Assembly: GCF_006716065.1 (NCBI RefSeq)
Contig: NZ_VFOL01000001.1
Location: 4,650,001-4,714,000, forward strand
Direction: 5' to 3'
Length of the DNA: 64,000 nt
From: Salinispora arenicola
GTDB lineage: Bacteria; Actinomycetota; Actinomycetes; Mycobacteriales; Micromonosporaceae
In this document: piece by piece, positions 1-64,000 of the stretch
How the letters are laid out: each line of letters opens with the position of its first letter
Position numbering within the stretch: position 1 is the stretch's first letter
Notes under the pieces: model-generated
What the model was told of the DNA's origin: nothing
Database searches by the model: none
What the model saw: the letters and a program-made list of their open reading frames with translations, nothing else
Position numbers and translations under genes: made by a program

Positions 1-1331
1 AGGTTGCGGTCCTCGCCGGCTGCTCGTACCGGCTGGTCCACGATGTCGGCGAGCTGGCGCATGGCCGCATCACGTCCGCCACCCTTGACTCCCGGCGCGA
101 GCAGTGCGTCCTCCTGCCAACCGCCACCCCCGACCAGCTCCACGAAGGACTCCAGCTCGGTTCCCGTGTTGCTGGTGAGCTTCTTGGCCGACCAGAAGTA
201 CGAATTCTCGTCCTGGTGCATGTCGTAGAACGCGACGAGAAAGTCGTGAAACCGGGAGTACTCCCGGCGGTACCTGGCCTCGAACTCCTCGAACGCCGCC
301 GCCTCGTCCGCCTCGCCGCGCAGGACCGTGTTGATCGAGCGTGCGGCCATCATCGCGCTGTACGTGGCCAGGTGTACTCCCGAGGAGAACACCGGATCGA
401 TGAAGCAGGCCGCGTCGCCGGCGAGGACCAGACCGGGACGCCAGAACCGGTCCTGAAGATAGGAATAGTCCTTGCGTATCCGGATCTCACCGTACGGGCC
501 GGTGCGCACCCGTTCCGCGTCAGCGAGTTGCTCGGCGATCAGCGGACACTCCTCGATCAGGTCGAGCAAGGCCCGCTCCCGGTCACCCTGGATTCGATCC
601 AGGGCCTCTGGTAGCAGCACCGCACCAACACTGGTCAACTCAGGACCGAGTGGGATGTACCAGAACCAACCGGAGTCGAACGCAGCGGCGAGGATGTTTC
701 CCTCATTCGGCGGGGGTAGGCGCTTACCGCCGGTGAAGTACCCGAACAGGGCCAGGTTCCGGAAGAACTTCGAGTAGTGGCGGGTTCCCGCGTGGGCCCG
801 TAGCCGGCTGGCGTGGCCCGAGGCGTCCACGACGTATGCGGCGCGTACCTCGCGCTCGTGGCCGGAAGCGTCGGCGTAACGAACTCCGACCACGCGGCCG
901 TGCTCGGCCACCACGTCCCGTACATCGCACTCCTCGCGTACCTCGACGCCGCGGCTCCGGGCGTTGTCCAGCAGGATCTGGTCGAACTTCATCCGCTCGA
1001 CCTGGTACGCCGTCGCCGCCTCACCGGCGAACCTGGGTGAGATTCCGAATGAGAACGTCCACGGCTGGGGATTGGCGCCCCAACGAAACGTGCCGCCTCG
1101 CTTGATCGTGAACGCCGCCCGCTCCAGGGCCTCGTCCGCACCGATGAGCCGGCAGATCCCGTGCACTGTCGACGGAAGCAGCGACTCCCCGATCTGGTAG
1201 CGCGGAAACCGCTCCTTCTCCAGCAGGAGTACGCGGTGGCCCTGCATAGCGACCAGCGTCGCGGCCGTTGACCCGGCTGGGCCACCCCCCACCACAACAA
1301 CGTCGACGCTCCGGTCGGTCCGCGTGGTCAC
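1..1331 (-). CDS. FADH2-dependent halogenase (SgcC3-like), 3' end cut off by window edge
   Basis: Likely chlorinates the tyrosine-derived unit while it is bound to a carrier protein, using FADH2 from a separate reductase. Seen: about 443 residues with an N-terminal Rossmann FAD motif GGGPAG at residues 15-20, the halogenase signature GWFWYIP at about 221-227 and a second flavin motif GDAACFIDP at about 305-313. The GTG start at 1331 is preceded by GGGAG at a good distance. Family members are near 490-500 residues, so a short C-terminal part lies beyond the left edge. The family resemblance is to halogenases acting on carrier-bound beta-tyrosine in C-1027-type clusters rather than to free-tryptophan halogenases. 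This fits the aminomutase, NRPS and HpaB-type hydroxylase on the same locus. The exact chlorination position is not predictable here. Confidence 0.88.
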   Translation of the reverse strand, partial: MTTRTDRSVDVVVVGGGPAGSTAATLVAMQGHRVLLLEKERFPRYQIGESLLPSTVHGICRLIGADEALERAAFTIKRGGTFRWGANPQPWTFSFGISPRFAGEAATAYQVERMKFDQILLDNARSRGVEVREECDVRDVVAEHGRVVGVRYADASGHEREVRAAYVVDASGHASRLRAHAGTRHYSKFFRNLALFGYFTGGKRLPPPNEGNILAAAFDSGWFWYIPLGPELTSVGAVLLPEALDRIQGDRERALLDLIEECPLIAEQLADAERVRTGPYGEIRIRKDYSYLQDRFWRPGLVLAGDAACFIDPVFSSGVHLATYSAMMAARSINTVLRGEADEAAAFEEFEARYRREYSRFHDFLVAFYDMHQDENSYFWSAKKLTSNTGTELESFVELVGGGGWQEDALLAPGVKGGGRDAAMRQLADIVDQPVRAAGEDRN

Positions 1332-1553
1332 GTATATCTCTCCCTTCACGAGCAGTACTCCCAGCATCGTCAGGTGCCCCGTTCGGGCCGCGCATCCTCC
1401 GCCGTGCCCGAGAGCCGGGGTTTCGTCGATCCCGAACGGCTCCGCCGCCCGGTCCGGGGGCCGACCGCACGGCCCGGCGGTGGTCACCAGACGCCTCGGC
1501 AGCCACCGCCGACGATCGCGCCACGGCCCGGACCCGCGGTGACATCCACCAGG

Positions 1554-2774
1554 TCAGTCGACTCGCACCTCGGGCACGAACCGGATCCAACGGCCGCCCG
1601 CCTCCCGGAAGCCCTGCTCCTTGGCCATGATCTCCTCGGCGTGGTTCCAGGCGAACAGCAGTGCGTAGTCCGGGTACGGGTCTGCGAACGCCTCCGGCGC
1701 GCGTACCGGCAGGTGTGAGCCGGGCAGTAGGTGACCCTGCTTGGACGGGGTGGAGTCGCACACGAACGGGACGAGGTCGGATCCGATCCGACAGTAGTTC
1801 GTGACCGTCGATGCCTTGCCTGGTGCGCCGTACCCGACCACCCGCAGCCCGTCCGCCCGGATCTGCCGCAGCAGGGTGACGAGTTCGTCACGGACCCGTT
1901 CCACGTGCCGCCCGAACTCCTCGAGCGTGTCTGGCGCGGACAGTCGGCGGGCCTGCTCGTCGGCGAGGAGCGCCGCGACCCCTGGAGCCGGGACACGGGC
2001 GCCGGCCCGAGCCAGCGTGTACCGGATCTCACCGCCGTGCATGGAAATCTGTTCGGCGTCGACCAGTTCGAGGCCGAACCGCTCGGCCATCGCCGCTACC
2101 GACGTCACGCTGAAGTAGAAGACGTGCTCGTCGTAGATCTGGTCGAACGCACGCCCCTCGACGATCGTGCCGAGGTAGGGCTCCTCGAATATGAACACCC
2201 CGTCCGACGCCAGCAGCACGTCGACGCCCCGCATCAGGGACTCGATGTGGGCGATGTGGCAGATGGTGTTCGCACCGAAGATCACGTTGCTGGGTCCGTG
2301 CTCCGCCCGGATCGCGGCGGCAGTTCCGGCATCGAAATACTCGGTCAGCACCCGGACCCCCCTCGACCGAGCCACGTCAGCGACGTTTGTCGACGGCTCG
2401 ACTCCCAGGTGTCGGACTCCGGCTGCGGCGACGGTGGCGAGCATGACACCGTCATTGCAGCCGATCTCGACAATGAAGGGGTCGGATCCGCCTAGTTCGG
2501 TTGCCAGCAGGCGACGTGCGTTACCCTCGAAGTGCTGGCGGTGACTGGCCGACCCGGACGCGTGGTAGCGGTATCCGGCATGGTACCGGACCTCCTGCGA
2601 GACCTCGTCGATCAGCTGCACCAGCGCGCAGTCCGCGCAGGCGCCGACGGCGAGCCGGAACGTGAACTCCTGATTCACCTCGTGCGGGAGTAGGAAGCCG
2701 TTGGCGGTCGGCTGCCGCCCCAAGTCGAGGAATTCGCCTACCTTGCCGCCACAGACCCGACATCTGGTGTACAT
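1554..2774 (-). CDS. NDP-sugar C-methyltransferase
   Basis: Predicted SAM-dependent C-methyltransferase acting on a nucleotide-activated keto-sugar. The 406-residue protein has the layout of the TylC3/SgcA3 family: an N-terminal zinc-binding segment (CRVC at residues 5-8 and CADC about 40 residues on), a central SAM fold with EIGCNDG, and a C-terminal domain containing a VVGYGAPGKAS glycine-rich motif. It lies divergently from the UDP-glucose dehydrogenase/decarboxylase pair, so its substrate is probably the pentose made by them. C-methylated pentoses occur in maduropeptin (madurosamine) and in C-1027 (gem-dimethyl aminosugar). The ribosome site is weak, but no better in-frame start exists before the first zinc cysteines. 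Regiochemistry is an inference. Confidence 0.87.
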   Translation of the reverse strand: MYTRCRVCGGKVGEFLDLGRQPTANGFLLPHEVNQEFTFRLAVGACADCALVQLIDEVSQEVRYHAGYRYHASGSASHRQHFEGNARRLLATELGGSDPFIVEIGCNDGVMLATVAAAGVRHLGVEPSTNVADVARSRGVRVLTEYFDAGTAAAIRAEHGPSNVIFGANTICHIAHIESLMRGVDVLLASDGVFIFEEPYLGTIVEGRAFDQIYDEHVFYFSVTSVAAMAERFGLELVDAEQISMHGGEIRYTLARAGARVPAPGVAALLADEQARRLSAPDTLEEFGRHVERVRDELVTLLRQIRADGLRVVGYGAPGKASTVTNYCRIGSDLVPFVCDSTPSKQGHLLPGSHLPVRAPEAFADPYPDYALLFAWNHAEEIMAKEQGFREAGGRWIRFVPEVRVD

Positions 2775-2957
2775 GGATCGGAGCCTATGATCAGCTGCCG
2801 ATACATCGCTTCTTCACAGGTGCCGGATGGTGCGCCAGCACCCCGCCGGCCGGCAGCCCGGTGGGCAACCAGAGAGGTGCCCGGGCCTCCCAGCCGCGAT
2901 CATGCTTGGTCCGTCCATCACTGATGGCATCCGCAGGATCGGACTTTGGAGCCAACC
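2775..2957. promoter_or_regulatory. Divergent intergenic region between C-methyltransferase and UDP-glucose dehydrogenase
   Basis: Both flanking sugar genes read outwards from this 183-base stretch, so it should carry their two promoters. I see no convincing -35/-10 pair or operator palindrome. GGAG at 2948-2951 serves the downstream ATG. Confidence 0.4.
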
Positions 2958-4292
2958 ATGCCACAGGACCCGGCCGTCGTCGTGATCGGCCTCGGCTACG
3001 TCGGATCATGCGTCGCGGCGACACTCGCCGACCGCGGACTGCGGGTCACCGGAATCGACACGGACACCCGGCTCGTCAGCGAACTTTCCCAGGGAAACAC
3101 CCCGCTGCACGAGCCCGGCCTGCAGGAGGCCGTAGCCCGTGCCACGACGTCCGGCCGGCTGCGGGCGACCACCGATGTCGCCGCCGTCGCCGACGCCGAC
3201 ATCGTGATCGTCGCGGTCGGCACCCCGGTCCGCGAGGACGGCACCCTGGTCGACGATCAGCTACGTAGTGCCTGTACCGCGATCGGCCGTCACCTGCGCC
3301 GGGGTCAACTCGTGCTGCTCAAGAGCACCGTTCCGGCGGGTACCACCCGGTCGCTGGTGGTACCGCTGCTGGAACGACACGGAGGTGTGACCGCTGGTAC
3401 CGACTTCGCGTTGGCCTTCACGCCCGAGCGCCTGGCCGAGGGCACCGCGCTGGCTGAGCTGACCAGCCTCCCGATCGTGGTGGGTGGAATCGACGAGCGC
3501 AGCACCCAGTTGGCGGCCGACTTCTGGCAGCGGGCGCTCGGGGTCACGGCACTGCGCCAAGCGTCACTGGAGGCCGCCGAGATCGTCAAACTTGCCGACA
3601 ACTGGTGGATCGACCTGAACATCGCACTGGCCAACGAACTGGCAAAGTTCTGCGCACTGTTCGATGTGGACGTGCTCGATGTGATCACCGCCGCCAACTC
3701 GATCCCCAAGGGCAACGGCAACGTGAACATCCTGCTGCCCAGCGTCGGTGTGGGTGGGTCCTGCCTGACCAAGGATCCGTGGATGGTGTGGGAGTCCGCC
3801 CGACAACACGGCCTCGACATCCAGACTCCACGCGTCGGCCGCGAGGTGAACGCCGGTATGCCGGACCACACCGCCCAGCTGATCATCGACGAGATGGCCG
3901 AACTGGGCCGCGATCCGGCCGCCGCGACGGTGGCGGTGCTCGGACTCGCGTTCAAGAACAACACCTCCGACCTGCGGGCAACCCCGGTGCTCGGGGTGGT
4001 CAACGCGCTGGTGAAGGCGGGCGCGCGGGTCCGACTGTACGACCCGGTGGTTGATCCCGGGCAGGCAGACGAGATGTTCGGCATCCGACCGACGACGAAC
4101 CTGCACGACGCCGTCCGCGGCGCCGACTGCGTCGCCGTACTGGCGATGCACCGGCAGTTCGACGACATCGACTTCGCCGACCTGCCCGTCGCAGACTCCT
4201 GCCTTTTGCTGGATGGCCGGGCCTACTACCCGAAGGAGAAGATTGTCATGCTGCGTGAACTGGGCTACCGCTACCGGGGGATCGGGCGGTGA
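2958..4292 (+). CDS. UDP-glucose 6-dehydrogenase
   Basis: Predicted to oxidise UDP-glucose twice to UDP-glucuronate with NAD+, the entry into nucleotide-pentose formation. The 444-residue protein starts with the Rossmann motif GLGYVGS. It carries the family's catalytic cysteine in GVGGSCLTKD at about residues 268-277 and the C-terminal UDP-binding domain. FTPERLAEGTAL matches the conserved sugar-binding segment. I chose the ATG at 2958 because GGAG sits 7 bases before it; the TTG 12 bases upstream lacks a site. The stop overlaps the next gene's GTG by four bases, implying translational coupling with the decarboxylase. UDP-ManNAc dehydrogenases share the fold, but the coupled partner favours UDP-glucose. 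Confidence 0.88.
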   Translation: MPQDPAVVVIGLGYVGSCVAATLADRGLRVTGIDTDTRLVSELSQGNTPLHEPGLQEAVARATTSGRLRATTDVAAVADADIVIVAVGTPVREDGTLVDDQLRSACTAIGRHLRRGQLVLLKSTVPAGTTRSLVVPLLERHGGVTAGTDFALAFTPERLAEGTALAELTSLPIVVGGIDERSTQLAADFWQRALGVTALRQASLEAAEIVKLADNWWIDLNIALANELAKFCALFDVDVLDVITAANSIPKGNGNVNILLPSVGVGGSCLTKDPWMVWESARQHGLDIQTPRVGREVNAGMPDHTAQLIIDEMAELGRDPAAATVAVLGLAFKNNTSDLRATPVLGVVNALVKAGARVRLYDPVVDPGQADEMFGIRPTTNLHDAVRGADCVAVLAMHRQFDDIDFADLPVADSCLLLDGRAYYPKEKIVMLRELGYRYRGIGR

Positions 4293-5278
4293 GCTCATCC
4301 AGGGTGGTGGTCACGGGCGGGTGTGGGTTCATCGGCAGTCACCTGGTGGACCAGTTGGTCACGCGGGGCGACGACGTGGTGACCTTCGACGGCGTAGCAC
4401 CCAGCACGGGTGAGCGGCGTCCCGGTACCACGGCGCGGCACATCGTCGGTGACGTCCGCGACCCCTCGGGGCTCGCCCAGGCGATACAGCCCGGCGTCGA
4501 CGTGGTCTACCACATGGCCGCCGTGGTTGGGGTGGACCAGTACCTGGCCCGGCCACTGGACGTCATCGACATCAACCTCAACGGCACCCGCAACGTCCTC
4601 GAACTGGCCGCCAGGGCCGGTGCACGGGTGATCGTGGCCAGCACCAGCGAGGTGTTCGGCAAGAACCCGGCGGTGCCCTGGAAGGAGGACGGCGACCGCG
4701 TCCTCGGCCCGACCACGGCCGACCGGTGGGCGTACTCCTCCAGCAAGGCACTCGCGGAGCACCTGACGTTCGCGTTCGCCCGCCAGCACAGCCTGGCGGC
4801 CACCGTGGTGCGCTACTTCAACGTGTACGGGCCACGCCAGCGTCCCGCCTACGTCGTGTCCCGCAGCATCCACCGAGCCCTCAACGGGCTCGCCCCGGTG
4901 GTGTACGACCAGGGCCGGCAGTCCCGCTGTTTCACGTACGTGGCCGACGCGGTGGACGGGACCATGCTGGCCGCCGCTGCGCCGTCCGCCGTCGGTGAGG
5001 CGTTCAACCTCGGCAGCATGCGCGAGAGCATGATCAACGAGGTCGTCGAGCTGGTCGCCAAGTTGGCGGGCAGCACCTCTACCACGTCGGTGGACACCGC
5101 GGCACGACTCGGCGCCGCGTACCAGGACCTACCCCGGCGCGTGCCGGACAACACCAAGGCCCGCACGACTCTCGGCTGGGACTGTGCCACACTGCTGGAG
5201 GACGGACTGGCGAGGACGATCGAGTGGGCCCGCGCCAACGCCTGGTGGCTGGCACGGGCCGACACCGGCGCCGCGTGA
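4289..5278 (+). CDS. NAD-dependent epimerase/UDP-glucuronate decarboxylase (extended SDR)
   Basis: Likely converts UDP-glucuronate to a UDP-4-keto-pentose or UDP-xylose. This 329-residue extended SDR has the NAD motif GGCGFIGS at residues 10-17 and the catalytic YSSSK at about 150-154 with an upstream STSEVFG serine segment. The GTG start overlaps the dehydrogenase stop (GTGA), so the two are made together. The same order of reactions, CalS8 then CalS9, supplies the aminopentose of calicheamicin, and maduropeptin makes a methylated aminopentose. The sequence alone does not separate decarboxylase from C4-epimerase activity; the coupling to a UDP-glucose dehydrogenase is the main argument for decarboxylation. 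Confidence 0.82.
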   Translation: MSSSRVVVTGGCGFIGSHLVDQLVTRGDDVVTFDGVAPSTGERRPGTTARHIVGDVRDPSGLAQAIQPGVDVVYHMAAVVGVDQYLARPLDVIDINLNGTRNVLELAARAGARVIVASTSEVFGKNPAVPWKEDGDRVLGPTTADRWAYSSSKALAEHLTFAFARQHSLAATVVRYFNVYGPRQRPAYVVSRSIHRALNGLAPVVYDQGRQSRCFTYVADAVDGTMLAAAAPSAVGEAFNLGSMRESMINEVVELVAKLAGSTSTTSVDTAARLGAAYQDLPRRVPDNTKARTTLGWDCATLLEDGLARTIEWARANAWWLARADTGAA

Positions 5279-5284
5279 CGGTGG

Positions 5285-5800
5285 CTACGTCTCGAAGATC
5301 TCGGCCATCTTGTCGAAGCACTGCTGCATGCCCATCCTCGACATCTCTCGCAGCTGGCCGACCGGCCAGTCGAACTCGGTGATGGTCACCTCGGTACGAC
5401 CGTCACCCAGATCCTCGAGGACCACCAGGTTTCGCATCGCCGCAGGCATGTCCGGCGGCATGCCCACCTCGGCCGGGTCGACCTTGACGCCCGTCTTGTC
5501 CGCGAACTCCAACACGTACTCGATCTCACGCGACGGCACGATGCGCTGATACGTCCAGGTGTTGTACGTGTCCCCGCCGCCGAACTCCATCGGGGCACGC
5601 ATGGTAACGAGCGAAGTGCCACCCTCGCGGAAGTCCATCTCGGCGCTGGGGCACGTGAACTGTCGCGGCCCCCACCACCGCATCACATAGTCCGATTCGG
5701 ACCATGCGCGCCACACCTGCTCCACCGGAGCATGGATGACTCGGCTGATGACAAGATCCTCTGTGGCCTCTGTGGCCTCTGTGGCATCGGCGCTGGACAT
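5285..5800 (-). CDS. SRPBCC (AHSA1/START-like) protein
   Basis: A 171-residue small-ligand-binding fold of the AHSA1 type, shown by VISRVIHAPVEQVWRAW near the N-terminus, MRWWGPRQF and the C-terminal amphipathic helix. Such proteins bind hydrophobic molecules and may act as cyclases, hydrolases or sequestration proteins; no catalytic set is recognisable. The ATG at 5800 has GAGGGG just upstream. The N-terminus holds a threefold nine-base repeat encoding ATEATEATE. It converges on the decarboxylase with only six bases between the stops. A second SRPBCC protein lies at 13416. A role in the cluster (binding the product or tailoring) is possible but unproved. Confidence 0.75.
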   Translation of the reverse strand: MSSADATEATEATEDLVISRVIHAPVEQVWRAWSESDYVMRWWGPRQFTCPSAEMDFREGGTSLVTMRAPMEFGGGDTYNTWTYQRIVPSREIEYVLEFADKTGVKVDPAEVGMPPDMPAAMRNLVVLEDLGDGRTEVTITEFDWPVGQLREMSRMGMQQCFDKMAEIFET

Positions 5801-5831
5801 GCCTGTCCCCTCATCCATCACCTCGGTGACT

Positions 5832-5845
5832 CGCCCGATCGGGCG
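5832..5845. promoter_or_regulatory. Perfect 14-bp palindrome upstream of SRPBCC gene
   Basis: CGCCCGATCGGGCG is a perfect inverted repeat about 32 bases before the SRPBCC start codon. A related half, GATCGGGCGTCG, recurs near 5964. It could be an operator; in GC-rich DNA chance occurrence is also possible. Confidence 0.3.
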
Positions 5846-5983
5846 TCGCCTCAGGGTAGTGCCCCTGGCGCCGGGCCAGGGGGACCATGGCGAAGCCACA
5901 GCGTGTCACGCTCGGCCCAGCGACGAGGCCGATCGGCCGGAGCGGGAGCGTGCAGGGTGTCGGGGATCGGGCGTCGAGGGCGC

Positions 5984-6952
5984 TCAGGGGCAGAGCAGAA
6001 CCTTACCGGCGGCGGTCCGGGACTCGACTGCCTCGTGCGCTGCCGGGGCGTCGTCCAACTGGTACGTGGCGTGCACCCGAGGACGTAGCCGGCCGCTCGC
6101 TACCAGGTCGAACACCACGGCCGCCCGATGCAGGAACTGTTCCCGGGTGGTGTCGTAGTGCCCGAGCGATGCCTTGGTGAGAAACAGCGACCCACGGGCG
6201 TTCAGTACCTGCGGCTCGATCGGTCCGGGCTGGCCGCTGGACTGCCCGTACAGCACGAACATGCCACGCGGGCGTAGGCAGGCCAGACCGGTCTCGAACG
6301 TGTCGCGCCCCACGGCGTCGTACACGACGTCCACACCGCGTCCACCGGTGATCTCCAGAACCCTGGGGTGGAACGGCTCCCGGGAGTAGTCGACCACGTG
6401 TGTCGCACCCGCCTGCCGCGCCGCCGCCGCCTTCGCGGAGCTCGACACCGTGCCGATCACGGTGGCGCCCCGCAGCACGGCCAGTTGGGTGAGCAGGCCA
6501 CCCACCCCGCCGGCGGCTGCCTGCACCAGGCACACGTCAGCCTCGGCCAGGGGCGCCACATCCGACACGAGGAAGTGTGCCGTCATACCCTGGACCAGGA
6601 CGGCCGCCGCGTCGGTCAGCGAGATCGGGTCCGGTACGGGCACCACTCGCTGGGCGGGCACCAGACAGTGGGTGGCGTAGGAACCAGGGCAGCCGGACCA
6701 GGCGATCCGGTCCCCCGCGTGCACACCCGTGACTCCGTCACCGACGGCGAGCACTGTTCCGCTGCCCTCGAACCCCGGCAGGAACGGAAGGTCGACCCGG
6801 TACGCGCCCCCACGTTGGTGCAGGTCGACGAAGTTGACGCCGGCCGCCGCCACCCGGACCAGGACGTGACCAGCAGTGGGTAGGGGGTCCTCGACTTCCT
6901 CGACCCGCAGCACGCCCGGCGGCCCGTGCCGGTCGATCACCGCCCGACGCAT
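5984..6952 (-). CDS. NADPH:quinone oxidoreductase-like MDR protein (zinc-free)
   Basis: A 322-residue medium-chain reductase of the quinone oxidoreductase group, expected to transfer hydride from NADPH to a quinone or enone. Seen: the GroES-like start with HVLVRVAAAGVNFVD, the family block GSYATHCLVPA, and the NADPH motif AAAGGVG at about residues 150. The cysteines and histidines that bind zinc in alcohol dehydrogenases are absent. The ATG is preceded by GAGGGGG. It is transcribed away from the exporter gene at 7196. It could be a redox tailoring enzyme of the cluster or protection against quinones or reactive products; context does not decide. Confidence 0.82.
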   Translation of the reverse strand: MRRAVIDRHGPPGVLRVEEVEDPLPTAGHVLVRVAAAGVNFVDLHQRGGAYRVDLPFLPGFEGSGTVLAVGDGVTGVHAGDRIAWSGCPGSYATHCLVPAQRVVPVPDPISLTDAAAVLVQGMTAHFLVSDVAPLAEADVCLVQAAAGGVGGLLTQLAVLRGATVIGTVSSSAKAAAARQAGATHVVDYSREPFHPRVLEITGGRGVDVVYDAVGRDTFETGLACLRPRGMFVLYGQSSGQPGPIEPQVLNARGSLFLTKASLGHYDTTREQFLHRAAVVFDLVASGRLRPRVHATYQLDDAPAAHEAVESRTAAGKVLLCP

Positions 6953-7195
6953 CCGAGGCCCCCCTCGCTACGAACACCGCTGGCGCACACCATCAGGACC
7001 TCCGGATCGTCGACCACCCGCCCAGCGTTGTCCGTGGCACCTCGCGACGCACCTTCCGAAGTGCGGGCGCCGTGGACGAGGACCGCACGCGCGCGGATGT
7101 TCCCGGAATCTGCCGATGCCACCGTCGGAGGGAACGGCCAGGCGGGCCCGGACGCCCGGCTGTCCGCCCCCCCGACGACAGGAGGACCCACAACC

Positions 7196-8725
7196 ATGAC
7201 GAGCCTCGGTGCGCCGGCCCGGGCGGGGCGGCGGGAGTGGACCGGGCTGGCCGTGCTGTGCCTGCCCACCATGCTCTCCCAGGTGGACATCAACGTGCTG
7301 ATCCTCGCCCTGCCGCAGTTGGCTGCCGACCTGGGGACCAGCGCGACCCAGCAACTCTGGGTCACCGACATCTACGGCTTCATGATTGCCGGCTTCCTGC
7401 TCACGATGGGAACGCTCGGCGATCGGGTCGGCCACCGTCGGGTGCTGATGGCCGGCGCGGTCGGGTTCATCGCCGCGTCCCTGCTGGCGGCGTACTCGTC
7501 ATCCACGGAGATGCTGCTGGTGGCGCGGGCCCTACTGGGCATCGCCGCGGCGACGGTCATGCCGTCGGTGCTGGCACTGATCCGGCGGATGTTCCAGGAC
7601 CCCAAACAGCTCGGCGCCGCGTTCGGGATCTGGGGCTCCTCGATCATGCTGGGTGTGATGTTCGGCCCGGCGATCGGCGGTCTGCTACTGAACTCGTTCT
7701 GGTGGGGCTCGGTATTCCTGCTGGGTGTCCCGGTGATGCTCCTGTTGCTGGCGGTGGGCCCGGCGCTGCTGCCAGAGTCGCGCACCGCACACGCCAGCCG
7801 GTTGGACCTCGTCAGCGTGTTGCTGTCCCTGGCCGCCGTGCTGCCGGTCGTCTGGGGGCTGAAGGAGTTCGCGCGAGCCGGCTGGGGACCGGAACCGGTC
7901 TTGGCCGTCATCGTCGGTGTCACGCTCGCCGCGCTGTTCGTGACCCGTCAGCGCCGGCTCACCGAACCGCTGCTGGACCTGGAGTTGTTCCGCAACAAGG
8001 TGTTCACCACGGTGGTGGTCACCGGGCTGGCCATCGGAGCGGTGATGGCCGGCACCGGGCTCGTGGTGACGCTGTACCTCCAACTCGTGGTGGGCCTCAG
8101 CCCGCTGGAGGTCGGCCTGTGGCTGCTGGTCCCGTCCTTTGCCATGATCGTCGGCAGCAACGTGGGCCCAGCCGTCGCTCGGGCCGTTCGGCCCGCGTAC
8201 GTGATCGGCACCGGCCTGTTCGTCGCTGCGGCCGGCATGCTGCTGCTCTCCCAGGTGGATCCCGGCGCAACCCTCACCTTGCTGATCGTCGGTCTGGTTT
8301 TGGTCTTCACCGGAAACAGCCCCACCGGTACTCTCGGCAGCTTCCTGCTGATGTCCTCGACACCGCCGCACCGGGCCGGCGTCGCCGGATCGATCTCATC
8401 GGCCGGCGGTGAGCTGGGCATCGCCCTGGGGATCGCGCTCATGGGTAGCGTCGCCACCGCCAACTACCGCAATGACGTGGCCCTACCGGCGGGGTTGCCG
8501 GGTGAGGCTGCCGACCAGGCCCGAGAGAGCATCGCCGGCGCCGCGTCGGCCGCGAACGGCCTGCCCACGCCGGTGGCCACCGAGGTCCTCAACGCCGCTC
8601 GGGCCGCGTTCACCGACTCGCTGCACACCGTCAGCCTCGTCAACGCGGTGCTCTTCCTCGCCGTGGCCACCCTCGTCCTGGTCACGCTCCGGCACGCGCC
8701 AGCGATGGGCGCAGCGAAACGCTGA
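7196..8725 (+). CDS. DHA2-family MFS multidrug exporter, 14 TM
   Basis: Predicted proton-driven exporter in the cytoplasmic membrane, of the EmrB/QacA (14-helix) family. The 509-residue protein shows motif A as GTLGDRVGHRR in the loop after helix 2, the characteristic LWVTDIYGF segment and evenly spaced hydrophobic helices to the C-terminus. The ATG at 7196 was chosen because AGGAGG lies 9 bases upstream; a longer open frame to the left is not membrane-like. SgcB of the C-1027 cluster is an exporter of this family, so this is the best candidate for product efflux and self-resistance. Confidence 0.9.
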   Translation: MTSLGAPARAGRREWTGLAVLCLPTMLSQVDINVLILALPQLAADLGTSATQQLWVTDIYGFMIAGFLLTMGTLGDRVGHRRVLMAGAVGFIAASLLAAYSSSTEMLLVARALLGIAAATVMPSVLALIRRMFQDPKQLGAAFGIWGSSIMLGVMFGPAIGGLLLNSFWWGSVFLLGVPVMLLLLAVGPALLPESRTAHASRLDLVSVLLSLAAVLPVVWGLKEFARAGWGPEPVLAVIVGVTLAALFVTRQRRLTEPLLDLELFRNKVFTTVVVTGLAIGAVMAGTGLVVTLYLQLVVGLSPLEVGLWLLVPSFAMIVGSNVGPAVARAVRPAYVIGTGLFVAAAGMLLLSQVDPGATLTLLIVGLVLVFTGNSPTGTLGSFLLMSSTPPHRAGVAGSISSAGGELGIALGIALMGSVATANYRNDVALPAGLPGEAADQARESIAGAASAANGLPTPVATEVLNAARAAFTDSLHTVSLVNAVLFLAVATLVLVTLRHAPAMGAAKR

Positions 8726-8751
8726 GGTCGCTCCCGACCGAAGGCACGAAA

Positions 8752-8785
8752 ATGTCCCCGTCGGTTCGTGGACCGGCGGGGACAT
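8752..8785. terminator. Bidirectional hairpin between convergent genes
   Basis: A nine-base stem ATGTCCCCG/CGGGGACAT with a partly self-pairing loop lies between the exporter and the convergent glycosyltransferase, where it can end both transcripts. Confidence 0.7.
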
Positions 8786-8804
8786 CCCCGTTTACCCCGC
8801 CGGT

Positions 8805-10208
8805 CTAACGACGGTGCTCCCCCGCGAGTCGTTCCAGTAGCGGGACGATGTCAGCGGGGCTCGGCATGGCCAGCCAGGTGTCGAAAATCGCCCGGGCACC
8901 GTCGCGGTACGACGGCTCACGCACCACGTCTTGGATCATTGTCCGGACCTCCTCGACCGACTTCTCGTAGTGGTCGAGGCGGACGCCGGCACCCCGGCGT
9001 ACCACGTAGTCCGCCGTCGGCGTCGCCTCCAACTTCTTCCCCGGCAGTTGCCAGGTGGTCACCGTCTGGACCACCTCCTCGCTGACGCCGAACTCGAATC
9101 CGACCCGGTAGGTGCCGTCGGCCATCGTCCGCGGGTCGACCTCGACCGGCTGCATCATCAACGACTCGTCGGTGTCGCAGACGATCTGCGGCAGGTTGAA
9201 GGCCACCGGTGCGGCGAATGTCCCGCCACCGCCGTGGTGGATGACCGCCGAGCAGGTGGGCATGAGCTGGGTCAGCGACACCCACTCGAGCGCCCGCACG
9301 TTGTCGGGGATCTGCTCGACACCCTCCAGTTGCTGGGCGTTGAGCGTGGCGACCACCTCGATATCGAGGTCCGCCACCGCTTCCAGGATCTTCGGGGTGC
9401 GGCCCCAGTCGCCCTTGATGAACCGACGCGTCGACTCGCCCAGCGTCAACGCCACCCGGGGCCGCTGTGGTGCGCCGTGCAGCCACTCCGGTATCAGGTC
9501 CGCCCCGGTGAACGGCACGTACCGTACCGGTAGGACCGTGGCGCTGGTCGGCAGGCTCATCCCGGTCGGCATCGGGTCGATGGTCCACTGCCCGTACAGG
9601 ATCTCGTCGTCGACCTCGATGCCGTACTTGTCGGCCAATGGCTGGAGCAGGTCGGCCACCGGGTTCTCGGACAGACCCGCCGCACGCAGTTCGGCCCGAC
9701 GCTCCCGCAGCCGGTCGAAGCACCAGCCCGGATAGTCCAGGTTGAGGGTGAATCGGGCGTGCGCCGCGCCGCTGACCCGGGCTGCCATCGACGCCGCCGC
9801 CATCGTCGCGTCCCAGATCACCAGGTCGGGCCGCCAGGCCCGGGCGAAGTCCACGAGGTCGACCGCGTACGGCAGGTCGGCCCGGATGTAGTCCGAGATG
9901 GGGTTCAGCAGCCACTGATAGAAGGCGATCCAGTGCTCCCGTCCCTGCTCGTCGAGGCCGAGTACGTCCGCGTACCGCAGCACCTCCTCGGGCCGGGCCG
10001 GGGGACGCGCGTCCGAGCGGGTACGGGCCTCGTCGGCCGCCGGGTCACCGAGACCGACCGGGGTCAGTCCGGCGGCCCGGACCGAATCGGCGAACCGGGC
10101 GTGGGTGGCGACGCGTACCTCGTGGCCCGCGCTCTGCAACGCCCACGCTACCGGCGTGATGGGCCAGAGGTGGGCATGCGAGGGCTGGACGGCGATCACG
10201 ATGCGCAT
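8805..10208 (-). CDS. GT-B glycosyltransferase (natural product family)
   Basis: Expected to attach the NDP-pentose to the aglycone. The 467-residue protein has the GT1/GT-B layout: N-terminal acceptor domain beginning MRIVIAVQPSHAHLWP, and C-terminal donor domain with the hallmark HHGGGGTFAAPVAF near residue 350. The ATG at 10208 has AGGAG six bases upstream; the frame is open further left but without a start site. It resembles enediyne glycosyltransferases such as SgcA6 and CalG enzymes. It is the only glycosyltransferase here, consistent with a single sugar unless others lie beyond the left edge. Confidence 0.9.
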   Translation of the reverse strand: MRIVIAVQPSHAHLWPITPVAWALQSAGHEVRVATHARFADSVRAAGLTPVGLGDPAADEARTRSDARPPARPEEVLRYADVLGLDEQGREHWIAFYQWLLNPISDYIRADLPYAVDLVDFARAWRPDLVIWDATMAAASMAARVSGAAHARFTLNLDYPGWCFDRLRERRAELRAAGLSENPVADLLQPLADKYGIEVDDEILYGQWTIDPMPTGMSLPTSATVLPVRYVPFTGADLIPEWLHGAPQRPRVALTLGESTRRFIKGDWGRTPKILEAVADLDIEVVATLNAQQLEGVEQIPDNVRALEWVSLTQLMPTCSAVIHHGGGGTFAAPVAFNLPQIVCDTDESLMMQPVEVDPRTMADGTYRVGFEFGVSEEVVQTVTTWQLPGKKLEATPTADYVVRRGAGVRLDHYEKSVEEVRTMIQDVVREPSYRDGARAIFDTWLAMPSPADIVPLLERLAGEHRR

Positions 10209-10642
10209 GGGCACTCCTAGCGTGGATGGCTCGACTGGAGGGGTACGCCCAGGACGCGACGCTGACATCGAACTGGTCAGGGTGGCCCTGCGGGGTCGCC
10301 GCCAGATCACCTCCAGGGACGCGGAGGAACGGACTCTCGTCACGATCTCCCCGCGGACAGGCTCACATCCGGCACGCGAGCGGGGCACCTCCGCGCTTGC
10401 GCTGGTTGACGCCCACGCCCTCGATGCTTACCGCGCTCCACACGTTCGGCCTGGCGGCGGCCGGCGTGACGATGGCAGGGCCGGTGTGTCCGGCGCCGAG
10501 GAGGATCGGTACCGCGGTCAGCGCCAACGATGATCTCGGCGGGAGTGGTGATCCGGTGCGGTCTCCCGCCGCGGTCTGTCGACCGCCCGGCGTGTGCGGA
10601 ATCACCTCCTGCGAGCGACCACCCGGCGGTACAACGTAAGGC
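10209..10642. other. Divergent intergenic region without supported gene
   Basis: The glycosyltransferase and the acetyltransferase read away from this stretch. Open frames exist on both strands but have no coding-like composition, domain or ribosome site. Presumably it holds the two promoters. Confidence 0.5.
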
Positions 10643-11956
10643 ATGGGAAGCCTAGGCGATCATTACCAGATTCGGCGCGGTCGCGAGTCGGACGTCGATC
10701 AGCTCGCACGCCTGCAGGCAGCCGTCCAACTGCAGGCGGCGACCGGCGGGGAACCGCACGCCGGGATCACCGCATGGGTCCACGATCTGCTGAGCGGGCA
10801 TCCTTCGGTCGTACCCGACGATTTCCTGGTCGTGGAGGACACCGCCACCGGTCACCTGGCGGCCAGTCTGGTCGGTCTTCGTCAGGAGTGGAGCCTGGCC
10901 GGGATTCGGCTGCCGGTGGTCCAGGTCGAGTTGGTGGGCACGGCACCGGAGCATCGCGGCAACCAGCTCACCGAACACCTACTCGCCGCGCTGCACGACC
11001 GCTGCGCGAATGATCACGTACCGCTCCAGGTCATCGAAGGGATCCCCCACTTCTACCGCCGGTTCGGCTATGACTACGCCCTGGCCAACGGCGGCGCCCC
11101 GACCGTGCCCGCCAACGCCCTACCGGACGCCTACCGGGGCCCGTGGACCGTCCGTCCCGCCACCGCTGCCGACGCGGACGCCCTGTCCGGCCTCGACCGA
11201 CGGCAGGCGGACGGGGAGGCACTGGCCTGCCAGCGGGACGCCGTCGTCTGGCGGTACGAGATCGAGGGCCGCCGCGCGAAGGATCTCGTTCGCCGCGAGA
11301 TTGCCGTCCTGCTGCGCGGCGCGGACGTCCAGGGATATCTCGTGCACGGCACTGCGCTGTCCCTGACGGGAGAGCTGACCGTGTTCGCCGCGACCTGCGA
11401 GCCGGCCGGGCACTGGCCAGAGGCCGCCGCCGCGATGTACGCCTATCTCGGCCGGGTCGGTCGGCGCTACGCCACGACGGCCCAGCGCCCGTTCCACGCA
11501 GTGCGTCTGCTGCTTGACGCGAACCATCTCCTGGCCCGGATGGGGCCCAGCGGAATACCAGCGCGCCCCGGAGCCTGGTACGCCCGAACCGGCGATTCGA
11601 TCGCGTTGCTCGCCCGCCTCGCCCCGCTGCTTCACAGCCGCTGGCAGTCGGCCGATCTGCGGTGGCCCGAGCCCACACTCGTGATAGACACCTACACCGC
11701 GAGCGCTCGCCTCGAGTTCGACGACGGTGAACTCACGGCAGTGACGGCGGGATGCAGCACGGTCGGCCCGAGCGCCGACGCGAGCCACCATGCCACCATG
11801 CCACCGGGTGCCCTGCTGCACCTCACCGTTGGTCACCGCACCCTGCCCGAGGTGCTCGACGCCTGGCCGGACGCCGCCGTGCGCGACGGCCTCACCGAGC
11901 AGTTCCTGTCGGCCGCGTTCCCGCGGGTACCGGTGCGGGTCTGGCCCCGCAACTGA
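10643..11956 (+). CDS. Eis-like GNAT N-acetyltransferase
   Basis: A 437-residue acetyl-CoA-dependent acetyltransferase of the Eis family. Seen: an N-terminal GNAT domain with the acetyl-CoA loop VGTAPEHRGNQLTEHLL at about residues 97-113, the PHFYRRFGYDYA segment, a second GNAT-like domain from about 160, and a C-terminal SCP2-like domain ending in the family's C-terminal region. Eis proteins acetylate amines of aminoglycosides and other amine-bearing molecules. Here it might acetylate an aminosugar or beta-amino group as self-protection, or be an unrelated housekeeping gene. The site before the ATG is weak (AAGG only three bases away), so translation initiation may be unusual. Confidence 0.8.
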   Translation: MGSLGDHYQIRRGRESDVDQLARLQAAVQLQAATGGEPHAGITAWVHDLLSGHPSVVPDDFLVVEDTATGHLAASLVGLRQEWSLAGIRLPVVQVELVGTAPEHRGNQLTEHLLAALHDRCANDHVPLQVIEGIPHFYRRFGYDYALANGGAPTVPANALPDAYRGPWTVRPATAADADALSGLDRRQADGEALACQRDAVVWRYEIEGRRAKDLVRREIAVLLRGADVQGYLVHGTALSLTGELTVFAATCEPAGHWPEAAAAMYAYLGRVGRRYATTAQRPFHAVRLLLDANHLLARMGPSGIPARPGAWYARTGDSIALLARLAPLLHSRWQSADLRWPEPTLVIDTYTASARLEFDDGELTAVTAGCSTVGPSADASHHATMPPGALLHLTVGHRTLPEVLDAWPDAAVRDGLTEQFLSAAFPRVPVRVWPRN

Positions 11957-12119
11957 CGGGGCCGCGGCCAGCGGCGACCTGGCCCGCGAACCGGCAGCCT
12001 GGACGTCCCTCGCACGGACTCGAGGCCGTCGCATCCACGCAGGGCCGGCACGTTCGGTGTTCTGGTGCGAGCACGCGCTGCGCACGCACCCGGGACGCGT
12101 GCTCGCCCGCGGGTTGCCC

Positions 12120-12830
12120 CTACCCGGCCTTCTTGCGCCCCATGTAGTAGGTCCGTTGCTCCTTGTCGAGATGTTCGATGGCGTAGCGCAACAGCGTCCG
12201 GGGCATGGTGGCGGCATGCCGGTCGAGGAATGCGAGCAGCCGCGCCTGGTCCCGGTCACCGGCACTGCGCAGCAGCCAGCCGGTGGCCTTGTGCACCAGA
12301 TCGTGCGGATCGGCTACGAGGATCTCGGCGATCCGGAACGTGTCGTCCACGTCGCCGGCCCGTAGGAACGCCATCGTGCTGACGATCGCGGTTCGCCGCT
12401 GCCAGGGGTTATCCGAACGCACCAACTCGTACAGCACGTCGCGGGGCTTGTCGACCAGGTACGCCCCCACCACGTTCCCGGCACCGAGGTCGACCAGATC
12501 CCAGTTGTCGATCCGGTCGTGCCGGCGCAGGTAGAGCTCGTACAGCTCCGCGCGGCGCGCGTCGGTGGTCTTTTTCCGCGACGCCTGTTTGGACATGATG
12601 CTGACCGCGCCGGCACGGACCTCGTGCACCGGGCTGTCGAGCAGCTTTTCGATCTCGCCCGGCGCCATGTCGATGAACTCCTTGGCCAGCGCGAAGACCT
12701 GGCCCATCCGTACGCCGATGAAGGTGTCGCCATCGGCGTGCTTGAAGTAGCGCTGGATCTTCCTGAGCTCTTCGTCCGACTGGTACGTCCGCAGCTTCTC
12801 GACGAACTGCTCCGCGCTGACATCCGTCAT
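12120..12830 (-). CDS. AlkD-like DNA alkylation-repair glycosylase
   Basis: A 236-residue HEAT-like-repeat protein of the AlkD/DNA alkylation repair family, which excises bulky or positively charged alkylated bases. Seen: all-helical repeats, the catalytic-region motif DNWDLVDLGAGNVVG at about residues 108-122 with the Trp/Asp pair expected of AlkD, and a later tryptophan in KATGWLLR. The start is fixed by GGAGGGGG before the ATG at 12830. Yatakemycin producers use an AlkD homolog (YtkR2) for self-resistance, so this gene beside a putative DNA-damaging product cluster is a resistance candidate. It may equally be a chromosomal repair gene. Confidence 0.85.
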   Translation of the reverse strand: MTDVSAEQFVEKLRTYQSDEELRKIQRYFKHADGDTFIGVRMGQVFALAKEFIDMAPGEIEKLLDSPVHEVRAGAVSIMSKQASRKKTTDARRAELYELYLRRHDRIDNWDLVDLGAGNVVGAYLVDKPRDVLYELVRSDNPWQRRTAIVSTMAFLRAGDVDDTFRIAEILVADPHDLVHKATGWLLRSAGDRDQARLLAFLDRHAATMPRTLLRYAIEHLDKEQRTYYMGRKKAG

Positions 12831-12985
12831 GGTGCCCCCTCCGATCGATAGGCGATCGTACCGACCCCTCGAGCTGTAGCCAGCTGATCGACACCGCGAT
12901 TCTGGGCCCGGCGGGCCGTCGTTCACCGCCTCGACGGGTTGGCGCAACGCGCCATCCACGTGGGAAGACATGCCGAGGCGCTGGC

Positions 12986-13014
12986 TTGACAGGGTAGTAG
13001 GCGAGGGATAAAAC
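12986..13014 (+). promoter_or_regulatory. Sigma70-like promoter for ArsR gene, leaderless mRNA likely
   Basis: TTGACA (12986-12991) and TAAAAC (13009-13014) are separated by 17 bases. The predicted transcription start falls at about 13021-13024, on or within three bases of the ATG, and no ribosome site is present. Confidence 0.6.
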
Positions 13015-13039
13015 CAACTCATTATGAAAACAGCTGGTT
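13012..13039. promoter_or_regulatory. Candidate ArsR operator (inverted repeat)
   Basis: AACCAACT and AGCTGGTT form 7/8 complementary arms 12 bases apart, straddling the -10 element and start codon. Such placement suits autorepression by the encoded regulator. Confidence 0.4.
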
Positions 13040-13419
13040 ATGTTGCCGACGAGGCCGAGCGTCTCAGCGCCACCTTCGCGGCGTTGGCGGACCCGACGCG
13101 ACGAGCGATCCTCGCCCGGCTGGCACAGGGCGACGCGACGGTGAAGGAGATCGCCGCCCCCTTCTCGATGAGTCAGCCAGCGATCTCCCGGCACCTGAAG
13201 GTCCTGGAGCACGCGGGGCTGATTTCCCGGGGGCGCGTCGCCCAACGGCGGCCGTGCCACCTCGAAGGGCGCCAGCTCACCCTGGTCGTCGACTGGCTGG
13301 AGAACTACCGCAGCTACTGGGCAGAGGCGTACGCGCACCTGGACGAGCTACTGGACACACTCCAGGCCGACGACGACCGCGACCAAACGACAGGTGGCCG
13401 GGAGGGCCAGGCACCATGA
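13024..13419 (+). CDS. ArsR-family winged-helix regulator
   Basis: A 131-residue DNA-binding repressor. ALADPTRRAILARLAQG begins the winged-helix domain, followed by the recognition helix SMSQPAISRHLKVLE and the wing. The usual ArsR metal-binding cysteines are absent, placing it in the metal-independent group often paired with AHSA1 proteins. Its last codon overlaps the ATG of the SRPBCC gene (ATGA), a common two-gene unit in actinomycetes. A promoter and an inverted repeat overlap its start, suggesting autoregulation. Confidence 0.9.
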   Translation: MKTAGYVADEAERLSATFAALADPTRRAILARLAQGDATVKEIAAPFSMSQPAISRHLKVLEHAGLISRGRVAQRRPCHLEGRQLTLVVDWLENYRSYWAEAYAHLDELLDTLQADDDRDQTTGGREGQAP

Positions 13420-13892
13420 CGGCGACAACCTTGCGAGTAACCACCCCGGCGGCGACCGACATCGTCCTGACCCGGGTGTTCAACGCGCCACGTCACCTCG
13501 TGTTCGACACGTTGACCCAGCCGGACCTGCTCAAACGGTGGTTTGGCGCACGTGGTTGGCACCTGGTCGAGTGCGAGGTCGACCTACGGGTCGGCGGGAG
13601 TTGGCGGTTCGTCTCGATGGGCCCTGGCAACCGCAGGATGGGGCAGGGCGGGGTGTACCACGAAGTCGAGGCGCCCGGCCGTCTCGCCTACACCGAGTCG
13701 TACGACGACCAGTGGGCGCCGGGCGAATCGCTCGTCACCACCGTACTCACCGAGCATGCTGGTCGTACCACGCTGACCAGTACGCTGCGCTACGCGTCGC
13801 CGGAGGTTCGGGACCTCGTCCTGGCCGCTCCGATGGAACGTGGCGTGGGCGAGGGCTATGACCGGCTCGACGACGTACTCACGTCGCTGTAA
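13416..13892 (+). CDS. SRPBCC (AHSA1-like) protein paired with ArsR
   Basis: A 158-residue AHSA1/START-like protein: IVLTRVFNAPRHLVFDTLT near the N-terminus, LLKRWFGARGW, and the C-terminal helix EGYDRLDDVL. The ATG overlaps the ArsR stop by four bases and GGAGGG lies upstream, so the two proteins are co-translated. Family members bind hydrophobic ligands; the pairing suggests a ligand-responsive switch. No enzyme activity can be assigned. Confidence 0.85.
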   Translation: MTATTLRVTTPAATDIVLTRVFNAPRHLVFDTLTQPDLLKRWFGARGWHLVECEVDLRVGGSWRFVSMGPGNRRMGQGGVYHEVEAPGRLAYTESYDDQWAPGESLVTTVLTEHAGRTTLTSTLRYASPEVRDLVLAAPMERGVGEGYDRLDDVLTSL

Positions 13893-13973
13893 CGCACGGC
13901 CCTACCAACCGTTAGAAGACACGTCGGCGGGAGCCCGCATGCGCCCGTCCGGCAAGGCCAACGAGAGGAAGAC

Positions 13974-14387
13974 ATGAACTGGACGCTGGAAGTCGTGCCG
14001 GTACCCGTCACCGATGTGGACCGTGCCAAGGAATTCTTCACCGAGAAGCTCGGCTTCAACCTGGACTACGACACCCGTGGCGGCGGTGAGTTCGGTCCGG
14101 TCCAGCTGACCCCGCCCGGTTCGGGTTGCTCGATCGTCATCGGCAAGGGCATGTCCGCGATGGAACCGGGCTCGCTGAAGGGCGTGCAGTTTGTGGTGGC
14201 GGACCTACAGAAGGCCCGTGAACTGCTGCTCGAGCGGGGCGTCGAGGTCAGCGAGATCCGGGTTGCCGGGCCGGAGGGCTTCCGCCCGGCCCAGGACGGC
14301 GACAGCCTGGACAATGTCGGCTTCGTGTTCTTCAACGACCCGGACGGCAACCACTGGGCGGTGCAGCAGGTGTCGTCCCGCAGCTAG
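13974..14387 (+). CDS. VOC (glyoxalase/bleomycin-resistance fold) protein
   Basis: A 137-residue vicinal-oxygen-chelate protein with the beta-alpha-beta-beta-beta repeat: VVPVPVTDVDRAKEFFTEKL at the N-terminus and FNDPDGNHWAVQQV at the C-terminus. GAGGAAGAC precedes the ATG. VOC members include dioxygenases, isomerases and antibiotic-binding resistance proteins. It sits 81 bases after the ArsR/SRPBCC pair and may share their transcript. Binding of the cluster product is possible but nothing in the sequence demonstrates it. Confidence 0.82.
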   Translation: MNWTLEVVPVPVTDVDRAKEFFTEKLGFNLDYDTRGGGEFGPVQLTPPGSGCSIVIGKGMSAMEPGSLKGVQFVVADLQKARELLLERGVEVSEIRVAGPEGFRPAQDGDSLDNVGFVFFNDPDGNHWAVQQVSSRS

Positions 14388-14396
14388 TGGCGACGC

Positions 14397-14432
14397 GACG
14401 TCGGGCGGGCCGGGCTCGGCCCGCCCGACGTC
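14397..14432. terminator. Strong bidirectional terminator hairpin
   Basis: A perfect 15-base stem (GACGTCGGGCGGGCC and its complement) with a six-base loop lies just after the VOC gene and before the convergent secreted-protein gene. Confidence 0.85.
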
Positions 14433-14448
14433 CTGCGGTGTCGACACG

Positions 14449-15183
14449 TTATCGACGCCGGGCACGCTCGTAGAGCTTGAGTGCCATCTCATCCGCGTGA
14501 TCGTCCAGTACCCAGATGAACAGGTCGCCCCTCTGGAGGAAGGCGATCGGCGAGGTGCAGGGCCGGTCGGAGCACTGCCAGGCGGCTCGGATCTGCTGGG
14601 TCAGCGGATCGTCCGGCTGGTTGAAGGTCACCGTCTGGGTGGCCGCGTAGGTGTCGGCGCCGGGCACCGACTGGGCCGGGCGCTCGGTGAAGCTGAGCAC
14701 ACCGTCCACGATCTTGCCGCCTCCGGTGGCGCTCGGTGGCCAGCCCTGGAAGGTCATCAGCCCCTCGTTGCAGGCCGCGATCCGGTGCCGGATGAGTTCC
14801 AGCCCGTCCCGAGGTGCCTTGGCCACGATGTGGACGAACTGGGTACCAGCGCTCCGGACGCCGAACTGGTGACCGCCCTTGAGCCGGTTGAGGCCGCCCA
14901 GCACGGCGAAGTAGCTCATGCAGCGCGGCATGACGACGACGCCGGACGGCTCACCGGTACCGGGAAGTACCTGCGCCGATGCTTGCTTGAGGCTGACGGT
15001 GCTGAACACCGTCGTGCCGGCGGGGTGCTCCGACGGGGGCAGCAGGACCGATTCCAGGTTGGTCGGGGTACGGCCCCGATGAGACATCTGCTCGGTCGCC
15101 ACGGCCGGCACGCTGCCGGCGACCAGGGCCGCCGCAGCCACCGCGGCCGCAGCGAACAGGAACCTACGTTTCGAGACCCGCAT
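14449..15183 (-). CDS. Secreted protein of unknown function
   Basis: Not recognised. The 244-residue protein begins with a basic n-region (MRVSKRR), a long alanine-rich hydrophobic core and a VPAVATEQ cleavage region, so it is exported by the Sec or Tat route without a lipobox cysteine. The mature part has four cysteines, paired perhaps as CMS/CNE and CSDRPC, and no transmembrane helix. GGAG precedes the ATG. It is much longer than the roughly 110-residue enediyne apoproteins, so I do not call it a chromoprotein carrier. Confidence 0.75.
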   Translation of the reverse strand: MRVSKRRFLFAAAAVAAAALVAGSVPAVATEQMSHRGRTPTNLESVLLPPSEHPAGTTVFSTVSLKQASAQVLPGTGEPSGVVVMPRCMSYFAVLGGLNRLKGGHQFGVRSAGTQFVHIVAKAPRDGLELIRHRIAACNEGLMTFQGWPPSATGGGKIVDGVLSFTERPAQSVPGADTYAATQTVTFNQPDDPLTQQIRAAWQCSDRPCTSPIAFLQRGDLFIWVLDDHADEMALKLYERARRR

Positions 15184-15446
15184 ACTTCTCCATTCATCGG
15201 CGTTTTGGCCTGCACAGCGATACGGCGGAAAGCCGGAACCCCATCCGGGGGTGATCGGACACCGACGATACGACTGGTGGTCGGATCTCGGCGTATGCGT
15301 GCGTGCGCTCTACCGGTCCACCGCACGCAATCGTGAAGGTGCGTGCGTCCAACGCTCCACAGCAGCATGTACCGCAGCACCTCCTGACGTCAGGCAGTGT
15401 CGCCGGGCCAGCGGGCCCACGCGTTCGCGGATTCGAGGAAGTGACC

Positions 15447-16670
15447 ATGACGAAATCAATGCCGGTTCAGGACCTGCCGGCGTTCCCGATCCCCCGGGAG
15501 TGCCCGTACCGGCCCTCGGCGCAGCACGTGTCACTGCGATCCGGCGGCCCGATGGCGAAAGTGCGGCTCTACAACGGCCGCACCGCGTGGCTGGTGACCG
15601 ACTCCGCGCATGCGCGCGCGGTCCTGTCTGACTACCGACGTGTGTCGATCAAGCCCTACCACGGCAACTACCCGCTCCTGAACGAGGAGTTCGAGAAGGT
15701 CGTCGACAGCGGGTACGCGGACGTGTTGTTCGGCGTCGACCCGCCCGAGCACACCCGCCAACGACAGATGATCATGCCGAGCTTCACGTTGCGGCGTACG
15801 GCGGTGCTCCGCCCGGACATCCAGCGCATCGTTGACGACAAGCTCGACGAGATGATGCGCCACGGCGCCCCCGGCGACCTGGTCACCGAATTCGCCCAGC
15901 CCGTGCCGTCGATGGTGATAAGTTTCCTGCTCGGCGTTCCGTGGGAGGACCACGAGGAGTTCGAGACCCCGGCGCACAAGCTGTTCGTCCCGGAACTCGC
16001 CGAGGAGGCAACCACCGAACTCGGTGCATACCTCGAACGGCTGATCCAGAAGAAGGAACAGCCTGGTGGAACCCCCGGCGGGACCGGCCTGCTCGACGAC
16101 CTGATCCGGGATCACCTGCGGGCCGGCGCGCTGAGCCGGGACGAACTCGTCCACATCGCGATGGCGATGCTGGTCGCCGGCACCGACACGACCACCAATG
16201 TGATCTCCCTCGGCACGCTCGCGCTGCTGGACAACCCGGACCAGTGGGCGGCCCTGCGCGACAACCCGGACGAGCTGATCCCCGGCGCGGTCGAGGAGAT
16301 CCTGCGGTACACATCACTGATCGAGGCGTTCGCCCGCGTCGCGGTGTCGGACATCGAGTTGAACGGTGCTGTCATCAAGGAGGGCGAGGGCATCCTGATC
16401 AGCTCCGCGGGCGTCAACTTCGACCCGGCGCTGGCACCGGACCCGGGCCGGTTCGACATCCGCCGCCCACCCCGCCCAAGCTTCTCGTTCAGCCACGGCA
16501 TCCACCGCTGCCCAGGCGACAACCTGGCCCGCCTCGAACTCGAGATTGCGTTTCGGAGCCTGGTCACCCGCATGCCGAACCTCCGCACCGCCAAGCCGAT
16601 CGACCAGATTCCCAGCAACAACAACGACGGGACGTTGCAGCGGCTGTACGAGCTCCCGGTTGTCTGGTAG
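15447..16670 (+). CDS. Cytochrome P450 (first of three)
   Basis: A 407-residue soluble bacterial P450 that would hydroxylate or otherwise oxidise a pathway intermediate with ferredoxin-supplied electrons. Seen: the I-helix oxygen-activation motif AGTDTT, the K-helix EILR (ExxR), and the heme loop FSFSHGIHRCPGDN with the ligand cysteine near residue 354. The start at 15447 follows GAGGAAG. It begins a same-strand run of P450, TIM-barrel protein, P450, P450 and MDR dehydrogenase, probably one operon. No ferredoxin or reductase gene is adjacent, so redox partners must come from elsewhere. Confidence 0.93.
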   Translation: MTKSMPVQDLPAFPIPRECPYRPSAQHVSLRSGGPMAKVRLYNGRTAWLVTDSAHARAVLSDYRRVSIKPYHGNYPLLNEEFEKVVDSGYADVLFGVDPPEHTRQRQMIMPSFTLRRTAVLRPDIQRIVDDKLDEMMRHGAPGDLVTEFAQPVPSMVISFLLGVPWEDHEEFETPAHKLFVPELAEEATTELGAYLERLIQKKEQPGGTPGGTGLLDDLIRDHLRAGALSRDELVHIAMAMLVAGTDTTTNVISLGTLALLDNPDQWAALRDNPDELIPGAVEEILRYTSLIEAFARVAVSDIELNGAVIKEGEGILISSAGVNFDPALAPDPGRFDIRRPPRPSFSFSHGIHRCPGDNLARLELEIAFRSLVTRMPNLRTAKPIDQIPSNNNDGTLQRLYELPVVW

Positions 16671-16704
16671 CGCGCAAGTCCCCACCGGCCAGGAAGGAAG
16701 CGCC

Positions 16705-17826
16705 ATGTCACACCAACCGACCGGCCCCGCCGCGGGCTTGGCGGCACCGGGCCTCGTGCACCGGGGGGTCGCGTACGACACCGGCACGAACTTCGCGACC
16801 GGTCAGGGGGCGTTGTCCCGCACCTGCTGGACCACCTCGAACATGCTGTCCGAGATCAGCCTGATCAGTGACCAGCTGAACTGCAACTCGGTGACCATCT
16901 ACGGCAGCGACCTCGACCGACTCACGGCGACCGCCGAGGCCGCCGTGGCACGGGGTCTGCACGTCCGGTTGCAGCCCCGGCTCGTGGACCGGCCGCAACC
17001 GGACGTCCTGGAGCACCTCGCCGAGGCCGCCCGACTCGCCGAGTCACTACGCCGCCAGGACGCCCAGGTGAGCCTCACCGTCGGCGCCGTACACCTGATC
17101 TTCACACCGGGCATCACCCCCGGAGACCAGTATCACGAGCGCATGGCCAACGTGTACGCGGACGCCAAGCACCACCTGCTGACCCCGACGGGGACGGTGA
17201 ACATGGCGACCGCCACTCCCCGGCTCAACGAGTTCCTCCACCGGGCGAGCGGCGTCGCCCGTGGGCTGTTCAACGGCGAACTGGGCTACTCCGCCGCGCT
17301 GTTCGAAGACGTCGACTGGCAGCTGTTCGACTCGATCGGACTCATGTACCAGTACCTGCCGAGGTGGCTGCCCACGGCGGAGGAGCACATCGCGGAGGTG
17401 ACGCGCTACCACCGGTGGGGCAAGCCGATCCACATCGCCGAGTACGGCACCGCGACCTACCAGGGCGCCGAGCAGAAGGCGTTCTTTTTCTGGGACATCG
17501 TCGACCGCAGTGGGCCGGTCCCCCTCATCCTCGACGGCTACGTCCGGGACGAGAGCGAGCAGGCCGCGTACCACCTGCGCATGCTCGACACATTCGAGCG
17601 GGCGGGCGTGCACGGTGTCGCGGTCTCGGAGCTGATCCATCCCACCCATCCGCACTCGACCGACCCTCGTAAAGACCTTGACATGGCAAGCATGGCCATC
17701 GTCAAGACCATTCGGGACGACTTCGCCGATCCGGCCTCCACCTACCGCTGGGAGCCGAAGGAGTCGTTTCACACCATCGCCGACCACTACGCCCACATCG
17801 GCTTCCAGGCAGCCGCCCGCAGGTGA
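16705..17826 (+). CDS. TIM-barrel glycosidase-like protein (family often labelled abortive infection)
   Basis: A 373-residue protein resembling an actinobacterial family frequently annotated as abortive phage infection protein, though its sequence looks like a (beta/alpha)8 glycosidase-type barrel. Conserved-looking segments are GVAYDTGTNFATGQG at about residues 21-35, LNCNSVTIYGSDLDRL, the strand-end IHIAEYGT (possible catalytic Glu) at about 245 and SELIHPTHPHSTDP near the C-terminus. No signal peptide or membrane helix is seen. The start at 16705 has AGGAAGG upstream. It lies between P450 genes 34 and about 38 bases away, so it probably serves the same pathway rather than phage defence. 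Biochemical function is unknown. Confidence 0.75.
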   Translation: MSHQPTGPAAGLAAPGLVHRGVAYDTGTNFATGQGALSRTCWTTSNMLSEISLISDQLNCNSVTIYGSDLDRLTATAEAAVARGLHVRLQPRLVDRPQPDVLEHLAEAARLAESLRRQDAQVSLTVGAVHLIFTPGITPGDQYHERMANVYADAKHHLLTPTGTVNMATATPRLNEFLHRASGVARGLFNGELGYSAALFEDVDWQLFDSIGLMYQYLPRWLPTAEEHIAEVTRYHRWGKPIHIAEYGTATYQGAEQKAFFFWDIVDRSGPVPLILDGYVRDESEQAAYHLRMLDTFERAGVHGVAVSELIHPTHPHSTDPRKDLDMASMAIVKTIRDDFADPASTYRWEPKESFHTIADHYAHIGFQAAARR

Positions 17827-17864
17827 ACGGCCGCCGCGGCACAGTCACGATTCGAGAGGTAGCC

Positions 17865-19112
17865 ATGGCCGCGCCAGCACCGCAGGCGACCCCGTCCACG
17901 ACCCCGCACCCGCCGAGTTACCCGCTGCCCCGCGAGTGCCCCTATCGCCCTTCCGCCGGTACCGCCCACCTCCGCGACGCCGGACCGGTCAGTACCGTCC
18001 GCCTGTACGACGGTCGTACCGCGTGGCTGGTCACCGGGGCGGCCGAAGCGCGCGCGCTGCTCGCCGACTCACGAGTCTCCAACCGCGCCGATTTTCCGAA
18101 CTACCCAGTGATGGACGAGCGGCACCTGAGCATGCGGGCCACCCGCGAGATGGCCCGGGAGGAGGAAGGCGGCTTCGCCGCCGCCCTCTTCGGCATGGAC
18201 CCGCCGGAACACACCCGGCAACGGCAGTTGCTGCTCCCCCGGTTCACGGTCCGGCAGGTCGCAGCGCGGCGGCCGGCGATTCAGCGCATCGTCGATGAGC
18301 ACCTGGACGCCATGGAGGCCAACGGTTCACCGGCCGACCTGGTGTCGGCGTTCGCCACCCCGGTACCGACGATGGTGGTGTGCACGCACCTCGGCGTGCC
18401 GTACCAGGACCGGACGCGCTTCGAGCCGGCCGTGGCCGGGCTGTTCGAACCCGACCGGGCGGACGCGGCGATGGCGGAACTGACCGCCTACCTGCACCAA
18501 CTGATCGAGACCAAGCAGTCCGAGCCGGGCGACGGGGTGATCGACCATCTGATCGCCAACCACCTGCGCCCGGGTGCGATCGACCGGGCGGAACTGGTGG
18601 CCATCGCCTCGGCGATTCTGGTCGCGGGCACGGTCACTACCTCCAGCGCGATCGCCCTGGGCACGCTCGCCCTGCTGACCGCCCCGGGACAGTACACGGC
18701 GCTGGTGGACAACCCGGACCTGGTGCCGGGCGCGGTGAACGAGATCCTGCGGTACCTGTCCCTGGTCGAGCAACTCGCCCGGGTCGCCACCGAGGACATC
18801 GAGATCGGCGGCAAGCTGATCCGGGCAGGCGACGGCATCATCGTCAGCTTCGCCGCCGGCAACCTCGACCCGAACGTCACCACGCACCCCGACCGTCTGG
18901 ACGTTGCCCTGCCGCCCACCAACCACCTCGCCTTCAGCCACGGCATCCACCACTGCATCGGCCAGAACCTGGCGCTACTGGAACTCGACATCGCCTTCCG
19001 GGCCCTCGTCAGCCGGTTCCCGACGCTGCGCTTGGCGGTGCCCGCCGAGCAGTTACCCACCTACTTCGCCGGCGATGTTCCCCGGCTCGCCTGCCTTCCC
19101 GTCACCTGGTGA
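17865..19112 (+). CDS. Cytochrome P450 (second of three), altered I-helix motif
   Basis: A 415-residue P450 closely related to the first (shared N-terminal PLPRECPYRPSA and RLYDGRTAWLVTG). The K-helix EILR and heme loop FSHGIHHCIGQN with cysteine near residue 364 are intact. The I-helix reads AGTVTT, so the usual acidic residue before the conserved threonine is valine. In P450s this residue helps proton delivery for oxygen cleavage, so the enzyme may be slow or perform non-standard chemistry. The ATG at 17865 has GAGAGG upstream; an in-frame GTG at 17823 overlaps the previous stop but has no ribosome site. Confidence 0.9.
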   Translation: MAAPAPQATPSTTPHPPSYPLPRECPYRPSAGTAHLRDAGPVSTVRLYDGRTAWLVTGAAEARALLADSRVSNRADFPNYPVMDERHLSMRATREMAREEEGGFAAALFGMDPPEHTRQRQLLLPRFTVRQVAARRPAIQRIVDEHLDAMEANGSPADLVSAFATPVPTMVVCTHLGVPYQDRTRFEPAVAGLFEPDRADAAMAELTAYLHQLIETKQSEPGDGVIDHLIANHLRPGAIDRAELVAIASAILVAGTVTTSSAIALGTLALLTAPGQYTALVDNPDLVPGAVNEILRYLSLVEQLARVATEDIEIGGKLIRAGDGIIVSFAAGNLDPNVTTHPDRLDVALPPTNHLAFSHGIHHCIGQNLALLELDIAFRALVSRFPTLRLAVPAEQLPTYFAGDVPRLACLPVTW

Positions 19113-19185
19113 CACCAGGTACCCCGGACAACCGGTCGATGTGACACCCAACCATCCACCTTCGAGAACGGAGATCGAGGTACCC

Positions 19186-20439
19186 ATGCCGGTCCCACAG
19201 GGCGAACAGAACCTGACCACCGAGGTGTTCGCGGACCCGAAGGCGTTGTTCGCCACGCTCGGGAGCCGGCAACCGCTACATCGGATCTCGCTTCCCGACG
19301 GCATGCCGGCCGTGCTGGTCACCGGGAACCGGGAAGCGCGCCAGGCGCTGTCCGACCCGCGGCTGGTTCGCAGCATTACTGCTGCCGCGCCCGAACTACA
19401 CAAATACCACCCCCTGGCCAGCGATGACTATGCGCTGTCCCGACACATGCTGTTCGCTGACCCGCCCGACCACGGTCGGATGCGCAAGTTGGTGTCGACC
19501 GCGTTCACCCGCCGGCGCGTGGAGCAGATGCGCCCGCGGATCCAGCAGATCACCGACGACCTGATCGACGTGATCGCGGCGAAGGGCGAGGCGGACCTCG
19601 TCGAGACGCTCGCACTCCCCCTGCCGATCGCGGTCATCAGCGAAATGTTGGGCGTCCCGTTCGCCGACCGGTCCGAGTTCGAGCGACACGCCGAGGTGCT
19701 CACCGGCATCAACGCGTCCTCCGGCTTCGACGCCATCATCGCTGCCGGACGCTGGTTCGACGAATACCTCGCCGGGCTCGTGCAGCAGCGGCGACGGGAG
19801 CCCCAGGACGACCTGATCTCGGGCATGCTGGCGGCGCAGGACAAGGGTGACCGGCTCACCGACGTGGAACTCCGGTCGAACGCGTTGCTACTGCTGAGCG
19901 CCGGGTTCGAGACGACGGTGAATCTGATCGCCAACGGTCTGCTCGCGCTGCTGCGTCACCCGGAGGCGATGGCCGCGCTGCGGAGCGAGCCGAACCTGAT
20001 GACCACCGCCGTCGACGAGCTACTCCGGTACGACAGCCCGGTCTCCTGCGTGACGTACCACTTCGCCCAGGAGCCGGTCGAGATCGGTGGCTTCGAGATC
20101 AGATCCGGCGAACACGTGGTCATCGCCGCGGCGGCGGCCAACCACGACCCCACCGTGTTCGCCGCCCCGTCCCGGCTGGACCTACGTCGGGAGGGCAGTG
20201 GCCAGATCCTCAGCTTCAGTCACGGCATTCACTTCTGCCTCGGTGCCCCGCTCGCGCGGCTGGAGGGTGAGATCGCGTTCGGTACGGTGCTACGCCGGCT
20301 GGCGGGGTTGAGGTTGGCGGTACCAACGGACAGCCTCGTCTGGAAGGCCAGCTTCGTCCTGCACCGGTTGGAGCGGCTGCCGGTGACGTTCACGCCGGAC
20401 CGTGACCCGAATCCGATCGATTCCGTCCATACCGTATAG
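19186..20439 (+). CDS. Cytochrome P450 (third of three)
   Basis: A 417-residue P450 less similar to the other two. It has I-helix AGFETT, K-helix ELLR, and heme loop FSHGIHFCLGAPLAR with cysteine near residue 351, the classic CYP105/107-like bacterial pattern. The ATG is preceded by GAGATCGAGG. It is followed 17 bases later by the MDR dehydrogenase, consistent with one operon. Substrate is unknown; oxidation of the polyketide core or of the aryl unit are both possible. Confidence 0.93.
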   Translation: MPVPQGEQNLTTEVFADPKALFATLGSRQPLHRISLPDGMPAVLVTGNREARQALSDPRLVRSITAAAPELHKYHPLASDDYALSRHMLFADPPDHGRMRKLVSTAFTRRRVEQMRPRIQQITDDLIDVIAAKGEADLVETLALPLPIAVISEMLGVPFADRSEFERHAEVLTGINASSGFDAIIAAGRWFDEYLAGLVQQRRREPQDDLISGMLAAQDKGDRLTDVELRSNALLLLSAGFETTVNLIANGLLALLRHPEAMAALRSEPNLMTTAVDELLRYDSPVSCVTYHFAQEPVEIGGFEIRSGEHVVIAAAAANHDPTVFAAPSRLDLRREGSGQILSFSHGIHFCLGAPLARLEGEIAFGTVLRRLAGLRLAVPTDSLVWKASFVLHRLERLPVTFTPDRDPNPIDSVHTV

Positions 20440-20456
20440 CAGCGAAGGGCAGAGAT

Positions 20457-21479
20457 ATGAAGGCAGCCGTCATTCCCGAAGTCAACGGCGCATGGGAACT
20501 GCGTGAGGTGCCGACGCCGGTGCCGGGGCCGGGCGAAGTCCTGATCCGGGTACGTGCCTCTGGTGTCTGCTACAACGACTTCCTCGCCACCTGCGGTGGA
20601 ATTCCGTTCCCGACGGTCAGCCCGGCGGTCACCGGACACGAGCCGGTCGGCGAGGTGGCCGAGGTGGGGCCTGACGTCACGTCTCGGCAGGTCGGTGACC
20701 GGGTCGGGGCCACCTGGGTCCGGGCAGGCTGCGGGCGGTGCGACTACTGCCAGCGCAACCTGCCGGTGTCCGGCCAGACCGCGATCAACTGCCCGTCGCC
20801 GACCACCACCGGCTTCAGTGTGCTGGGCGGGCATGCCGAATACCTGGTCACCAGGGCCGACGAAACCGTGCTCGTCCCGGACGGGCTCCCCTTCGAACTC
20901 GCCGCACCAGTGATGTGCGCCGGGTACACGGCCTGGTCGGCGCTGCGCGCGGCGAACCCGCTGCCGCACGAGCGGGTCGCGGTTCTCGGCATCGGCGCCC
21001 TCGGCCACCTGGCGGTGCAGTTCGCCCGGGCCACCGGGTTCGAGACCGTCGCCATCACCCGGTCGGTGGACAAACACGACGCCATCCGCCGGCTCGGCGC
21101 CGACCACATCGTCGGCAGCGGCGAGGAACTGCGGGATCTGGGCGGCGCCGACGTCATTCTGGCTACGGCACCGTCGCATGCTGCCGCCGGCGAAGCCCTA
21201 GCGGGGCTGCGGGTCAACGGGCGGATGGTGCTCGCCGGTATCGACGGGCAGGAGCCGTTCATGATCCCGTCGGCGTTGACGTACCCGTTCTTCGCGCTGG
21301 GGCAGAGCATCATCGGCGCGACACACAGCGGCCCCCGGTATCTCACCGAGGCGCTGGATCTCGTGGCCTCCGGGAAGGTCACGCCGGTGGTGGAGACGTT
21401 CCCGGCCGAGCGCGTCGCCGAAGCCGTCGCCAAGGTCGCCAAGGGCGACGTCCGGTTCCGCGCTGTGGTCACGTACTGA
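20457..21479 (+). CDS. Zinc-dependent alcohol dehydrogenase (MDR)
   Basis: A 340-residue medium-chain dehydrogenase/reductase expected to interconvert an alcohol and carbonyl using NAD(P). Catalytic zinc ligands are visible as C38 in ASGVCYNDF and the GHEPVGEV His/Glu pair. The structural-zinc lobe is CGRCDYC followed by a later cysteine, and the nucleotide motif is GIGALG near residue 180. A strong hairpin follows, so it ends the P450 operon. It may oxidise an alcohol made by one of the P450s. Confidence 0.88.
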   Translation: MKAAVIPEVNGAWELREVPTPVPGPGEVLIRVRASGVCYNDFLATCGGIPFPTVSPAVTGHEPVGEVAEVGPDVTSRQVGDRVGATWVRAGCGRCDYCQRNLPVSGQTAINCPSPTTTGFSVLGGHAEYLVTRADETVLVPDGLPFELAAPVMCAGYTAWSALRAANPLPHERVAVLGIGALGHLAVQFARATGFETVAITRSVDKHDAIRRLGADHIVGSGEELRDLGGADVILATAPSHAAAGEALAGLRVNGRMVLAGIDGQEPFMIPSALTYPFFALGQSIIGATHSGPRYLTEALDLVASGKVTPVVETFPAERVAEAVAKVAKGDVRFRAVVTY

Positions 21480-21493
21480 CCTCGTCGTGTTCG

Positions 21494-21526
21494 GAAATGG
21501 CCTGGCGTCGTACGCCAGGCCATTTC
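21494..21526 (+). terminator. Terminator after MDR dehydrogenase
   Basis: A perfect 14-base stem GAAATGGCCTGGCG/CGCCAGGCCATTTC with a five-base loop starts 15 bases after the stop codon. Confidence 0.85.
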
Positions 21527-21607
21527 GGTGTGTCTCGGTCCAGCCGGTGCCCGCACGCCCCGGTGGTCCTTTCTAGACTGGCGATGACACTGGGGACAGC
21601 ACCGCAA

Positions 21608-21643
21608 GCGCCCGTGGCCGCCGGGTTCGGCGGCCACGGGCGC
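21608..21643 (-). terminator. Terminator after aminotransferase
   Basis: A 15-base stem (GCGCCCGTGGCCGCC with its complement) and a six-base loop lie about 20 bases beyond the aminotransferase stop on its strand. Confidence 0.8.
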
Positions 21644-21661
21644 GGATTGCCGCGGGTCGGG

Positions 21662-23047
21662 TCAGCGCGGAGCGATCCGGCCCGCCGCGAGGTCGACGCG
21701 CCTGAGGACCTCAACGATGGCGGCGCTGGTCCGATCGGTCTCCTGGTCGGTGAACACCAGCGGAGGCGACAGCACCAGGGTCGGCCCGTAGTTGCGGGTG
21801 ATCACGTTGTGTGTCTCGTACAGGTCGTCGGCCACGGCGAGGGCCAGGTCCATCGAGACGCCCTCGCGGGTCTCTCGATTGACGACCAGCTCGATTCCGA
21901 CGGTCGCGCCGACCACCCGGATATCGCCGACCACGGGGATCTCGGCCGCCGGTGCCAGGCCGGTACGGAACCGCGCCCCGATCGCCAGTGACCGCTCCAG
22001 CAGCCCCTCCTTCTCCAGCAGGTCCAGGTTGGCCAGCGCCACGGCGCAGGCGAGTGGGTGACCGGAGTAGGTGTAGCCGTGGAAGAAGCTGTGTTCCCCG
22101 CCGGTTACCGTCTCGACGATCTCGTCGTCGACCATCACCGCGCCCAGCGGGGCGTACCCACTGGTGATGCCCTTGGCGACGGTGATGATGTCCGGGGACA
22201 TGCCCCGCGGCTCGGAGTCGAACCAGGTGCCGGTACGACCGAATGCGGTGATCACCTCGTCGGCGATGAGCAGGATCCCGTGTTCGCGCAGCAGCTTGCG
22301 TACCCGCGGCCAGTAGTCGTCCGGCGGGGGGATCACACCGCCGCCGCCGAGCACCGGCTCACCGATCATCGCGGCGATGTTCCTTGCGCCGAGCCGCTCG
22401 ATCGTCTGCGACAGTTCGTTGATCAGGAAGTCGGTCGGGTTCTGACCCCCGTACATCTCCATGTGGTACGGGTACGGCGGCATGACCTTCTCGACGTTGG
22501 GCAGGTTCGGGCCGACGGCCACCTGCATGTCCGGGATACCGGTGGCGGTGCCGGAACCGTAGGTGGCGCCGTGGTACCCGAAGTGCCGCGCGATGATCCA
22601 GTTGCGGTCCGGCTCACCCCGGCGGTGGTGGAACAGCCGTGCCAGCTTGATGGCGGTGTCCACCCCCTCCGATCCGCCGCAGGTGAAGTACGTCCGGTTG
22701 ATGTTGGCCGGGGCGAGCGCGGCGAGCCGCTCCGCAAGCCGGATCGACTTGTCGTTGCCGTACTCGAAGAATCCGGTGAACTGGGCCAGCTGGCCCGCCT
22801 GCTCAGCCGCCGCCTCGGCCAGTTCCGCACGCCCGTGCCCAACCTGAGCGACCCAGATACCACCGCCCAGCGCGTCGAGCAGTTTCCTGCCGTTCGCGTC
22901 CCACACGGTGGATCCCTGGCCACGCACGATCACCCGCCGCTCCGAGCGCTGACTGCGCTGGTGCGGGTGCAGCACATGCCGCCGGTCCAGAGCCTCGAGT
23001 TCGGACGCCGCCAGCTCGGGCGTCGGCCGGTTGGATAGATTCGCCAC
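21662..23047 (-). CDS. Class III PLP aminotransferase
   Basis: A 461-residue fold-type I, class III (omega) aminotransferase that moves an amino group between a primary amine or amino acid and a ketone or aldehyde. Seen: TCGGSEGVDTAIKLAR for phosphate binding, LLIADEVITAFGRTG with the PLP-ring aspartate, and AKGITSGYAPLGA with the Schiff-base lysine near residue 280. I chose the GTG at 23047 because GAGGAG is six bases upstream and the protein then starts like its family. Sugar aminotransferases of enediyne pathways are usually DegT-type. If the pentose is aminated, this enzyme, the only aminotransferase in view, would be an unusual solution; otherwise it serves another step. Confidence 0.87.
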   Translation of the reverse strand: MANLSNRPTPELAASELEALDRRHVLHPHQRSQRSERRVIVRGQGSTVWDANGRKLLDALGGGIWVAQVGHGRAELAEAAAEQAGQLAQFTGFFEYGNDKSIRLAERLAALAPANINRTYFTCGGSEGVDTAIKLARLFHHRRGEPDRNWIIARHFGYHGATYGSGTATGIPDMQVAVGPNLPNVEKVMPPYPYHMEMYGGQNPTDFLINELSQTIERLGARNIAAMIGEPVLGGGGVIPPPDDYWPRVRKLLREHGILLIADEVITAFGRTGTWFDSEPRGMSPDIITVAKGITSGYAPLGAVMVDDEIVETVTGGEHSFFHGYTYSGHPLACAVALANLDLLEKEGLLERSLAIGARFRTGLAPAAEIPVVGDIRVVGATVGIELVVNRETREGVSMDLALAVADDLYETHNVITRNYGPTLVLSPPLVFTDQETDRTSAAIVEVLRRVDLAAGRIAPR

Positions 23048-23378
23048 TGACCACTCCTCGGGTACGCCATTGGGAGTCGGCATTGCGGTTCCGAGCGGGA
23101 CGCATCCGGCCGGGCCGGGGCCGACGTGCCAGTCTCCAGAACGATTGCATTCAGCCGGGGCCGGAATCATCTCCGTCCGTGCGGGAGGCGCTGCCGCTAA
23201 CCCGCATTCTGGAAGTCCCGCCGCAACTTTTCGTCCCCTAACCTCGTGTGAGTCGAATGGCGCGGATGCACGGAGTCGAGAGGTCAGTCGCCGCATTCAG
23301 AGGTCGCTATCGCCGGCCGACTCTCACTGGATTTACAGTCATCAACGCTGCACTGGGCTCCTCAAGGAGGAATGCGGT
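23048..23378. other. Divergent promoter region, no gene
   Basis: The aminotransferase and the FAD oxidoreductase read outward from this 331-base stretch. No further coding signal is seen. AAGGAGG near its right end is the ribosome site of the downstream gene. Confidence 0.5.
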
Positions 23379-24770
23379 ATGACGGACGTCAACGGCCGCG
23401 CGATCGTTCTCGGTGGCAGCCTGGCCGGGATCCTCGCCGCCCGCGTACTCGCCGAGTCATATGCGAGCGTACTGGTCGTCGACCGGGACAAGGTGGTCGG
23501 CGTCAACGCGCCGCGCCGGGGCGCCCCGCACACGGTGCACGCCCACGGGCTGCACGCACGCGGTCACCTGATCCTTGAGGAGCTCTTCCCGGACCTCACC
23601 GAGGAACTGCGCTCGGCCGGGGTCCCGGTCGGTGACCTCGGGGAGATGCGCTGGTACTTCAACGGCCGGCGGATCCGCCCGGCGCGTACCGGCCTGATCT
23701 CGGTAACCGCCCCCCGGCCGGTACTCGAATGCCACGTCCGCGACCGGGTCGCGGCCCTGCCCAACGTCGCGTTCCTCGAGAACTGCGACGTGTTGGGGCT
23801 GATTGCGACGCCCGGGCGGGACCAGATCGTGGGGGTGCGGGTACAACCTCGCGACGGCGAGTCGGCAGCCGAGGAACTCGACGCCGACTTGGTGGTCGAC
23901 GCCACCGGCCGGGGCTCACGCACGCCCGCGTGGTTGACCGAGTTCGGCTACCAGCGGCCGCAGGAGGAACGGGTCAAGGTCGGGTTGGCTTACACCACCC
24001 GGCACTACCGAACCCGCCCCGAGTGGTTCGACGGGGTCCAGTCGATCAACCCGGTCGCCGCGCCGGCCCACCCCCGAGGCGCCTTCTTCGGACAGGTCGG
24101 CCACGACCGGTGCATCCTGTCGCTGACCGGCGTCCTCGGCGACTACCCGCCCACCGACCACGAAGGCTTCCTGGATTTCGCCCGGTCCCTGCCGGTGCCG
24201 GACGTGTACGAGGCCGTGCGCGACGGGGAGGCACTGGACGACCCGGTGTCGTTCCGCTTTCCGGCCAGCGTACGCCGCCGCTACGAGCGGTTGACCCGAT
24301 TCCCGCAGGGCCTACTCGTCATCGGCGACGCGTTGTGCAGCTTCAACCCGGTGTACGGCCAGGGCATGAGCGTCGCGGCGATCGAGGTGATGACGCTGCG
24401 CCAGCACCTGCGTTTGGGGCTGCCACCGAAGCCACTGCCGTTCTTCACCGATGTCGCCCGGGTCATCGACGTGCCCTGGGAGATCTCCGCCGGCGGCGAC
24501 CTCGACTTCCCCGGGGTGACCGGACGACGCACGCTGAGGGTGCGGATCGGCAACGCCTACCTGGCCCGCTTCCAGTACGCGGCGACCAAGGACGCCCGCC
24601 TGACGAACGCGTTCATGCGGGTCGCCGGCCTGATGGATCCACCGCAGGCGCTCATGCGCCCGGAGATGCTGCTTCGCGTGCTGCGGCACGCGCCACGCCG
24701 ACCAACGCCCGGCGAGCACTGGCTCGACCGGGGGCCCGGTCGGGGCCTGCCGGCACGGTCGGGCCAGTGA
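23379..24770 (+). CDS. FAD-dependent oxidoreductase/monooxygenase, paralog 1
   Basis: A 463-residue flavoprotein of the PHBH/geranylgeranyl reductase fold. It has the N-terminal FAD motif [15 protein letters not shown] at residues 12-26, the [10 protein letters not shown] segment near 190 and the second FAD motif [19 protein letters not shown] near 310. It would oxidise or epoxidise an intermediate using NAD(P)H and O2. The ATG follows AAGGAGG with eight bases between. It is seven bases upstream of the HpaB-type hydroxylase, so the two are one transcript. A paralog lies at 35757. No closely characterised homolog can be named from sequence alone. Confidence 0.85.
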
Positions 24771-24777
24771 CGCCGCG

Positions 24778-26355
24778 ATGACTGACCCACGGGATGCCGA
24801 CACCGAACCGTCCCGGCGGCGGGTGACCCGCCCGCTGACCGGCGACGAGTACGTCGAGTCGCTGCGCGACGACCGGCAGGTCTACGTCTACGGCGACCGG
24901 GTGCGCGACGTCACCGCGCATCCTGCCTTTCGCAACCCGGTCCGGATGACCGCGCGACTGTACGACGCGCTGCACGACCCGCAAACCCGGCCCGTGCTCA
25001 CCACATCCACCGACACCGGCAGCGACGGGTATACCCACCGGTTCTTCACGACCGCGCGCAGCGTCGCCGATCTCGTCGCCGACCAGCGCGCCATCGCGGC
25101 CTGGGCTCGCCTCAGCTACGGCTGGATGGGACGCGCCCCGGACTACAAGGCGGCGTTCCTCGGCACGCTCGGTGCGAACGCCGAGTACTACGCGCCGTTC
25201 GCCGACAATGCCCGGCGCTGGTATCGGGAGTCTCAGGAAAAGGTGCTGTACTGGAACCACGCGATCGTGCACCCGCCGGTGGACCGGTCCCGACCGCCGG
25301 ACGAGGTGCGCGATGTCTTCATCCACGTGGAGCGGGAAACCGACGCCGGTCTCGTGGTCAGCGGTGCCAAGGTGGTCGCGACCGCATCCGCGCTCACCCA
25401 CTACAACTTCCTCGCCCACTACGGTCTGCCGGTGCGCAAACGCGAGTTCGCGCTCGTCGCCACCGTCCCGATGGACGCGCCCGGTATGAAGCTGATCTGC
25501 CGTCCGTCGTACGCGGCCACGGCCGCGGTGATGGGCAGCCCCTTCGACTATCCGCTGTCCTCCCGTCTGGACGAGAACGACAGCATCCTGGTGCTGGACC
25601 GGGTGCTGATCCCGTGGGAAAACGTGTTCATCTACGGCGACCTGGCCAAGGTGCAGATGTTCGCCGGGCAGTCCGGCTTCACCGAGCGGTTTACCTTTCA
25701 CGGATGCACTCGCCTGGCGGTTAAGCTGGAGTTCTTGGCCGGGCTGCTCGCCAAGGCCGTGGAGTTGACCGGCACCGCCGAATTCCGGGGGGTGCAGAGC
25801 CGGCTTGGCGAGGTATTGGCCTGGCGAAACCTCTTCTGGGGCTTATCTGATGCCGCCGCCCGCAACCCGGTGCCCTGGAAGAACGGCGCGCTGCTGCCCA
25901 ACCCGCAATACGGGATGGCGTACCGTTGGTTCATGCAGATCGGCTATCCCCGGATTCGGGAAATCGCGATGCAGGATGTCGCCAGTGGCCTGATCTACGT
26001 CAACTCCAGCGCCGATGACTTCCATAACCCGGACATCCGCCCCTATCTCGACACGTACCTGCGGGGGTCGGGCGGCGCGGACGCGGTCGAGCGGGTCAAG
26101 CTGATGAAGCTGCTGTGGGACGCCATCGGCACCGAGTTCGGCGGGAGGCACGAGCTGTACGAGCGCAACTACGCCGGTAACCACGAGAATGTGCGGGTCG
26201 AGCTGCTCAACGCACAGACCCTCGGTGGCGAGGTGGACGATTACAAGGCATTCGTCGACGAGTGCCTGCGCGAGTACGACCTGGACGGCTGGCGGGTACC
26301 GGACCTTGCGTCCTTTTCCGACCTTCGTCGCCTGCAGGACTTGAACGACGCCTGA
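24778..26355 (+). CDS. HpaB-type FADH2-dependent aryl hydroxylase (SgcC-like)
   Basis: A 525-residue two-component monooxygenase of the 4-hydroxyphenylacetate 3-hydroxylase (HpaB) family. In C-1027 biosynthesis SgcC hydroxylates the ring of carrier-bound 3-chloro-beta-tyrosine to a catechol, and the neighbours here suggest the same. Seen: [22 protein letters not shown] at the start in pieces typical of the family, the substrate-loop [12 protein letters not shown] at about residues 112-123, and the conserved [12 protein letters not shown] and [13 protein letters not shown] blocks. A flavin reductase partner is not encoded in the window. A catechol product would be a natural substrate for the O-methyltransferase at 29253. 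Confidence 0.92.
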
Positions 26356-26470
26356 CACTCGGCCGGCCCAGACCTCTCGGCCACCTGGATTCTGATCCGG
26401 CCGGGTGTTGCCTACCCGCGTGTCTGTCGTGGTCGACCCGTCGCCTGCGGTTGACACCCGACCGCACGAA

Positions 26471-26510
26471 GAACCCCCGACCGGTCCCGGCTTCCGGGTG
26501 GCGGGGGTTC
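26471..26510. terminator. Hairpin between convergent hydroxylase and condensation genes
   Basis: A nine-base stem GAACCCCCG/CGGGGGTTC encloses a loop with further pairing. Located 115 bases after one stop and 11 bases before the other. Confidence 0.65.
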
Positions 26511-26521
26511 GTTCGCGGTGC

Positions 26522-27859
26522 TCAGCGCCGAGACGAAGGGTTGAGCACGTCGCGCAGCGTCTGCTGGAAGTCAGCGGCCATGCCGACGATGGTGCTCTCG
26601 ACGAACAAATTCGTGGTGAACCCGATGCTGCCGACGATGCCGCCGTCGGGATCGAGTTCCAGGCCAAGCAGTGCTCCATCAGGGATCTGCGAACCGACCG
26701 GCGCCGAGACCAGCCGCCGGCGCAGTGCCGTGTATCGCAGGTCACCGACCTGCTCCTCACGTAGGACGTACGGCGACTGGGTGACCTGCAGGACGCACGC
26801 CGCCGCATCCGGCCCGATCGCCGCGTTCATCACGTCCGGTGCCTGCGCGATGATGTCGGCGAACGGGAGTTCGTGGCGGTATGCATCCAGGCAGGTGGTC
26901 CGCACCCGGCCGATGAGGTCACGAAAGTCGGTGCAGTTCGACATGTCGGTGCGCAGTGGGATGAGGTTGTAGAACGAGCCGACTATCTGCAGGGTCCAGG
27001 AGGGATTGCGCCCAGGCATGAACGTCGGTACCACCAGATCGGTCTCTCCGGTCCGCTCCCGCAGATGGGTCAGGTACGCCGCCATCAGGACCATGAACGG
27101 GGTACTGCGGGTCTCCGCGGCGAGTGCCACCGTCGCCGCCCGTAGTTCGTCCTCCAGCAGGAAGCGGTACCAGGAGGTGACGAACGGCCCGTCCGCCCGC
27201 GTCAGGTCGGTCCGGACAGGCCACACCTGGGCGCCGCGCAGCGTTTCCTGCCAGTACCGCCGGGCCGCGACAGCCGTCTCACTGTCCGCGTTCGCCTGCT
27301 GCCACGCCACGTACTCCCGGTACTGGCGGGCGGGAGGCAGGTCGGCGGGGCGACCCTGCCGGCGCGCGGCGTAGTAGCTGGCCAGGTCCCGCATGACGAC
27401 CTGCATCGACCAACCGTCGGCGGCGGTGTGGTGCGCGACCAGCGCGAGCACCGCGTTATCGTTGTCGATACGGCCGAGTACGGCCCGCAGCAGCGGCGTC
27501 TCGTCCATCCCGAACCGGCCAGACTCGACGTCGTTGAGGAAGTCCTCCGCGATTCGCTCCCGATCGGCGGGCCCGCGGTCCGGCAGGTCGCGCAGCATCA
27601 GGTCCGGGCTACTGGGCGGTTGGATCTGTTGGCATGCCTCGTCACCGTCGACTATGAGCAACGTACGCAGGGCCTCGTGTCGCGCCACCACGTCGGCGAG
27701 CGCGTCCCGAAGCGTGTCGACATCGATCGGGCCCCGGATGCGCCAACCGCCGACGATTGTGTAGCGGGATCCGAACGGCCCGGCGTCGTCGCCGTGGTCC
27801 ACCCTGCGGAGGAAGTCCTGTTGGAGCGACAGCGGTACCCGCAACGCGGTATCGATCAT
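26522..27859 (-). CDS. Stand-alone NRPS condensation enzyme (SgcC5-like)
   Basis: A 445-residue free condensation-domain enzyme. The active-site motif HHTAADG (HHxxxDG) is intact at about residue 137-143, and the later VGSFYNLIPLRTD matches the C-domain floor loop. In C-1027, SgcC5 joins carrier-bound beta-tyrosine to an enediyne-core hydroxyl to form an ester; this enzyme is the best candidate for that coupling here. The ATG at 27859 was chosen because the protein then begins with the usual LSLQQDFL motif. It is downstream of the nucleotidyltransferase on the same strand, 52 bases apart. It has no carrier or adenylation domain. Confidence 0.9.
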   Translation of the reverse strand: MIDTALRVPLSLQQDFLRRVDHGDDAGPFGSRYTIVGGWRIRGPIDVDTLRDALADVVARHEALRTLLIVDGDEACQQIQPPSSPDLMLRDLPDRGPADRERIAEDFLNDVESGRFGMDETPLLRAVLGRIDNDNAVLALVAHHTAADGWSMQVVMRDLASYYAARRQGRPADLPPARQYREYVAWQQANADSETAVAARRYWQETLRGAQVWPVRTDLTRADGPFVTSWYRFLLEDELRAATVALAAETRSTPFMVLMAAYLTHLRERTGETDLVVPTFMPGRNPSWTLQIVGSFYNLIPLRTDMSNCTDFRDLIGRVRTTCLDAYRHELPFADIIAQAPDVMNAAIGPDAAACVLQVTQSPYVLREEQVGDLRYTALRRRLVSAPVGSQIPDGALLGLELDPDGGIVGSIGFTTNLFVESTIVGMAADFQQTLRDVLNPSSRR

Positions 27860-27911
27860 GACTGGTTCATCCCTTCCGTGTGCTGCCGGACAGTCCGGCC
27901 GTCGTTGCCGA

Positions 27912-28994
27912 TCAGGCCCACCCATCGGTGCGGGATCGGGGGATCTCCACCTGGCTGTGGTCGCCGACGAGCAGCCGGTGCACGCCTTCGGCGACACCGG
28001 TCACGGTGGCTGACCGGCCGACGATCGAGCCACGCAGCTGGGGTACGCCGGTGACCTGAGCCCCGTCCAGCACAATCGAGTCGGCCAGGCAGGTCCTCCG
28101 CACCACACAGCCCGCCCCGACGGACGTGTTCGGGGCGATGATGCTGTCCTCGACCAACGTCTCCGCGCCGATCACCGCCGGGCCCCGAAGCACGGAACGG
28201 ACCACCCGAGCACCGGCCTCGACTCGCACCCCGGATTCGACCACGGACACCTCGTCGACCTCGCCGGCGACGTCGGCCTCGAGCCTGGTGAGCAGGTGCC
28301 GATTACACTCGAGCAGGTCATCAACCTGGCCGACGTCACTCCAGTTGCCGCCGTACTCCGTCGCCTCGACCCGCGCTCCACTGTCCACCAGCCACTGCAC
28401 CGCGTCCGTCAGCTCCAACTCGCCGCGCCGGCCAGGACGGATTTCTCGGATGGCGGTGTGGATCTCGTCCGTGAAGAGATACACGCCGACGATGGCAAGG
28501 TCACTGCGGGGGGAGGCGGGCTTCTCCACCAGCCGCTGCACTCTTCCGGCATCGAGCTCGACCACCCCGTACGACCGGGGGTCGCTCACCTTCTGCACCA
28601 GCAGGTGGGCCGCGGGACGCTCGTCTCGAAACCGGGCCACGAACTCGACGAGCCCCTCGGTGAGCACATTGTCGCCCAGGTACACCAGGAAGTCGTCGGT
28701 ACCGAGGAAGTCGGCCGCGACCTGGACGGCGTGGGCAAGGCCGCGGGGCTGGTGCTGGTGGACGTAGGTCACCTGTAGACCAAACCGCGAGCCGTCCCCG
28801 ATCGCCTCCTCGACCTGGGCCGCACCACCACCACCGACGACGATGCCGACCTCTGTTACGCCGAGCGTACGGATCTTGCCCAGCACATGCGCCAGTACCG
28901 GCTGGTTGGCCACCGGGAACAGCTGCTTGGGCATCGAGTGTGTGAAGGGACGCAGGCGGGTACCCATGCCACCGGACAACACGAGCGCTTTCAT
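27912..28994 (-). CDS. Glucose-1-phosphate nucleotidyltransferase (long RmlA-like)
   Basis: Activates a sugar-1-phosphate to an NDP-sugar. The 360-residue protein begins with the nucleotide-binding signature LSGGMGTRLRPFT and contains LGDNVL and VEKPASP. It has a C-terminal left-handed beta-helix extension (repeated hexapeptides such as VIGAETLVEDSIIAPNTSVGAG, given here in overlapping family terms), as in the SgcA1 type. AAGGAG precedes the ATG. Classical RmlA makes dTDP-glucose, while the neighbouring dehydrogenase should use UDP-glucose. Either this enzyme makes the nucleotide sugar the pathway actually uses, or it is a relaxed uridylyltransferase. Confidence 0.88.
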   Translation of the reverse strand: MKALVLSGGMGTRLRPFTHSMPKQLFPVANQPVLAHVLGKIRTLGVTEVGIVVGGGGAAQVEEAIGDGSRFGLQVTYVHQHQPRGLAHAVQVAADFLGTDDFLVYLGDNVLTEGLVEFVARFRDERPAAHLLVQKVSDPRSYGVVELDAGRVQRLVEKPASPRSDLAIVGVYLFTDEIHTAIREIRPGRRGELELTDAVQWLVDSGARVEATEYGGNWSDVGQVDDLLECNRHLLTRLEADVAGEVDEVSVVESGVRVEAGARVVRSVLRGPAVIGAETLVEDSIIAPNTSVGAGCVVRRTCLADSIVLDGAQVTGVPQLRGSIVGRSATVTGVAEGVHRLLVGDHSQVEIPRSRTDGWA

Positions 28995-29252
28995 CGCGGT
29001 CGGCTCCTTCCCTGCGCGGGCCAGGGGGACGGCGGTTCGCCGTCCCCCTGCTCGCACCTGCTGTCACCAGTCATCTACTGCCAACAAGGCGTTTCCCTAG
29101 TTCAGCCGGGGGTGGCGGAACCGGTCATCTTCCGGACTGCGCTGCGACGACCGTGGGCCGCTCGTCCGGCTGACGTCCACGTTCGGCGGGCGTGGGCGAC
29201 CCACCCGGCCTCGACCCGAGCGCGCGCGGCCCGGCCGCCGGAGCGCGGGTGG

Positions 29253-29933
29253 TCAACGCCGGCGGGCGATGGTGAGCCCGTCCGCGATCGGCAACATGAC
29301 CGACTCCAGGCGCTCATCGACGACCAGGGCGGCGTTGAAACCGCGCAGGGACTGTGCGCAGCGACGGGCCAGCGGCTCGACCGCCAGGTCCGGATCCAGG
29401 ACGTACCCGCTGAGCAGAACGTTGTCCGCGATCAGCAGCCCACCGGGGCGGAGCAGCGGTACCGCGAGCTGGTGGTAGGTGGGATAGTTCATCTTGTCCG
29501 CGTCGACGAACACGATGTCCACTGGCGGGTCCGCGGCCAGCGCCTCGAGCGTCCTGGCCGCTGGGCCAAGGCGGAAGTCGATCCGGTCCGTGAGGTCGGC
29601 TCGTTCCCAGTGTGCCCGCGCCACCTCAATCCACCGGTCGCTGACGTCACAGGTGATCACTCGTCCCCCGGGAGCCAGCCCCTGCGCGAACGCTAGTGCC
29701 GACCCCCCGGTGAATGTGCCGACGTCGACGACCGTCGACGCATCGAGCATCCGGGTCAGCAGGGTGAGTAGCGCAGCCTGCTCGGGCGGCACCAGCATGC
29801 CGGCCACCTCGCCCAGCTCCCCGGTCTGGGCGGCGAGGTCCAGCAGTGCCGGATGCGGGGGTGTGCTGTTCGCCAGCAGATAGCGACGCAACGCGGCGTT
29901 GATCGGGAGGTGTTTGCCGTCCGTCCAGTCCAC
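29253..29933 (-). CDS. Catechol-type SAM O-methyltransferase
   Basis: A 226-residue class I methyltransferase of the caffeoyl-CoA/catechol O-methyltransferase family. VVDVGTFTGGSALAFA at about residues 69-84 binds SAM, and VFVDADKMNYP and LIADNVLLSG carry the metal-binding aspartates typical of catechol-type enzymes. Start is a GTG 17 bases after the stop of the carrier protein, so the two genes are probably co-transcribed. It can methylate the catechol expected from the HpaB-type hydroxylase, as in the methoxy-aryl unit of maduropeptin. The assignment of substrate is inference. Confidence 0.86.
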   Translation of the reverse strand: MDWTDGKHLPINAALRRYLLANSTPPHPALLDLAAQTGELGEVAGMLVPPEQAALLTLLTRMLDASTVVDVGTFTGGSALAFAQGLAPGGRVITCDVSDRWIEVARAHWERADLTDRIDFRLGPAARTLEALAADPPVDIVFVDADKMNYPTYHQLAVPLLRPGGLLIADNVLLSGYVLDPDLAVEPLARRCAQSLRGFNAALVVDERLESVMLPIADGLTIARRR

Positions 29934-29950
29934 GTCGGCACCCGCTGAGC

Positions 29951-30235
29951 TCAGGCACCCGCGGCCGGGGCGTCCGACTGCCCGGCCATGGCCCGTACGT
30001 GCCGGGTGAAGCCGTCCAGGTCGGAGTCCTCGAACAGCATGCCGACGTCGACCTGGATGCCCAGTTCGTCCTCGACCCGGCCGGCGATCCGTACGGCGGC
30101 GATCGATTGGCCGCCAAGGTCGAAGAAGGTCGCCTGCGCGGACCGGTCGTGGGCATTCAGCACGTCGCGCCAGATGCGAGCGACCCGATCGGCCAGCTCA
30201 CCATCGCCACTCACCTGACTGCTGTCGTCCGCCAT
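29951..30235 (-). CDS. Type II peptidyl carrier protein (SgcC2-like)
   Basis: A 94-residue free carrier protein that would hold beta-tyrosine as a phosphopantetheine thioester during halogenation and hydroxylation. The attachment serine is S44 in FFDLGGQSIAAVRIA. The acidic helical remainder is typical. The ATG at 30235 has GGTGGAG upstream; a longer form from 30265 is possible. It is divergent from the NRPS, which has its own carrier domain, so the two carriers may hold different stages. Confidence 0.9.
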   Translation of the reverse strand: MADDSSQVSGDGELADRVARIWRDVLNAHDRSAQATFFDLGGQSIAAVRIAGRVEDELGIQVDVGMLFEDSDLDGFTRHVRAMAGQSDAPAAGA

Positions 30236-30487
30236 ATCTCCACCATCCACCTTATGTTCATACATTTCATGTGAGGCCGGTCCGAGTCACGGCAGCTATC
30301 ACCAAACGCCGGCCTACTCATGGTGGGAAGCGGCGGTCGCGCCTGGCACCTTCACGCGTGCGGGAAATCGCCATACACATCGCGCACGGTCGAAGAATGA
30401 GGCCAGGAAGCCCCAGTGCCACCATCGGTCCCGGTACCTCCGGACGATCACCGGCCCGAGCGTGCCGGAACCGCGAAGGAGGCCAGA
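30236..30487. promoter_or_regulatory. Divergent promoter region of the beta-tyrosine genes
   Basis: Carrier protein and NRPS read away from this AT-richer stretch around 30240-30300. No clear operator found. AAGGAGG at 30476-30482 is the NRPS ribosome site. Confidence 0.4.
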
Positions 30488-33400
30488 GTGCACACATTCC
30501 GCGTGTCTGGAATGACCGCCGAACCGGCGACGAGTCCGCGGCCGTGGGAAGCGTGGTGGTTCCTGAGTAGCCTCCTTCCCGACGCCCCGGTCGGCTGGCA
30601 GCACCGGCGATACCGGGTCACCGGTCCGGTCGACCTGCACGCCCTGCACGCCGCGTGGCGCGTCGTACTGGCCCGACACCGGTTCCTGCGAACCAACCTG
30701 GTCGAACGCGACGGACGACCGACCGCGGTGGTCAAGCCGGTGCCTGCCCACTCGTCCTTCACCGTGACGGACCTGGCCAGGGCGGACCAGGGCGATGCCA
30801 CCGGGGACGCCGAGCGGCGGTGTGCATCGGCGATCGCCGCCACCGCCGACCTCGCCCACGACCCGCTCGCCCGGCTGCGTGTGTTCCGATGGCACGCTGC
30901 GGGATTCGACATCCTGCTCAGCACCCACGCCACCGTGGCCAACGTACCGTCAACCGACCGCCTCGTGACGGAGCTGTCCGAGGCGTACGGCAACCTACTT
31001 CGCGGCAGCGTCGATGGTTCATTCGGCGCGGGCGACCGCAGGACCGACCCGGAGCGGCTGGCCGGCGACGACCCGGACATGCTCGTCGCCCGGACGCAGC
31101 GGCTCACTCCCCCGCCGCCGCCACTGGACCTGCCCACCGACCGGACCCGCCCGCCGGCGATACCGTGGCGCGCGGCGACGCTGCGCTTCGACTGGGGCAC
31201 CGCGGCCGGGCGGGTGCTGCACGCCGGCTGCCAGTCGGAGGGCACGAGCCCGCTGGGCGCCCTGGCCGCTGCCTTCCTGGTCCTGCTCGGTCGGCACAAC
31301 GGTACCGACCGGGTGGCGCTGGCAACCCCGGCGGACCTACCGCCAACGGCACCGAACGAACGCATCGGCCCGTTCACCAATCTCCTGCTCGTCGCCGGTG
31401 ACCTGAGCGGAGAGCCGACCTTCCGGGAGGTGCTGCGGCGCACCGACAGGGAGGTCGCGGACGCGTTGCGCTGTCGAGGGGTGCCGTTGCGCCACGTGGT
31501 CCGGGAGCTGACCGTGGACCTCGACCGGAATCCACACCGACTCCCGCTGACCGACGCGGTACTCGTCCTGCGTGGCCTCCCCGAAGCCGAACTTCGGCTG
31601 ACCGGAGCGACGGTGCGACGCGAACCGGTACCGGAGGCCGCGACCGTGGCCGACCTGGTCCTGACGGTCGACCGCGTCGAGCCGACGCTCACCGGATCGC
31701 TGACGTACCGGGCGGAACTGTTCGAGTCGGCCACCGCGGTCGGGCTACTGGGCCAACTCCGTACCCTGCTGCTGGCCGGGTTCGCCGCCCCGGCGACACC
31801 GGTCGGCGCACTGCCGCTCGACCCGTCCCCGATCGACGTGCCCGGCCCGGGACTCACCACCGTCAGCGCGCACATCGCCGGCGGCCGTCACGGCTCGGCC
31901 GAGTCGAAGGCGGATGCCGGACGCACCGGTGTTCCACCGGCCGAAGCGGTGCTCGCCACGGTTCACCGACACGGCACGACGTGGGGTGAGCAACATGCAG
32001 TTGTCGGCCCGGATGACGCGCTGACCTACCGTCAGCTCAGCGCGGAGGCCGCGACCGTCGCCGCCCGCCTCACGGCCGGTGGCGGGGTTGTCGGCACCCC
32101 GGTGGCGGTACGGATGACGCCCGGCCCACGCCAGATCGCGGCCTCCCTCGGCGTGTGGCGCGCCGGCGCCCACCTGACCTGGCTCGGCACCGGACCGGCC
32201 GACGAGCGAAGCCGGATGGTACTGGCCGCCCTGCGGCCGAGTCGCCTACTCCTCGACCGCTCTCCCATCGACGATGACCTGGCCCGCTGGTACCGCGACG
32301 AGCTCGGCGGCACCGCCGAGGACATCAGCACGGCGACCTCCGACACACCGGACGGCACGACCACCAGCATCGCGCCCGCAGACACGACGGACGAGGACGC
32401 CTCGGTGCTGGAACTCGCCGCCTACACGGCATTCACCTCCGGCTCGACAGGCCGACCGAAGGGCGTCACGCAGACCCACGCGGCCCTCACCCAGTTCGTC
32501 ACCTGGTTCTCGGACACGTTCGACCTCCGACGCGGAAGCCGGGTCGCCCAATGGGTCACCCCGGAACACGATCCGAGCCTGTGCGAGGTGTTCGCCACCC
32601 TGCTCGGCGGCGGCACTGTGTACTCCGTACCCGCGCGCATCCGAACCCACCCCGAGAAGCTGGTCGACTGGCTCGCCGCCGAACAGATCACGTTCCTGCA
32701 GACGGTACCGAGCTTCGCCCGGGAACTCGTCAAGGCTATCACCGCGCGCGGCGGACCGACCGGAGCCGGTCCGAGCGGCCTACCAGAGCTACGGTGGCTC
32801 GTCCTGATGGGTGAGGCAGTATCGGGCGAACTCGTCAACGACATACGGATCGTGCTGCCGACGACCCGACTGGCCAACGTCTACGGTCCGACCGAGACCA
32901 TCGCCGCCACCTGGCACGAGATCGTCGAACCGGCCGACGGCGTCGTCCCGATCGGCCAGCCGATCCCCGGACGTGAGGTCCTGGTCCTGGACGACCACGA
33001 CCGGCCCTGCCCGACCGGCGTCACCGGCCAGCTCGTCGTGGCGAGTCCGTACGTCGCGGCTGGCTACCTGAACCCGGAGGACAACGGGTCGGCCTTCGCA
33101 CCAGTACCTACGCTGACGCCGGACGACACCGCCGCTCTCCGCTGGTACCGGACGGGTGACCTCGGCCGCCGCCGATGGGACGGAGCACTGGAGTTCCGCG
33201 GACGCCGGGACCTCCAGGTCAAGCTGTACGGCAACCGGCTGGAGCTGACCGACGTCGAGGCCGCACTGGCAGGCCACTCGTCGGTGACAGAATGCGCTGT
33301 GCTGCCGGTCACCGGGGCTGACGGCCTGGTAACCGAACTGGTGGCCTTCGTCGTACCCAGGGGGACGGCCGGCTCCGCCGCCGAGTGGCGGGCCCACCTA

Positions 33401-33817
33401 CGGCGACGGTTCGGGCCCGCGCTGGCTCAGATCTCCATCGTGCCGATGCGGGGGCCGCTGCCGCGCAACGTCGGCGGAAAGGTGGACCGTCGACGGTTGC
33501 CGACACCACGTCGAGGGCTGCGCCAGCCGGAACGAGGTCCGAGCGGGGACGTCGAGGAAGCGTTGGCCGGAATCTGGGCAACGCTGCTCGGTACACCGCC
33601 CCGGGACGTCCGGGACGACTTCTTCGCCCGCGGTGGCCATTCCCTACAACTACCGGTACTCGCCGCGCTGGTACGGCACCAGTTCGGGAGGAACGTGTCA
33701 CTCGCGGACCTCTACGCGAACCCTTCACTAGCCGGCATGGCCAGCCTCGTTAATGCGGCCCGAACATCGGGTCGCGATCACAATTCCCGTCCCCACGGCA
33801 CCAGGAGTGAGATATGA
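30488..33817 (+). CDS. NRPS: degenerate condensation domain - adenylation - PCP
   Basis: An 1109-residue protein that probably activates beta-tyrosine as the adenylate. Domain order: C-like fold (about 10-430), adenylation (about 510-1010), PCP (about 1025-1095). The condensation active site HHxxxDG is replaced by HATVANV near 147-153, lacking the second His and the DG, so this domain should be inactive. The A domain is complete: TSGSTGRPKG near 648, NVYGPTET, YRTGDLG and the terminal GGKVDR lysine. The PCP serine sits in ARGGHSLQL near 1053. The GTG at 30488 was chosen for AAGGAGG five bases upstream over the GTG 72 bases earlier. It overlaps the aminomutase start by four bases. SgcC1-type enzymes load beta-tyrosine onto a free carrier. 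Confidence 0.9.
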   Translation: MHTFRVSGMTAEPATSPRPWEAWWFLSSLLPDAPVGWQHRRYRVTGPVDLHALHAAWRVVLARHRFLRTNLVERDGRPTAVVKPVPAHSSFTVTDLARADQGDATGDAERRCASAIAATADLAHDPLARLRVFRWHAAGFDILLSTHATVANVPSTDRLVTELSEAYGNLLRGSVDGSFGAGDRRTDPERLAGDDPDMLVARTQRLTPPPPPLDLPTDRTRPPAIPWRAATLRFDWGTAAGRVLHAGCQSEGTSPLGALAAAFLVLLGRHNGTDRVALATPADLPPTAPNERIGPFTNLLLVAGDLSGEPTFREVLRRTDREVADALRCRGVPLRHVVRELTVDLDRNPHRLPLTDAVLVLRGLPEAELRLTGATVRREPVPEAATVADLVLTVDRVEPTLTGSLTYRAELFESATAVGLLGQLRTLLLAGFAAPATPVGALPLDPSPIDVPGPGLTTVSAHIAGGRHGSAESKADAGRTGVPPAEAVLATVHRHGTTWGEQHAVVGPDDALTYRQLSAEAATVAARLTAGGGVVGTPVAVRMTPGPRQIAASLGVWRAGAHLTWLGTGPADERSRMVLAALRPSRLLLDRSPIDDDLARWYRDELGGTAEDISTATSDTPDGTTTSIAPADTTDEDASVLELAAYTAFTSGSTGRPKGVTQTHAALTQFVTWFSDTFDLRRGSRVAQWVTPEHDPSLCEVFATLLGGGTVYSVPARIRTHPEKLVDWLAAEQITFLQTVPSFARELVKAITARGGPTGAGPSGLPELRWLVLMGEAVSGELVNDIRIVLPTTRLANVYGPTETIAATWHEIVEPADGVVPIGQPIPGREVLVLDDHDRPCPTGVTGQLVVASPYVAAGYLNPEDNGSAFAPVPTLTPDDTAALRWYRTGDLGRRRWDGALEFRGRRDLQVKLYGNRLELTDVEAALAGHSSVTECAVLPVTGADGLVTELVAFVVPRGTAGSAAEWRAHLRRRFGPALAQISIVPMRGPLPRNVGGKVDRRRLPTPRRGLRQPERGPSGDVEEALAGIWATLLGTPPRDVRDDFFARGGHSLQLPVLAALVRHQFGRNVSLADLYANPSLAGMASLVNAARTSGRDHNSRPHGTRSEI

Positions 33818-35421
33818 CCGCGGTCGAAACCAGCGCGTCCGTCGACTTCGACGGCGAGAACTTGGACGTGCCAGCTCTCCGGCGGGTCGCCGAGCAACGG
33901 GTGCCGTGCCAGGTGCCGGCGAGCTCGTTGACCAAGGCGGCCATGAGCCGGAAGCTGTTCGAGGACACGATCCGTCAGGACATCCCGGTCTACGGCGTCA
34001 CCACCGGATACGGCGAAATGATCTATATGCTGGTCGCGCCGGAACACGAGGTCGAGTTGCAGACCAACCTGGTTCGCAGCCACAGTGCCGGCGTCGGGCC
34101 CGCGTTCTCGGAGAACGAGGCTCGAGCGATCGTCGGGGCGCGCCTGAACGCCCTGGCGAAGGGGTACTCGGCGGTGCGACCCGAGATTCTGGAGCGGCTG
34201 GCGCTGTATCTCAACCTCGGCATCACGCCGGCCATCCCGGAGATCGGTTCACTCGGGGCCAGCGGTGACCTCGCTCCACTCGCGCACATCGCCAGCACCG
34301 TCATCGGCGAGGGGTACGTGCTGCGAGACGGCCGGCGGGTACGCACCGGCGACGTGCTACGCGAGTTCGGGATCGAGCCGCTGCAGCTCCGGTTCAAGGA
34401 GGGCCTTGCCCTGATCAACGGCACATCGGCAATGACCGGCCTGGGAGCCCTGGTGGTGGACCAGGCGATGACCCAGGTACGCCAGGCCGAGATCGTCGCG
34501 GCGCTGGTGATCGAGGGTCTGCGCGGGTCGACCGGACCCTTCCTACCGGAGGGACACGACGTGGCCCGGCCGCATGCCGGCCAGATCGACAGCGCGGCGA
34601 ACATGCGGACGCTGATGCAGGGCAGCAGGCTGACGGTGGAGCACGCCGAGTTGCGCCGAATGGTGCAGGAGAGCCGGTCGGCCGAGGACAGCGTGCAACG
34701 TACCAACCTGTACATGCAGAAGGCGTACTCGCTGCGTGCCGTCCCGCAGGTGCTCGGAGGGGTACGCGACACGCTCACGCATGCCCGGACCAAGCTCGAC
34801 ATCGAACTCAACTCCGCCAACGACAACCCGCTGTTCTTCGAGGGGCGGGAGGTGTTCCACGGGGCGAACTTCCACGGTCAGCCGGTCGCGTTCGCGATGG
34901 ACTTCGTCACGATCGCGTTGACCCAGCTCGGGGTACTGTCGGAGCGCCGGACGAACCGGTTGCTCAACCGGCACCTCAGTTACGGGCTGCCGGAGTTCCT
35001 GGTGGCCGGCGATCCGGGCCTGCACAGCGGATTCGCCGGGGCGCAGTACCCCGCGACCGCGCTGGTCGCGGAGAACCGAACGATCGGTCCGGCCAGCGCC
35101 CAGAGCATCCCGTCCAACGGCGATAACCAGGACATCGTCAGCATGGGCCTCATCGCCGCCCGCAACGCGCGCCGGGTGCTGACAAACAACAACCAGATCC
35201 TCGCGGTGGAACTGCTCGCCGCCGCCCAGGCGGTCGACCTCGCCGACCGTAGCGCCGGGTTGAGCCGTGCGGCCCGAGCGGTGTACGACACGGTGCGGCG
35301 GGTGGTTCCGGTGCTGGACCAGGACCGCTACATGGCCGACGACATCGAACTGGTCGCCGACATGCTCACCCACGGCGAGTTGGTCGACGCGGTCGAGGCG
35401 GTCAACGTGACGTTGCACTGA
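33814..35421 (+). CDS. MIO-dependent tyrosine 2,3-aminomutase (SgcC4-like)
   Basis: Converts L-tyrosine to beta-tyrosine with the self-formed MIO cofactor. The 535-residue protein has the MIO tripeptide ASG at residues 149-151 within GSLGASGDLAPLAH and the catalytic tyrosine in YGVTTGYG (Tyr60). Both sit three residues before the published SgcC4 positions, so the N-termini align. It is translationally coupled (ATGA) to the NRPS that should use its product. Histidine or phenylalanine ammonia-lyase function is less likely in this context, but lyase versus mutase activity and the stereochemistry cannot be read from sequence. Confidence 0.92.
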   Translation: MTAVETSASVDFDGENLDVPALRRVAEQRVPCQVPASSLTKAAMSRKLFEDTIRQDIPVYGVTTGYGEMIYMLVAPEHEVELQTNLVRSHSAGVGPAFSENEARAIVGARLNALAKGYSAVRPEILERLALYLNLGITPAIPEIGSLGASGDLAPLAHIASTVIGEGYVLRDGRRVRTGDVLREFGIEPLQLRFKEGLALINGTSAMTGLGALVVDQAMTQVRQAEIVAALVIEGLRGSTGPFLPEGHDVARPHAGQIDSAANMRTLMQGSRLTVEHAELRRMVQESRSAEDSVQRTNLYMQKAYSLRAVPQVLGGVRDTLTHARTKLDIELNSANDNPLFFEGREVFHGANFHGQPVAFAMDFVTIALTQLGVLSERRTNRLLNRHLSYGLPEFLVAGDPGLHSGFAGAQYPATALVAENRTIGPASAQSIPSNGDNQDIVSMGLIAARNARRVLTNNNQILAVELLAAAQAVDLADRSAGLSRAARAVYDTVRRVVPVLDQDRYMADDIELVADMLTHGELVDAVEAVNVTLH

Positions 35422-35440
35422 TCCCCGGGAGGCCCGATCC

Positions 35441-35469
35441 GAGGTGCCGACACCAGCTGTCGGCACCTC
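35441..35469 (+). terminator. Terminator after aminomutase
   Basis: A perfect 12-base stem GAGGTGCCGACA/TGTCGGCACCTC with a five-base loop, 19 bases after the stop codon. Confidence 0.85.
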
Positions 35470-35701
35470 GCGCCGTCCGGTGCCGGCACCCCGAATCGAC
35501 GTGGTGAGCCTCCCGGCGCCGCCAGCGCTTCGCACCTGTCCTCCGGGCCGCAACCCGGTCAGGCCGATCACCGCGGTGCTGCTCGTCGACGCGCCCCAGA
35601 CGGTCGGACCGGACCACGCGGCGCTGGCGCGCGCCACCCGGACCGCGGCCTCGGCGCGGCCCGGACTCGGCCAACCCGTCGGTGCAACGAGGTCGACACA
35701 C

Positions 35702-35742
35702 AGGACCTCCGGGTACGAGTGGTCTCGTCCCTCGGAGGTCCT
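35702..35742 (-). terminator. Terminator after FAD oxidoreductase paralog 2
   Basis: A ten-base stem AGGACCTCCG/CGGAGGTCCT with a nested ACGAG/CTCGT stem lies just beyond the stop of the minus-strand gene. The 230 bases between this and the aminomutase terminator hold no supported gene. Confidence 0.75.
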
Positions 35743-35756
35743 CCGGCCGCGTCAGG

Positions 35757-37073
35757 TCAGCCCCGCAGTACCCGCCACACCAGGCCTGGACGCATCAGGG
35801 CCGCCGGTGAATCAACCAGACTGGCGGCCCGCATGAACGCCTCGGTCACGCTTCCGTCCCGGCTCGCCACATCGTGCAGTCGACGCATGTACGCGTGTAG
35901 TAGCAACACCTTGCGGGTGCGCTTGCCCTCGACCCCCGGGTAGCTCAGGTTGATGCCTTCGGTCATATCCCAGGCGGGATCGACGATACGACCGACCGTG
36001 GCCATGAACTCCGTCGAGTTCGGCACGATTCCACGCCGCAGCTCGTCGCGGAGAGCGAGCGCCTGCAACGCGGAGAGGGTCTGCGCCTGGGCGAACACCG
36101 GGTTCGGGGTGCAGACCGCGTCACCCATGACGACAAGGCCCTCGGGAAAGCGGCCCATCCGCTCGTACCGCCGCCGCAGGGTGGTCGGGAAGCGGAACAG
36201 CACCGGATCGTCGAGTGGTTCCGCGTCAATGATCGCCTCATAGATCTCGGGCGCAGCGAGTGTCTTCACGAAGGCGTTGAAGCCGTCGGGATCGGTAGGC
36301 GGGTGGTCACCGAGGATGCCGTACGTGGTCAACTCAACCGTGTTGGAGTCGGTCTTGGTGCAGATGGCACCACGGGGCGATGCCGGCGACGCCACGCAGA
36401 CGATCGAGTGGTCGGTGCCGAACGGGTCGTACCGGAGCTTGTAGTGCCGGGTCGCGTAGCCGAGCCCCATCTTGGTGCCCTCTTCCTCGACCCTCGGGTA
36501 GCCCATCGCCTCCAGCCACACCGGGGTACGGGAGCCCCGGCCGGTCGTGTCGACGACCAGATCGGCCTCCAGAACCTCCTCGGCACCGCCGTCCCCGTGG
36601 GGCTGAACGCGTACGCCGGTGACCCTGCTCCCGTCCGGGGTGTGCACTAGGCCGGTGATGTCGTACCGCTCCAGGAATCGTACGTTGGGCATGGCCTGCA
36701 CCCGGTCCCGGCAGTGCGCCTCCATAACCGGCCGGCGGGCGGCCACGTTGGTGAGGCCAGCCCGGGTCTGCTTCAGCGGCTTTCCGTTGAAGTACCAGCG
36801 TACGGTGCCGGCGAGGTCGGTCAACGGACAGCCGGCGGCCACCATCTCTGCGGTGATCTCCGGGAACAGGTCCTCCAACGCCCGCGCCCCGCGGGCCAGC
36901 AGCCCGTTGATGTGACGTGCCTGTGGCGAACCACGCCTGGCCTCACGTACGCCGATCAGTTCGTCACGGTCCACCACGATCACCTCGCGGTAGCCCTCCG
37001 CGAGCGCGCTCACCGCGAAAATTCCGGTAACACTCCCACCGAGCACTACGGCCCGGTCTCCGACCATTGTCAC
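35757..37073 (-). CDS. FAD-dependent oxidoreductase/monooxygenase, paralog 2
   Basis: A 438-residue flavoprotein clearly paralogous to the one at 23379. It shows GGSVTGIFAVSALAE at the N-terminus, [10 protein letters not shown] in the middle, the shared RFP(T/A)(T/S)(L/V)RRRYER block and LVVMGDAVCTPNPVFAQ as the second FAD motif. In the second motif the GQGMS of paralog 1 is replaced by AQAQT, so substrate or flavin handling may differ. Start is GTG at 37073 (ATG two codons later is possible). It is expressed alone from the right-hand side. Redox tailoring role is inferred from context. Confidence 0.84.
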   Translation of the reverse strand: MTMVGDRAVVLGGSVTGIFAVSALAEGYREVIVVDRDELIGVREARRGSPQARHINGLLARGARALEDLFPEITAEMVAAGCPLTDLAGTVRWYFNGKPLKQTRAGLTNVAARRPVMEAHCRDRVQAMPNVRFLERYDITGLVHTPDGSRVTGVRVQPHGDGGAEEVLEADLVVDTTGRGSRTPVWLEAMGYPRVEEEGTKMGLGYATRHYKLRYDPFGTDHSIVCVASPASPRGAICTKTDSNTVELTTYGILGDHPPTDPDGFNAFVKTLAAPEIYEAIIDAEPLDDPVLFRFPTTLRRRYERMGRFPEGLVVMGDAVCTPNPVFAQAQTLSALQALALRDELRRGIVPNSTEFMATVGRIVDPAWDMTEGINLSYPGVEGKRTRKVLLLHAYMRRLHDVASRDGSVTEAFMRAASLVDSPAALMRPGLVWRVLRG

Positions 37074-37931
37074 GGAACATCAGCTCCCTGTGCTGAATGA
37101 AATGGGACTTACATCACGACTCGACATCGGCCGGCGTGCCGGTACCCGGGAGTCTCCTCGCGGTCCGCATCGCGGACCACCGCATAGTCACAGCTGTTTC
37201 CGTCAATGGCATCTTCTTCGTTGCCGTCGCGACATTGCTGGACGATCCAGTCGAGAGGCAAACATCGCCGATCAGGTCAACCGATTCGAGGCCGGCGAGC
37301 GGAATGTCGAGTTCCGCATATTCGGCGCCAGGTCAGCGAGCGAGTTCATCGGTTACGCCACTTCGCCTCCTTTGTTGACGGAATGCCGGGTTCGGTCCAG
37401 CCCGGAACAAGGTACTGGGACCTGAGCATGCCCAGCGCGAATCACCGTGTCTTCTCTCCTGGTGCTGTCTACCGCGCCTGGCCCACCAAGATCGAGAGCG
37501 GTTCGATTCGGCACGGCGGAAGAAGCATCCGCCGCCACGGCAGTCGACCATGGAATGGTCGCCGAACCGCGGCGACCGGCAGCGGCGGAGAGTGACCGAC
37601 CCACCGCCCCGGAAGCCTGCCGGCGATACTCGCATCATTCGCTTTCGACAATTCTTGACCTGCCGACGTCTCTACTGGCAACGCTTGCGGACAGCAACCA
37701 CGCAATCGCACGCTGCAAGAAGACACAGACTCAGCGAGCACGCAAAGATAGCTCGCACAGCACAACGCGACGTGACCATCACCGCTTACCGATACAGCAC
37801 AAGGGACTACTGACGCGCTAGCGGCTGCGCGCCCCGCACCTGCCGCACCCATCGACCACACATTTATTGCGGCACTCCTGAGAAAACGAAGCGCTACCTG
37901 GACACTAGACGCTACTTGGGGGAGAGGAACT
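37074..37931. other. 858-base intergenic region without supported gene
   Basis: Base composition is lower in GC than the neighbours and no open frame shows a domain, ribosome site or actinomycete codon pattern. It separates a minus-strand oxidoreductase from the AraC regulator and should hold both promoters, and could hide a small RNA or decayed DNA. Confidence 0.45.
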
Positions 37932-38717
37932 ATGGGCAGCCACTTCGAAGCTGCTGTTGAGCGGGCGATCGAAATGATGCGCAACAACCTGGGTGAGCAA
38001 CTCACCGTCGATGACATGGCTCGCGCCGCCATGTTCAGCAAGTTCCACTTCACACGAATCTTCCAACGCGTAACCGGAGTCACACCCGGACGCTTTCTAT
38101 CGGCGCTACGATTACAACGTGCCAAGGTATTGCTGCTGTCGACAACGATGAACGTCGCCGATATCAGCGTCCAGGTCGGATACAACAGCATCGGCACCTT
38201 CAGCTCCCGGTTCACCCGTAGCGTGGGGGTGTCCCCGACCGCTTACCGCCGGTGCGGTGGAGTCGTCCACGCCATGAACCCGGACGTGGACGAGTACCAC
38301 GACCGGGCGGAGGGCGTCGTGGCCGGCACCGTCTCGGTCCAGCCACCGCACCGGCTGGACACCGTGTTCCTCGGCCTGTTCAGGGGCCGCATTCCGGAGG
38401 GACGCCCCGTCCGCTGCGTCATGGAGCAGGGCACGGGTCGGTTCCTGCTCAGCAAGGTTCCCGACGGCGTGTGGTACCTGCTGTGCCAGGGTGGCGCCAG
38501 TGAGCCGGGCAGCAAGGACACCGTTCGTTTCGTCGGCTGCTACGGGCCGTTCGAAATCCGCCACGGCAACGTGATCGACGCTCAGGTGCAACTGAAGCCG
38601 GTTCGTACGCTGGACCCCCCCTTGCTCATTGACCTACCGAGTGCCCGCCGCAGCAACAGCGAGGGTGACGGACGGTGGCGCCCGAACCGGACTGGAGGGC
38701 TTCCCCTCGCCGCCTAG
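37932..38717 (+). CDS. AraC-family regulator with N-terminal DNA-binding domain
   Basis: A 261-residue transcription factor. Two AraC helix-turn-helix units occupy residues about 8-105: LTVDDMARAAMFSKFHFTR and ISVQVGYNSIGTFSSRFTR. They come first, followed by a roughly 130-residue C-terminal domain of unknown ligand, the reverse of the classical AraC order. GAGAGGAAC precedes the ATG. Standing at the right end of the beta-tyrosine locus, it is a candidate pathway regulator. The C-terminal part has three cysteines (CVMEQ, LLCQ, GCYG) that might sense redox or a ligand. Confidence 0.88.
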   Translation: MGSHFEAAVERAIEMMRNNLGEQLTVDDMARAAMFSKFHFTRIFQRVTGVTPGRFLSALRLQRAKVLLLSTTMNVADISVQVGYNSIGTFSSRFTRSVGVSPTAYRRCGGVVHAMNPDVDEYHDRAEGVVAGTVSVQPPHRLDTVFLGLFRGRIPEGRPVRCVMEQGTGRFLLSKVPDGVWYLLCQGGASEPGSKDTVRFVGCYGPFEIRHGNVIDAQVQLKPVRTLDPPLLIDLPSARRSNSEGDGRWRPNRTGGLPLAA

Positions 38718-38731
38718 TCACTGGCAAGAAA

Positions 38732-38749
38732 CCCGCGCGGCTACGCGGG
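38732..38749 (+). terminator. Hairpin after AraC regulator
   Basis: CCCGCG and CGCGGG are separated by six bases, starting 15 bases after the stop codon. Short stem, hence moderate support. Confidence 0.5.
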
Positions 38750-38861
38750 CACGGTCGCGGCAGGCCGCCACCTACGCAGTGCCAGCCACAGATACCGGCA
38801 GCGAGAGTCGTGGATACGGCTAACCTTGGAACAGCCCACGTCACATCTCGCTAGGAGGCGT

Positions 38862-40041
38862 TTGAGCACGAATGTTCCCACGCGTACAGATCTACTCCGC
38901 AGTGCGGCCGATCTCGCACCCCTACTCCAAAAGTACGTCACATGGTCCGAAGAGAACCGGCGCCTGCACGATGACGCGATTTGAGGCCTGGCGTCCGCCG
39001 GCATGTTCCGCCTGCGGACCCCGCGTCGGTACGGTCGGTACGAATGCGACAGCCGCACCCTGGTCAACGTCGCGACCGAACTGGCCCGGGGTGATGGGTC
39101 CACCGCCTGGACCGCCCCGGTGTACTGGATTCCGACCTGGATGACGGCCCAGTTCCCCGACGAGGTTCAGGACCAGGTATTCGAACGGGTGACCGCCGGA
39201 TCTGCAGCACGCCAAGCCCCAGCGGCATGGCCACCCAGGTCGACGGCGGCGTCGTCATCAACGGCAAGTGGGGTTTCAGCACCGGTGCACTACACGCCGA
39301 GTGGCAGCAAATCATCGCTATCCAGCAGACGCCGGACAACCAGCCACTCCCCGTCGTGGCGCTGATACCCCTGTCCGACCTGCAGGTTCTCGACGACTGG
39401 TACACCTTCGGGCTGAAGGGCACCGGCAGTGTGAGCACGGTGACCCAGGACGCGTGTTCGTACCCTAGGAGCGAGTTCTGCCCCTGCCCGCGTTCCTCGA
39501 GGGACCGGGCGCGTCACGGACGAACGCCGAAGCGGCAATCTATCGGGCCCCGCTGCTGCCGGTCGCCTCCGCCTCCTCGGTCGGCACCGCCCTCGGGTTG
39601 GCCAAGGCGACACGCCACGCATTCATGGAACGACTCCCCGACCACAAGATCGCCTACACCGAGTACACCAGCCAGGCGACGGCCCCACTAACCCATCGTC
39701 AGGTGGCGGACGCGTTCACGAAAATCGACCAGGCCGAGTTCCACGCCTACCGGCTCGCCTCCACTCTCGATCAGAAAGCTGCCGCCCAGGAACCGTGGAC
39801 GCTCGAGGAGCGGGTTCGCTCCCGAGCCGACCTGGGCGCCGTGTGCCGACTCGCGCGCCAAGCGGTGGACATCCTGGCTGCCGCCAGTGGCAGACCATCG
39901 CTCTGCTTGGATGCGCCGATCCAGCGAATCCAGTGCGACATTCAGGCGGTCAACCTGCACGCGCTGATGCATCCGAACACGAACGCCGAGTTGTGTGGTC
40001 ACGTCCTTTGCGGTCTGGAGCCCAATACTTCCTATCTCTGA
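38862..40041 (+). pseudogene. Decayed acyl-CoA dehydrogenase-like flavoprotein gene
   Basis: Three reading frames together give about 390 residues of an acyl-CoA dehydrogenase/flavin monooxygenase (HsaA-like) protein. AGGAGG precedes a TTG start. An in-frame TGA at 38982 breaks the N-terminal helix. The frame continues with MFRLRTPRRYG and ELARGDGSTAW, then shifts between about 39195 and 39225 to GGVVINGKWGFSTGALHAEW. It shifts again at about 39445-39455 to ERVLPLPAFLEG, just after a TAG at 39466, and runs to the natural stop with the C-terminal helical domain. Two stops and two shifts make it non-functional. It may be a relic of the neighbouring cluster or a former border gene. Confidence 0.8.
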
Positions 40042-40269
40042 CCCGCCCGACGCCATCACACAACTTACATATTGACTATCGACGCTTTGTATATCTGACC
40101 TGACAAGCGGACGGCAGGCCTATTCGCAGCACGCACAACTCGGGGCACTCGACCGGTCCTGAGCCTGGCCAAACGCCGCGATGGGCCGCCCGAGGATGTA
40201 AGCCCAACGTTGATCGCCCTTCAGACGATATTCGTCGTCCCGTAGTCCGTTGCGGCATCATCGAAAGGC

Positions 40270-41226
40270 ATGAAGAGACTGCAGGGTGGGCTACTCGCCA
40301 TCATTCTCGCCGCGGCTGGGCTAGTCGCCTCCACCGGGGCCGCCCAGGCTGCCCCGGTGCCACTAAAGGTACTCACACACAACGTGATGTTTCTGCCACA
40401 GTCGCTCTACCCCAACTGGGGTCAGGTCAGGCGGTCCGACCTTATTTCCGAGGCCGACTACATCACCGGCCGAGACATCGTTGTTCTCCAAGAAATGTTC
40501 GACAACGAGGCATCCAACCGACTCAAGGATCGTCTCGCCGCCCAGTACCCCTATCAGACACCTGTCCTCGGCCGGTCGCGGTCCGGCTGGGATGCCACGA
40601 TGGGGGCGTACTCCAACGTGACCCCGGAGGATGGCGGGGTCACGATCCTGAGTAAGTGGCCGATCCTGGAAAAAGTCCAATACGTCTATACCGATGGCTG
40701 CGGTGCCGACTGGTTTTCCAACAAGGGATTCGTCTACGCCCGCCTCAATGTCAACGGAGCCCCCGTACACGTCGTGGGTACGCACGCTCAGGCAGCCGAC
40801 ACTGGCTGCGCCGACGGCACCGGCGCCGGGGTCCGGGCAGCGCAGTTCGACGAACTCCGCGCCTTCCTTGACGCCCGCCTCATTCCAGCAGGTGAACAGG
40901 TCATCATCACCGGCGACCTGAATGTTGACCGCTACTCCGCCGAATACGCAGGCATGTTGACCCGGCTCGACGTCAGCGACACCTCGTTCACCGGCCACCC
41001 GTACTCCTGGGACTCTGCGCGCAACGCCATGGCCGACTACAACGACGACCGGAACAGCCGTCAACAGTTGGACTACGTGATGCAGCGCAACGGCCATGCC
41101 CGACATGGCTCAGGTGATAACCAGACCCTGGCTGTCAATGCACCGAAATGGTGTGTGACCAGCTGGTTCGTTCGCTACTGCTACACCGACTACGCCGACC
41201 ACTATCCGGTCGCGGCAAACGTCTGA
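40270..41226 (+). CDS. Secreted sphingomyelinase C-type phosphodiesterase
   Basis: A 318-residue exported phosphodiesterase of the endonuclease/exonuclease/phosphatase fold, bacterial neutral sphingomyelinase group. A Sec signal peptide ends near residue 28 (AAQAA). The metal and catalytic residues are visible: LTHNVM (Asn38), VLQEMFD (Glu75), VGTHAQA (His), TGDLNVD (Asp/Asn) and the terminal YADHYPV Asp-His pair. It would hydrolyse sphingomyelin or related phospholipid headgroups outside the cell. It stands alone between the pseudogene and a hairpin and shows no link to the biosynthetic genes. Confidence 0.87.
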   Translation: MKRLQGGLLAIILAAAGLVASTGAAQAAPVPLKVLTHNVMFLPQSLYPNWGQVRRSDLISEADYITGRDIVVLQEMFDNEASNRLKDRLAAQYPYQTPVLGRSRSGWDATMGAYSNVTPEDGGVTILSKWPILEKVQYVYTDGCGADWFSNKGFVYARLNVNGAPVHVVGTHAQAADTGCADGTGAGVRAAQFDELRAFLDARLIPAGEQVIITGDLNVDRYSAEYAGMLTRLDVSDTSFTGHPYSWDSARNAMADYNDDRNSRQQLDYVMQRNGHARHGSGDNQTLAVNAPKWCVTSWFVRYCYTDYADHYPVAANV

Positions 41227-41260
41227 CGCGCGACCAGACAGCGCGCAGAACGCCTGCGCC

Positions 41261-41296
41261 GCTGGGCCGGACGGCGCACGTGCCGGCCGGCCCAGC
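41261..41296. terminator. Hairpin after sphingomyelinase gene
   Basis: A ten-base stem GCTGGGCCGG/CCGGCCCAGC with internal CGGC/GCCG pairing, 35 bases beyond the stop. Confidence 0.65.
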
Positions 41297-41449
41297 AGCA
41301 CCCCGGTGGCACGCTGCACGGGTCGACTCTCGCGGATCGGCCCACCCGGAAGGGTTGGGTGCGGTCCTGCGAGTCCTCGAGATATTGACCCGACGAGCCT
41401 GGCCTACCCCGAAAGTGTGACGTCAGACGCGCCGAGCTGCCGGCCATTC

Positions 41450-41974
41450 TCAAGAAGGGTGCCGGTTGTATTTGATCATTGCGCAGCGACGACAAGCATC
41501 CATCCCCGGCAGGGACGCCTCATGTTGCATCGCGGCTGCCAGTTCGCGTCCGATCTCGGCGCCGGGTAGCTCCCGGTATCCGAGAGTCCGGTAGTAGGGA
41601 CCGTTCCAGGGCACATCGCGGAAGGTCGTCAGGGTCGTCGCCGGCCGATCGTTGCGTCTACCCCAGGTCTCGAGGTGTGCCATGAGCCGGCGGCCGATAC
41701 CCCGCCGAGCGTGTGTGGGAGCCACCGATACCTGCTCTATGTGGGCATTACCATCCAGCACCGTTGCCACGACGTAGCCGGCGACCCTCTCGCTCTCCTC
41801 GGCCACCCAGACAAGCCCCTGGCGCTGACTGCGGCTCAGGGCCTGCTGGTCGGGGACGTGGTCGGCGACCGCCGACAGACCAACCGAGTGGAAGAGCTCA
41901 CCGGCCTGGACCTCAAGCCGAGCCAGGTCATCGAGCTCCGACTGTCGTGCCGAACGGATCAGCGGGGCGGCCAT
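41450..41974 (-). CDS. GNAT-family N-acetyltransferase
   Basis: A 174-residue single-domain GNAT. The acetyl-CoA loop is VAPTHARRGIGRRLM at about residues 88-102, preceded by the strand HIEQVSV and followed by PYYRTLGYRELP. GAAGGTGG stands before the ATG. The substrate is unknown; proteins of this shape acetylate small amines or protein N-termini. It is not obviously connected to either cluster. Confidence 0.88.
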   Translation of the reverse strand: MAAPLIRSARQSELDDLARLEVQAGELFHSVGLSAVADHVPDQQALSRSQRQGLVWVAEESERVAGYVVATVLDGNAHIEQVSVAPTHARRGIGRRLMAHLETWGRRNDRPATTLTTFRDVPWNGPYYRTLGYRELPGAEIGRELAAAMQHEASLPGMDACRRCAMIKYNRHPS

Positions 41975-42172
41975 CCGCCCACCTTCACACGAGCCGGGCG
42001 TCCTGTCATCGAATATTGACCGCCGAAACCGCTCCGCATATACCGACCGCTACGCCAAGGCCGCGACAGACCTGGACGACGGATCAACCTTCGGGTGCTA
42101 CCGGGCTGGTTGCGTGCTGGGCTTGCCGCCACGGATGTCCGTTACTGCCCTAACAAAAGGCAGAGGCTGGCG

Positions 42173-42577
42173 CTACGCCCGACTACTCCCGACGGTGGGC
42201 CCCCGACGTACCGCAGTTTCACGGAGGAGCGCGTCGCCAGTCCGGTACAACTCGATCAGTAGTGGCTTGAGTGTCCGGCCGACTGGGGTGAGTCGGTAGA
42301 CGGTATGAGAGGGGAAACCCTTCTGGCGCTCGCACTCAACCAGGTCGGCCTGCGCCAGCCTGGCAAGCCGCTCACTCAAGACCTTTGCGCTCAGCCTGGG
42401 CAGTGCGACCCGAAGCTGGCTGAAGGAGCGGGGCCCGTGCATCAGTTCTCGCAGGAGCAGCGTCGTCCATCGGCCGGCGACGGCAGCGAGTGCCACCTCC
42501 ACCGGGCAGGTCGGCTCCGGATGTCTCGTTTCACCTCGGGTGTCCAGAACGAGATCACGGTCCCAGCCGTTGCTCAC
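42173..42577 (-). CDS. HxlR-family winged-helix regulator
   Basis: A 134-residue regulator. CPVEVALAAVAGRWTTLLLREL opens the HxlR domain (given in shortened form, with the usual N-terminal Cys), followed by PRLSAKVLSERLARL as recognition helix and TVYRLTPVGRTL as wing. I chose the GTG at 42577 because it gives the usual length; an open frame extends further but into the divergent gene. HxlR proteins often respond to quinones or electrophiles through the N-terminal cysteine. It is divergent from the SnoaL-like gene with 39 bases between starts and probably controls it. Confidence 0.85.
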   Translation of the reverse strand: MSNGWDRDLVLDTRGETRHPEPTCPVEVALAAVAGRWTTLLLRELMHGPRSFSQLRVALPRLSAKVLSERLARLAQADLVECERQKGFPSHTVYRLTPVGRTLKPLLIELYRTGDALLRETAVRRGPTVGSSRA

Positions 42578-42616
42578 CGTTTGGTTACCTGCGACGGGGT
42601 CGGTTTGACTGACCGC

Positions 42617-43042
42617 ATGCCAACTGACTTCACCAACCATCCTTTCAGTGTCGCTCTTACCGACGACGCCAGCCAACACCCCCTGGTCTTCGCCCGAGCC
42701 TTCAATTCCGGGAACGCCGGTGCTGTCGAGCAGGTCTACGAACCGGACGGTGTCCTCGTCGCCACACCGGGCCAACCTGTCACCGGCGCCGCCCGGGCTG
42801 CGGCCAATCAACGATTCCTCGGCCTGGGGCTACCCATCGACGTTCGCCCACGGCATGTCTACGTGGCCGACGATATCGCCCTGCTGATCGTTGACTGGAC
42901 CATAGACGGCCAAGGCCCCGACGGGCAGCATGTGCACCTGGAGGGCACGGCTACCGACGTGGCACGGCGAGGACCGGACGGCCGCTGGCGGTACGTCATC
43001 GACAACCCGTTCGGCACCGAGAGGTCGAATGACCCGCAGTAG
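42617..43042 (+). CDS. SnoaL-like small protein (NTF2 fold)
   Basis: A 141-residue NTF2/SnoaL-like protein, shown by FARAFNSGNAGAVEQVYEPDG, GAARAAANQRFL and the terminal WRYVIDNPFG. Such proteins are ketosteroid-isomerase-like cyclases or hydrolases or ligand-binding proteins; no catalytic residue pattern points to one reaction. Its promoter must overlap that of the divergent HxlR regulator, so ligand-controlled expression is likely. The ribosome site is weak, and a leaderless or very short leader transcript is possible. Confidence 0.8.
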   Translation: MPTDFTNHPFSVALTDDASQHPLVFARAFNSGNAGAVEQVYEPDGVLVATPGQPVTGAARAAANQRFLGLGLPIDVRPRHVYVADDIALLIVDWTIDGQGPDGQHVHLEGTATDVARRGPDGRWRYVIDNPFGTERSNDPQ

Positions 43043-43345
43043 TTCTGTGAAAGTGGGACGTCAAAGGGCTTTCCGGCGGGCATCCGACGACATTGTGCTG
43101 AACTATCAGCACTGGCACCGGCCAAACGGGGGGCGCTGGAAGAACCACGACAGTATCGGCGCCGATCGGTGAAGTCGACACGGCAGAACTGCCCCAGATA
43201 GCTGTTGCGAAGGCCCATACGCCCAGACCACCCGGGCCCTGCACGGCTGTTCTGGGGCAACCCTCTGCCCGTACTCCGGTTGCCCGCACGCATGACCTTG
43301 ACCCACGCGGCGCCGGAGCAACTGCCTGTCATGGCCGGGCCATTC
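43043..43345. other. Intergenic region without supported gene
   Basis: About 300 bases between the convergent SnoaL-like gene and the ArsB-type permease. No convincing open frame or hairpin seen; possibly decayed DNA. Confidence 0.4.
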
Positions 43346-44593
43346 TCATGACGTCCCCGACACTCGCAACCCCAGCCACAACGCCGCCACCCCGGCCATC
43401 AGGCACGCCGGCACCGTCAACGCGCCCAGCCGTAGAAACTCCCGCCCCGCGGGCCGGTGGGCGGTCGCGTGCAGGATCTGCCGCCACAACAGGGTGGCCA
43501 GCGAGCCGACATAGGTCAGATTGGGCCCGATGTTCACCCCCAGTAGGGCCGCCAGAACCAGCCCCGGCGAGTGCGCGACCAGCGGTGTGAGCATCAACGT
43601 GGCCGGCAGGTTGTTCATCAGGTTCGCCAGCACCGCGGCCAGCACCGCGACGGCCAGCAGGCCCGCCAGCCCACCCCAGGCGGGAATCAGCCGGCCGACC
43701 ACCAGGCCCACCCCGCCGGAACGCACCGCCAGCACCACGATGCCCAACCCGAACACGAACCCGCAGAACGGCAGATTCGCGGCCCGCGCCAGCCGTCCCA
43801 CCTCGGCCAAGGGTCGCCGGACCAGCCGGTTGGTGGCTAGTACCAGCGCCCCGCCCGCGGCCACCCACGCCGGATGCACGCCCACCGGCTCGGCCAGCCC
43901 GAACCCGACCAACGTGACCGCCAACACCACCAGTGCGAACCGCGGCGCCTGCACCGGCGCCGCGGGCGGACCCCGACGCGCGGGAGCGGCCAGGTCACCG
44001 GCGAAGAACCAACGAAACAGCAGATACTCGGTGGCCACCACGGCCAGCCACGGCAACGCCATCAACCCAGCGAACCGGGCGAAGGTCAATCCGCTCGCGG
44101 CGAACGCCAACAGGTTCGTCAGATTCGACACCGGCAACAGCAGAGACGCGGAGTTCGCCAGATGGGTACACGCGTACAGGTGGGGTTTGGCGCGTACCCG
44201 CATCCTCATCGCGGTTGCCAACACCACCGGCGTCAACAGCACCACCGTCGCGTCCAGACTCAAAACAGCGGTAACCGCAGACGCGATCACGAATAGCACA
44301 CCGAGCAACCGTCGCGGTGAACCGCGGCTCACCCGCCCAGCCACCCAACCGGCATATCTGAAAACGCCCGCGTCGTCGGCCAGGTGGGCGAGTGTCAGCA
44401 CCGCCGCCAGGAATCCCACGGTTGGGCCCAGCACGACCAGTTCCCGTCCCGCATCCTGCCAGGACACCAGGCCAAGCAGCACCACCAGGCCGGCCCCTGG
44501 GACGGCTCCCATCGCCTCCGGCAACCCCCACGGCCGGACAAGGGCAAACCCCAGTACACCGACCAGAATGACAACCGACACGAATGTGCTCAC
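43346..44593 (-). CDS. ArsB/NhaD-type inner-membrane permease
   Basis: A 415-residue polytopic membrane protein of the ion-transporter superfamily, closest in type to ArsB arsenite exporters. About 11-12 hydrophobic helices are present, with the family blocks VLSLDATVVLLTPVVLATA, NSASLLLPVSNLTNLLAF and LANLMNNLPATLMLTPLV at corresponding repeats. It would extrude arsenite or an anion. No arsR, arsC or arsA gene adjoins, so the substrate remains open. GTG start with GAGG eight bases upstream. Confidence 0.85.
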   Translation of the reverse strand: MSTFVSVVILVGVLGFALVRPWGLPEAMGAVPGAGLVVLLGLVSWQDAGRELVVLGPTVGFLAAVLTLAHLADDAGVFRYAGWVAGRVSRGSPRRLLGVLFVIASAVTAVLSLDATVVLLTPVVLATAMRMRVRAKPHLYACTHLANSASLLLPVSNLTNLLAFAASGLTFARFAGLMALPWLAVVATEYLLFRWFFAGDLAAPARRGPPAAPVQAPRFALVVLAVTLVGFGLAEPVGVHPAWVAAGGALVLATNRLVRRPLAEVGRLARAANLPFCGFVFGLGIVVLAVRSGGVGLVVGRLIPAWGGLAGLLAVAVLAAVLANLMNNLPATLMLTPLVAHSPGLVLAALLGVNIGPNLTYVGSLATLLWRQILHATAHRPAGREFLRLGALTVPACLMAGVAALWLGLRVSGTS

Positions 44594-45325
44594 CCGGAGG
44601 ACCTCATCCCGCCGCTATCCGTCACCGGCACGTCCGCGCGCATGACTGGAAGCTACCCGAAGCAAGATCCATTTTGCCGCGAATTCGACGAGTCCCCCAA
44701 TACCGAATCTGACGAAGGCGAGCGTGCCGCCCGGCACACCTCGAATACGACACCACCGACACGGGGCTCCGCACCCAGGCCAAACGACCAAACCCCATAA
44801 TGGGACCGCGAAGATCGACCTTTCTCACATTCGGTTGATCAGAGAGCCGTCAGGGTAGTTGACATTCGATTGAAGGATGTCCGCAAACTATCCGTAACCG
44901 TAACTCCGCGACCGCCGCCCTCCACGACTCCAGCGGATTGGCAGCGCCGTACCCAGGTCAAGCACAGAAGCCTATGCAGTCCGACTCCGGGCACGGCGGC
45001 GTCAACGGGGTGGGCGCTCTCTACGAGCTCCCGGCCCGGCACACGCTACGGACAGACGCCGAGGCTGTCGCGGGCATGTGCGGCCCTGGCCCGGCGGGTG
45101 CTGGGAGCGAGCTGCAGTTTCCGTCTCGGCACCGCTATGCCTGCACACGACCAAAACCGGGGATCTGAATGCGTGGCCTCATGACGATGCGGTTCACACC
45201 CGCACCGGCTACCTCACCGACCCCCGACGGTCGGTCGCGACTGGCCGAGCACCGCGCACCCGGTCCGTCGCCCGCCTTCTCCGGCAGGGGTGCGGATCAG
45301 CAGCCCAGGCGGCCGGGACGGGACA
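44594..45325. other. 732-base region without supported gene
   Basis: Several overlapping short open frames occur but none has a domain or consistent codon pattern. TTGACA near 44858 lacks a partner -10 element. Probably regulatory and decayed sequence upstream of the permease. Confidence 0.4.
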
Positions 45326-46345
45326 CTAGGCCGGCTTGTACGCGGTCACCAGCTCCCAGGTGCCCGGAAGCACTGCCACGTGGTGGAAGCCGACCTCGGT
45401 GAGCAGTTCGGTGTAGAAGTCCACCTCTCGCAACCGGCTGACGCTGCTGTCGACCCCGATGAGGAAGTAGCTCCAGAAGAACTGCATGGCCAGCCGATCC
45501 GGGGTGCGGAACTCCTCACAGATCAAGAGCAGCCCGCCCGGCTCCAACGCCGCATACGCCTGCTGCACCAGTTGACGGGCCACGGCGTTGGGCCAGTCGT
45601 GCAGCACCCGAACGAACGAGAACGCGTCGTACCCGCCGGGAAGCGGCTCGGCGAAGAAGTCCCCGCCAACGAATCCCAGCCGGTCCGGGTGACCGCGGGC
45701 GGCTCGGGTGGCCGCCACCAGTGGCGCCACCGCCGGTAGGTTGTATACGTCTGCTCGCAGGGCCGGCGCGTCATCGAGGATGTGCGCGACGAGCGTCCCG
45801 TCGCCGCCGCCCACGTCCAGCAGGCGGTGCCGGTCCGACCAGAGCTGGCTCGCATGCCGGCGTACCGTCTCGATCGCCGGCCCCAGCCCGAGGGCCATGC
45901 TGCGCTCGAACTCCGCGGTCTGGGCCGCTGTCTTCGGCGGCCAGGTGAAGCCGTCGTCGATGCTGACGTCGCCGCGCAGGCTCTCGGCCAGTCGGCCGTG
46001 CAACTGCCGCCAGGGGTAGCGGTCGCGGTCCCGCTCGATGGCGTCTGGGCCGAGCACCGCGGTGACCGCGTCACGCAGCCCCGACACGGCCTGGTAGCTG
46101 GTAGCGCCGATGTCGTCGGCGGTTTCGTCACGGACCAGGAGACCGAGGCTCTCGATGCAGTCGAGAAACTTGTACAACCGTAGCGGGAGCACCCCGAACC
46201 GGGTCGCCAGTTCGTCGAGACGGGCAGGTCCAGGATCCAACGCGTCGAGCAGTCCCATGTCGAGCGCCGTTTGCAGCACATCCGTCGCCTTGGGCCCGTT
46301 GACAAGCAAACTCATCAACGCCCGCGACGAGAGGTGGACGGTCAT
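45326..46345 (-). CDS. SAM-dependent O-methyltransferase (plant OMT-like)
   Basis: A 339-residue methyltransferase of the type with an N-terminal winged-helix dimerisation domain and C-terminal SAM fold, common in polyketide tailoring. LLDVGGGDGTLVAHIL at about residues 178-193 binds SAM, and FVRVLHDWPN carries the usual catalytic-base His followed by Asp/Trp. AAGGGG precedes the ATG at 46345. It lies alone between the ArsB-type gene and the CRISPR leader, transcribed away from the array. Its substrate is unknown and membership in either cluster is uncertain. Confidence 0.88.
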   Translation of the reverse strand: MTVHLSSRALMSLLVNGPKATDVLQTALDMGLLDALDPGPARLDELATRFGVLPLRLYKFLDCIESLGLLVRDETADDIGATSYQAVSGLRDAVTAVLGPDAIERDRDRYPWRQLHGRLAESLRGDVSIDDGFTWPPKTAAQTAEFERSMALGLGPAIETVRRHASQLWSDRHRLLDVGGGDGTLVAHILDDAPALRADVYNLPAVAPLVAATRAARGHPDRLGFVGGDFFAEPLPGGYDAFSFVRVLHDWPNAVARQLVQQAYAALEPGGLLLICEEFRTPDRLAMQFFWSYFLIGVDSSVSRLREVDFYTELLTEVGFHHVAVLPGTWELVTAYKPA

Positions 46346-46762
46346 CGGTTCAGCCCCTTCTGCAGTGCATCCGTGCACAGATCATTGTCGTCCAGTGTGG
46401 ATGAAGTCGTTGAGGCCGACCCGTGGATAGCCGCGACAGCTGCAACTCACCTGCAGTTCGGCCAGCCGCTGCATGGTCGACCGTTGCGATGACCACTCGA
46501 ATCCGCTCCCCGGAACCCCGGCGGACAGAGGCTCAAGGTTGAGCTGTCATTGATACAGTGGACTGCCAACCGCCAGCCGTCCGTTGCCAGCGATGTTCTG
46601 CCGGCCTCCACAGCTCTGCCAGCCACTCGGCTTGGGCCTCACTAACTATGCTGCAGCCGAGAACGCTAGCCTGCCATGTCAACTGCTACGGGAAGGACGA
46701 TCTTGCGGGCCCTAGTGAATGAAATCCGGAAGATTGATCTCTAGCGTCGCAGGTGAAGAAGT
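46346..46762 (+). promoter_or_regulatory. CRISPR leader region
   Basis: The 417 bases left of the first repeat contain no gene. Perfect repeats begin at this side and degenerate ones collect at the other, so the leader with the array promoter should be here. The last about 80 bases are relatively AT-rich (for example around GTGAATGAAATCC). Also serves as promoter of the minus-strand methyltransferase. Confidence 0.6.
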
Positions 46763-48624
46763 CTGTTCCCCGCGCAGGCGGGGGTGATCCCAACGTCTGC
46801 ATTGCACACTGACGCTGCGGCACCTGTTCCCCGCGCAGGCGGGGGTGATCCCTTTCATTTCCGAACCTTCCCGTCGCACTTCACCTGTTCCCCGCGCAGG
46901 CGGGGGTGATCCGGCTGGCCCTCTAGACCTTGCGACACCGTCCGGCTGTTCCCCGCGCAGGCGGGGGTGATCCCGTTACTCTGTGCAAGGTCGCCAACAA
47001 GTCGACCTGTTCCCCGCGCAGGCGGGGGTGATCCCGTGCTCGATCACGCGTCGGCCGAGGCGCACTCCTGTTCCCCGCGCAGGCGGGGGTGATCCGTCCC
47101 TCCGATGCGAGTAATGATCACCGGTTCTCTGTTCCCCGCGCAGGCGGGGGTGATCCGAGGTGCCCGCTATGGCCACCCGCCCCGGCGCCCTGTTCCCCGC
47201 GCAGGCGGGGGTGATCCTGATGCGGACGGGAACCACGTACCGCCCTCGAACCTGTTCCCCGCGCAGGCGGGGGTGATCCCAGATGACAGTGCTCGCCGAG
47301 CTGGCACGCATACTGTTCCCCGCGCAGGCGGGGGTGATCCCGAGCGGGTGCTCGACATCGAACGGGCCGTAGAGCTGTTCCCCGCGCAGGCGGGGGTGAT
47401 CCCAGGATGCGGGCGAGTAGGCCTTTGCCTCGGAACTGTTCCCCGCGCAGGCGGGGGTGATCCTGACCGCCGCGAACGGCCTCACGGAACTGGCTGCTGT
47501 TCCCCGCGCAGGCGGGGGTGATCCCTGCACACCGCGCTCGACGAGCCAGTCCAGGCGCCTGTTCCCCGCGCAGGCGGGGGTGATCCCGCCGTCCTACCCG
47601 GCATCCGCACCCTGTCCACCTGTTCCCCGCGCAGGCGGGGGTGATCCCGCGGTGCTGACTGCGGCGGCGGCTTGATCGTTCTGTTCCCCGCGCAGGCGGG
47701 GGTGATCCCCTGGCGGGCATCGTCGACACCGGGCTCCGCGCCCTGTTCCCCGCGCAGGCGGGGGTGATCCAGCAGATGCCCCGTGACGTGGACCGGGCCC
47801 TGGCTGTTCCCCGCGCAGGCGGGGGTGATCCTCAGCAACACCCGACGCCCTGGAGGAAACGTGGCCTGTTCCCCGCGCAGGCGGGGGTGATCCCTCATCC
47901 ACAGTGGCCCAGACGTGTGCCGCGGCCTGTTCCCCGCGCAGGCGGGGGTGATCCCGGCAACCCCCGCCTCAACGCGGCATTCGTCGACTGTTCCCCGCGC
48001 AGGCGGGGGTGATCCCATGTTCGGCGGGTGGCACAACGTCACCGGCTGCTGTTCCCCGCGCAGGCGGGGTGATCCCCTCTACCGGCTCAATCTGCCACTA
48101 CTGGAGGACTGTTCCCCGCGCAGGCGGGGGTGATCCCGCGACGAAGGCCAGCACCAGCCAGCCAAGAATCTGTTCCCCGCGCAGGCGGGGGTGATCCCAC
48201 ACCGAGCCACACATCCACCCCACCACCGACCTGTTCCCCGCGCAGGCGGGGTGATCCTGAGGGCACCGACATGCCGTCTCTTACCGATTCCCTGTTCCCC
48301 GCGCAGGCGGGGGTGATCCCGGGCCCCACCGCGAGCACGACCGCCCCGGCGACTGTTCCCCGCGCAGGCGGGGTTGATCCACGCAGCGTCGGTCGGATCT
48401 TCGCCCGGGTCGACCTGTTCCCCGCGCAGGCGGGGGTGATCCCCTCTCCCCCCGCCGGTAGCGACCGAGCGGCCGCTGTTCCCCGCGCAGGCGGGGGTGA
48501 TCCCAACCTCACCACGCCGCCGCTCGACGGCCCGAACTGTTCCCGCGCAGGCGGGGGTGATCCCAGGAAGCCCGCTACCTGGTGTGGCTGGCACGCCTGT
48601 TCCCCGCGCAGGCGGGGGTGCTCC
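46763..48624 (+). CRISPR. Type I-E CRISPR array, 31 repeats and 30 spacers
   Basis: The 28-base repeat begins CTGTTCCCCGCGC and ends AGGCGGGGGTGATCC, with a CCCCGC/GCGGGG hairpin as in E. coli-type I-E repeats. Repeat starts are spaced 61 or 62 bases, giving 33-34 base spacers that are all different. Variant repeats occur only at the right: 48049 and 48231 lack a G, 48353 has G to T near its end, 48537 lacks a C, and the last at 48597 ends GTGCTCC. Repeat orientation and this decay pattern both place the leader at the left and transcription on the plus strand. No cas gene is within the window, so processing and interference would depend on Cas proteins encoded elsewhere. Confidence 0.98.
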
Positions 48625-48672
48625 CGCGTCGACACCGTTCGGGATCATGGCTGGGGTTGAGGTTGAGACGGC

Positions 48673-48960
48673 GTGTGTAGTGGGCTCGTCGGGTTCGGGC
48701 GTGATGGCGGCGTCGCCATCCTGACCAGTGCAGACGGTGGGCCCGTCGGCAGCATCCATACGGTCACCGCATCGACCGGTGTGGCGTCGACGCGTCCTGT
48801 GGGGGCGCGAGTTGGGTCTGCCGCGGTACATCCCGTCCAGACCGAGGCGGACGCGTGGTTCGCGACCAGGCCGTCGTGCGGACACACCTGGCCACCCGAG
48901 ATCGAACCGAGCTGCGCCTGTCTGCGCTGCGGCCGGCACTACGACGAGTACGCCGAATAG
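48673..48960 (+). CDS. Hypothetical small protein with Cys-rich tail
   Basis: Not recognised. A 95-residue frame from a GTG right after the CRISPR array, with high GC at third codon positions from about residue 10 onward. The C-terminal 30 residues contain SCGHTWPPE and CACLRCGRHY, giving four cysteines and two histidines that could bind zinc. The start has no good ribosome site and may be wrong. It could be chance coding-like sequence. Confidence 0.35.
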   Translation: MCSGLVGFGRDGGVAILTSADGGPVGSIHTVTASTGVASTRPVGARVGSAAVHPVQTEADAWFATRPSCGHTWPPEIEPSCACLRCGRHYDEYAE

Positions 48961-49688
48961 GTCCACACGTAGCGAACAGCCGAGCATTCGACCCGGTGGG
49001 CTTCCGGATACGGTCCGGCCACCCGTGAAGCGCAGGGGCCGCGCAGTCGATGTCCAATGCGTCGAGCCGCGCGGCTTCGGTGACCGCGCGGCCCTGCTCG
49101 ATCGACGCCGGGGCCAGGGCCGAATCTGCCGGAGGCGCCTACCGTGACGTGACCAGGAACGGTCAATCCTGGTCACGTCCGGGCCGGCGGGCGATCAGGA
49201 CGCTGCGATCGGCGGTTGTGGGGCGTACCCCGACGGTTGTGGAGATCGGCGGTCGCGGCGGTGAGGAGCGCCAGCGGGTCCAGCGGTGCCCGGAGGTCCA
49301 GCGGTTTGTCGCCGGGAACGAGCGGCCGTCGAGGCAGCCGGCGATATCGTCCGGGGCGACGACGGTGACGGCTGCTTCTGGGCGTTCGACGCCGATGACG
49401 ACTCGACGTCGACGCCGGTCCGGGGCTCGGCGGGTGCGAATGGACGTGGGCCGTCGACGATCCTGATCCGCTCGCCGAGCCCACTCGCGCGACACCCGAC
49501 CGACGACGTCGGCAACTGCCGACGCCACGACGGGTGTAATGGACCGAGTGGGATCCGGGGGCCCTCGGGGCTAACCCTGACGAAGTTCATGGTCAGCCAG
49601 CGGTGGCCCGAGCACATTTCGCGACTAGCGTCGGTCGGGCATGGACACCCGATACCTGGGGAGGACATCCCGTGAAAAGAGCCGGCCG
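48961..49688. other. Intergenic region without supported gene
   Basis: About 730 bases before the acylase. Frames are open on both strands, rich in arginine and serine as expected of antisense or noncoding GC-rich DNA; no domain is visible. The acylase promoter should lie at its right end. Confidence 0.4.
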
Positions 49689-52028
49689 ATGAGCTTTCGC
49701 CGACTCGCCGCCGCAGCCACCGTCGTCGGACTGGTCACCGCCGGCCTCACCGTCACCGGCGGTACCGCCGTCGCACACGACCATGGCTACTCGGCCTTGA
49801 TCCAGCGCGCGTCGTACGGCGTACCACATATCACCGCCCGCGATTTCGCCAGCCTCGGATTCGGTGCCGGCTACGCACAAGCCGAGGACAACATCTGCCT
49901 GATCGCCGAGCGGATGGTGACCGTTCGCGCCCAACGGTCCCGCTGGTTCGGCACGGAAGCCAGCAACGTCAGCAGTGACATCTTCCATCAGAAGGCCATC
50001 GACGATCAGGTCGCCGAGCGGCTGCTCGCCGGCCCCCGCGACGGCGTCCGCGCACCATCCGCACAGGTGCGTGACCAGATCCGCGGCTTCGTTGCCGGGT
50101 ACAACGCCTACCTCCTCGACGCGAAGACGATTACCGACCCGGCCTGCGCCGGGAAGGAATGGGTACGCCCGATCAGCGAGCTGGACATGTGGCGGGCGTA
50201 CTGGGCCGAGATGGTCCGGGCCAGCTCTGGCGCCCTCGCCGACGGTATCGTCGCCGCCACCCCACCTACCGCCAACGGAAGCAACATGCCGGCACGCGCC
50301 CCGCGGGCGGAAGCGGTCGTCACTGCCTCGGATGGTGCGCCGGCCGGGTTGGGCAGCAACGCGTATGGCCTGGGGCGGGACGGCACCGCCAGCGGCGCCG
50401 GCATGCTGCTGGCCAACCCGCATTTTCCGTGGGACGGTGCCGAGCGCTTCTACCGGATGCATCTGAAGGTGCCCGGCCGGTACGACGTCGAGGGCGCGGC
50501 ACTGGTTGGTGACCCATTCATCCAGATCGGCCACAACGGCCAGATTGCCTGGAGTCACACCGTCTCCACCGCCCGCCGATTTGTCTGGCACCGGCTGGCC
50601 CTGGTGCCCGGCGATCCGACCAGCTACCTCTACGACGGCCGAGCCCGACAGATGACCGCCCGTACGGTCACCGTCCAGACTCCCGCCGGTCCGGTCAGCC
50701 GCACCCTCTACGACACCCACTTCGGCCCGGTCGTCGTGGTGCCCGGTCACTTCGATTGGACCACCACCACCGCGTATGCGATCACCGACGCCAACGCCAC
50801 CAACAACCGCGCGCTCGATGGCTGGCTGGCCATGGGACGGGCCCGGTCCGTGAGCGAGTTGCGGGCGGTGTTGGACCGGCGGCAGTTCCTGCCCTGGGTC
50901 AACGTCATCGCCGCCGACCGCGGCGGCCGGGCACTCTACGCTGACCACTCCGTCGTGCCCCGGGTGACCGACTCCCTGGCCGCCGCCTGCATCCCGGCCC
51001 CCTTTCAATCCCTGTACGCGAGCAGTGGTCAGGCCGTCCTCGACGGTTCCCGCTCATCGTGCGAGTTGGGCCGTGATCCGGACGCAGTGGTACCAGGCAT
51101 TCTCGGCCCGGCCAACTTGCCCACCCTGGTCCGCGGTGACTATGTAACCAACTCCAACGACAGCTACTGGCTGGCCCATCCGGAGCAGCCGCTGGAGGGC
51201 TACCCGCGCGTCGTCGGCGACGAGCGGACCCAGCGCAGCCTGCGGACTCGGCTCGGCGTGCATCAGGTACGGCAGCGCCTCGCCGGCGCCGATGGGCTTC
51301 CTGGGAAAGGCTTCACCACCAGCAACCTGTGGGAGGTGATGCTCGGCAACCGGGCCTACGGTGGCGAACTGGTCCGCGACGACCTGGTCCGGATCTGCGA
51401 GGCACAGCCGGCGGCGACCACCTCCGACGGTGCCACGGTCGACCTGACCGCCGCCTGTGCCGCCCTGCGCGGTTGGGACCTTCGAACCGAGCTGGACAGT
51501 CGGGGCGCACACCTATTCACCGAGTTCGCCCTGGCCGGCGGCCTGCGCTTCGCCGACGCGTTCGACCCGACCGCACCGCTAACGACACCGAGCCGGCTCG
51601 CTGTTGACGACCCGGGGATACGCACCGCTCTCGCGGACGCCGTCCAGAAGCTGGCCGACATCCCGCTCGATGCTCGCCTCGGAGACGTCCAGACCGAGCC
51701 GCGTGGTGCCGAAGACATCCCGATCCACGGTGGTCGTCCCGAAGCCGGCGTCTTCAACATGATCATCGGCGGGTTCGAGTCCGGCGTCGGCTATCCCAAG
51801 GTCCATCACGGCACGTCGTTCCTGATGGCCGTCGAGCTGGGTGGCAACGGGCCGTCGGGCCGGCAGGTCCTGACCTACTCGCAGTCGGCCAATCCGAACT
51901 CGCCCTGGTACGCCGATCAGACCCGGCTGTATTCAGGTAAGGGTTGGGACACCATCAAATTCACGCAGCGACAGCTCCGAGCCGATCCGAACCTGACCAC
52001 GTATCGGGTGGGAAAGCGGCGCCGTTGA
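49689..52028 (+). CDS. aac: Secreted aculeacin A acylase-type Ntn-hydrolase
   Basis: Predicted to hydrolyse the fatty acyl amide of cyclic lipopeptides (aculeacin, echinocandin) and possibly of acyl-homoserine lactones. The 779-residue precursor matches the Actinoplanes utahensis aculeacin A acylase throughout: signal peptide to about residue 30, alpha chain beginning near GYSALIQRASYGVPHIT, a processing region ending before the nucleophile Ser223 in GLGSNAYGLG, and beta chain with LANPHFPWDGAERFYR, SHTVSTARRFVWHR and the conserved VTNSNDSYWL. As in the family, the serine should become the N-terminus of the beta subunit after self-cleavage. A longer form from 49641 is possible but 49689 has an A/G-rich site. 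A hairpin follows at once. Confidence 0.92.
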   Translation: MSFRRLAAAATVVGLVTAGLTVTGGTAVAHDHGYSALIQRASYGVPHITARDFASLGFGAGYAQAEDNICLIAERMVTVRAQRSRWFGTEASNVSSDIFHQKAIDDQVAERLLAGPRDGVRAPSAQVRDQIRGFVAGYNAYLLDAKTITDPACAGKEWVRPISELDMWRAYWAEMVRASSGALADGIVAATPPTANGSNMPARAPRAEAVVTASDGAPAGLGSNAYGLGRDGTASGAGMLLANPHFPWDGAERFYRMHLKVPGRYDVEGAALVGDPFIQIGHNGQIAWSHTVSTARRFVWHRLALVPGDPTSYLYDGRARQMTARTVTVQTPAGPVSRTLYDTHFGPVVVVPGHFDWTTTTAYAITDANATNNRALDGWLAMGRARSVSELRAVLDRRQFLPWVNVIAADRGGRALYADHSVVPRVTDSLAAACIPAPFQSLYASSGQAVLDGSRSSCELGRDPDAVVPGILGPANLPTLVRGDYVTNSNDSYWLAHPEQPLEGYPRVVGDERTQRSLRTRLGVHQVRQRLAGADGLPGKGFTTSNLWEVMLGNRAYGGELVRDDLVRICEAQPAATTSDGATVDLTAACAALRGWDLRTELDSRGAHLFTEFALAGGLRFADAFDPTAPLTTPSRLAVDDPGIRTALADAVQKLADIPLDARLGDVQTEPRGAEDIPIHGGRPEAGVFNMIIGGFESGVGYPKVHHGTSFLMAVELGGNGPSGRQVLTYSQSANPNSPWYADQTRLYSGKGWDTIKFTQRQLRADPNLTTYRVGKRRR

Positions 52029-52031
52029 CCG

Positions 52032-52054
52032 ACCGGTGGCCACCGGCCACCGGT
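52032..52054 (+). terminator. Terminator after acylase
   Basis: A perfect ten-base stem ACCGGTGGCC/GGCCACCGGT with a three-base loop begins three bases after the stop codon. Confidence 0.8.
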
Positions 52055-52280
52055 CCCATCCTGGTCACCGTGGGCAGGGCGACCGCCCCGGGTCGCCAGG
52101 GCCCGAGCTCGATGGTGCGGTAGATACCCCGGTGGACCGTAACGGCCATACTGACATGAACGAGAGGACTTCAGTAGCTACGCCAAGGTCCGGGACTTCA
52201 TCGCCGGACAGCGTCCGGCGGACAGCCCGGCCGAGCACGCGACGGCCTCCCACCAAGAGCTACCGCCACCAGTCAGGGGT

Positions 52281-52304
52281 GGGTTCTCGATCACCTGAGA
52301 ACCC
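52281..52304 (-). terminator. Hairpin after MFS exporter
   Basis: An eight-base stem GGGTTCTC/GAGAACCC with an eight-base loop, about 80 bases beyond the minus-strand stop. The rest of the 330 bases between the two genes holds nothing supported. Confidence 0.55.
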
Positions 52305-52383
52305 GCTCCCGGCTGCTGTTCATCCCTGCTGTGTCCTTCACGGACAGGGACAGGATCGCCTCGTTGAACCCCGTCCTCTGCGT

Positions 52384-53664
52384 TTACTCCTGTCGGTCAG
52401 CGTCGCGCTCGGCGGCGTGGATCGCGGAGTCGGTGACCCAGAACATGCCGAGTAGCAGGCTGAGCGCCAGCACGCCCATGATCGCGAAGACGGCGCGAAG
52501 GCCGAACCACTCGGCCAACAGGCCGCCGGCGGCCGCGCCGAGGGGCAGACTGCCCCAGGCAAGCATCCGGTAGCCGCTGTTGACCCGACCGAGCAGCCGG
52601 TCCGGGGTGATCAGTTGGCGTAGCGACACCGTGATGACGTTCCATGTGGCAATCAGAACCCCGCCGGCAAGGAAGACCGCGCCGAGTACGAGCGGGTTGG
52701 TGCTCAACGCCGGGATGCCGACGACCGCAGCGCAGGCGAGCAGGGATGTACCGAGGGAGAGGGGCCGACCAAGCCAGCGCTCTATCCGCGCGGCGACCAA
52801 CGATCCGAGCATAATGCCGGCGGCGAGGGCGGTGAGCAATAGCCCGTACCCGGGCTCGGTGAGCCCCATCGCCGAGTCGGAGCCGACCGCGTAGAGCACC
52901 AGCACTGCGAGGACCGCGCTCGTGGTGAAATTGCTGCCGCCTACCATCACCGCCAGGGTGCGCAACAGGCGGTGCCGCCAAAGGAACCGCAACCCCTCTG
53001 TGATGTCGGCGCGCAAGGCGGTCGGCCTGTCCCGCTCGACCCGGAAACGGCCCCGGACGAGGAGCAGCGCTGCGACCGCGACCGCCCATAGCCCCGCTGG
53101 CCCGGCCACGGCCAGAGCCGCGCCGCCAGTTACCAGGAAACCGGCCAGCGGCGGGCCCACGAACTGGTTGGCGGCCAACTCGACGAAGTGGAGCCGCCCA
53201 TTGGCCTGCGGCAACACGTCCCGTGCGACCACCTGCGGCAGGATCGACTGGGCCGAGGTGTCATACAGTGTCTCGGCCACGCCAGCGCCGAAAGCCACCA
53301 CGTAGAGAAGCCAGATCGACGTAACGCCCAGTGTCACGGCCAGTGCCGTCGCACCGAACAGCGCTGCGCGCAGCGTGTTGGCGGCCAACATTACCTTTCG
53401 GCGGTCGAGTCGATCGACCAACGCGCCAGCCGGCAGCGCGACCAGCAGCCACGGCAGGCTGAAGGCCATCGCCACCCCAGCCACCAGCACCGGCGAGTCG
53501 GTGAGGCCGACGGCAACCAGCGGCAGACCAACCTTCACGATCCCGTCAGCGAGATTCGATGCCGCTGACGCAGAGCACAGCCGCCAGAAGGAGGCGCTCA
53601 GCCGCTCCGGGCTCGGACGCGACGTCGTCACCGAATCCGACTGCAGGGACTCCCCGACCGTCAT
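52384..53664 (-). CDS. MFS exporter (MFS_3, macrolide-efflux-like, 12 TM)
   Basis: A 426-residue major facilitator with about 12 helices. The cytoplasmic loop motif ALVDRLDRRKVMLAANT near residues 80-96 and the GRVNSGYRMLAWGSLPLGA block are typical of the MFS_3/MefA-like exporters; ENTS-type siderophore exporters belong to the same group. No strong ribosome site precedes the ATG, so the true start may be a few codons later. It is divergent from the DJ-1/AraC gene. Export of the neighbouring NRPS-PKS product is an attractive but unproved role. Confidence 0.86.
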   Translation of the reverse strand: MTVGESLQSDSVTTSRPSPERLSASFWRLCSASAASNLADGIVKVGLPLVAVGLTDSPVLVAGVAMAFSLPWLLVALPAGALVDRLDRRKVMLAANTLRAALFGATALAVTLGVTSIWLLYVVAFGAGVAETLYDTSAQSILPQVVARDVLPQANGRLHFVELAANQFVGPPLAGFLVTGGAALAVAGPAGLWAVAVAALLLVRGRFRVERDRPTALRADITEGLRFLWRHRLLRTLAVMVGGSNFTTSAVLAVLVLYAVGSDSAMGLTEPGYGLLLTALAAGIMLGSLVAARIERWLGRPLSLGTSLLACAAVVGIPALSTNPLVLGAVFLAGGVLIATWNVITVSLRQLITPDRLLGRVNSGYRMLAWGSLPLGAAAGGLLAEWFGLRAVFAIMGVLALSLLLGMFWVTDSAIHAAERDADRQE

Positions 53665-54125
53665 GCGAATGATGATCTCAGAACGACCGCGTGACTCGAT
53701 GCCCGAAACGCCTCGGCACGGTCGATGACCTCGTCAGGAATCTGCGCCTCCTGCCATACGCCTCGAGAGCCACCGGTGGCACGTCGGGCCTACTCTGTGC
53801 ACGTTGGAGCGATCGGAGTTCCGTCGTTGCGACGCGGCCGCCTTCGTGTTCACCCACCTCTCAGTGGCCCAGGGGTTTCTCGGTGTCGTGCCGCGTAAGC
53901 ACATCCCGTTCTGCCTTCCGTTGAGCCGCGGTGGCTGGGCAGGCCAGTCAGGGGTGTTCGATCCGCGCCGGGTGCCGATCGGGGCACCCTTGCCGGGTGC
54001 AGGTCCGGCATGCCGGCGACATGGAGCATGCCGTCGAGGGTCGTTTCGTCAGCTCACCGGCGGACCGCCAAGTCGAGCATCGCGGTGACTGTGGCCGAAA
54101 GAGTCAAGAGTCTGTCGTTGCCGCC
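53665..54125. promoter_or_regulatory. Divergent region between exporter and regulator
   Basis: About 460 bases with no supported gene and no recognisable Zur box. Should contain the promoters of the MFS exporter and of the regulator-led operon; the regulator start itself is uncertain. Confidence 0.4.
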
Positions 54126-55169
54126 ATGGGGGCCGGAATACAGGCTGTGATTGTGTCAAGACGACGAGTTGTTGTGGTGGTCTACCCCGAAGTCCAGGCA
54201 CTGGATGTCACCGGCCCGGTGGAGGTATTCGACACCGTGAACCGGTTCCTGCCGGACCCGGCGGCGGGGTACCGGATCGAGTATGTCTCGGCTGCGGCCC
54301 CCTTGGTGCGTACCTCGGCGGGTTTGATGATCCAGGCGGCGCCGTTGGAGACAGGCGAAGGGCGAATGGACAACCTGCTGGTACCGGGCGGCTGGGGTCT
54401 GGGCCAGGCGCTCGCGGACCACGATCTGCTGTGCTGGATCCAACGGGCCGCGAAACGGGCGCAGCGGGTCACGTCAGTGTGCGGCGGGTCCTTTCTGCTG
54501 GCCGAGGCCGGGCTGCTCGACGGCCGTCGGGCGACGACACACTGGGCGTACTGCCAGGACATGGCCCGGCGATATCCGGCGGTGACTGTCGACCCCGAAC
54601 CCATATACGTGTGGGACGGACCCTACGTGACATCGGCGGGGGTGACTGCGGGAATCGACATGGCCCTGGCGCTGGTGGAGGCCGACCATGGTGCCGAGTT
54701 CGCCCTGGAGATCGCCCGCTACCTGGTGCTCTTCTTCAAACGCGACGGCGGCCAGCCGCAGTTCAGTGGCATGCTGGACGCACAACTGGCTGACCGGGTG
54801 CCGATCCGAACCGCCCAAGAGTGGGTGCGGGCCCACGTCGAGCACCCACTTCCGGTGCCGGAACTCGCCGAGCGGGTGCACATGAGCCCCCGGAACTTCT
54901 CCCGGGTGTTCCGGCGAGAGGTCGGCATGACACCCGGACAGTATGTCGTCCAGACGCGTGTCGGTCGAGCCCGGGAACTGCTGGAGAGTACCGACCTGTC
55001 CATCAGCCAGATCGCCCGCCGATGCGGCTTCGGTCGGGTGGAGACGTTCCTACGGACGTTCGATCGTGCGGTGGGTCTGACGCCGGGAGCCTATCGGCAA
55101 CGGTTCCAGGTCCTGGCACCAGCCGGTCTGCTGATCGAGCCACCGGTAGCGGCGGGGAGCCAGGGGTGA
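54126..55169 (+). CDS. DJ-1/PfpI-AraC (GlxA-type) transcription regulator
   Basis: A 347-residue regulator with an N-terminal class I amidotransferase-like (DJ-1/PfpI) sensor and C-terminal AraC DNA-binding domain. VVVVVYPEVQALDVTGPVE opens the sensor, TSVCGGSFLLAEAG holds the nucleophile-elbow cysteine, and PVPELAERVHMSPRNFSRVF plus ISQIARRCGFGRVETFLRTF are the two helix-turn-helix units. The ATG at 54126 fits the domain border but upstream starts are possible. The stop overlaps the ThDP gene's GTG by four bases, so it leads and probably controls that operon. Confidence 0.88.
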   Translation: MGAGIQAVIVSRRRVVVVVYPEVQALDVTGPVEVFDTVNRFLPDPAAGYRIEYVSAAAPLVRTSAGLMIQAAPLETGEGRMDNLLVPGGWGLGQALADHDLLCWIQRAAKRAQRVTSVCGGSFLLAEAGLLDGRRATTHWAYCQDMARRYPAVTVDPEPIYVWDGPYVTSAGVTAGIDMALALVEADHGAEFALEIARYLVLFFKRDGGQPQFSGMLDAQLADRVPIRTAQEWVRAHVEHPLPVPELAERVHMSPRNFSRVFRREVGMTPGQYVVQTRVGRARELLESTDLSISQIARRCGFGRVETFLRTFDRAVGLTPGAYRQRFQVLAPAGLLIEPPVAAGSQG

Positions 55170-56872
55170 CGGGCCAGGTACGCGTTGTGGATCGCATCGC
55201 TGCGACACTGGCCCGGTTGGGTGTCCGCCACGTCTTCGGCGTCAGCGGCGCCAACATCGAGGACCTGTACGACGCGCTGCGCGGCACCGACGGTGCGACC
55301 TGCGGTGTAGTGGCCAAACACGAGTTCTCTGCGGCCACCATGGCAGACGGCTCAGCCCGCGTCACCGGTCGCTTCGGCGTGGTGTCGACGACCTCCGGCG
55401 GTGCCGCGATGAATCTGGTGCCTGGGCTGGCGGAGGCGTATGCCTCGCGGGTGCCGATGTTGGCCCTGGTCGGCCAGCCACCCACGGCCCAGGAGGGACG
55501 TGGGGCGTTCCAGGAAACCAGCGGTCTGGCGGGCTCGTTCGACGCGATGGCGGTATTCGACCCTGTCTCCCGGTTCTGTGCCCGGGTGGAGGATCCGGCC
55601 CGTATCGACGCTGTCCTCACCGCAGCGATCTCCGCGGCACACCAGGACCCGAAGGGGCCGGCGGTGCTGCTACTACCCAAGGATGTGCAGCAGGCACTGG
55701 TCGACGACTCCCCGAGTCGTGTCCTCACCGTCGCGGCGCCGGCCAGCCCGGCACCGACGCCGGCCCTGGACCAGGCGGCAGCTCTGCTCCGCGAGGCACG
55801 GCAGGTTCTGGTCATCGCCGGTGCGGGTGTGGCCTCGTCGGGTGGCCGACGGGAACTGGATCGTCTGGTGGGGCGCCTCGGCGCGTGGGTGGCGACCACC
55901 CCAGACGCCAGGGATGCCTTCGACAACCGTCATCCGGCATTCGCTGGTGTCGCCGGGGTGATGGGACACGACGCCGTCGGCGAACTACTGCAACGAGCCG
56001 ACCTGTGCCTGCTGGCGGGCACCCGGCTGCCCGCCCTGGCGCGCAACGGACTGGAAGAGGCGCTGGCGGGGATGCCGGTGATCTGCGTCGACCCCGAGCC
56101 ACCGCACATCCCGGGCCTCGCACTGACGGGGTCCCCGCAAGCCACACTGCGCGCCTTGTCGCTGCGTTTGGGCGCTCACCGACGGTTATGCCCGCCTCAC
56201 CCTGGGCCTGTCCTGCTCTCGGGCGGTACGTCGTCCGGGGAGACGCTGAGGGCATACGCCGATGCCCTCCACGTGATCTCCGCCGTCCTGGCGCCCGACG
56301 TTCACGTCTTCGTCGATGCCGGCAATGCGGCTGCGGCCGCGATCCATGCGCTGTCGCCTGCTCCCCGAGGGCGTTTCGTCGTGGCGCTGGGAATGGGTGG
56401 TATGGGCTACACCTTCGGAGCGGGGATCGGCGCGGCGCTGGCCACTGGACGGCGTACGTACGTCCTGGCAGGAGATGGTGCGTTCTATGCACACGGCACT
56501 GAGGTGCACACCGCACTGGAAGCCGCCGCCCCCGTCACCTTCGTGATCTTCAACAACAACGCGCACGCCATGTGCGTCACCCGCGAGGACCTGTTCCAAG
56601 GCGGCGCCAGCGGCGTCAACGCCTTCCGGCCGTCGGACATCGCCGCCGGTGTATCCGCGATGTTTCCCGGTCTTCGGGCAACCCGCGCCAGCACCGCGCC
56701 CCAGCTGCGCGCGGCCCTGCTGGCGGGTCAGGCCGGTGGCGGTCCGGCTCTCGTGGCCATGGACTTCGATCCCGCTGAACTACCGCCGTTTCGTCCGTTC
56801 CTGGCCGCGGGCCAGGCACCCGTCAACAACCAGGAGGGTGATCATGACGACCGCGCCGTCCACGTTGGCTGA
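55166..56872 (+). CDS. ThDP-dependent enzyme (acetolactate synthase/decarboxylase superfamily)
   Basis: A 568-residue thiamine diphosphate enzyme that would form a carbanion from a 2-oxoacid and either release an aldehyde or ligate it to a second carbonyl. Seen: catalytic Glu53 in VAKHEFSAA, the central domain with LVIAGAGVASSGG, and the ThDP motif AGDGAFYAHGTEVHT through FNNNAHAM near residues 434-465. The FAD-binding pattern of true acetolactate synthases is not obvious. GTG start with GGGGAG seven bases upstream, overlapping the regulator stop. It overlaps the SRPBCC gene by 29 bases. The substrate is unknown; C2-unit transfer or benzoylformate-type decarboxylation are both possible. Confidence 0.86.
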   Translation: MTGQVRVVDRIAATLARLGVRHVFGVSGANIEDLYDALRGTDGATCGVVAKHEFSAATMADGSARVTGRFGVVSTTSGGAAMNLVPGLAEAYASRVPMLALVGQPPTAQEGRGAFQETSGLAGSFDAMAVFDPVSRFCARVEDPARIDAVLTAAISAAHQDPKGPAVLLLPKDVQQALVDDSPSRVLTVAAPASPAPTPALDQAAALLREARQVLVIAGAGVASSGGRRELDRLVGRLGAWVATTPDARDAFDNRHPAFAGVAGVMGHDAVGELLQRADLCLLAGTRLPALARNGLEEALAGMPVICVDPEPPHIPGLALTGSPQATLRALSLRLGAHRRLCPPHPGPVLLSGGTSSGETLRAYADALHVISAVLAPDVHVFVDAGNAAAAAIHALSPAPRGRFVVALGMGGMGYTFGAGIGAALATGRRTYVLAGDGAFYAHGTEVHTALEAAAPVTFVIFNNNAHAMCVTREDLFQGGASGVNAFRPSDIAAGVSAMFPGLRATRASTAPQLRAALLAGQAGGGPALVAMDFDPAELPPFRPFLAAGQAPVNNQEGDHDDRAVHVG

Positions 56873-57503
56873 CATTCCGGGTCTGATCCGGGTGGAAACC
56901 ACGACCCCGGCCGATCTCACCATCCGGTGCGCGGAGATGACCCGCGATTCCTATCCGCACCAGCAGGTGTACGGCACGTACTGCACGATTCACCAACACG
57001 TCGACTGTCCGCCGGAGGCGGCCTTCGACTATCTGCGGCAGGGTCACCACCTCGAGGAGTGGACGTTCAGCCTGCGCGAGTTCGCTTACACCAGCACGCC
57101 CGGGCTGTGGCAGGGCGACGACCGACTTGCCCCGAACACCCGGATCTTCGGCCGAGTAGTGGCCAACGCCGACGCCATGACCGTGGACTACCACTGTGCC
57201 TGGGACCAGGGCGACACCCTATGGATGATCTATCTCATGCGGGTCGTGCCGGCATCGTTGGTGCTCGGCCGGCCCGGCTCGCTGATCACCTGGACCAACT
57301 GCCGCCACCCACACTACGTCCGCAACCCCCACCCCTCGTTGACTCCTGGCCCCGAGCGGCCCTGGGTCGGCGACTACTGGGACCTCTTCTATGCCGGGCA
57401 CACCATCGAGATGGGTAACCTCAGGGCGATACTTGAGCACCGGCACCGCAACGGTCTCGCCATCAACGTCCCCCCGGCGCCCGCGCAGTCGGTGACGCCA
57501 TGA
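56844..57503 (+). CDS. SRPBCC-like protein of ThDP/KAS III operon
   Basis: A 219-residue protein with an SRPBCC-like central part (TIHQHVDCPPEAAFDYLRQG then EEWTFSLREF, around residues 48-80) and an unusual His/Trp-rich C-terminal half (WTNCRHPHY, WVGDYWDLFYAGH). I do not recognise a specific family. The many histidines could bind metal. AGGAGGG is well placed before its ATG although this lies inside the ThDP gene, and it overlaps the next gene by four bases. Fixed overlap on both sides implies the three proteins work together, perhaps as a cyclase or aldolase-like partner on the ThDP/KAS III product. Confidence 0.75.
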   Translation: MTTAPSTLADIPGLIRVETTTPADLTIRCAEMTRDSYPHQQVYGTYCTIHQHVDCPPEAAFDYLRQGHHLEEWTFSLREFAYTSTPGLWQGDDRLAPNTRIFGRVVANADAMTVDYHCAWDQGDTLWMIYLMRVVPASLVLGRPGSLITWTNCRHPHYVRNPHPSLTPGPERPWVGDYWDLFYAGHTIEMGNLRAILEHRHRNGLAINVPPAPAQSVTP

Positions 57504-58522
57504 CAGCGGCCGTCCGGCTCCGAGACGTCGCCGGCCACCTTCCCGGGCCGCCCGTGCCGGCGTCGTTCTTCACCGAATACCCGCAGGCGCAGGACGAGCT
57601 CAGGAACAGCCCCATGTTCAAGGTTCCGTCGCTGCGCCACCACGTCACCGACGGTGAAACCAACGTCGATCTCGTGGAAGAGGCCGTCGCGTCGCTCGTC
57701 GATCGGTGGGGCCGGGACGAAATCCGTGCCGTGGACGTCCTGCTCATGCACAGCCAGCTACCGGAAATCCCGTTCGTCGGTGCTGCGGGCGAAGTGGCTC
57801 AGCGGCTGGGTCTGCGCCCTTCATGGGTGATCGATGTCGCCAATGCTGGTTGTGCGTCCTTCGTGCACATGCTGCAGTTGGCCCGGCAGATCCTCGTGAC
57901 GACCGATGCGCGGCGGGCGCTGATCTGCAACGCACAGACCATGGCCGGCCAGTTGTTCACCCAGTCCCGAGTGCGTGGCCTCGCCCAGGCGGCGATACCG
58001 GGCGACGGCTGCGGAGTCGCCTACCTGACCACCGGTGCCAGCGGTTCCTGTGTGCTGGGGCTGCGGGCACATCACCTGGCGGCGTATGCCGGGCAGATGC
58101 GGCTGGAGCGCGAGGACGGCCGCAGATACTGGGAGGCCGGCGACGGGCAGCCGCGTGTTGGTTTCTCGATGGACGGCGTCGCCGCTGTCCTGGAACGGGG
58201 GAACCGCCTGGTACCTGCCGTAGTGCGTGACGTGTGCCAGGAGGTGGGTGTCACCGGTGCCGACATCGACGTCCTGATCACCAATCAGCCCAACAGGACG
58301 TTCCTGCGCACCTGGCGCGAAGCCCTCGGGCTGCCTGCGGAGCGCCATCCGGATACCTTCGACCGGTACGGCAACCTTTTCGGCGCGGCGATGCCGATCA
58401 CCCTCGACGATGCCGCCGCCACTGGTCAGATACCTGATGGTGCCCTGGTCGTTCTTGGCGGCTTCGCCCACGCCGGTGACTACGCTGGCGCGGTGGCGAT
58501 CCGGTGGGAGGGGCGTGGTTAG
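57500..58522 (+). CDS. KAS III-like condensing enzyme or acyltransferase, His replaced by Asn
   Basis: A 340-residue thiolase-fold protein of the FabH/KAS III group. The acyl-accepting cysteine is Cys118 in VANAGCASFVH. Where FabH has VPHQAN the sequence reads ITNQPN (Asn262), so the catalytic histidine is missing; the later Asn292 in RYGNLFGAA is kept. A Cys-Asn-Asn set is atypical for decarboxylative condensation and suggests acyl transfer or other chemistry, as in CerJ-like KAS III acyltransferases with modified triads. The ATG overlaps the SRPBCC stop (ATGA). It ends the four-gene operon. Confidence 0.85.
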   Translation: MTAAVRLRDVAGHLPGPPVPASFFTEYPQAQDELRNSPMFKVPSLRHHVTDGETNVDLVEEAVASLVDRWGRDEIRAVDVLLMHSQLPEIPFVGAAGEVAQRLGLRPSWVIDVANAGCASFVHMLQLARQILVTTDARRALICNAQTMAGQLFTQSRVRGLAQAAIPGDGCGVAYLTTGASGSCVLGLRAHHLAAYAGQMRLEREDGRRYWEAGDGQPRVGFSMDGVAAVLERGNRLVPAVVRDVCQEVGVTGADIDVLITNQPNRTFLRTWREALGLPAERHPDTFDRYGNLFGAAMPITLDDAAATGQIPDGALVVLGGFAHAGDYAGAVAIRWEGRG

Positions 58523-59098
58523 CACGCCTCAGCTACCCTTCGTCGCGGCCCGAATTGTGGCGGGTGTCGATGGCTTGACCAGATGGCATGGTCGAGGCGC
58601 CGCGGCGGTGGGGGGTGTGCCCAGGCAGGCTCGGGTTGTGTTGATCACCGCCATTGGGTCTTAGTGGACGGCGGGATTGTGCACGTGGGCGACCTGCGCG
58701 GTGTCCGGCCGGGTGGTCCACGTTCGTGCATGCCGGTGCCGTAACAGCTGCGTCCTGGCTGCATCGGCCGGGGGCGGCTCAGTCTACTGCCGCAACCACG
58801 CCGCCCACCCAGCAGGCGGCACGTCGTGCCGACGAATTCCGTGAACGTTCGTGGTCGAAGCACTGGATACGGCTGGGTCGCCGGCTCGCAGCGGTGCGCT
58901 TGCGGCTGATGTAGCGGCCGACATGACGAGCAGGTTCAAGCAGCGACCGGACGTCCTCGGCTTCCAGACCCGTGGTCCGGCGGGCATCGCGTGTCCCGGC
59001 GGGTGCGCCGCAGGTGTGAGCGCATCAGCGGCGGCACCCACGCAGCACTAACCGGAACGATTGTCATAATCAGTGGACCTACGAGCCCTGAGGAAGAC
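58523..59098. other. Intergenic region with weak Zur-like site at right end
   Basis: About 576 bases without a supported gene. A minus-strand open frame around 58645-58863 has no domain. The right end holds the promoter of the methyltransferase and a Zur-like sequence listed separately. Confidence 0.4.
59053..59072 (-). promoter_or_regulatory. Weak candidate Zur box before methyltransferase
   Basis: Read on the minus strand, TGATTATGACAATCGTTCC has the half-site ATGAnAATC of actinobacterial Zur boxes intact, while the second half is poor. It lies 27 bases before the methyltransferase ATG. Confidence 0.35.
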
Positions 59099-59839
59099 AT
59101 GAACGATCCGTACGTACAGTCAGCCGAGTACATGGACCTCCTGATCGCCGATGCGTGGGGCCTCTTCGCCCCCGGACTTTCCGAGGCCCTGCGCGGCCTC
59201 GGCGGCGAAACCGGCGTCACGGTGGACCTGGGCGCCGGCACCGGGCGTGGCGTCGCGGTGATCTGCGCCAGCCTGCCCGATGACTCGCCGGTGCTGGCCG
59301 TGGAGCCCTCACCCGCACTCCGTGCGGTGCTCCTTGCTCGAGCGCACGAGGACGAACGCCTGAGCTCACGTGTGACGGTCTCGTCGGCCGACGCGTTGGG
59401 CGTGCCGCTGCCCGACCGGGTGCGGGCGCTGGTGGCGATGAACATGATCGGCCACTTGTCGCCGGGCGACCGGCATGAACTGTGGCGGCGTATTGTCCCG
59501 CGCCTGGTCCGCGGGGGCTGTGTGGTCGTCAACCTCGCTCCGCCGACGCGTCCGGCCGGAGTCCCGAGAAGCCGAATGGCCAGCCGCAGCGTGGGCGACC
59601 TGACCTACGAGGGTTGGGCGAGCGCCGAGGCCGTCGGCGAACAACAGATCAGATGGCACCTGACCTACCTGACCCGGTCGTCGGAGGGGTCAACGGTGTC
59701 GGAGGTGGCCGTGGACTACGACTGGTGGGTCATGAACGAGGCGGAGCTGCGCGATGAGCTTGCGGAGCACGGGCTGACTACGCGGCAAATCGGGCATCCC
59801 GACGCCAGCCTGTACGTCGCGACCCGCCTACAGAATTGA
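59099..59839 (+). CDS. Class I SAM-dependent methyltransferase
   Basis: A 246-residue small-molecule methyltransferase. VTVDLGAGTGRGVAVI at about residues 40-55 is SAM motif I, VLAVEPSPALR motif II, and LVAMNMIGHLSPGDR covers the region of motif IV. GAGGAAGAC precedes the ATG. It is 111 bases upstream of the NRPS on the same strand, with a Zur box between them, so it may be a tailoring enzyme with its own zinc-responsive promoter. N-, O- or C-methylation cannot be distinguished; thiazoline siderophores often carry N- or C-methyl groups. Confidence 0.87.
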   Translation: MNDPYVQSAEYMDLLIADAWGLFAPGLSEALRGLGGETGVTVDLGAGTGRGVAVICASLPDDSPVLAVEPSPALRAVLLARAHEDERLSSRVTVSSADALGVPLPDRVRALVAMNMIGHLSPGDRHELWRRIVPRLVRGGCVVVNLAPPTRPAGVPRSRMASRSVGDLTYEGWASAEAVGEQQIRWHLTYLTRSSEGSTVSEVAVDYDWWVMNEAELRDELAEHGLTTRQIGHPDASLYVATRLQN

Positions 59840-59858
59840 ACGCTGCCCCAGTTTGAAT

Positions 59859-59873
59859 TGGGAATCATTTTCA
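59859..59873 (+). promoter_or_regulatory. Zur box upstream of NRPS
   Basis: TGGGAATCATTTTCA matches 13 of 15 positions of the palindromic Streptomyces/Mycobacterium Zur consensus TGAAAATCATTTTCA. It sits 77 bases before the NRPS ATG in an AT-rich patch within otherwise GC-rich DNA. No IdeR/DmdR1 iron-box pattern is visible. Predicts repression in zinc-replete cells. Confidence 0.7.
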
Positions 59874-59949
59874 ACTAGGGTCTCCGGTGCGCCGGCCGCC
59901 GGCCACCCGGCGGCGCGCTCCACAAAGCCGTCGCAGCTACGGAGACCGG

Positions 59950-62900
59950 ATGAACCTGCCCCTGATGCCCGAAGCGGTCCTCGACGACGTACTCGACTGC
60001 ATCGCCGAGGTCCTCGGCACGGATCCGGGGCTGATCGATGTGGAAGCACCACTGACAGCCCTGGGTCTGGAGTCGTTCACCGCCGTACGGCTCCGCCGGC
60101 GGATCCGGGAGCGCACCGGACACGACCTTCCGCTGACCGCGTTCCTCGACAACGCCACCGCGACGCGCCTCGCCCGGCACCTGTCGGAAGTCCCTGGGAG
60201 GCCAGCTGGCACCGCTGAATCCAGCGAGCAGCGCGCCGACGGGCAGCCGGGCGGCCGGGCGGCCTTCCCCTTGACTCCGGTCCAGGAGTCCTACCTTGTC
60301 GGGCGGGAGTCAGGCCTGGTCCTCGGCGGGGTGGCCACCTTCTACTACTACGAGTACGACCGGGTCAGCGACGACGCCGCCGCCGACCTCCAGCGGCTCG
60401 AAGTCGCCTGGAACCAACTGGTCGACCACCACCCGATGCTACGGATGGTGGTCGACCAGCGTGGCCGTGGGGAGATCCTGCCCACGGCCGGTCCCTACCG
60501 CATCGGCGTCACCGACCTGCGAGGCGCCTCACCCGCACAGGTGGACGAGTCGTTGGCCACGCTCCGGCACGAACGCTCCCACCAGGTACGCCCAACCGGG
60601 CAGTGGCCGTTGTTCGACCTGCACGCGGCGTTCCTACCCGATGGTCGTACCCGCCTCTACATCGGCTTCGACGTGCTGATCACCGACATGGCCGGATGGA
60701 TGCTGCTGATGCGGCAGTGGGGACAACTCGTCGCCGACCCGACGACATCCCTGCCCGAGCCTCCCGCCGAGTTCGCCGACCTGCTGCACGCCCGGGAGAC
60801 GGATCTGGAGTGGACCCAGCGGCGGGAACGGGACCGCGCCTACTGGGCAGCCCGCGTCGCCGAGCTTCCTCCAGCGCCACGCCTACCGGTGACCCGTGCC
60901 GCCGAGTCCACCGTGCCGCCCCGCTTCGCGCGGCACCCCGGCCAGCTCGACGTGCAGGCCTGGCGGACACTCCGCACCCGGTGTACCGAGCACGGGGTGA
61001 CAGCGACCGCCGCGTTGCTAGCCGCGTTCGCGGTGATCCTCGAGCGGTGGGGCGCCGGCGAGCAGGTCTGCCTGAACACCACCCTCTTCGAGCGTCCGGA
61101 GAAGCCCGAGGGTATCGACCTGGTGGTGGGCGACTTCACCACCACCGCGTTGGTAGGTACCCCGAGAATCGACCCGGCCTCGTGGAACGGATTCGCTGGT
61201 TACGCATCGGAGCTCAACCGTCGCTTTTGGGAGGACCTGGACCACCGGTCGGTCTCCGGAGTTGATGTGCTGCGGGGGCTCAGCGACAGCTCCGGTGCCC
61301 CGCCCTACCCGGTCGTCTTCACCAGTGGGGTAGGACTCGCCGGTGACGGCACCGCGGCTCCGGCGAGCTGGCTTGGCGCGGAGGTCTTCGGCGTCTCGCA
61401 GACCCCCCAAGTGCTGCTCGACCATATCGTGTGGGACGAGGACGGCGTACTCCGAATCGCCTGGGACGGTGTCGTTGACGCCTTTCCCGACGGCTATCTG
61501 CGCAGCATGCTCGACGCGTACGTCCGGCTGCTGCACCGCCTCACCGAGGCCAGCGCGTGGAAGGACCCGAGACTCGCCTGGGATCCCTTCGTCCTGCCCA
61601 TGGAACCGTTGGACGTCGACCCGTTCCCTGATGCCGGCCCGCTGCTGCACGACCCGGCGACCAGCATCGCCCGCCGTATGCCGGAGAAGCCGGCCCTGTA
61701 CGCGGGGGGCGCCGTTACCTCGCACGGCCGGTTGGCCGAGGGCGTCGCCGCGACCGCTGCCGCTCTTGCCGCCGCCGGTGTCGGTACCGGCGACCTGGTG
61801 GCGGTCGCCTGCGAGAAGGGGCTGGCCCAGGTCGTCGCGGTCCTGGCGGTCAACGCCGCCGGCGCGGGCTACCTGCCGGTCGAGCCGTCCTGGCCGGATG
61901 CCCGGGTGGCCACGATCTGTGCCCGCGCTGGAGTGCGGCATGCCCTGGTGGGCCGGGGTGTTCGGACCACGTGGCCCGAAGGCGTGTCGACGCACCGCCT
62001 GACCGCAGCCGGCCGGCCCGGCCGCCGATCACGGAAGAGTGTCTCCGAACCAACCCCACCGCCATCGCGACCCGGCCCGGATGCCACCGCATACGTCATC
62101 TTCACCTCCGGCTCCACGGGGCAGCCGAAGGGCGTCGAGATCCAGCACCGCGCCGCCCGCACCACCATCGACGACATCGCCGACCGCTTCGGCATCCACG
62201 CCGATGACCGGGTGCTGGCGCTATCCGCGCTCAGCTTCGATCTCTCCGTCTTCGACATCTACGGCGTTCTCGGCGCGGGCGGGGCGCTGGTCCTGCCCGA
62301 CCCGGCCCGGCAGCGCGATCCGCAGCACTGGCTGGAACTTGCCGAGCGGCATGGCGTCACGGTGTGGAACACCGCCCCCGCACTGTTGGAGATGCTCGTC
62401 GAGTACGCCGAGATCGAGCCGGAGGTCGCGAGCCGGGCGCTGCGCAACCTACGGCTGGTGATGCTCTCCGGCGACTGGATTCCGTTGACGCTGCCCGAAC
62501 GATTGCGTCGACTTGCCCCACAGGCGCGGGTGATGAGTCTGGGCGGTGCGACCGAGGCGTCCATTTGGTCGATCACCTACCCGGTGACGGACGTCGCCCC
62601 GGGGTGGCGGAGCATCCCCTACGGCCGGGCGTTGCGGGCCCAGTCCTTCCACATTCTCGACCCGGACGGCGGGCCGTGCCCGGTGGGTGAGCCGGGGGAA
62701 CTGTTCATCGGCGGCGATGGGCTCGCCCGGGGATACATTGGCGATCCGGAGCAGACGGGGTATCGCTTCGCCCGGCACCCGCTGTTGGGTGAGCGGCTGT
62801 ACCGCACCGGAGACCTGGGACGCTGGCGGACCGACGGAAACATCGAGTTCCTGGGACGCGTCGACCGGCAGGTCAAGATCCGCGGACATCGGATCGAACT

Positions 62901-63936
62901 CGGTGAGATCGAGGCCGCGCTCGGTCGGCACCCGGCCCTGCGGCAGTGCATCGTGGCCGCGGTACGTGGTGCCGACGAGCGCCCCCGCTTGGCCGCCTAC
63001 GTGGTGCCGAAGGGGGGAGATGTCGTCCCGACCGCCGACGAATTGGCCGGGACGCTGCGCGAACGGCTGCCCGACTACATGGTTCCGAGCAAGTTCCTTG
63101 TGCTCGACTCGCTGCCGGTCACCCCGAACGGCAAGATCGACTACGCGGCACTACCCAATCCGTACCAGGCGGGGGACGCCGACGTGCCGCCACGTCACGC
63201 GACGCTCTCGCCGCCCGCGTCGCCGGTAGTTCCCCCGGTCACGTCCGCCCCACGCTTCGTCGACTGGGCCGGTACGGCGGTGGCCGAGGCGGAGGCACTC
63301 GGCCTCGAGGTCGCACTCGTCGTCCGCCCGGGGCGAATGTCACCGGCGCAGGCCCTCGTCGCGGCGACGCGCTGGCTCGACCGGGTCCACTCGGCAGGCG
63401 CCACCGCACTGGTCGAGCGGATCCCCGCTGACGGCCTCATCGAACTCGCTCAGCGGACCACCGACCCAACACGCCTCGACGCCCTTCCGCCAGCTCCACA
63501 GAGCACGCCGGCCCCACAGAGTGTGTCGGTCGCCGAACCGGCAGCAGCCGCGCTGAACCGGACCGGGCCGGAGCCTGCAGGTCACCCGGTCGCCGATGGT
63601 TGTACCGCTGATCCGGCCACCACCGACGCGGTCATCGCGGTCCTTGCAGACCTGACGGGGGAGCCGGTTCGAGCGGACAGCGCATTCGCCGCGCTGGGCG
63701 TGACCTCGCTCACGCTGGTGCTGACGCACCGCAGGCTGCGGGAGAGCATTGCGCCCCAACTCGTACTCGCGGACATGTTCGGCCATGCCACGGTGGCCTC
63801 CCTCGCCGCGCACATCACCACCTTGACCACGGCGAATAACACCCAAGCACTCGGGCCGTCGGCCGCTTCGGTGCCATCGGCCCGACGCTCGTCCCGGCTG
63901 GCCGCCCGTACCCGCGCTCAGGAGGTGGACCGGTGA
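59950..63936 (+). CDS. NRPS: aryl/acyl carrier - heterocyclization - adenylation (Cys) - carrier
   Basis: A 1328-residue assembly-line protein. Order: carrier (about 5-75, Ser in LGLESFTAV near 41), heterocyclization Cy domain (about 100-540, signature DVLITDMAGW near 240 for DxxxxD), adenylation (about 570-1060, TSGSTGQPKG near 718), an unassigned 110-residue linker, and a second carrier (about 1200-1275, Ser in LGVTSLTLV near 1251). The A domain shows SFDLSVFDIYG, VWNTAP, LSGDW and GGATEASIWS, giving the cysteine code DLF-N-LS-L-IW. It should therefore cyclise cysteine onto a starter acyl group, making a 2-substituted thiazoline as in yersiniabactin, pyochelin and coelibactin. No salicylate-activating gene is in view. 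GGAG precedes the ATG. Confidence 0.92.
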   Translation: MNLPLMPEAVLDDVLDCIAEVLGTDPGLIDVEAPLTALGLESFTAVRLRRRIRERTGHDLPLTAFLDNATATRLARHLSEVPGRPAGTAESSEQRADGQPGGRAAFPLTPVQESYLVGRESGLVLGGVATFYYYEYDRVSDDAAADLQRLEVAWNQLVDHHPMLRMVVDQRGRGEILPTAGPYRIGVTDLRGASPAQVDESLATLRHERSHQVRPTGQWPLFDLHAAFLPDGRTRLYIGFDVLITDMAGWMLLMRQWGQLVADPTTSLPEPPAEFADLLHARETDLEWTQRRERDRAYWAARVAELPPAPRLPVTRAAESTVPPRFARHPGQLDVQAWRTLRTRCTEHGVTATAALLAAFAVILERWGAGEQVCLNTTLFERPEKPEGIDLVVGDFTTTALVGTPRIDPASWNGFAGYASELNRRFWEDLDHRSVSGVDVLRGLSDSSGAPPYPVVFTSGVGLAGDGTAAPASWLGAEVFGVSQTPQVLLDHIVWDEDGVLRIAWDGVVDAFPDGYLRSMLDAYVRLLHRLTEASAWKDPRLAWDPFVLPMEPLDVDPFPDAGPLLHDPATSIARRMPEKPALYAGGAVTSHGRLAEGVAATAAALAAAGVGTGDLVAVACEKGLAQVVAVLAVNAAGAGYLPVEPSWPDARVATICARAGVRHALVGRGVRTTWPEGVSTHRLTAAGRPGRRSRKSVSEPTPPPSRPGPDATAYVIFTSGSTGQPKGVEIQHRAARTTIDDIADRFGIHADDRVLALSALSFDLSVFDIYGVLGAGGALVLPDPARQRDPQHWLELAERHGVTVWNTAPALLEMLVEYAEIEPEVASRALRNLRLVMLSGDWIPLTLPERLRRLAPQARVMSLGGATEASIWSITYPVTDVAPGWRSIPYGRALRAQSFHILDPDGGPCPVGEPGELFIGGDGLARGYIGDPEQTGYRFARHPLLGERLYRTGDLGRWRTDGNIEFLGRVDRQVKIRGHRIELGEIEAALGRHPALRQCIVAAVRGADERPRLAAYVVPKGGDVVPTADELAGTLRERLPDYMVPSKFLVLDSLPVTPNGKIDYAALPNPYQAGDADVPPRHATLSPPASPVVPPVTSAPRFVDWAGTAVAEAEALGLEVALVVRPGRMSPAQALVAATRWLDRVHSAGATALVERIPADGLIELAQRTTDPTRLDALPPAPQSTPAPQSVSVAEPAAAALNRTGPEPAGHPVADGCTADPATTDAVIAVLADLTGEPVRADSAFAALGVTSLTLVLTHRRLRESIAPQLVLADMFGHATVASLAAHITTLTTANNTQALGPSAASVPSARRSSRLAARTRAQEVDR

Positions 63937-64000
63937 ATACGACCGAGAACCCTGACGAGTCGTTGATCGCCGTCACCGCGCTGGACTGCCGGTTTCCCGG
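63933..64000 (+). CDS. Polyketide synthase, ketosynthase start only (cut by window edge)
   Basis: The first 22 residues of a type I PKS. SLIAVTALDCRFPG is the usual opening of a ketosynthase domain. The GTG overlaps the NRPS stop and AGGAGG lies six bases before it, so the two are made together. An NRPS-to-PKS hand-off after a thiazoline is the arrangement of yersiniabactin-type lines. The rest lies outside the window. Confidence 0.85.
   Translation, partial: MNTTENPDESLIAVTALDCRFP

Follow-up and report, generated by a model that had tools for sequence, protein, structure and literature searches.

Predicted zinc control of a yersiniabactin-type NRPS-PKS cluster, probably for a zincophore, in Salinispora arenicola

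The right end of the window, i.e., the whole stretch of 64,000 nucleotides of Salinispora arenicola DNA that was analysed, holds the beginning of a biosynthetic gene cluster with the following features:

59099..59839 (ATG start approximate), plus strand: MT1, a free-standing SAM-dependent methyltransferase of 246 aa (Pfam Methyltransf_25)
59853..59858, plus strand: probable -35 element TTGAAT; TTGA is invariant in 13 aligned promoters chosen for holding the box
59859..59873, plus strand: Zur-type box TGGGAATCATTTTCA, in the 17-bp spacer from the -35 to the -10 element of the NRPS1 promoter
59876..59881, plus strand: probable -10 element TAGGGT; TAnnnT is invariant in the same 13-promoter alignment
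59950..63936, plus strand: NRPS1, ACP-Cy1-A(Cys)-PCP, 1328 aa, ATG at 59950, with carrier, condensation-type, AMP-binding and carrier domains
59986..60183, plus strand: starter carrier domain with GLESF motif (Pfam PP-binding, aa 13-78)
60241..61569 (limits approximate), plus strand: heterocyclization domain Cy1 with DVLITDMAG; nearest solved relative Irp2
61669..63135, plus strand: adenylation domain with code DLFNMSLIWK, uninterrupted by a methyltransferase or epimerase domain
63607..63804 (limits approximate), plus strand: second carrier domain, two PP-binding stretches with motif LGVTSL
63933..64000, on to window-equivalent 70664 (genome 4713933-4720664), plus strand: PKS, KS-AT-KR-ACP-Cy2-TE, 2243 aa

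The box agrees with the quoted Zur consensus TGAAAATSATTTTCA at 13 of 15 positions, as the first-pass annotation had stated, and these 2 mismatches make it the only site in the window with at most 3 (0.02 expected; 2 of 100 shuffled sequences held such a site). It also fits 10 of the 11 specified positions of the Streptomyces coelicolor Zur motif tGaNNatSatNNtCa and 9 of the 10 in TGaNAANNNTTNtCA, the core of a 21-bp actinobacterial Zur motif (PMC5472717). Its own core, AATCATTTTCA, is invariant in the 13 aligned NRPS1 promoters, which were chosen because they bear the box, and apart from the promoter hexamers and the surroundings of the start codon the box is the main conserved block of that alignment. 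The -35/-10 pair that flanks it is plausibly the promoter.

The earlier description of the gene behind the box, an NRPS with heterocyclization and cysteine-specific adenylation domains in a yersiniabactin-like order, holds good: the condensation domain carries the Cy motif DxxxxDxx[S/G], the adenylation code is presumably of the cysteine type, and carrier-Cy-A-carrier in NRPS1 is followed by the PKS from 63933. It had also been proposed to search to the right for more Cy modules, a thioesterase and transporters, and two more Cy domains, a thioesterase and a complete ABC importer were indeed found there. Past the window the cluster encodes this importer, free methyltransferases (of which one resembles PKS C-methyltransferases and another a methyltransferase embedded in an NRPS), a PCP-Cy-PCP protein (NRPS3), a thioredoxin-reductase-like protein (TrxR-like) and a saccharopine-dehydrogenase-like protein (Sacc). 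Both Asp residues of DxxxxDxxS are kept in Cy1 (31 of 31 rows) and Cy2 (30 of 30), whereas the Cy domain of NRPS3 lacks the first Asp in all 20 rows, with Ser in 19 and Asn in 1. The conserved reductase candidate, Sacc, matched neither Irp3 nor the thiazolinyl-reductase model; its structure prediction from five close relatives reached a mean pLDDT of 47.8 and was set aside. The TrxR-like protein is a widely conserved CxxC flavoenzyme whose nearest structure is 4ntd, presumably HlmI; it is also related to DepH and GliT, two enzymes from the pathways of disulfide natural products.

Core genes of the cluster are shared by Salinispora, Streptomyces, Nonomuraea, Lentzea, Nocardia and further genomes of the window's family. 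In 11 of 14 extended regions, as counted by the solute-binding protein (SBP), importer genes and assembly line lie together in a single gene run. The importer is not universal: among these 14, the Lentzea and G030 regions lack the cluster-type SBP, and in L055, MT2 lies directly 3' of the PKS gene. A relative of MT1 occurs in 12 of the 14, not always adjoining NRPS1, and Sacc in 10 (one of them partial). In hand-chosen Streptomyces loci, relatives of Sacc adjoin Cy-NRPS modules in 10 of 10 cases and a relative of MT3 is present in 6 of these. Flanking genes, compared as ORFs of at least 110 aa with a third-position G+C of at least 0.72 at E 1e-12, are common to two regions at most, with every cross-region match listed.

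The same palindrome recurs elsewhere in this genome, namely before znuA, before a ZigA/MRF-like GTPase and L28, and before an ECF importer, as well as at a second promoter of the cluster itself; genome site 296778, likewise with 2 mismatches, falls within a long ORF and was discounted as a chance match. The second box of the cluster, of the kind that the first-pass annotation had suggested seeking to the right, stands between the divergent TrxR-like and Sacc genes and is found in 8 of the 8 such stretches shown. A Zur motif with at most 1 mismatch precedes NRPS1 in 25 of 33 homologous loci, compared with 7 of 3724 control stretches, and since the loci are mutually related, they do not count as independent events. 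Most homologous NRPS1 promoters of other genera bear the box as well, 8 of the 33 loci have no motif at this threshold, and allowing 4 mismatches to the quoted consensus yields no site in the G030 region.

The absence of a visible salicylate module, remarked on at the outset, was confirmed and extends to the relatives, with exceptions. No salicylate synthase (YbtS/Irp9) exceeds the cut-off in this genome, where three chorismate-enzyme matches are presumably TrpE, PabB and a PhzE-type enzyme; of 30 cluster-bearing genomes, 25 are likewise without one, and the 5 that have a synthase over the cut-off encode it on a different contig from NRPS3. The conserved gene set of the cluster contains no salicyl/DHB-AMP ligase (YbtE) or other starter-loading gene, and a ligase search at E 1e-110 gave no match in 16 of 30 genomes, including S. 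vitiensis and S. oceanensis. Two ligases were considered as starter loaders, a gene resembling salicyl/DHB-AMP ligases that lies some 22 kb downstream (genome 4754417-4756045; 515 bits, under the curated cut-off) and a gene next to Sacc on the opposite strand (82551-85379), which reads as a ligase fused to a P450-like part (150 bits to the salicyl/DHB-AMP ligase model); both were rejected, and neither was seen beside the cluster in relatives. The survey of the relatives took the best match per region only, which in 11 of 13 other regions was the A domain of NRPS1 itself; S. tropica gave a separate 30% match some 6 kb ahead of NRPS1, and Strep_549 gave none. In S. blattellae (G304) a ligase lies about 14 kb before NRPS1. 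The genes at 53931-58522 (TPP enzyme, SRPBCC-like, KAS III-like and AraC/DJ-1 regulator) were rejected as a core starter supply because the first three have no relatives in the other stretches examined and the AraC regulator has one in L063 only, at 45%; they may be a strain-specific addition.

From our point of view, the cluster is probably that of a zinc-repressed metallophore, and more precisely of a zincophore, to which we assign a probability of about 0.75. The best reading of its type is a yersiniabactin/coelibactin-like pathway with a starter carried on the first ACP and predicted repression by Zur. When zinc is plentiful, zinc-loaded Zur would sit on the boxes of the NRPS1 promoter and of the TrxR/Sacc stretch and block transcription; under zinc shortage, the cell would make a hybrid NRPS-PKS line like that of yersiniabactin. 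In an assembly order modelled on that of yersiniabactin, Cy1 would condense the starter held by the first carrier with cysteine into a thiazoline, the PCP-Cy-PCP protein would add a second cysteine, KS-AT-KR-ACP would add malonate and reduce its keto group, and Cy2 would add a third cysteine before the thioesterase releases the product. Methyl groups would come from the free methyltransferases, and the metal complex would be re-imported by the ABC importer with its family-5 solute-binding protein. Zur binding, zinc as the ligand, the structure of the product and its uptake are all what we infer from sequence. Yersiniabactin-like molecules bind iron and copper too, and hence a Zur box is no proof that zinc is the main ligand. 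As a more daring variant, which we regard as a long shot, one could imagine a zincophore that lacks salicylate, bears a thiol and works by a redox switch, in which the Cy domain of NRPS3 adds an uncyclised cysteine whose free thiol is a zinc ligand, and the CxxC flavoenzyme (relative of HlmI, DepH and GliT) interconverts thiols and disulfide; zinc would thus be captured outside and set free inside.

It is also conceivable, albeit unlikely, that the cluster makes an iron siderophore like yersiniabactin and that the Zur box adds zinc control to an iron chelator. Its inventory of carriers and Cy domains equals that of yersiniabactin, the S. tropica copy is probably a 'sid' cluster, and a yersiniabactin locus has been cited for S. 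tropica. Against this, an IdeR/DmdR-like box was not seen, the best match having 10 mismatches in 19 positions, as random stretches most often do; among the relatives, too, two promoters carry Zur-type boxes, and the prevailing lack of a salicylate synthase over the cut-off does not favour a yersiniabactin-like iron chelator either. The fit to the published Zur motifs, the palindrome common to the znuA promoter and the missing iron box speak, as far as sequence can, for the zinc-type over the iron-type control, as had been supposed.

This genome holds 4 Fur-family genes, and a sister regulator (e.g., FurA, Nur or a CatR relative) could consequently own the box, in which case the product would serve another metal or a stress response. 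We consider this very unlikely, as the palindrome also occurs upstream of znuA and of the L28/ZigA-like GTPase pair and the box agrees with published Zur motifs; in S. coelicolor, the described Zur targets include znuA and rpmB-type genes (PMC5472717). Least probable in our eyes is an antibiotic or signal that came under zinc control by chance, with an ABC system that imports something else. In its favour, the TrxR-like enzyme has DepH and GliT among its relatives, and the importer is missing from some clusters; however, importer and assembly line mostly share one gene run, and thiazoline NRPS-PKS products are typically metal ligands.

Bacterial zincophores of known structure are few, and coelibactin, the product of the classic Zur-controlled cluster, is described as having resisted isolation (PMC3430247, PMC10127202). 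The preferred reading, a zincophore cluster, would add a second family distinct from coelibactin, ranging from Salinispora to Streptomyces, Nonomuraea and Nocardia and in most cases accompanied by Zur-type boxes and importer genes of its own, and zinc-starved growth would thereby offer a direct way to switch the cluster on and find its product. A starter other than salicylate would extend the yersiniabactin scaffold and make the system a test of how such a line starts without a dedicated loading ligase. The suggestion that the metallophore may be new stands in part: the cluster itself is not new, since the listed orphan sid2 is probably its counterpart in S. tropica, whereas the predicted zinc control and the missing conserved salicylate supply are, and would suggest a zinc response for a cluster filed among siderophores. 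The S. tropica copy (NRPS1 fragment 88% and NRPS3 91% identical) lies at 2.97-2.99 Mb of a 5,183,331-base genome, which we take to be S. tropica CNB-440, and was equated with sid2 by locus-tag order, not coordinates. The product of sid2 is listed as NA (PMC7888443).

Among known systems, that of yersiniabactin (HMWP2/Irp2 and HMWP1/Irp1) shares with the present one a single cysteine-type A domain, three Cy domains, five carriers (starter, three PCP and ACP), KS-AT-KR-ACP and a thioesterase. It differs in that the line is split here over three proteins with a separate PCP-Cy-PCP protein, the methyltransferases are free-standing and the A domain is uninterrupted, a conserved salicylate synthase or loading ligase is lacking, the conserved reductase candidate is not Irp3-like, one Cy has Asp replaced by Ser, and a Zur-type box takes the place of an iron box. 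The Nocardia zinc complexes, i.e., the thiazolidine zinc complex transvalencin A and the uniformides, of which uniformide A holds zinc, have several five-membered heterocycles in common with the predicted product, a likeness drawn between compounds, and carry an aromatic ring (PMC11364655). Sorangibactin of a myxobacterium (srb) depends on SrbE, a protein with a saccharopine-dehydrogenase domain, and on free-standing methyltransferases, but starts from salicylate and has an Irp3-like reductase and a P450, with no PKS in what is described of it (PMC10127202). Coelibactin (S. coelicolor SCO7676-7692), which was compared by its published description, belongs to a Zur-repressed actinobacterial metallophore cluster (PMC5472717), as is predicted here, and its pathway includes a saccharopine-dehydrogenase-domain protein (PMC10127202). 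It is described as NRPS-made and has the P450 CYP105N1 (PMC3430247), whereas the cluster studied here has a PKS with KS-AT-KR and, as far as the comparison of gene sets goes, no P450 in its conserved gene set; the ligase-like gene next to Sacc does seem to carry a P450-like part. The cluster shows one trait of the coelibactin family, a saccharopine-dehydrogenase-domain protein and free methyltransferases beside a Cy-NRPS.

In our view, the product of the gene cluster that starts near the right end of the window is likely a zincophore, a reading to which we would assign a probability of about three in four. This had been proposed in the first-pass annotation from the Zur-type box preceding the first NRPS gene and, as anticipated there, the sequence to the right of the window (read on to genome position 4785999; the genome is a single contig of 5,632,046 bases, in which the window covers 4650001-4714000) contains two more heterocyclization (Cy) domains, in PKS and NRPS3, a thioesterase (TE), an ABC importer and a second Zur-type box.

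Genes of the cluster and its second box (window count, continued beyond 64000)
59099-59839, MT1, methyltransferase, first gene of the cluster
59950-63936, NRPS1, ACP-Cy-A-PCP
63933-70664, PKS, KS-AT-KR-ACP-Cy-TE
70681-72234, family-5 solute-binding lipoprotein (SBP)
72231-73187 and 73184-73978, two permeases
73978-75522, fused double ATPase
75507-76889, methyltransferase MT2
76886-78301, methyltransferase MT3
78298-80310, NRPS3, PCP-Cy-PCP
80391-81374, minus strand, thioredoxin-reductase-like protein (TrxR), divergent from Sacc
81359-81373, second box TGACAATAGTTATCA, between the TrxR and Sacc genes, matching the znuA-type core at 10/10 positions
81413-82528, plus strand, saccharopine-dehydrogenase-like protein (Sacc), divergent from TrxR

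The prediction that the cluster is under Zur-type control has good support. The box before NRPS1, TGGGAATCATTTTCA at 59859-59873, is the window's only site with at most three mismatches to the Zur consensus quoted in the first-pass annotation, TGAAAATSATTTTCA, with 0.02 expected, and genome-wide there are 24 such sites compared to one for the reversed pattern. Four of the 24 have two mismatches, namely the NRPS1 box and the sites at 3866940 (upstream of the gene for a COG0523-type GTPase, from which an L28 gene diverges), 1977758 (upstream of an ECF transporter operon) and 296778 (inside a long ORF); the znuA box at 2882210 has three, and the surroundings of eight of the remaining sites were inspected. 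Family scans of the box-adjacent genes assigned the GTPase to the MRF/ZigA-like and the solute-binding protein at the znuA box to the zinc-type (AztC/AdcA/ZnuA) models, both with scores under the curated cut-offs, the ribosomal protein to L28 and two S components to the MptD family. The ECF importer operon at 1977758 (positions 883-4358 of the fetched stretch L029), which encodes these two S components downstream of its Zur-type box, may be an additional component of the response to zinc starvation.

The general palindrome YGRNAAYNRTTNYCR occurs at 12 genome sites versus 6 in the control. AAT is found in the left half of six of them, i.e., the NRPS1, znuA, GTPase/L28 and ECF promoters, the cluster's second site and 2243828, the last being G+C-richer than the others. 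According to a study on S. coelicolor, 172 Zur-bound regions yielded the motif tGaNNatSatNNtCa (11 specified positions), and an actinobacterial znuA motif has the 10-position core TGaNAANNNTTNtCA (PMC5472717); the NRPS1 box agrees with both motifs at all but one of the specified positions.

For the promoter test, 33 loci were used (the window, 26 named loci and six further genomes), with 140 bases upstream of NRPS1 or, in genome G084, the divergent gap of 256. The znuA-type core was found with at most one mismatch in 25/33 promoters against 7/3724 control stretches, and the S. coelicolor motif in 17/33 against 13/3724, whereby the controls were drawn from the window and the named loci and are mostly coding, and the promoters are not independent trials because the loci are related. 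In 16 of the 25 loci the core lies at -89 to -98, in three from Nocardia between -64 and -77, and in G084 at -148; five Nonomuraea loci have a one-mismatch site at -36 to -54 and a two-mismatch site near -97. The core is absent at this threshold from eight promoters (stretches L053, L054, L055, L062, L068 and genomes G298, G030, G289). Among these, L062 retains a two-mismatch site at -99, L054 and L053 have sites with three and four mismatches to the quoted consensus directly upstream of MT1, and the G030 region has none with up to four. In an alignment of 13 promoters selected for having the box, all sequences agree over the core AATCATTTTCA and over the TTGA and TAnnnT that flank it at promoter spacing, so that the box would sit in a 17-bp spacer, a placement that would be expected of a repressor. 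A similar palindrome, by reading at most one mismatch from the core, is present in all eight divergent TrxR/Sacc intergenic stretches shown.

The cluster is rare. Of 396 phylum-wide genomes, searched with three candidates scored in each, only the source genome has NRPS3 at E 1e-110. Within the family, where four candidates were scored per genome, 8/300 genomes including the source have the NRPS1 fragment at no less than 52% identity. Among named relatives, those of Salinispora vitiensis and S. oceanensis come closest to NRPS1 (91-92% identity over the first 577 residues), which makes the source strain most likely a Salinispora. Across 14 extended regions, own region counted, some of which end early and in which gene order varies, relatives of NRPS1, PKS, MT3 and NRPS3 occur in all, of MT2 in 13, MT1 in 12, SBP in 11 (plus one 27% match), TrxR in 11 and Sacc in 10 (one partial). 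The best PKS match in Nocardia spans KS-AT only, and in L055 MT2 directly follows PKS without the importer.

The motif DxxxxDxx[S/G] of Cy1 (NRPS1) is kept in 31/31 aligned rows, both Asp of Cy2 (PKS) in 30/30, and the KS, AT and TE active-site motifs in 30/30. The first Asp of the NRPS3 Cy domain is replaced in 20/20 rows (Ser 19, Asn 1); its best solved relatives, EpoB and BmdB, have Asp there. The A-domain code is DLFNMSLIWK in the window, presumably a cysteine code, and shows little variation. By sequence, the nearest solved structures are Irp2 for Cy1, the CurJ, DisA and AprA methyltransferase chains for MT3, 5wmm (listed as NRPS, which we take to be the methyltransferase-interrupted A domain of TioS) for MT2, and 4ntd (listed as thioredoxin reductase, presumably HlmI), then 4fk1 and DepH, with GliT further down, for TrxR.

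The carriers and Cy domains of yersiniabactin are equal in inventory to those of the cluster, which points to a putative assembly order starter-Cys-Cys-malonate-Cys. NRPS3 is present in 30/30 genomes searched (S. vitiensis probably counted twice), of which five have a salicylate synthase, never on NRPS3's contig; the source genome has none above cut-off. A DHB/salicyl-AMP-ligase match at E 1e-110 occurs in 14 of the 30 and in none of the other 16, that of the source genome lying ~22 kb from the cluster and under the curated cut-off. Since, in addition, any non-core ORF passing the filter is common to at most two of the 14 regions, a conserved cluster-adjacent salicylate pathway is not the source of the starter. 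Nearby adenylating enzymes occur in single strains, directly after Sacc in the source genome and ~14 kb (S. blattellae) or ~6 kb (S. tropica) upstream of NRPS1. Among the 14 regions, only those of Lentzea (L084) and G030 (L095) encode, beside NRPS3, a protein that reads as KAS III-like; the two proteins share 50% identity and might load a starter there.

Upstream of MT1 (53931-58522) lies a row of genes for an AraC/DJ-1 regulator and TPP enzyme, SRPBCC-like (by reading) and KAS III-like proteins, the latter three without relatives in any other stretch examined. The motif of FabH is HQANxR; the KAS III-like protein has NQPNR, and thus its His is replaced. The minus-strand genes that immediately follow Sacc (82551-97490; L010, L011) look like a biosynthetic cluster of their own; named by reading, they encode an adenylating enzyme with a P450-like portion, several ketosynthase-like proteins and one CoA-transferase-like protein. 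Another large NRPS cluster, at genome 2906000-2938000 (L034, L035), has Cy-like domains 36-38% identical to the NRPS1 fragment and no site within three mismatches of the quoted consensus.

We found no publication on zinc control of the cluster in the accessible portions of the open-licence literature. A published table names sid2, sid3 and sid4 as orphan clusters of S. tropica (PMC7888443), yersiniabactin in S. tropica is credited to Udwary 2007 in the foxicin paper (PMC5318452), and a putative S. tropica zincophore pathway with two P450s is placed at Strop_2825/2829 (PMC3430247), which, judging from the tag numbers, is probably a different locus. From a search of 295 Streptomyces genomes for Sacc, ten loci were chosen among the better-scoring relatives (L125-L134). 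All ten adjoin Cy-NRPS modules, six have MT3 and five MT1 relatives, none of the 20-kb stretches has the znuA-type core with at most one mismatch, and they look like coelibactin-type clusters. A saccharopine-dehydrogenase-domain protein is present in the coelibactin pathway, and another, SrbE, is required for sorangibactin together with methyltransferases (PMC10127202).
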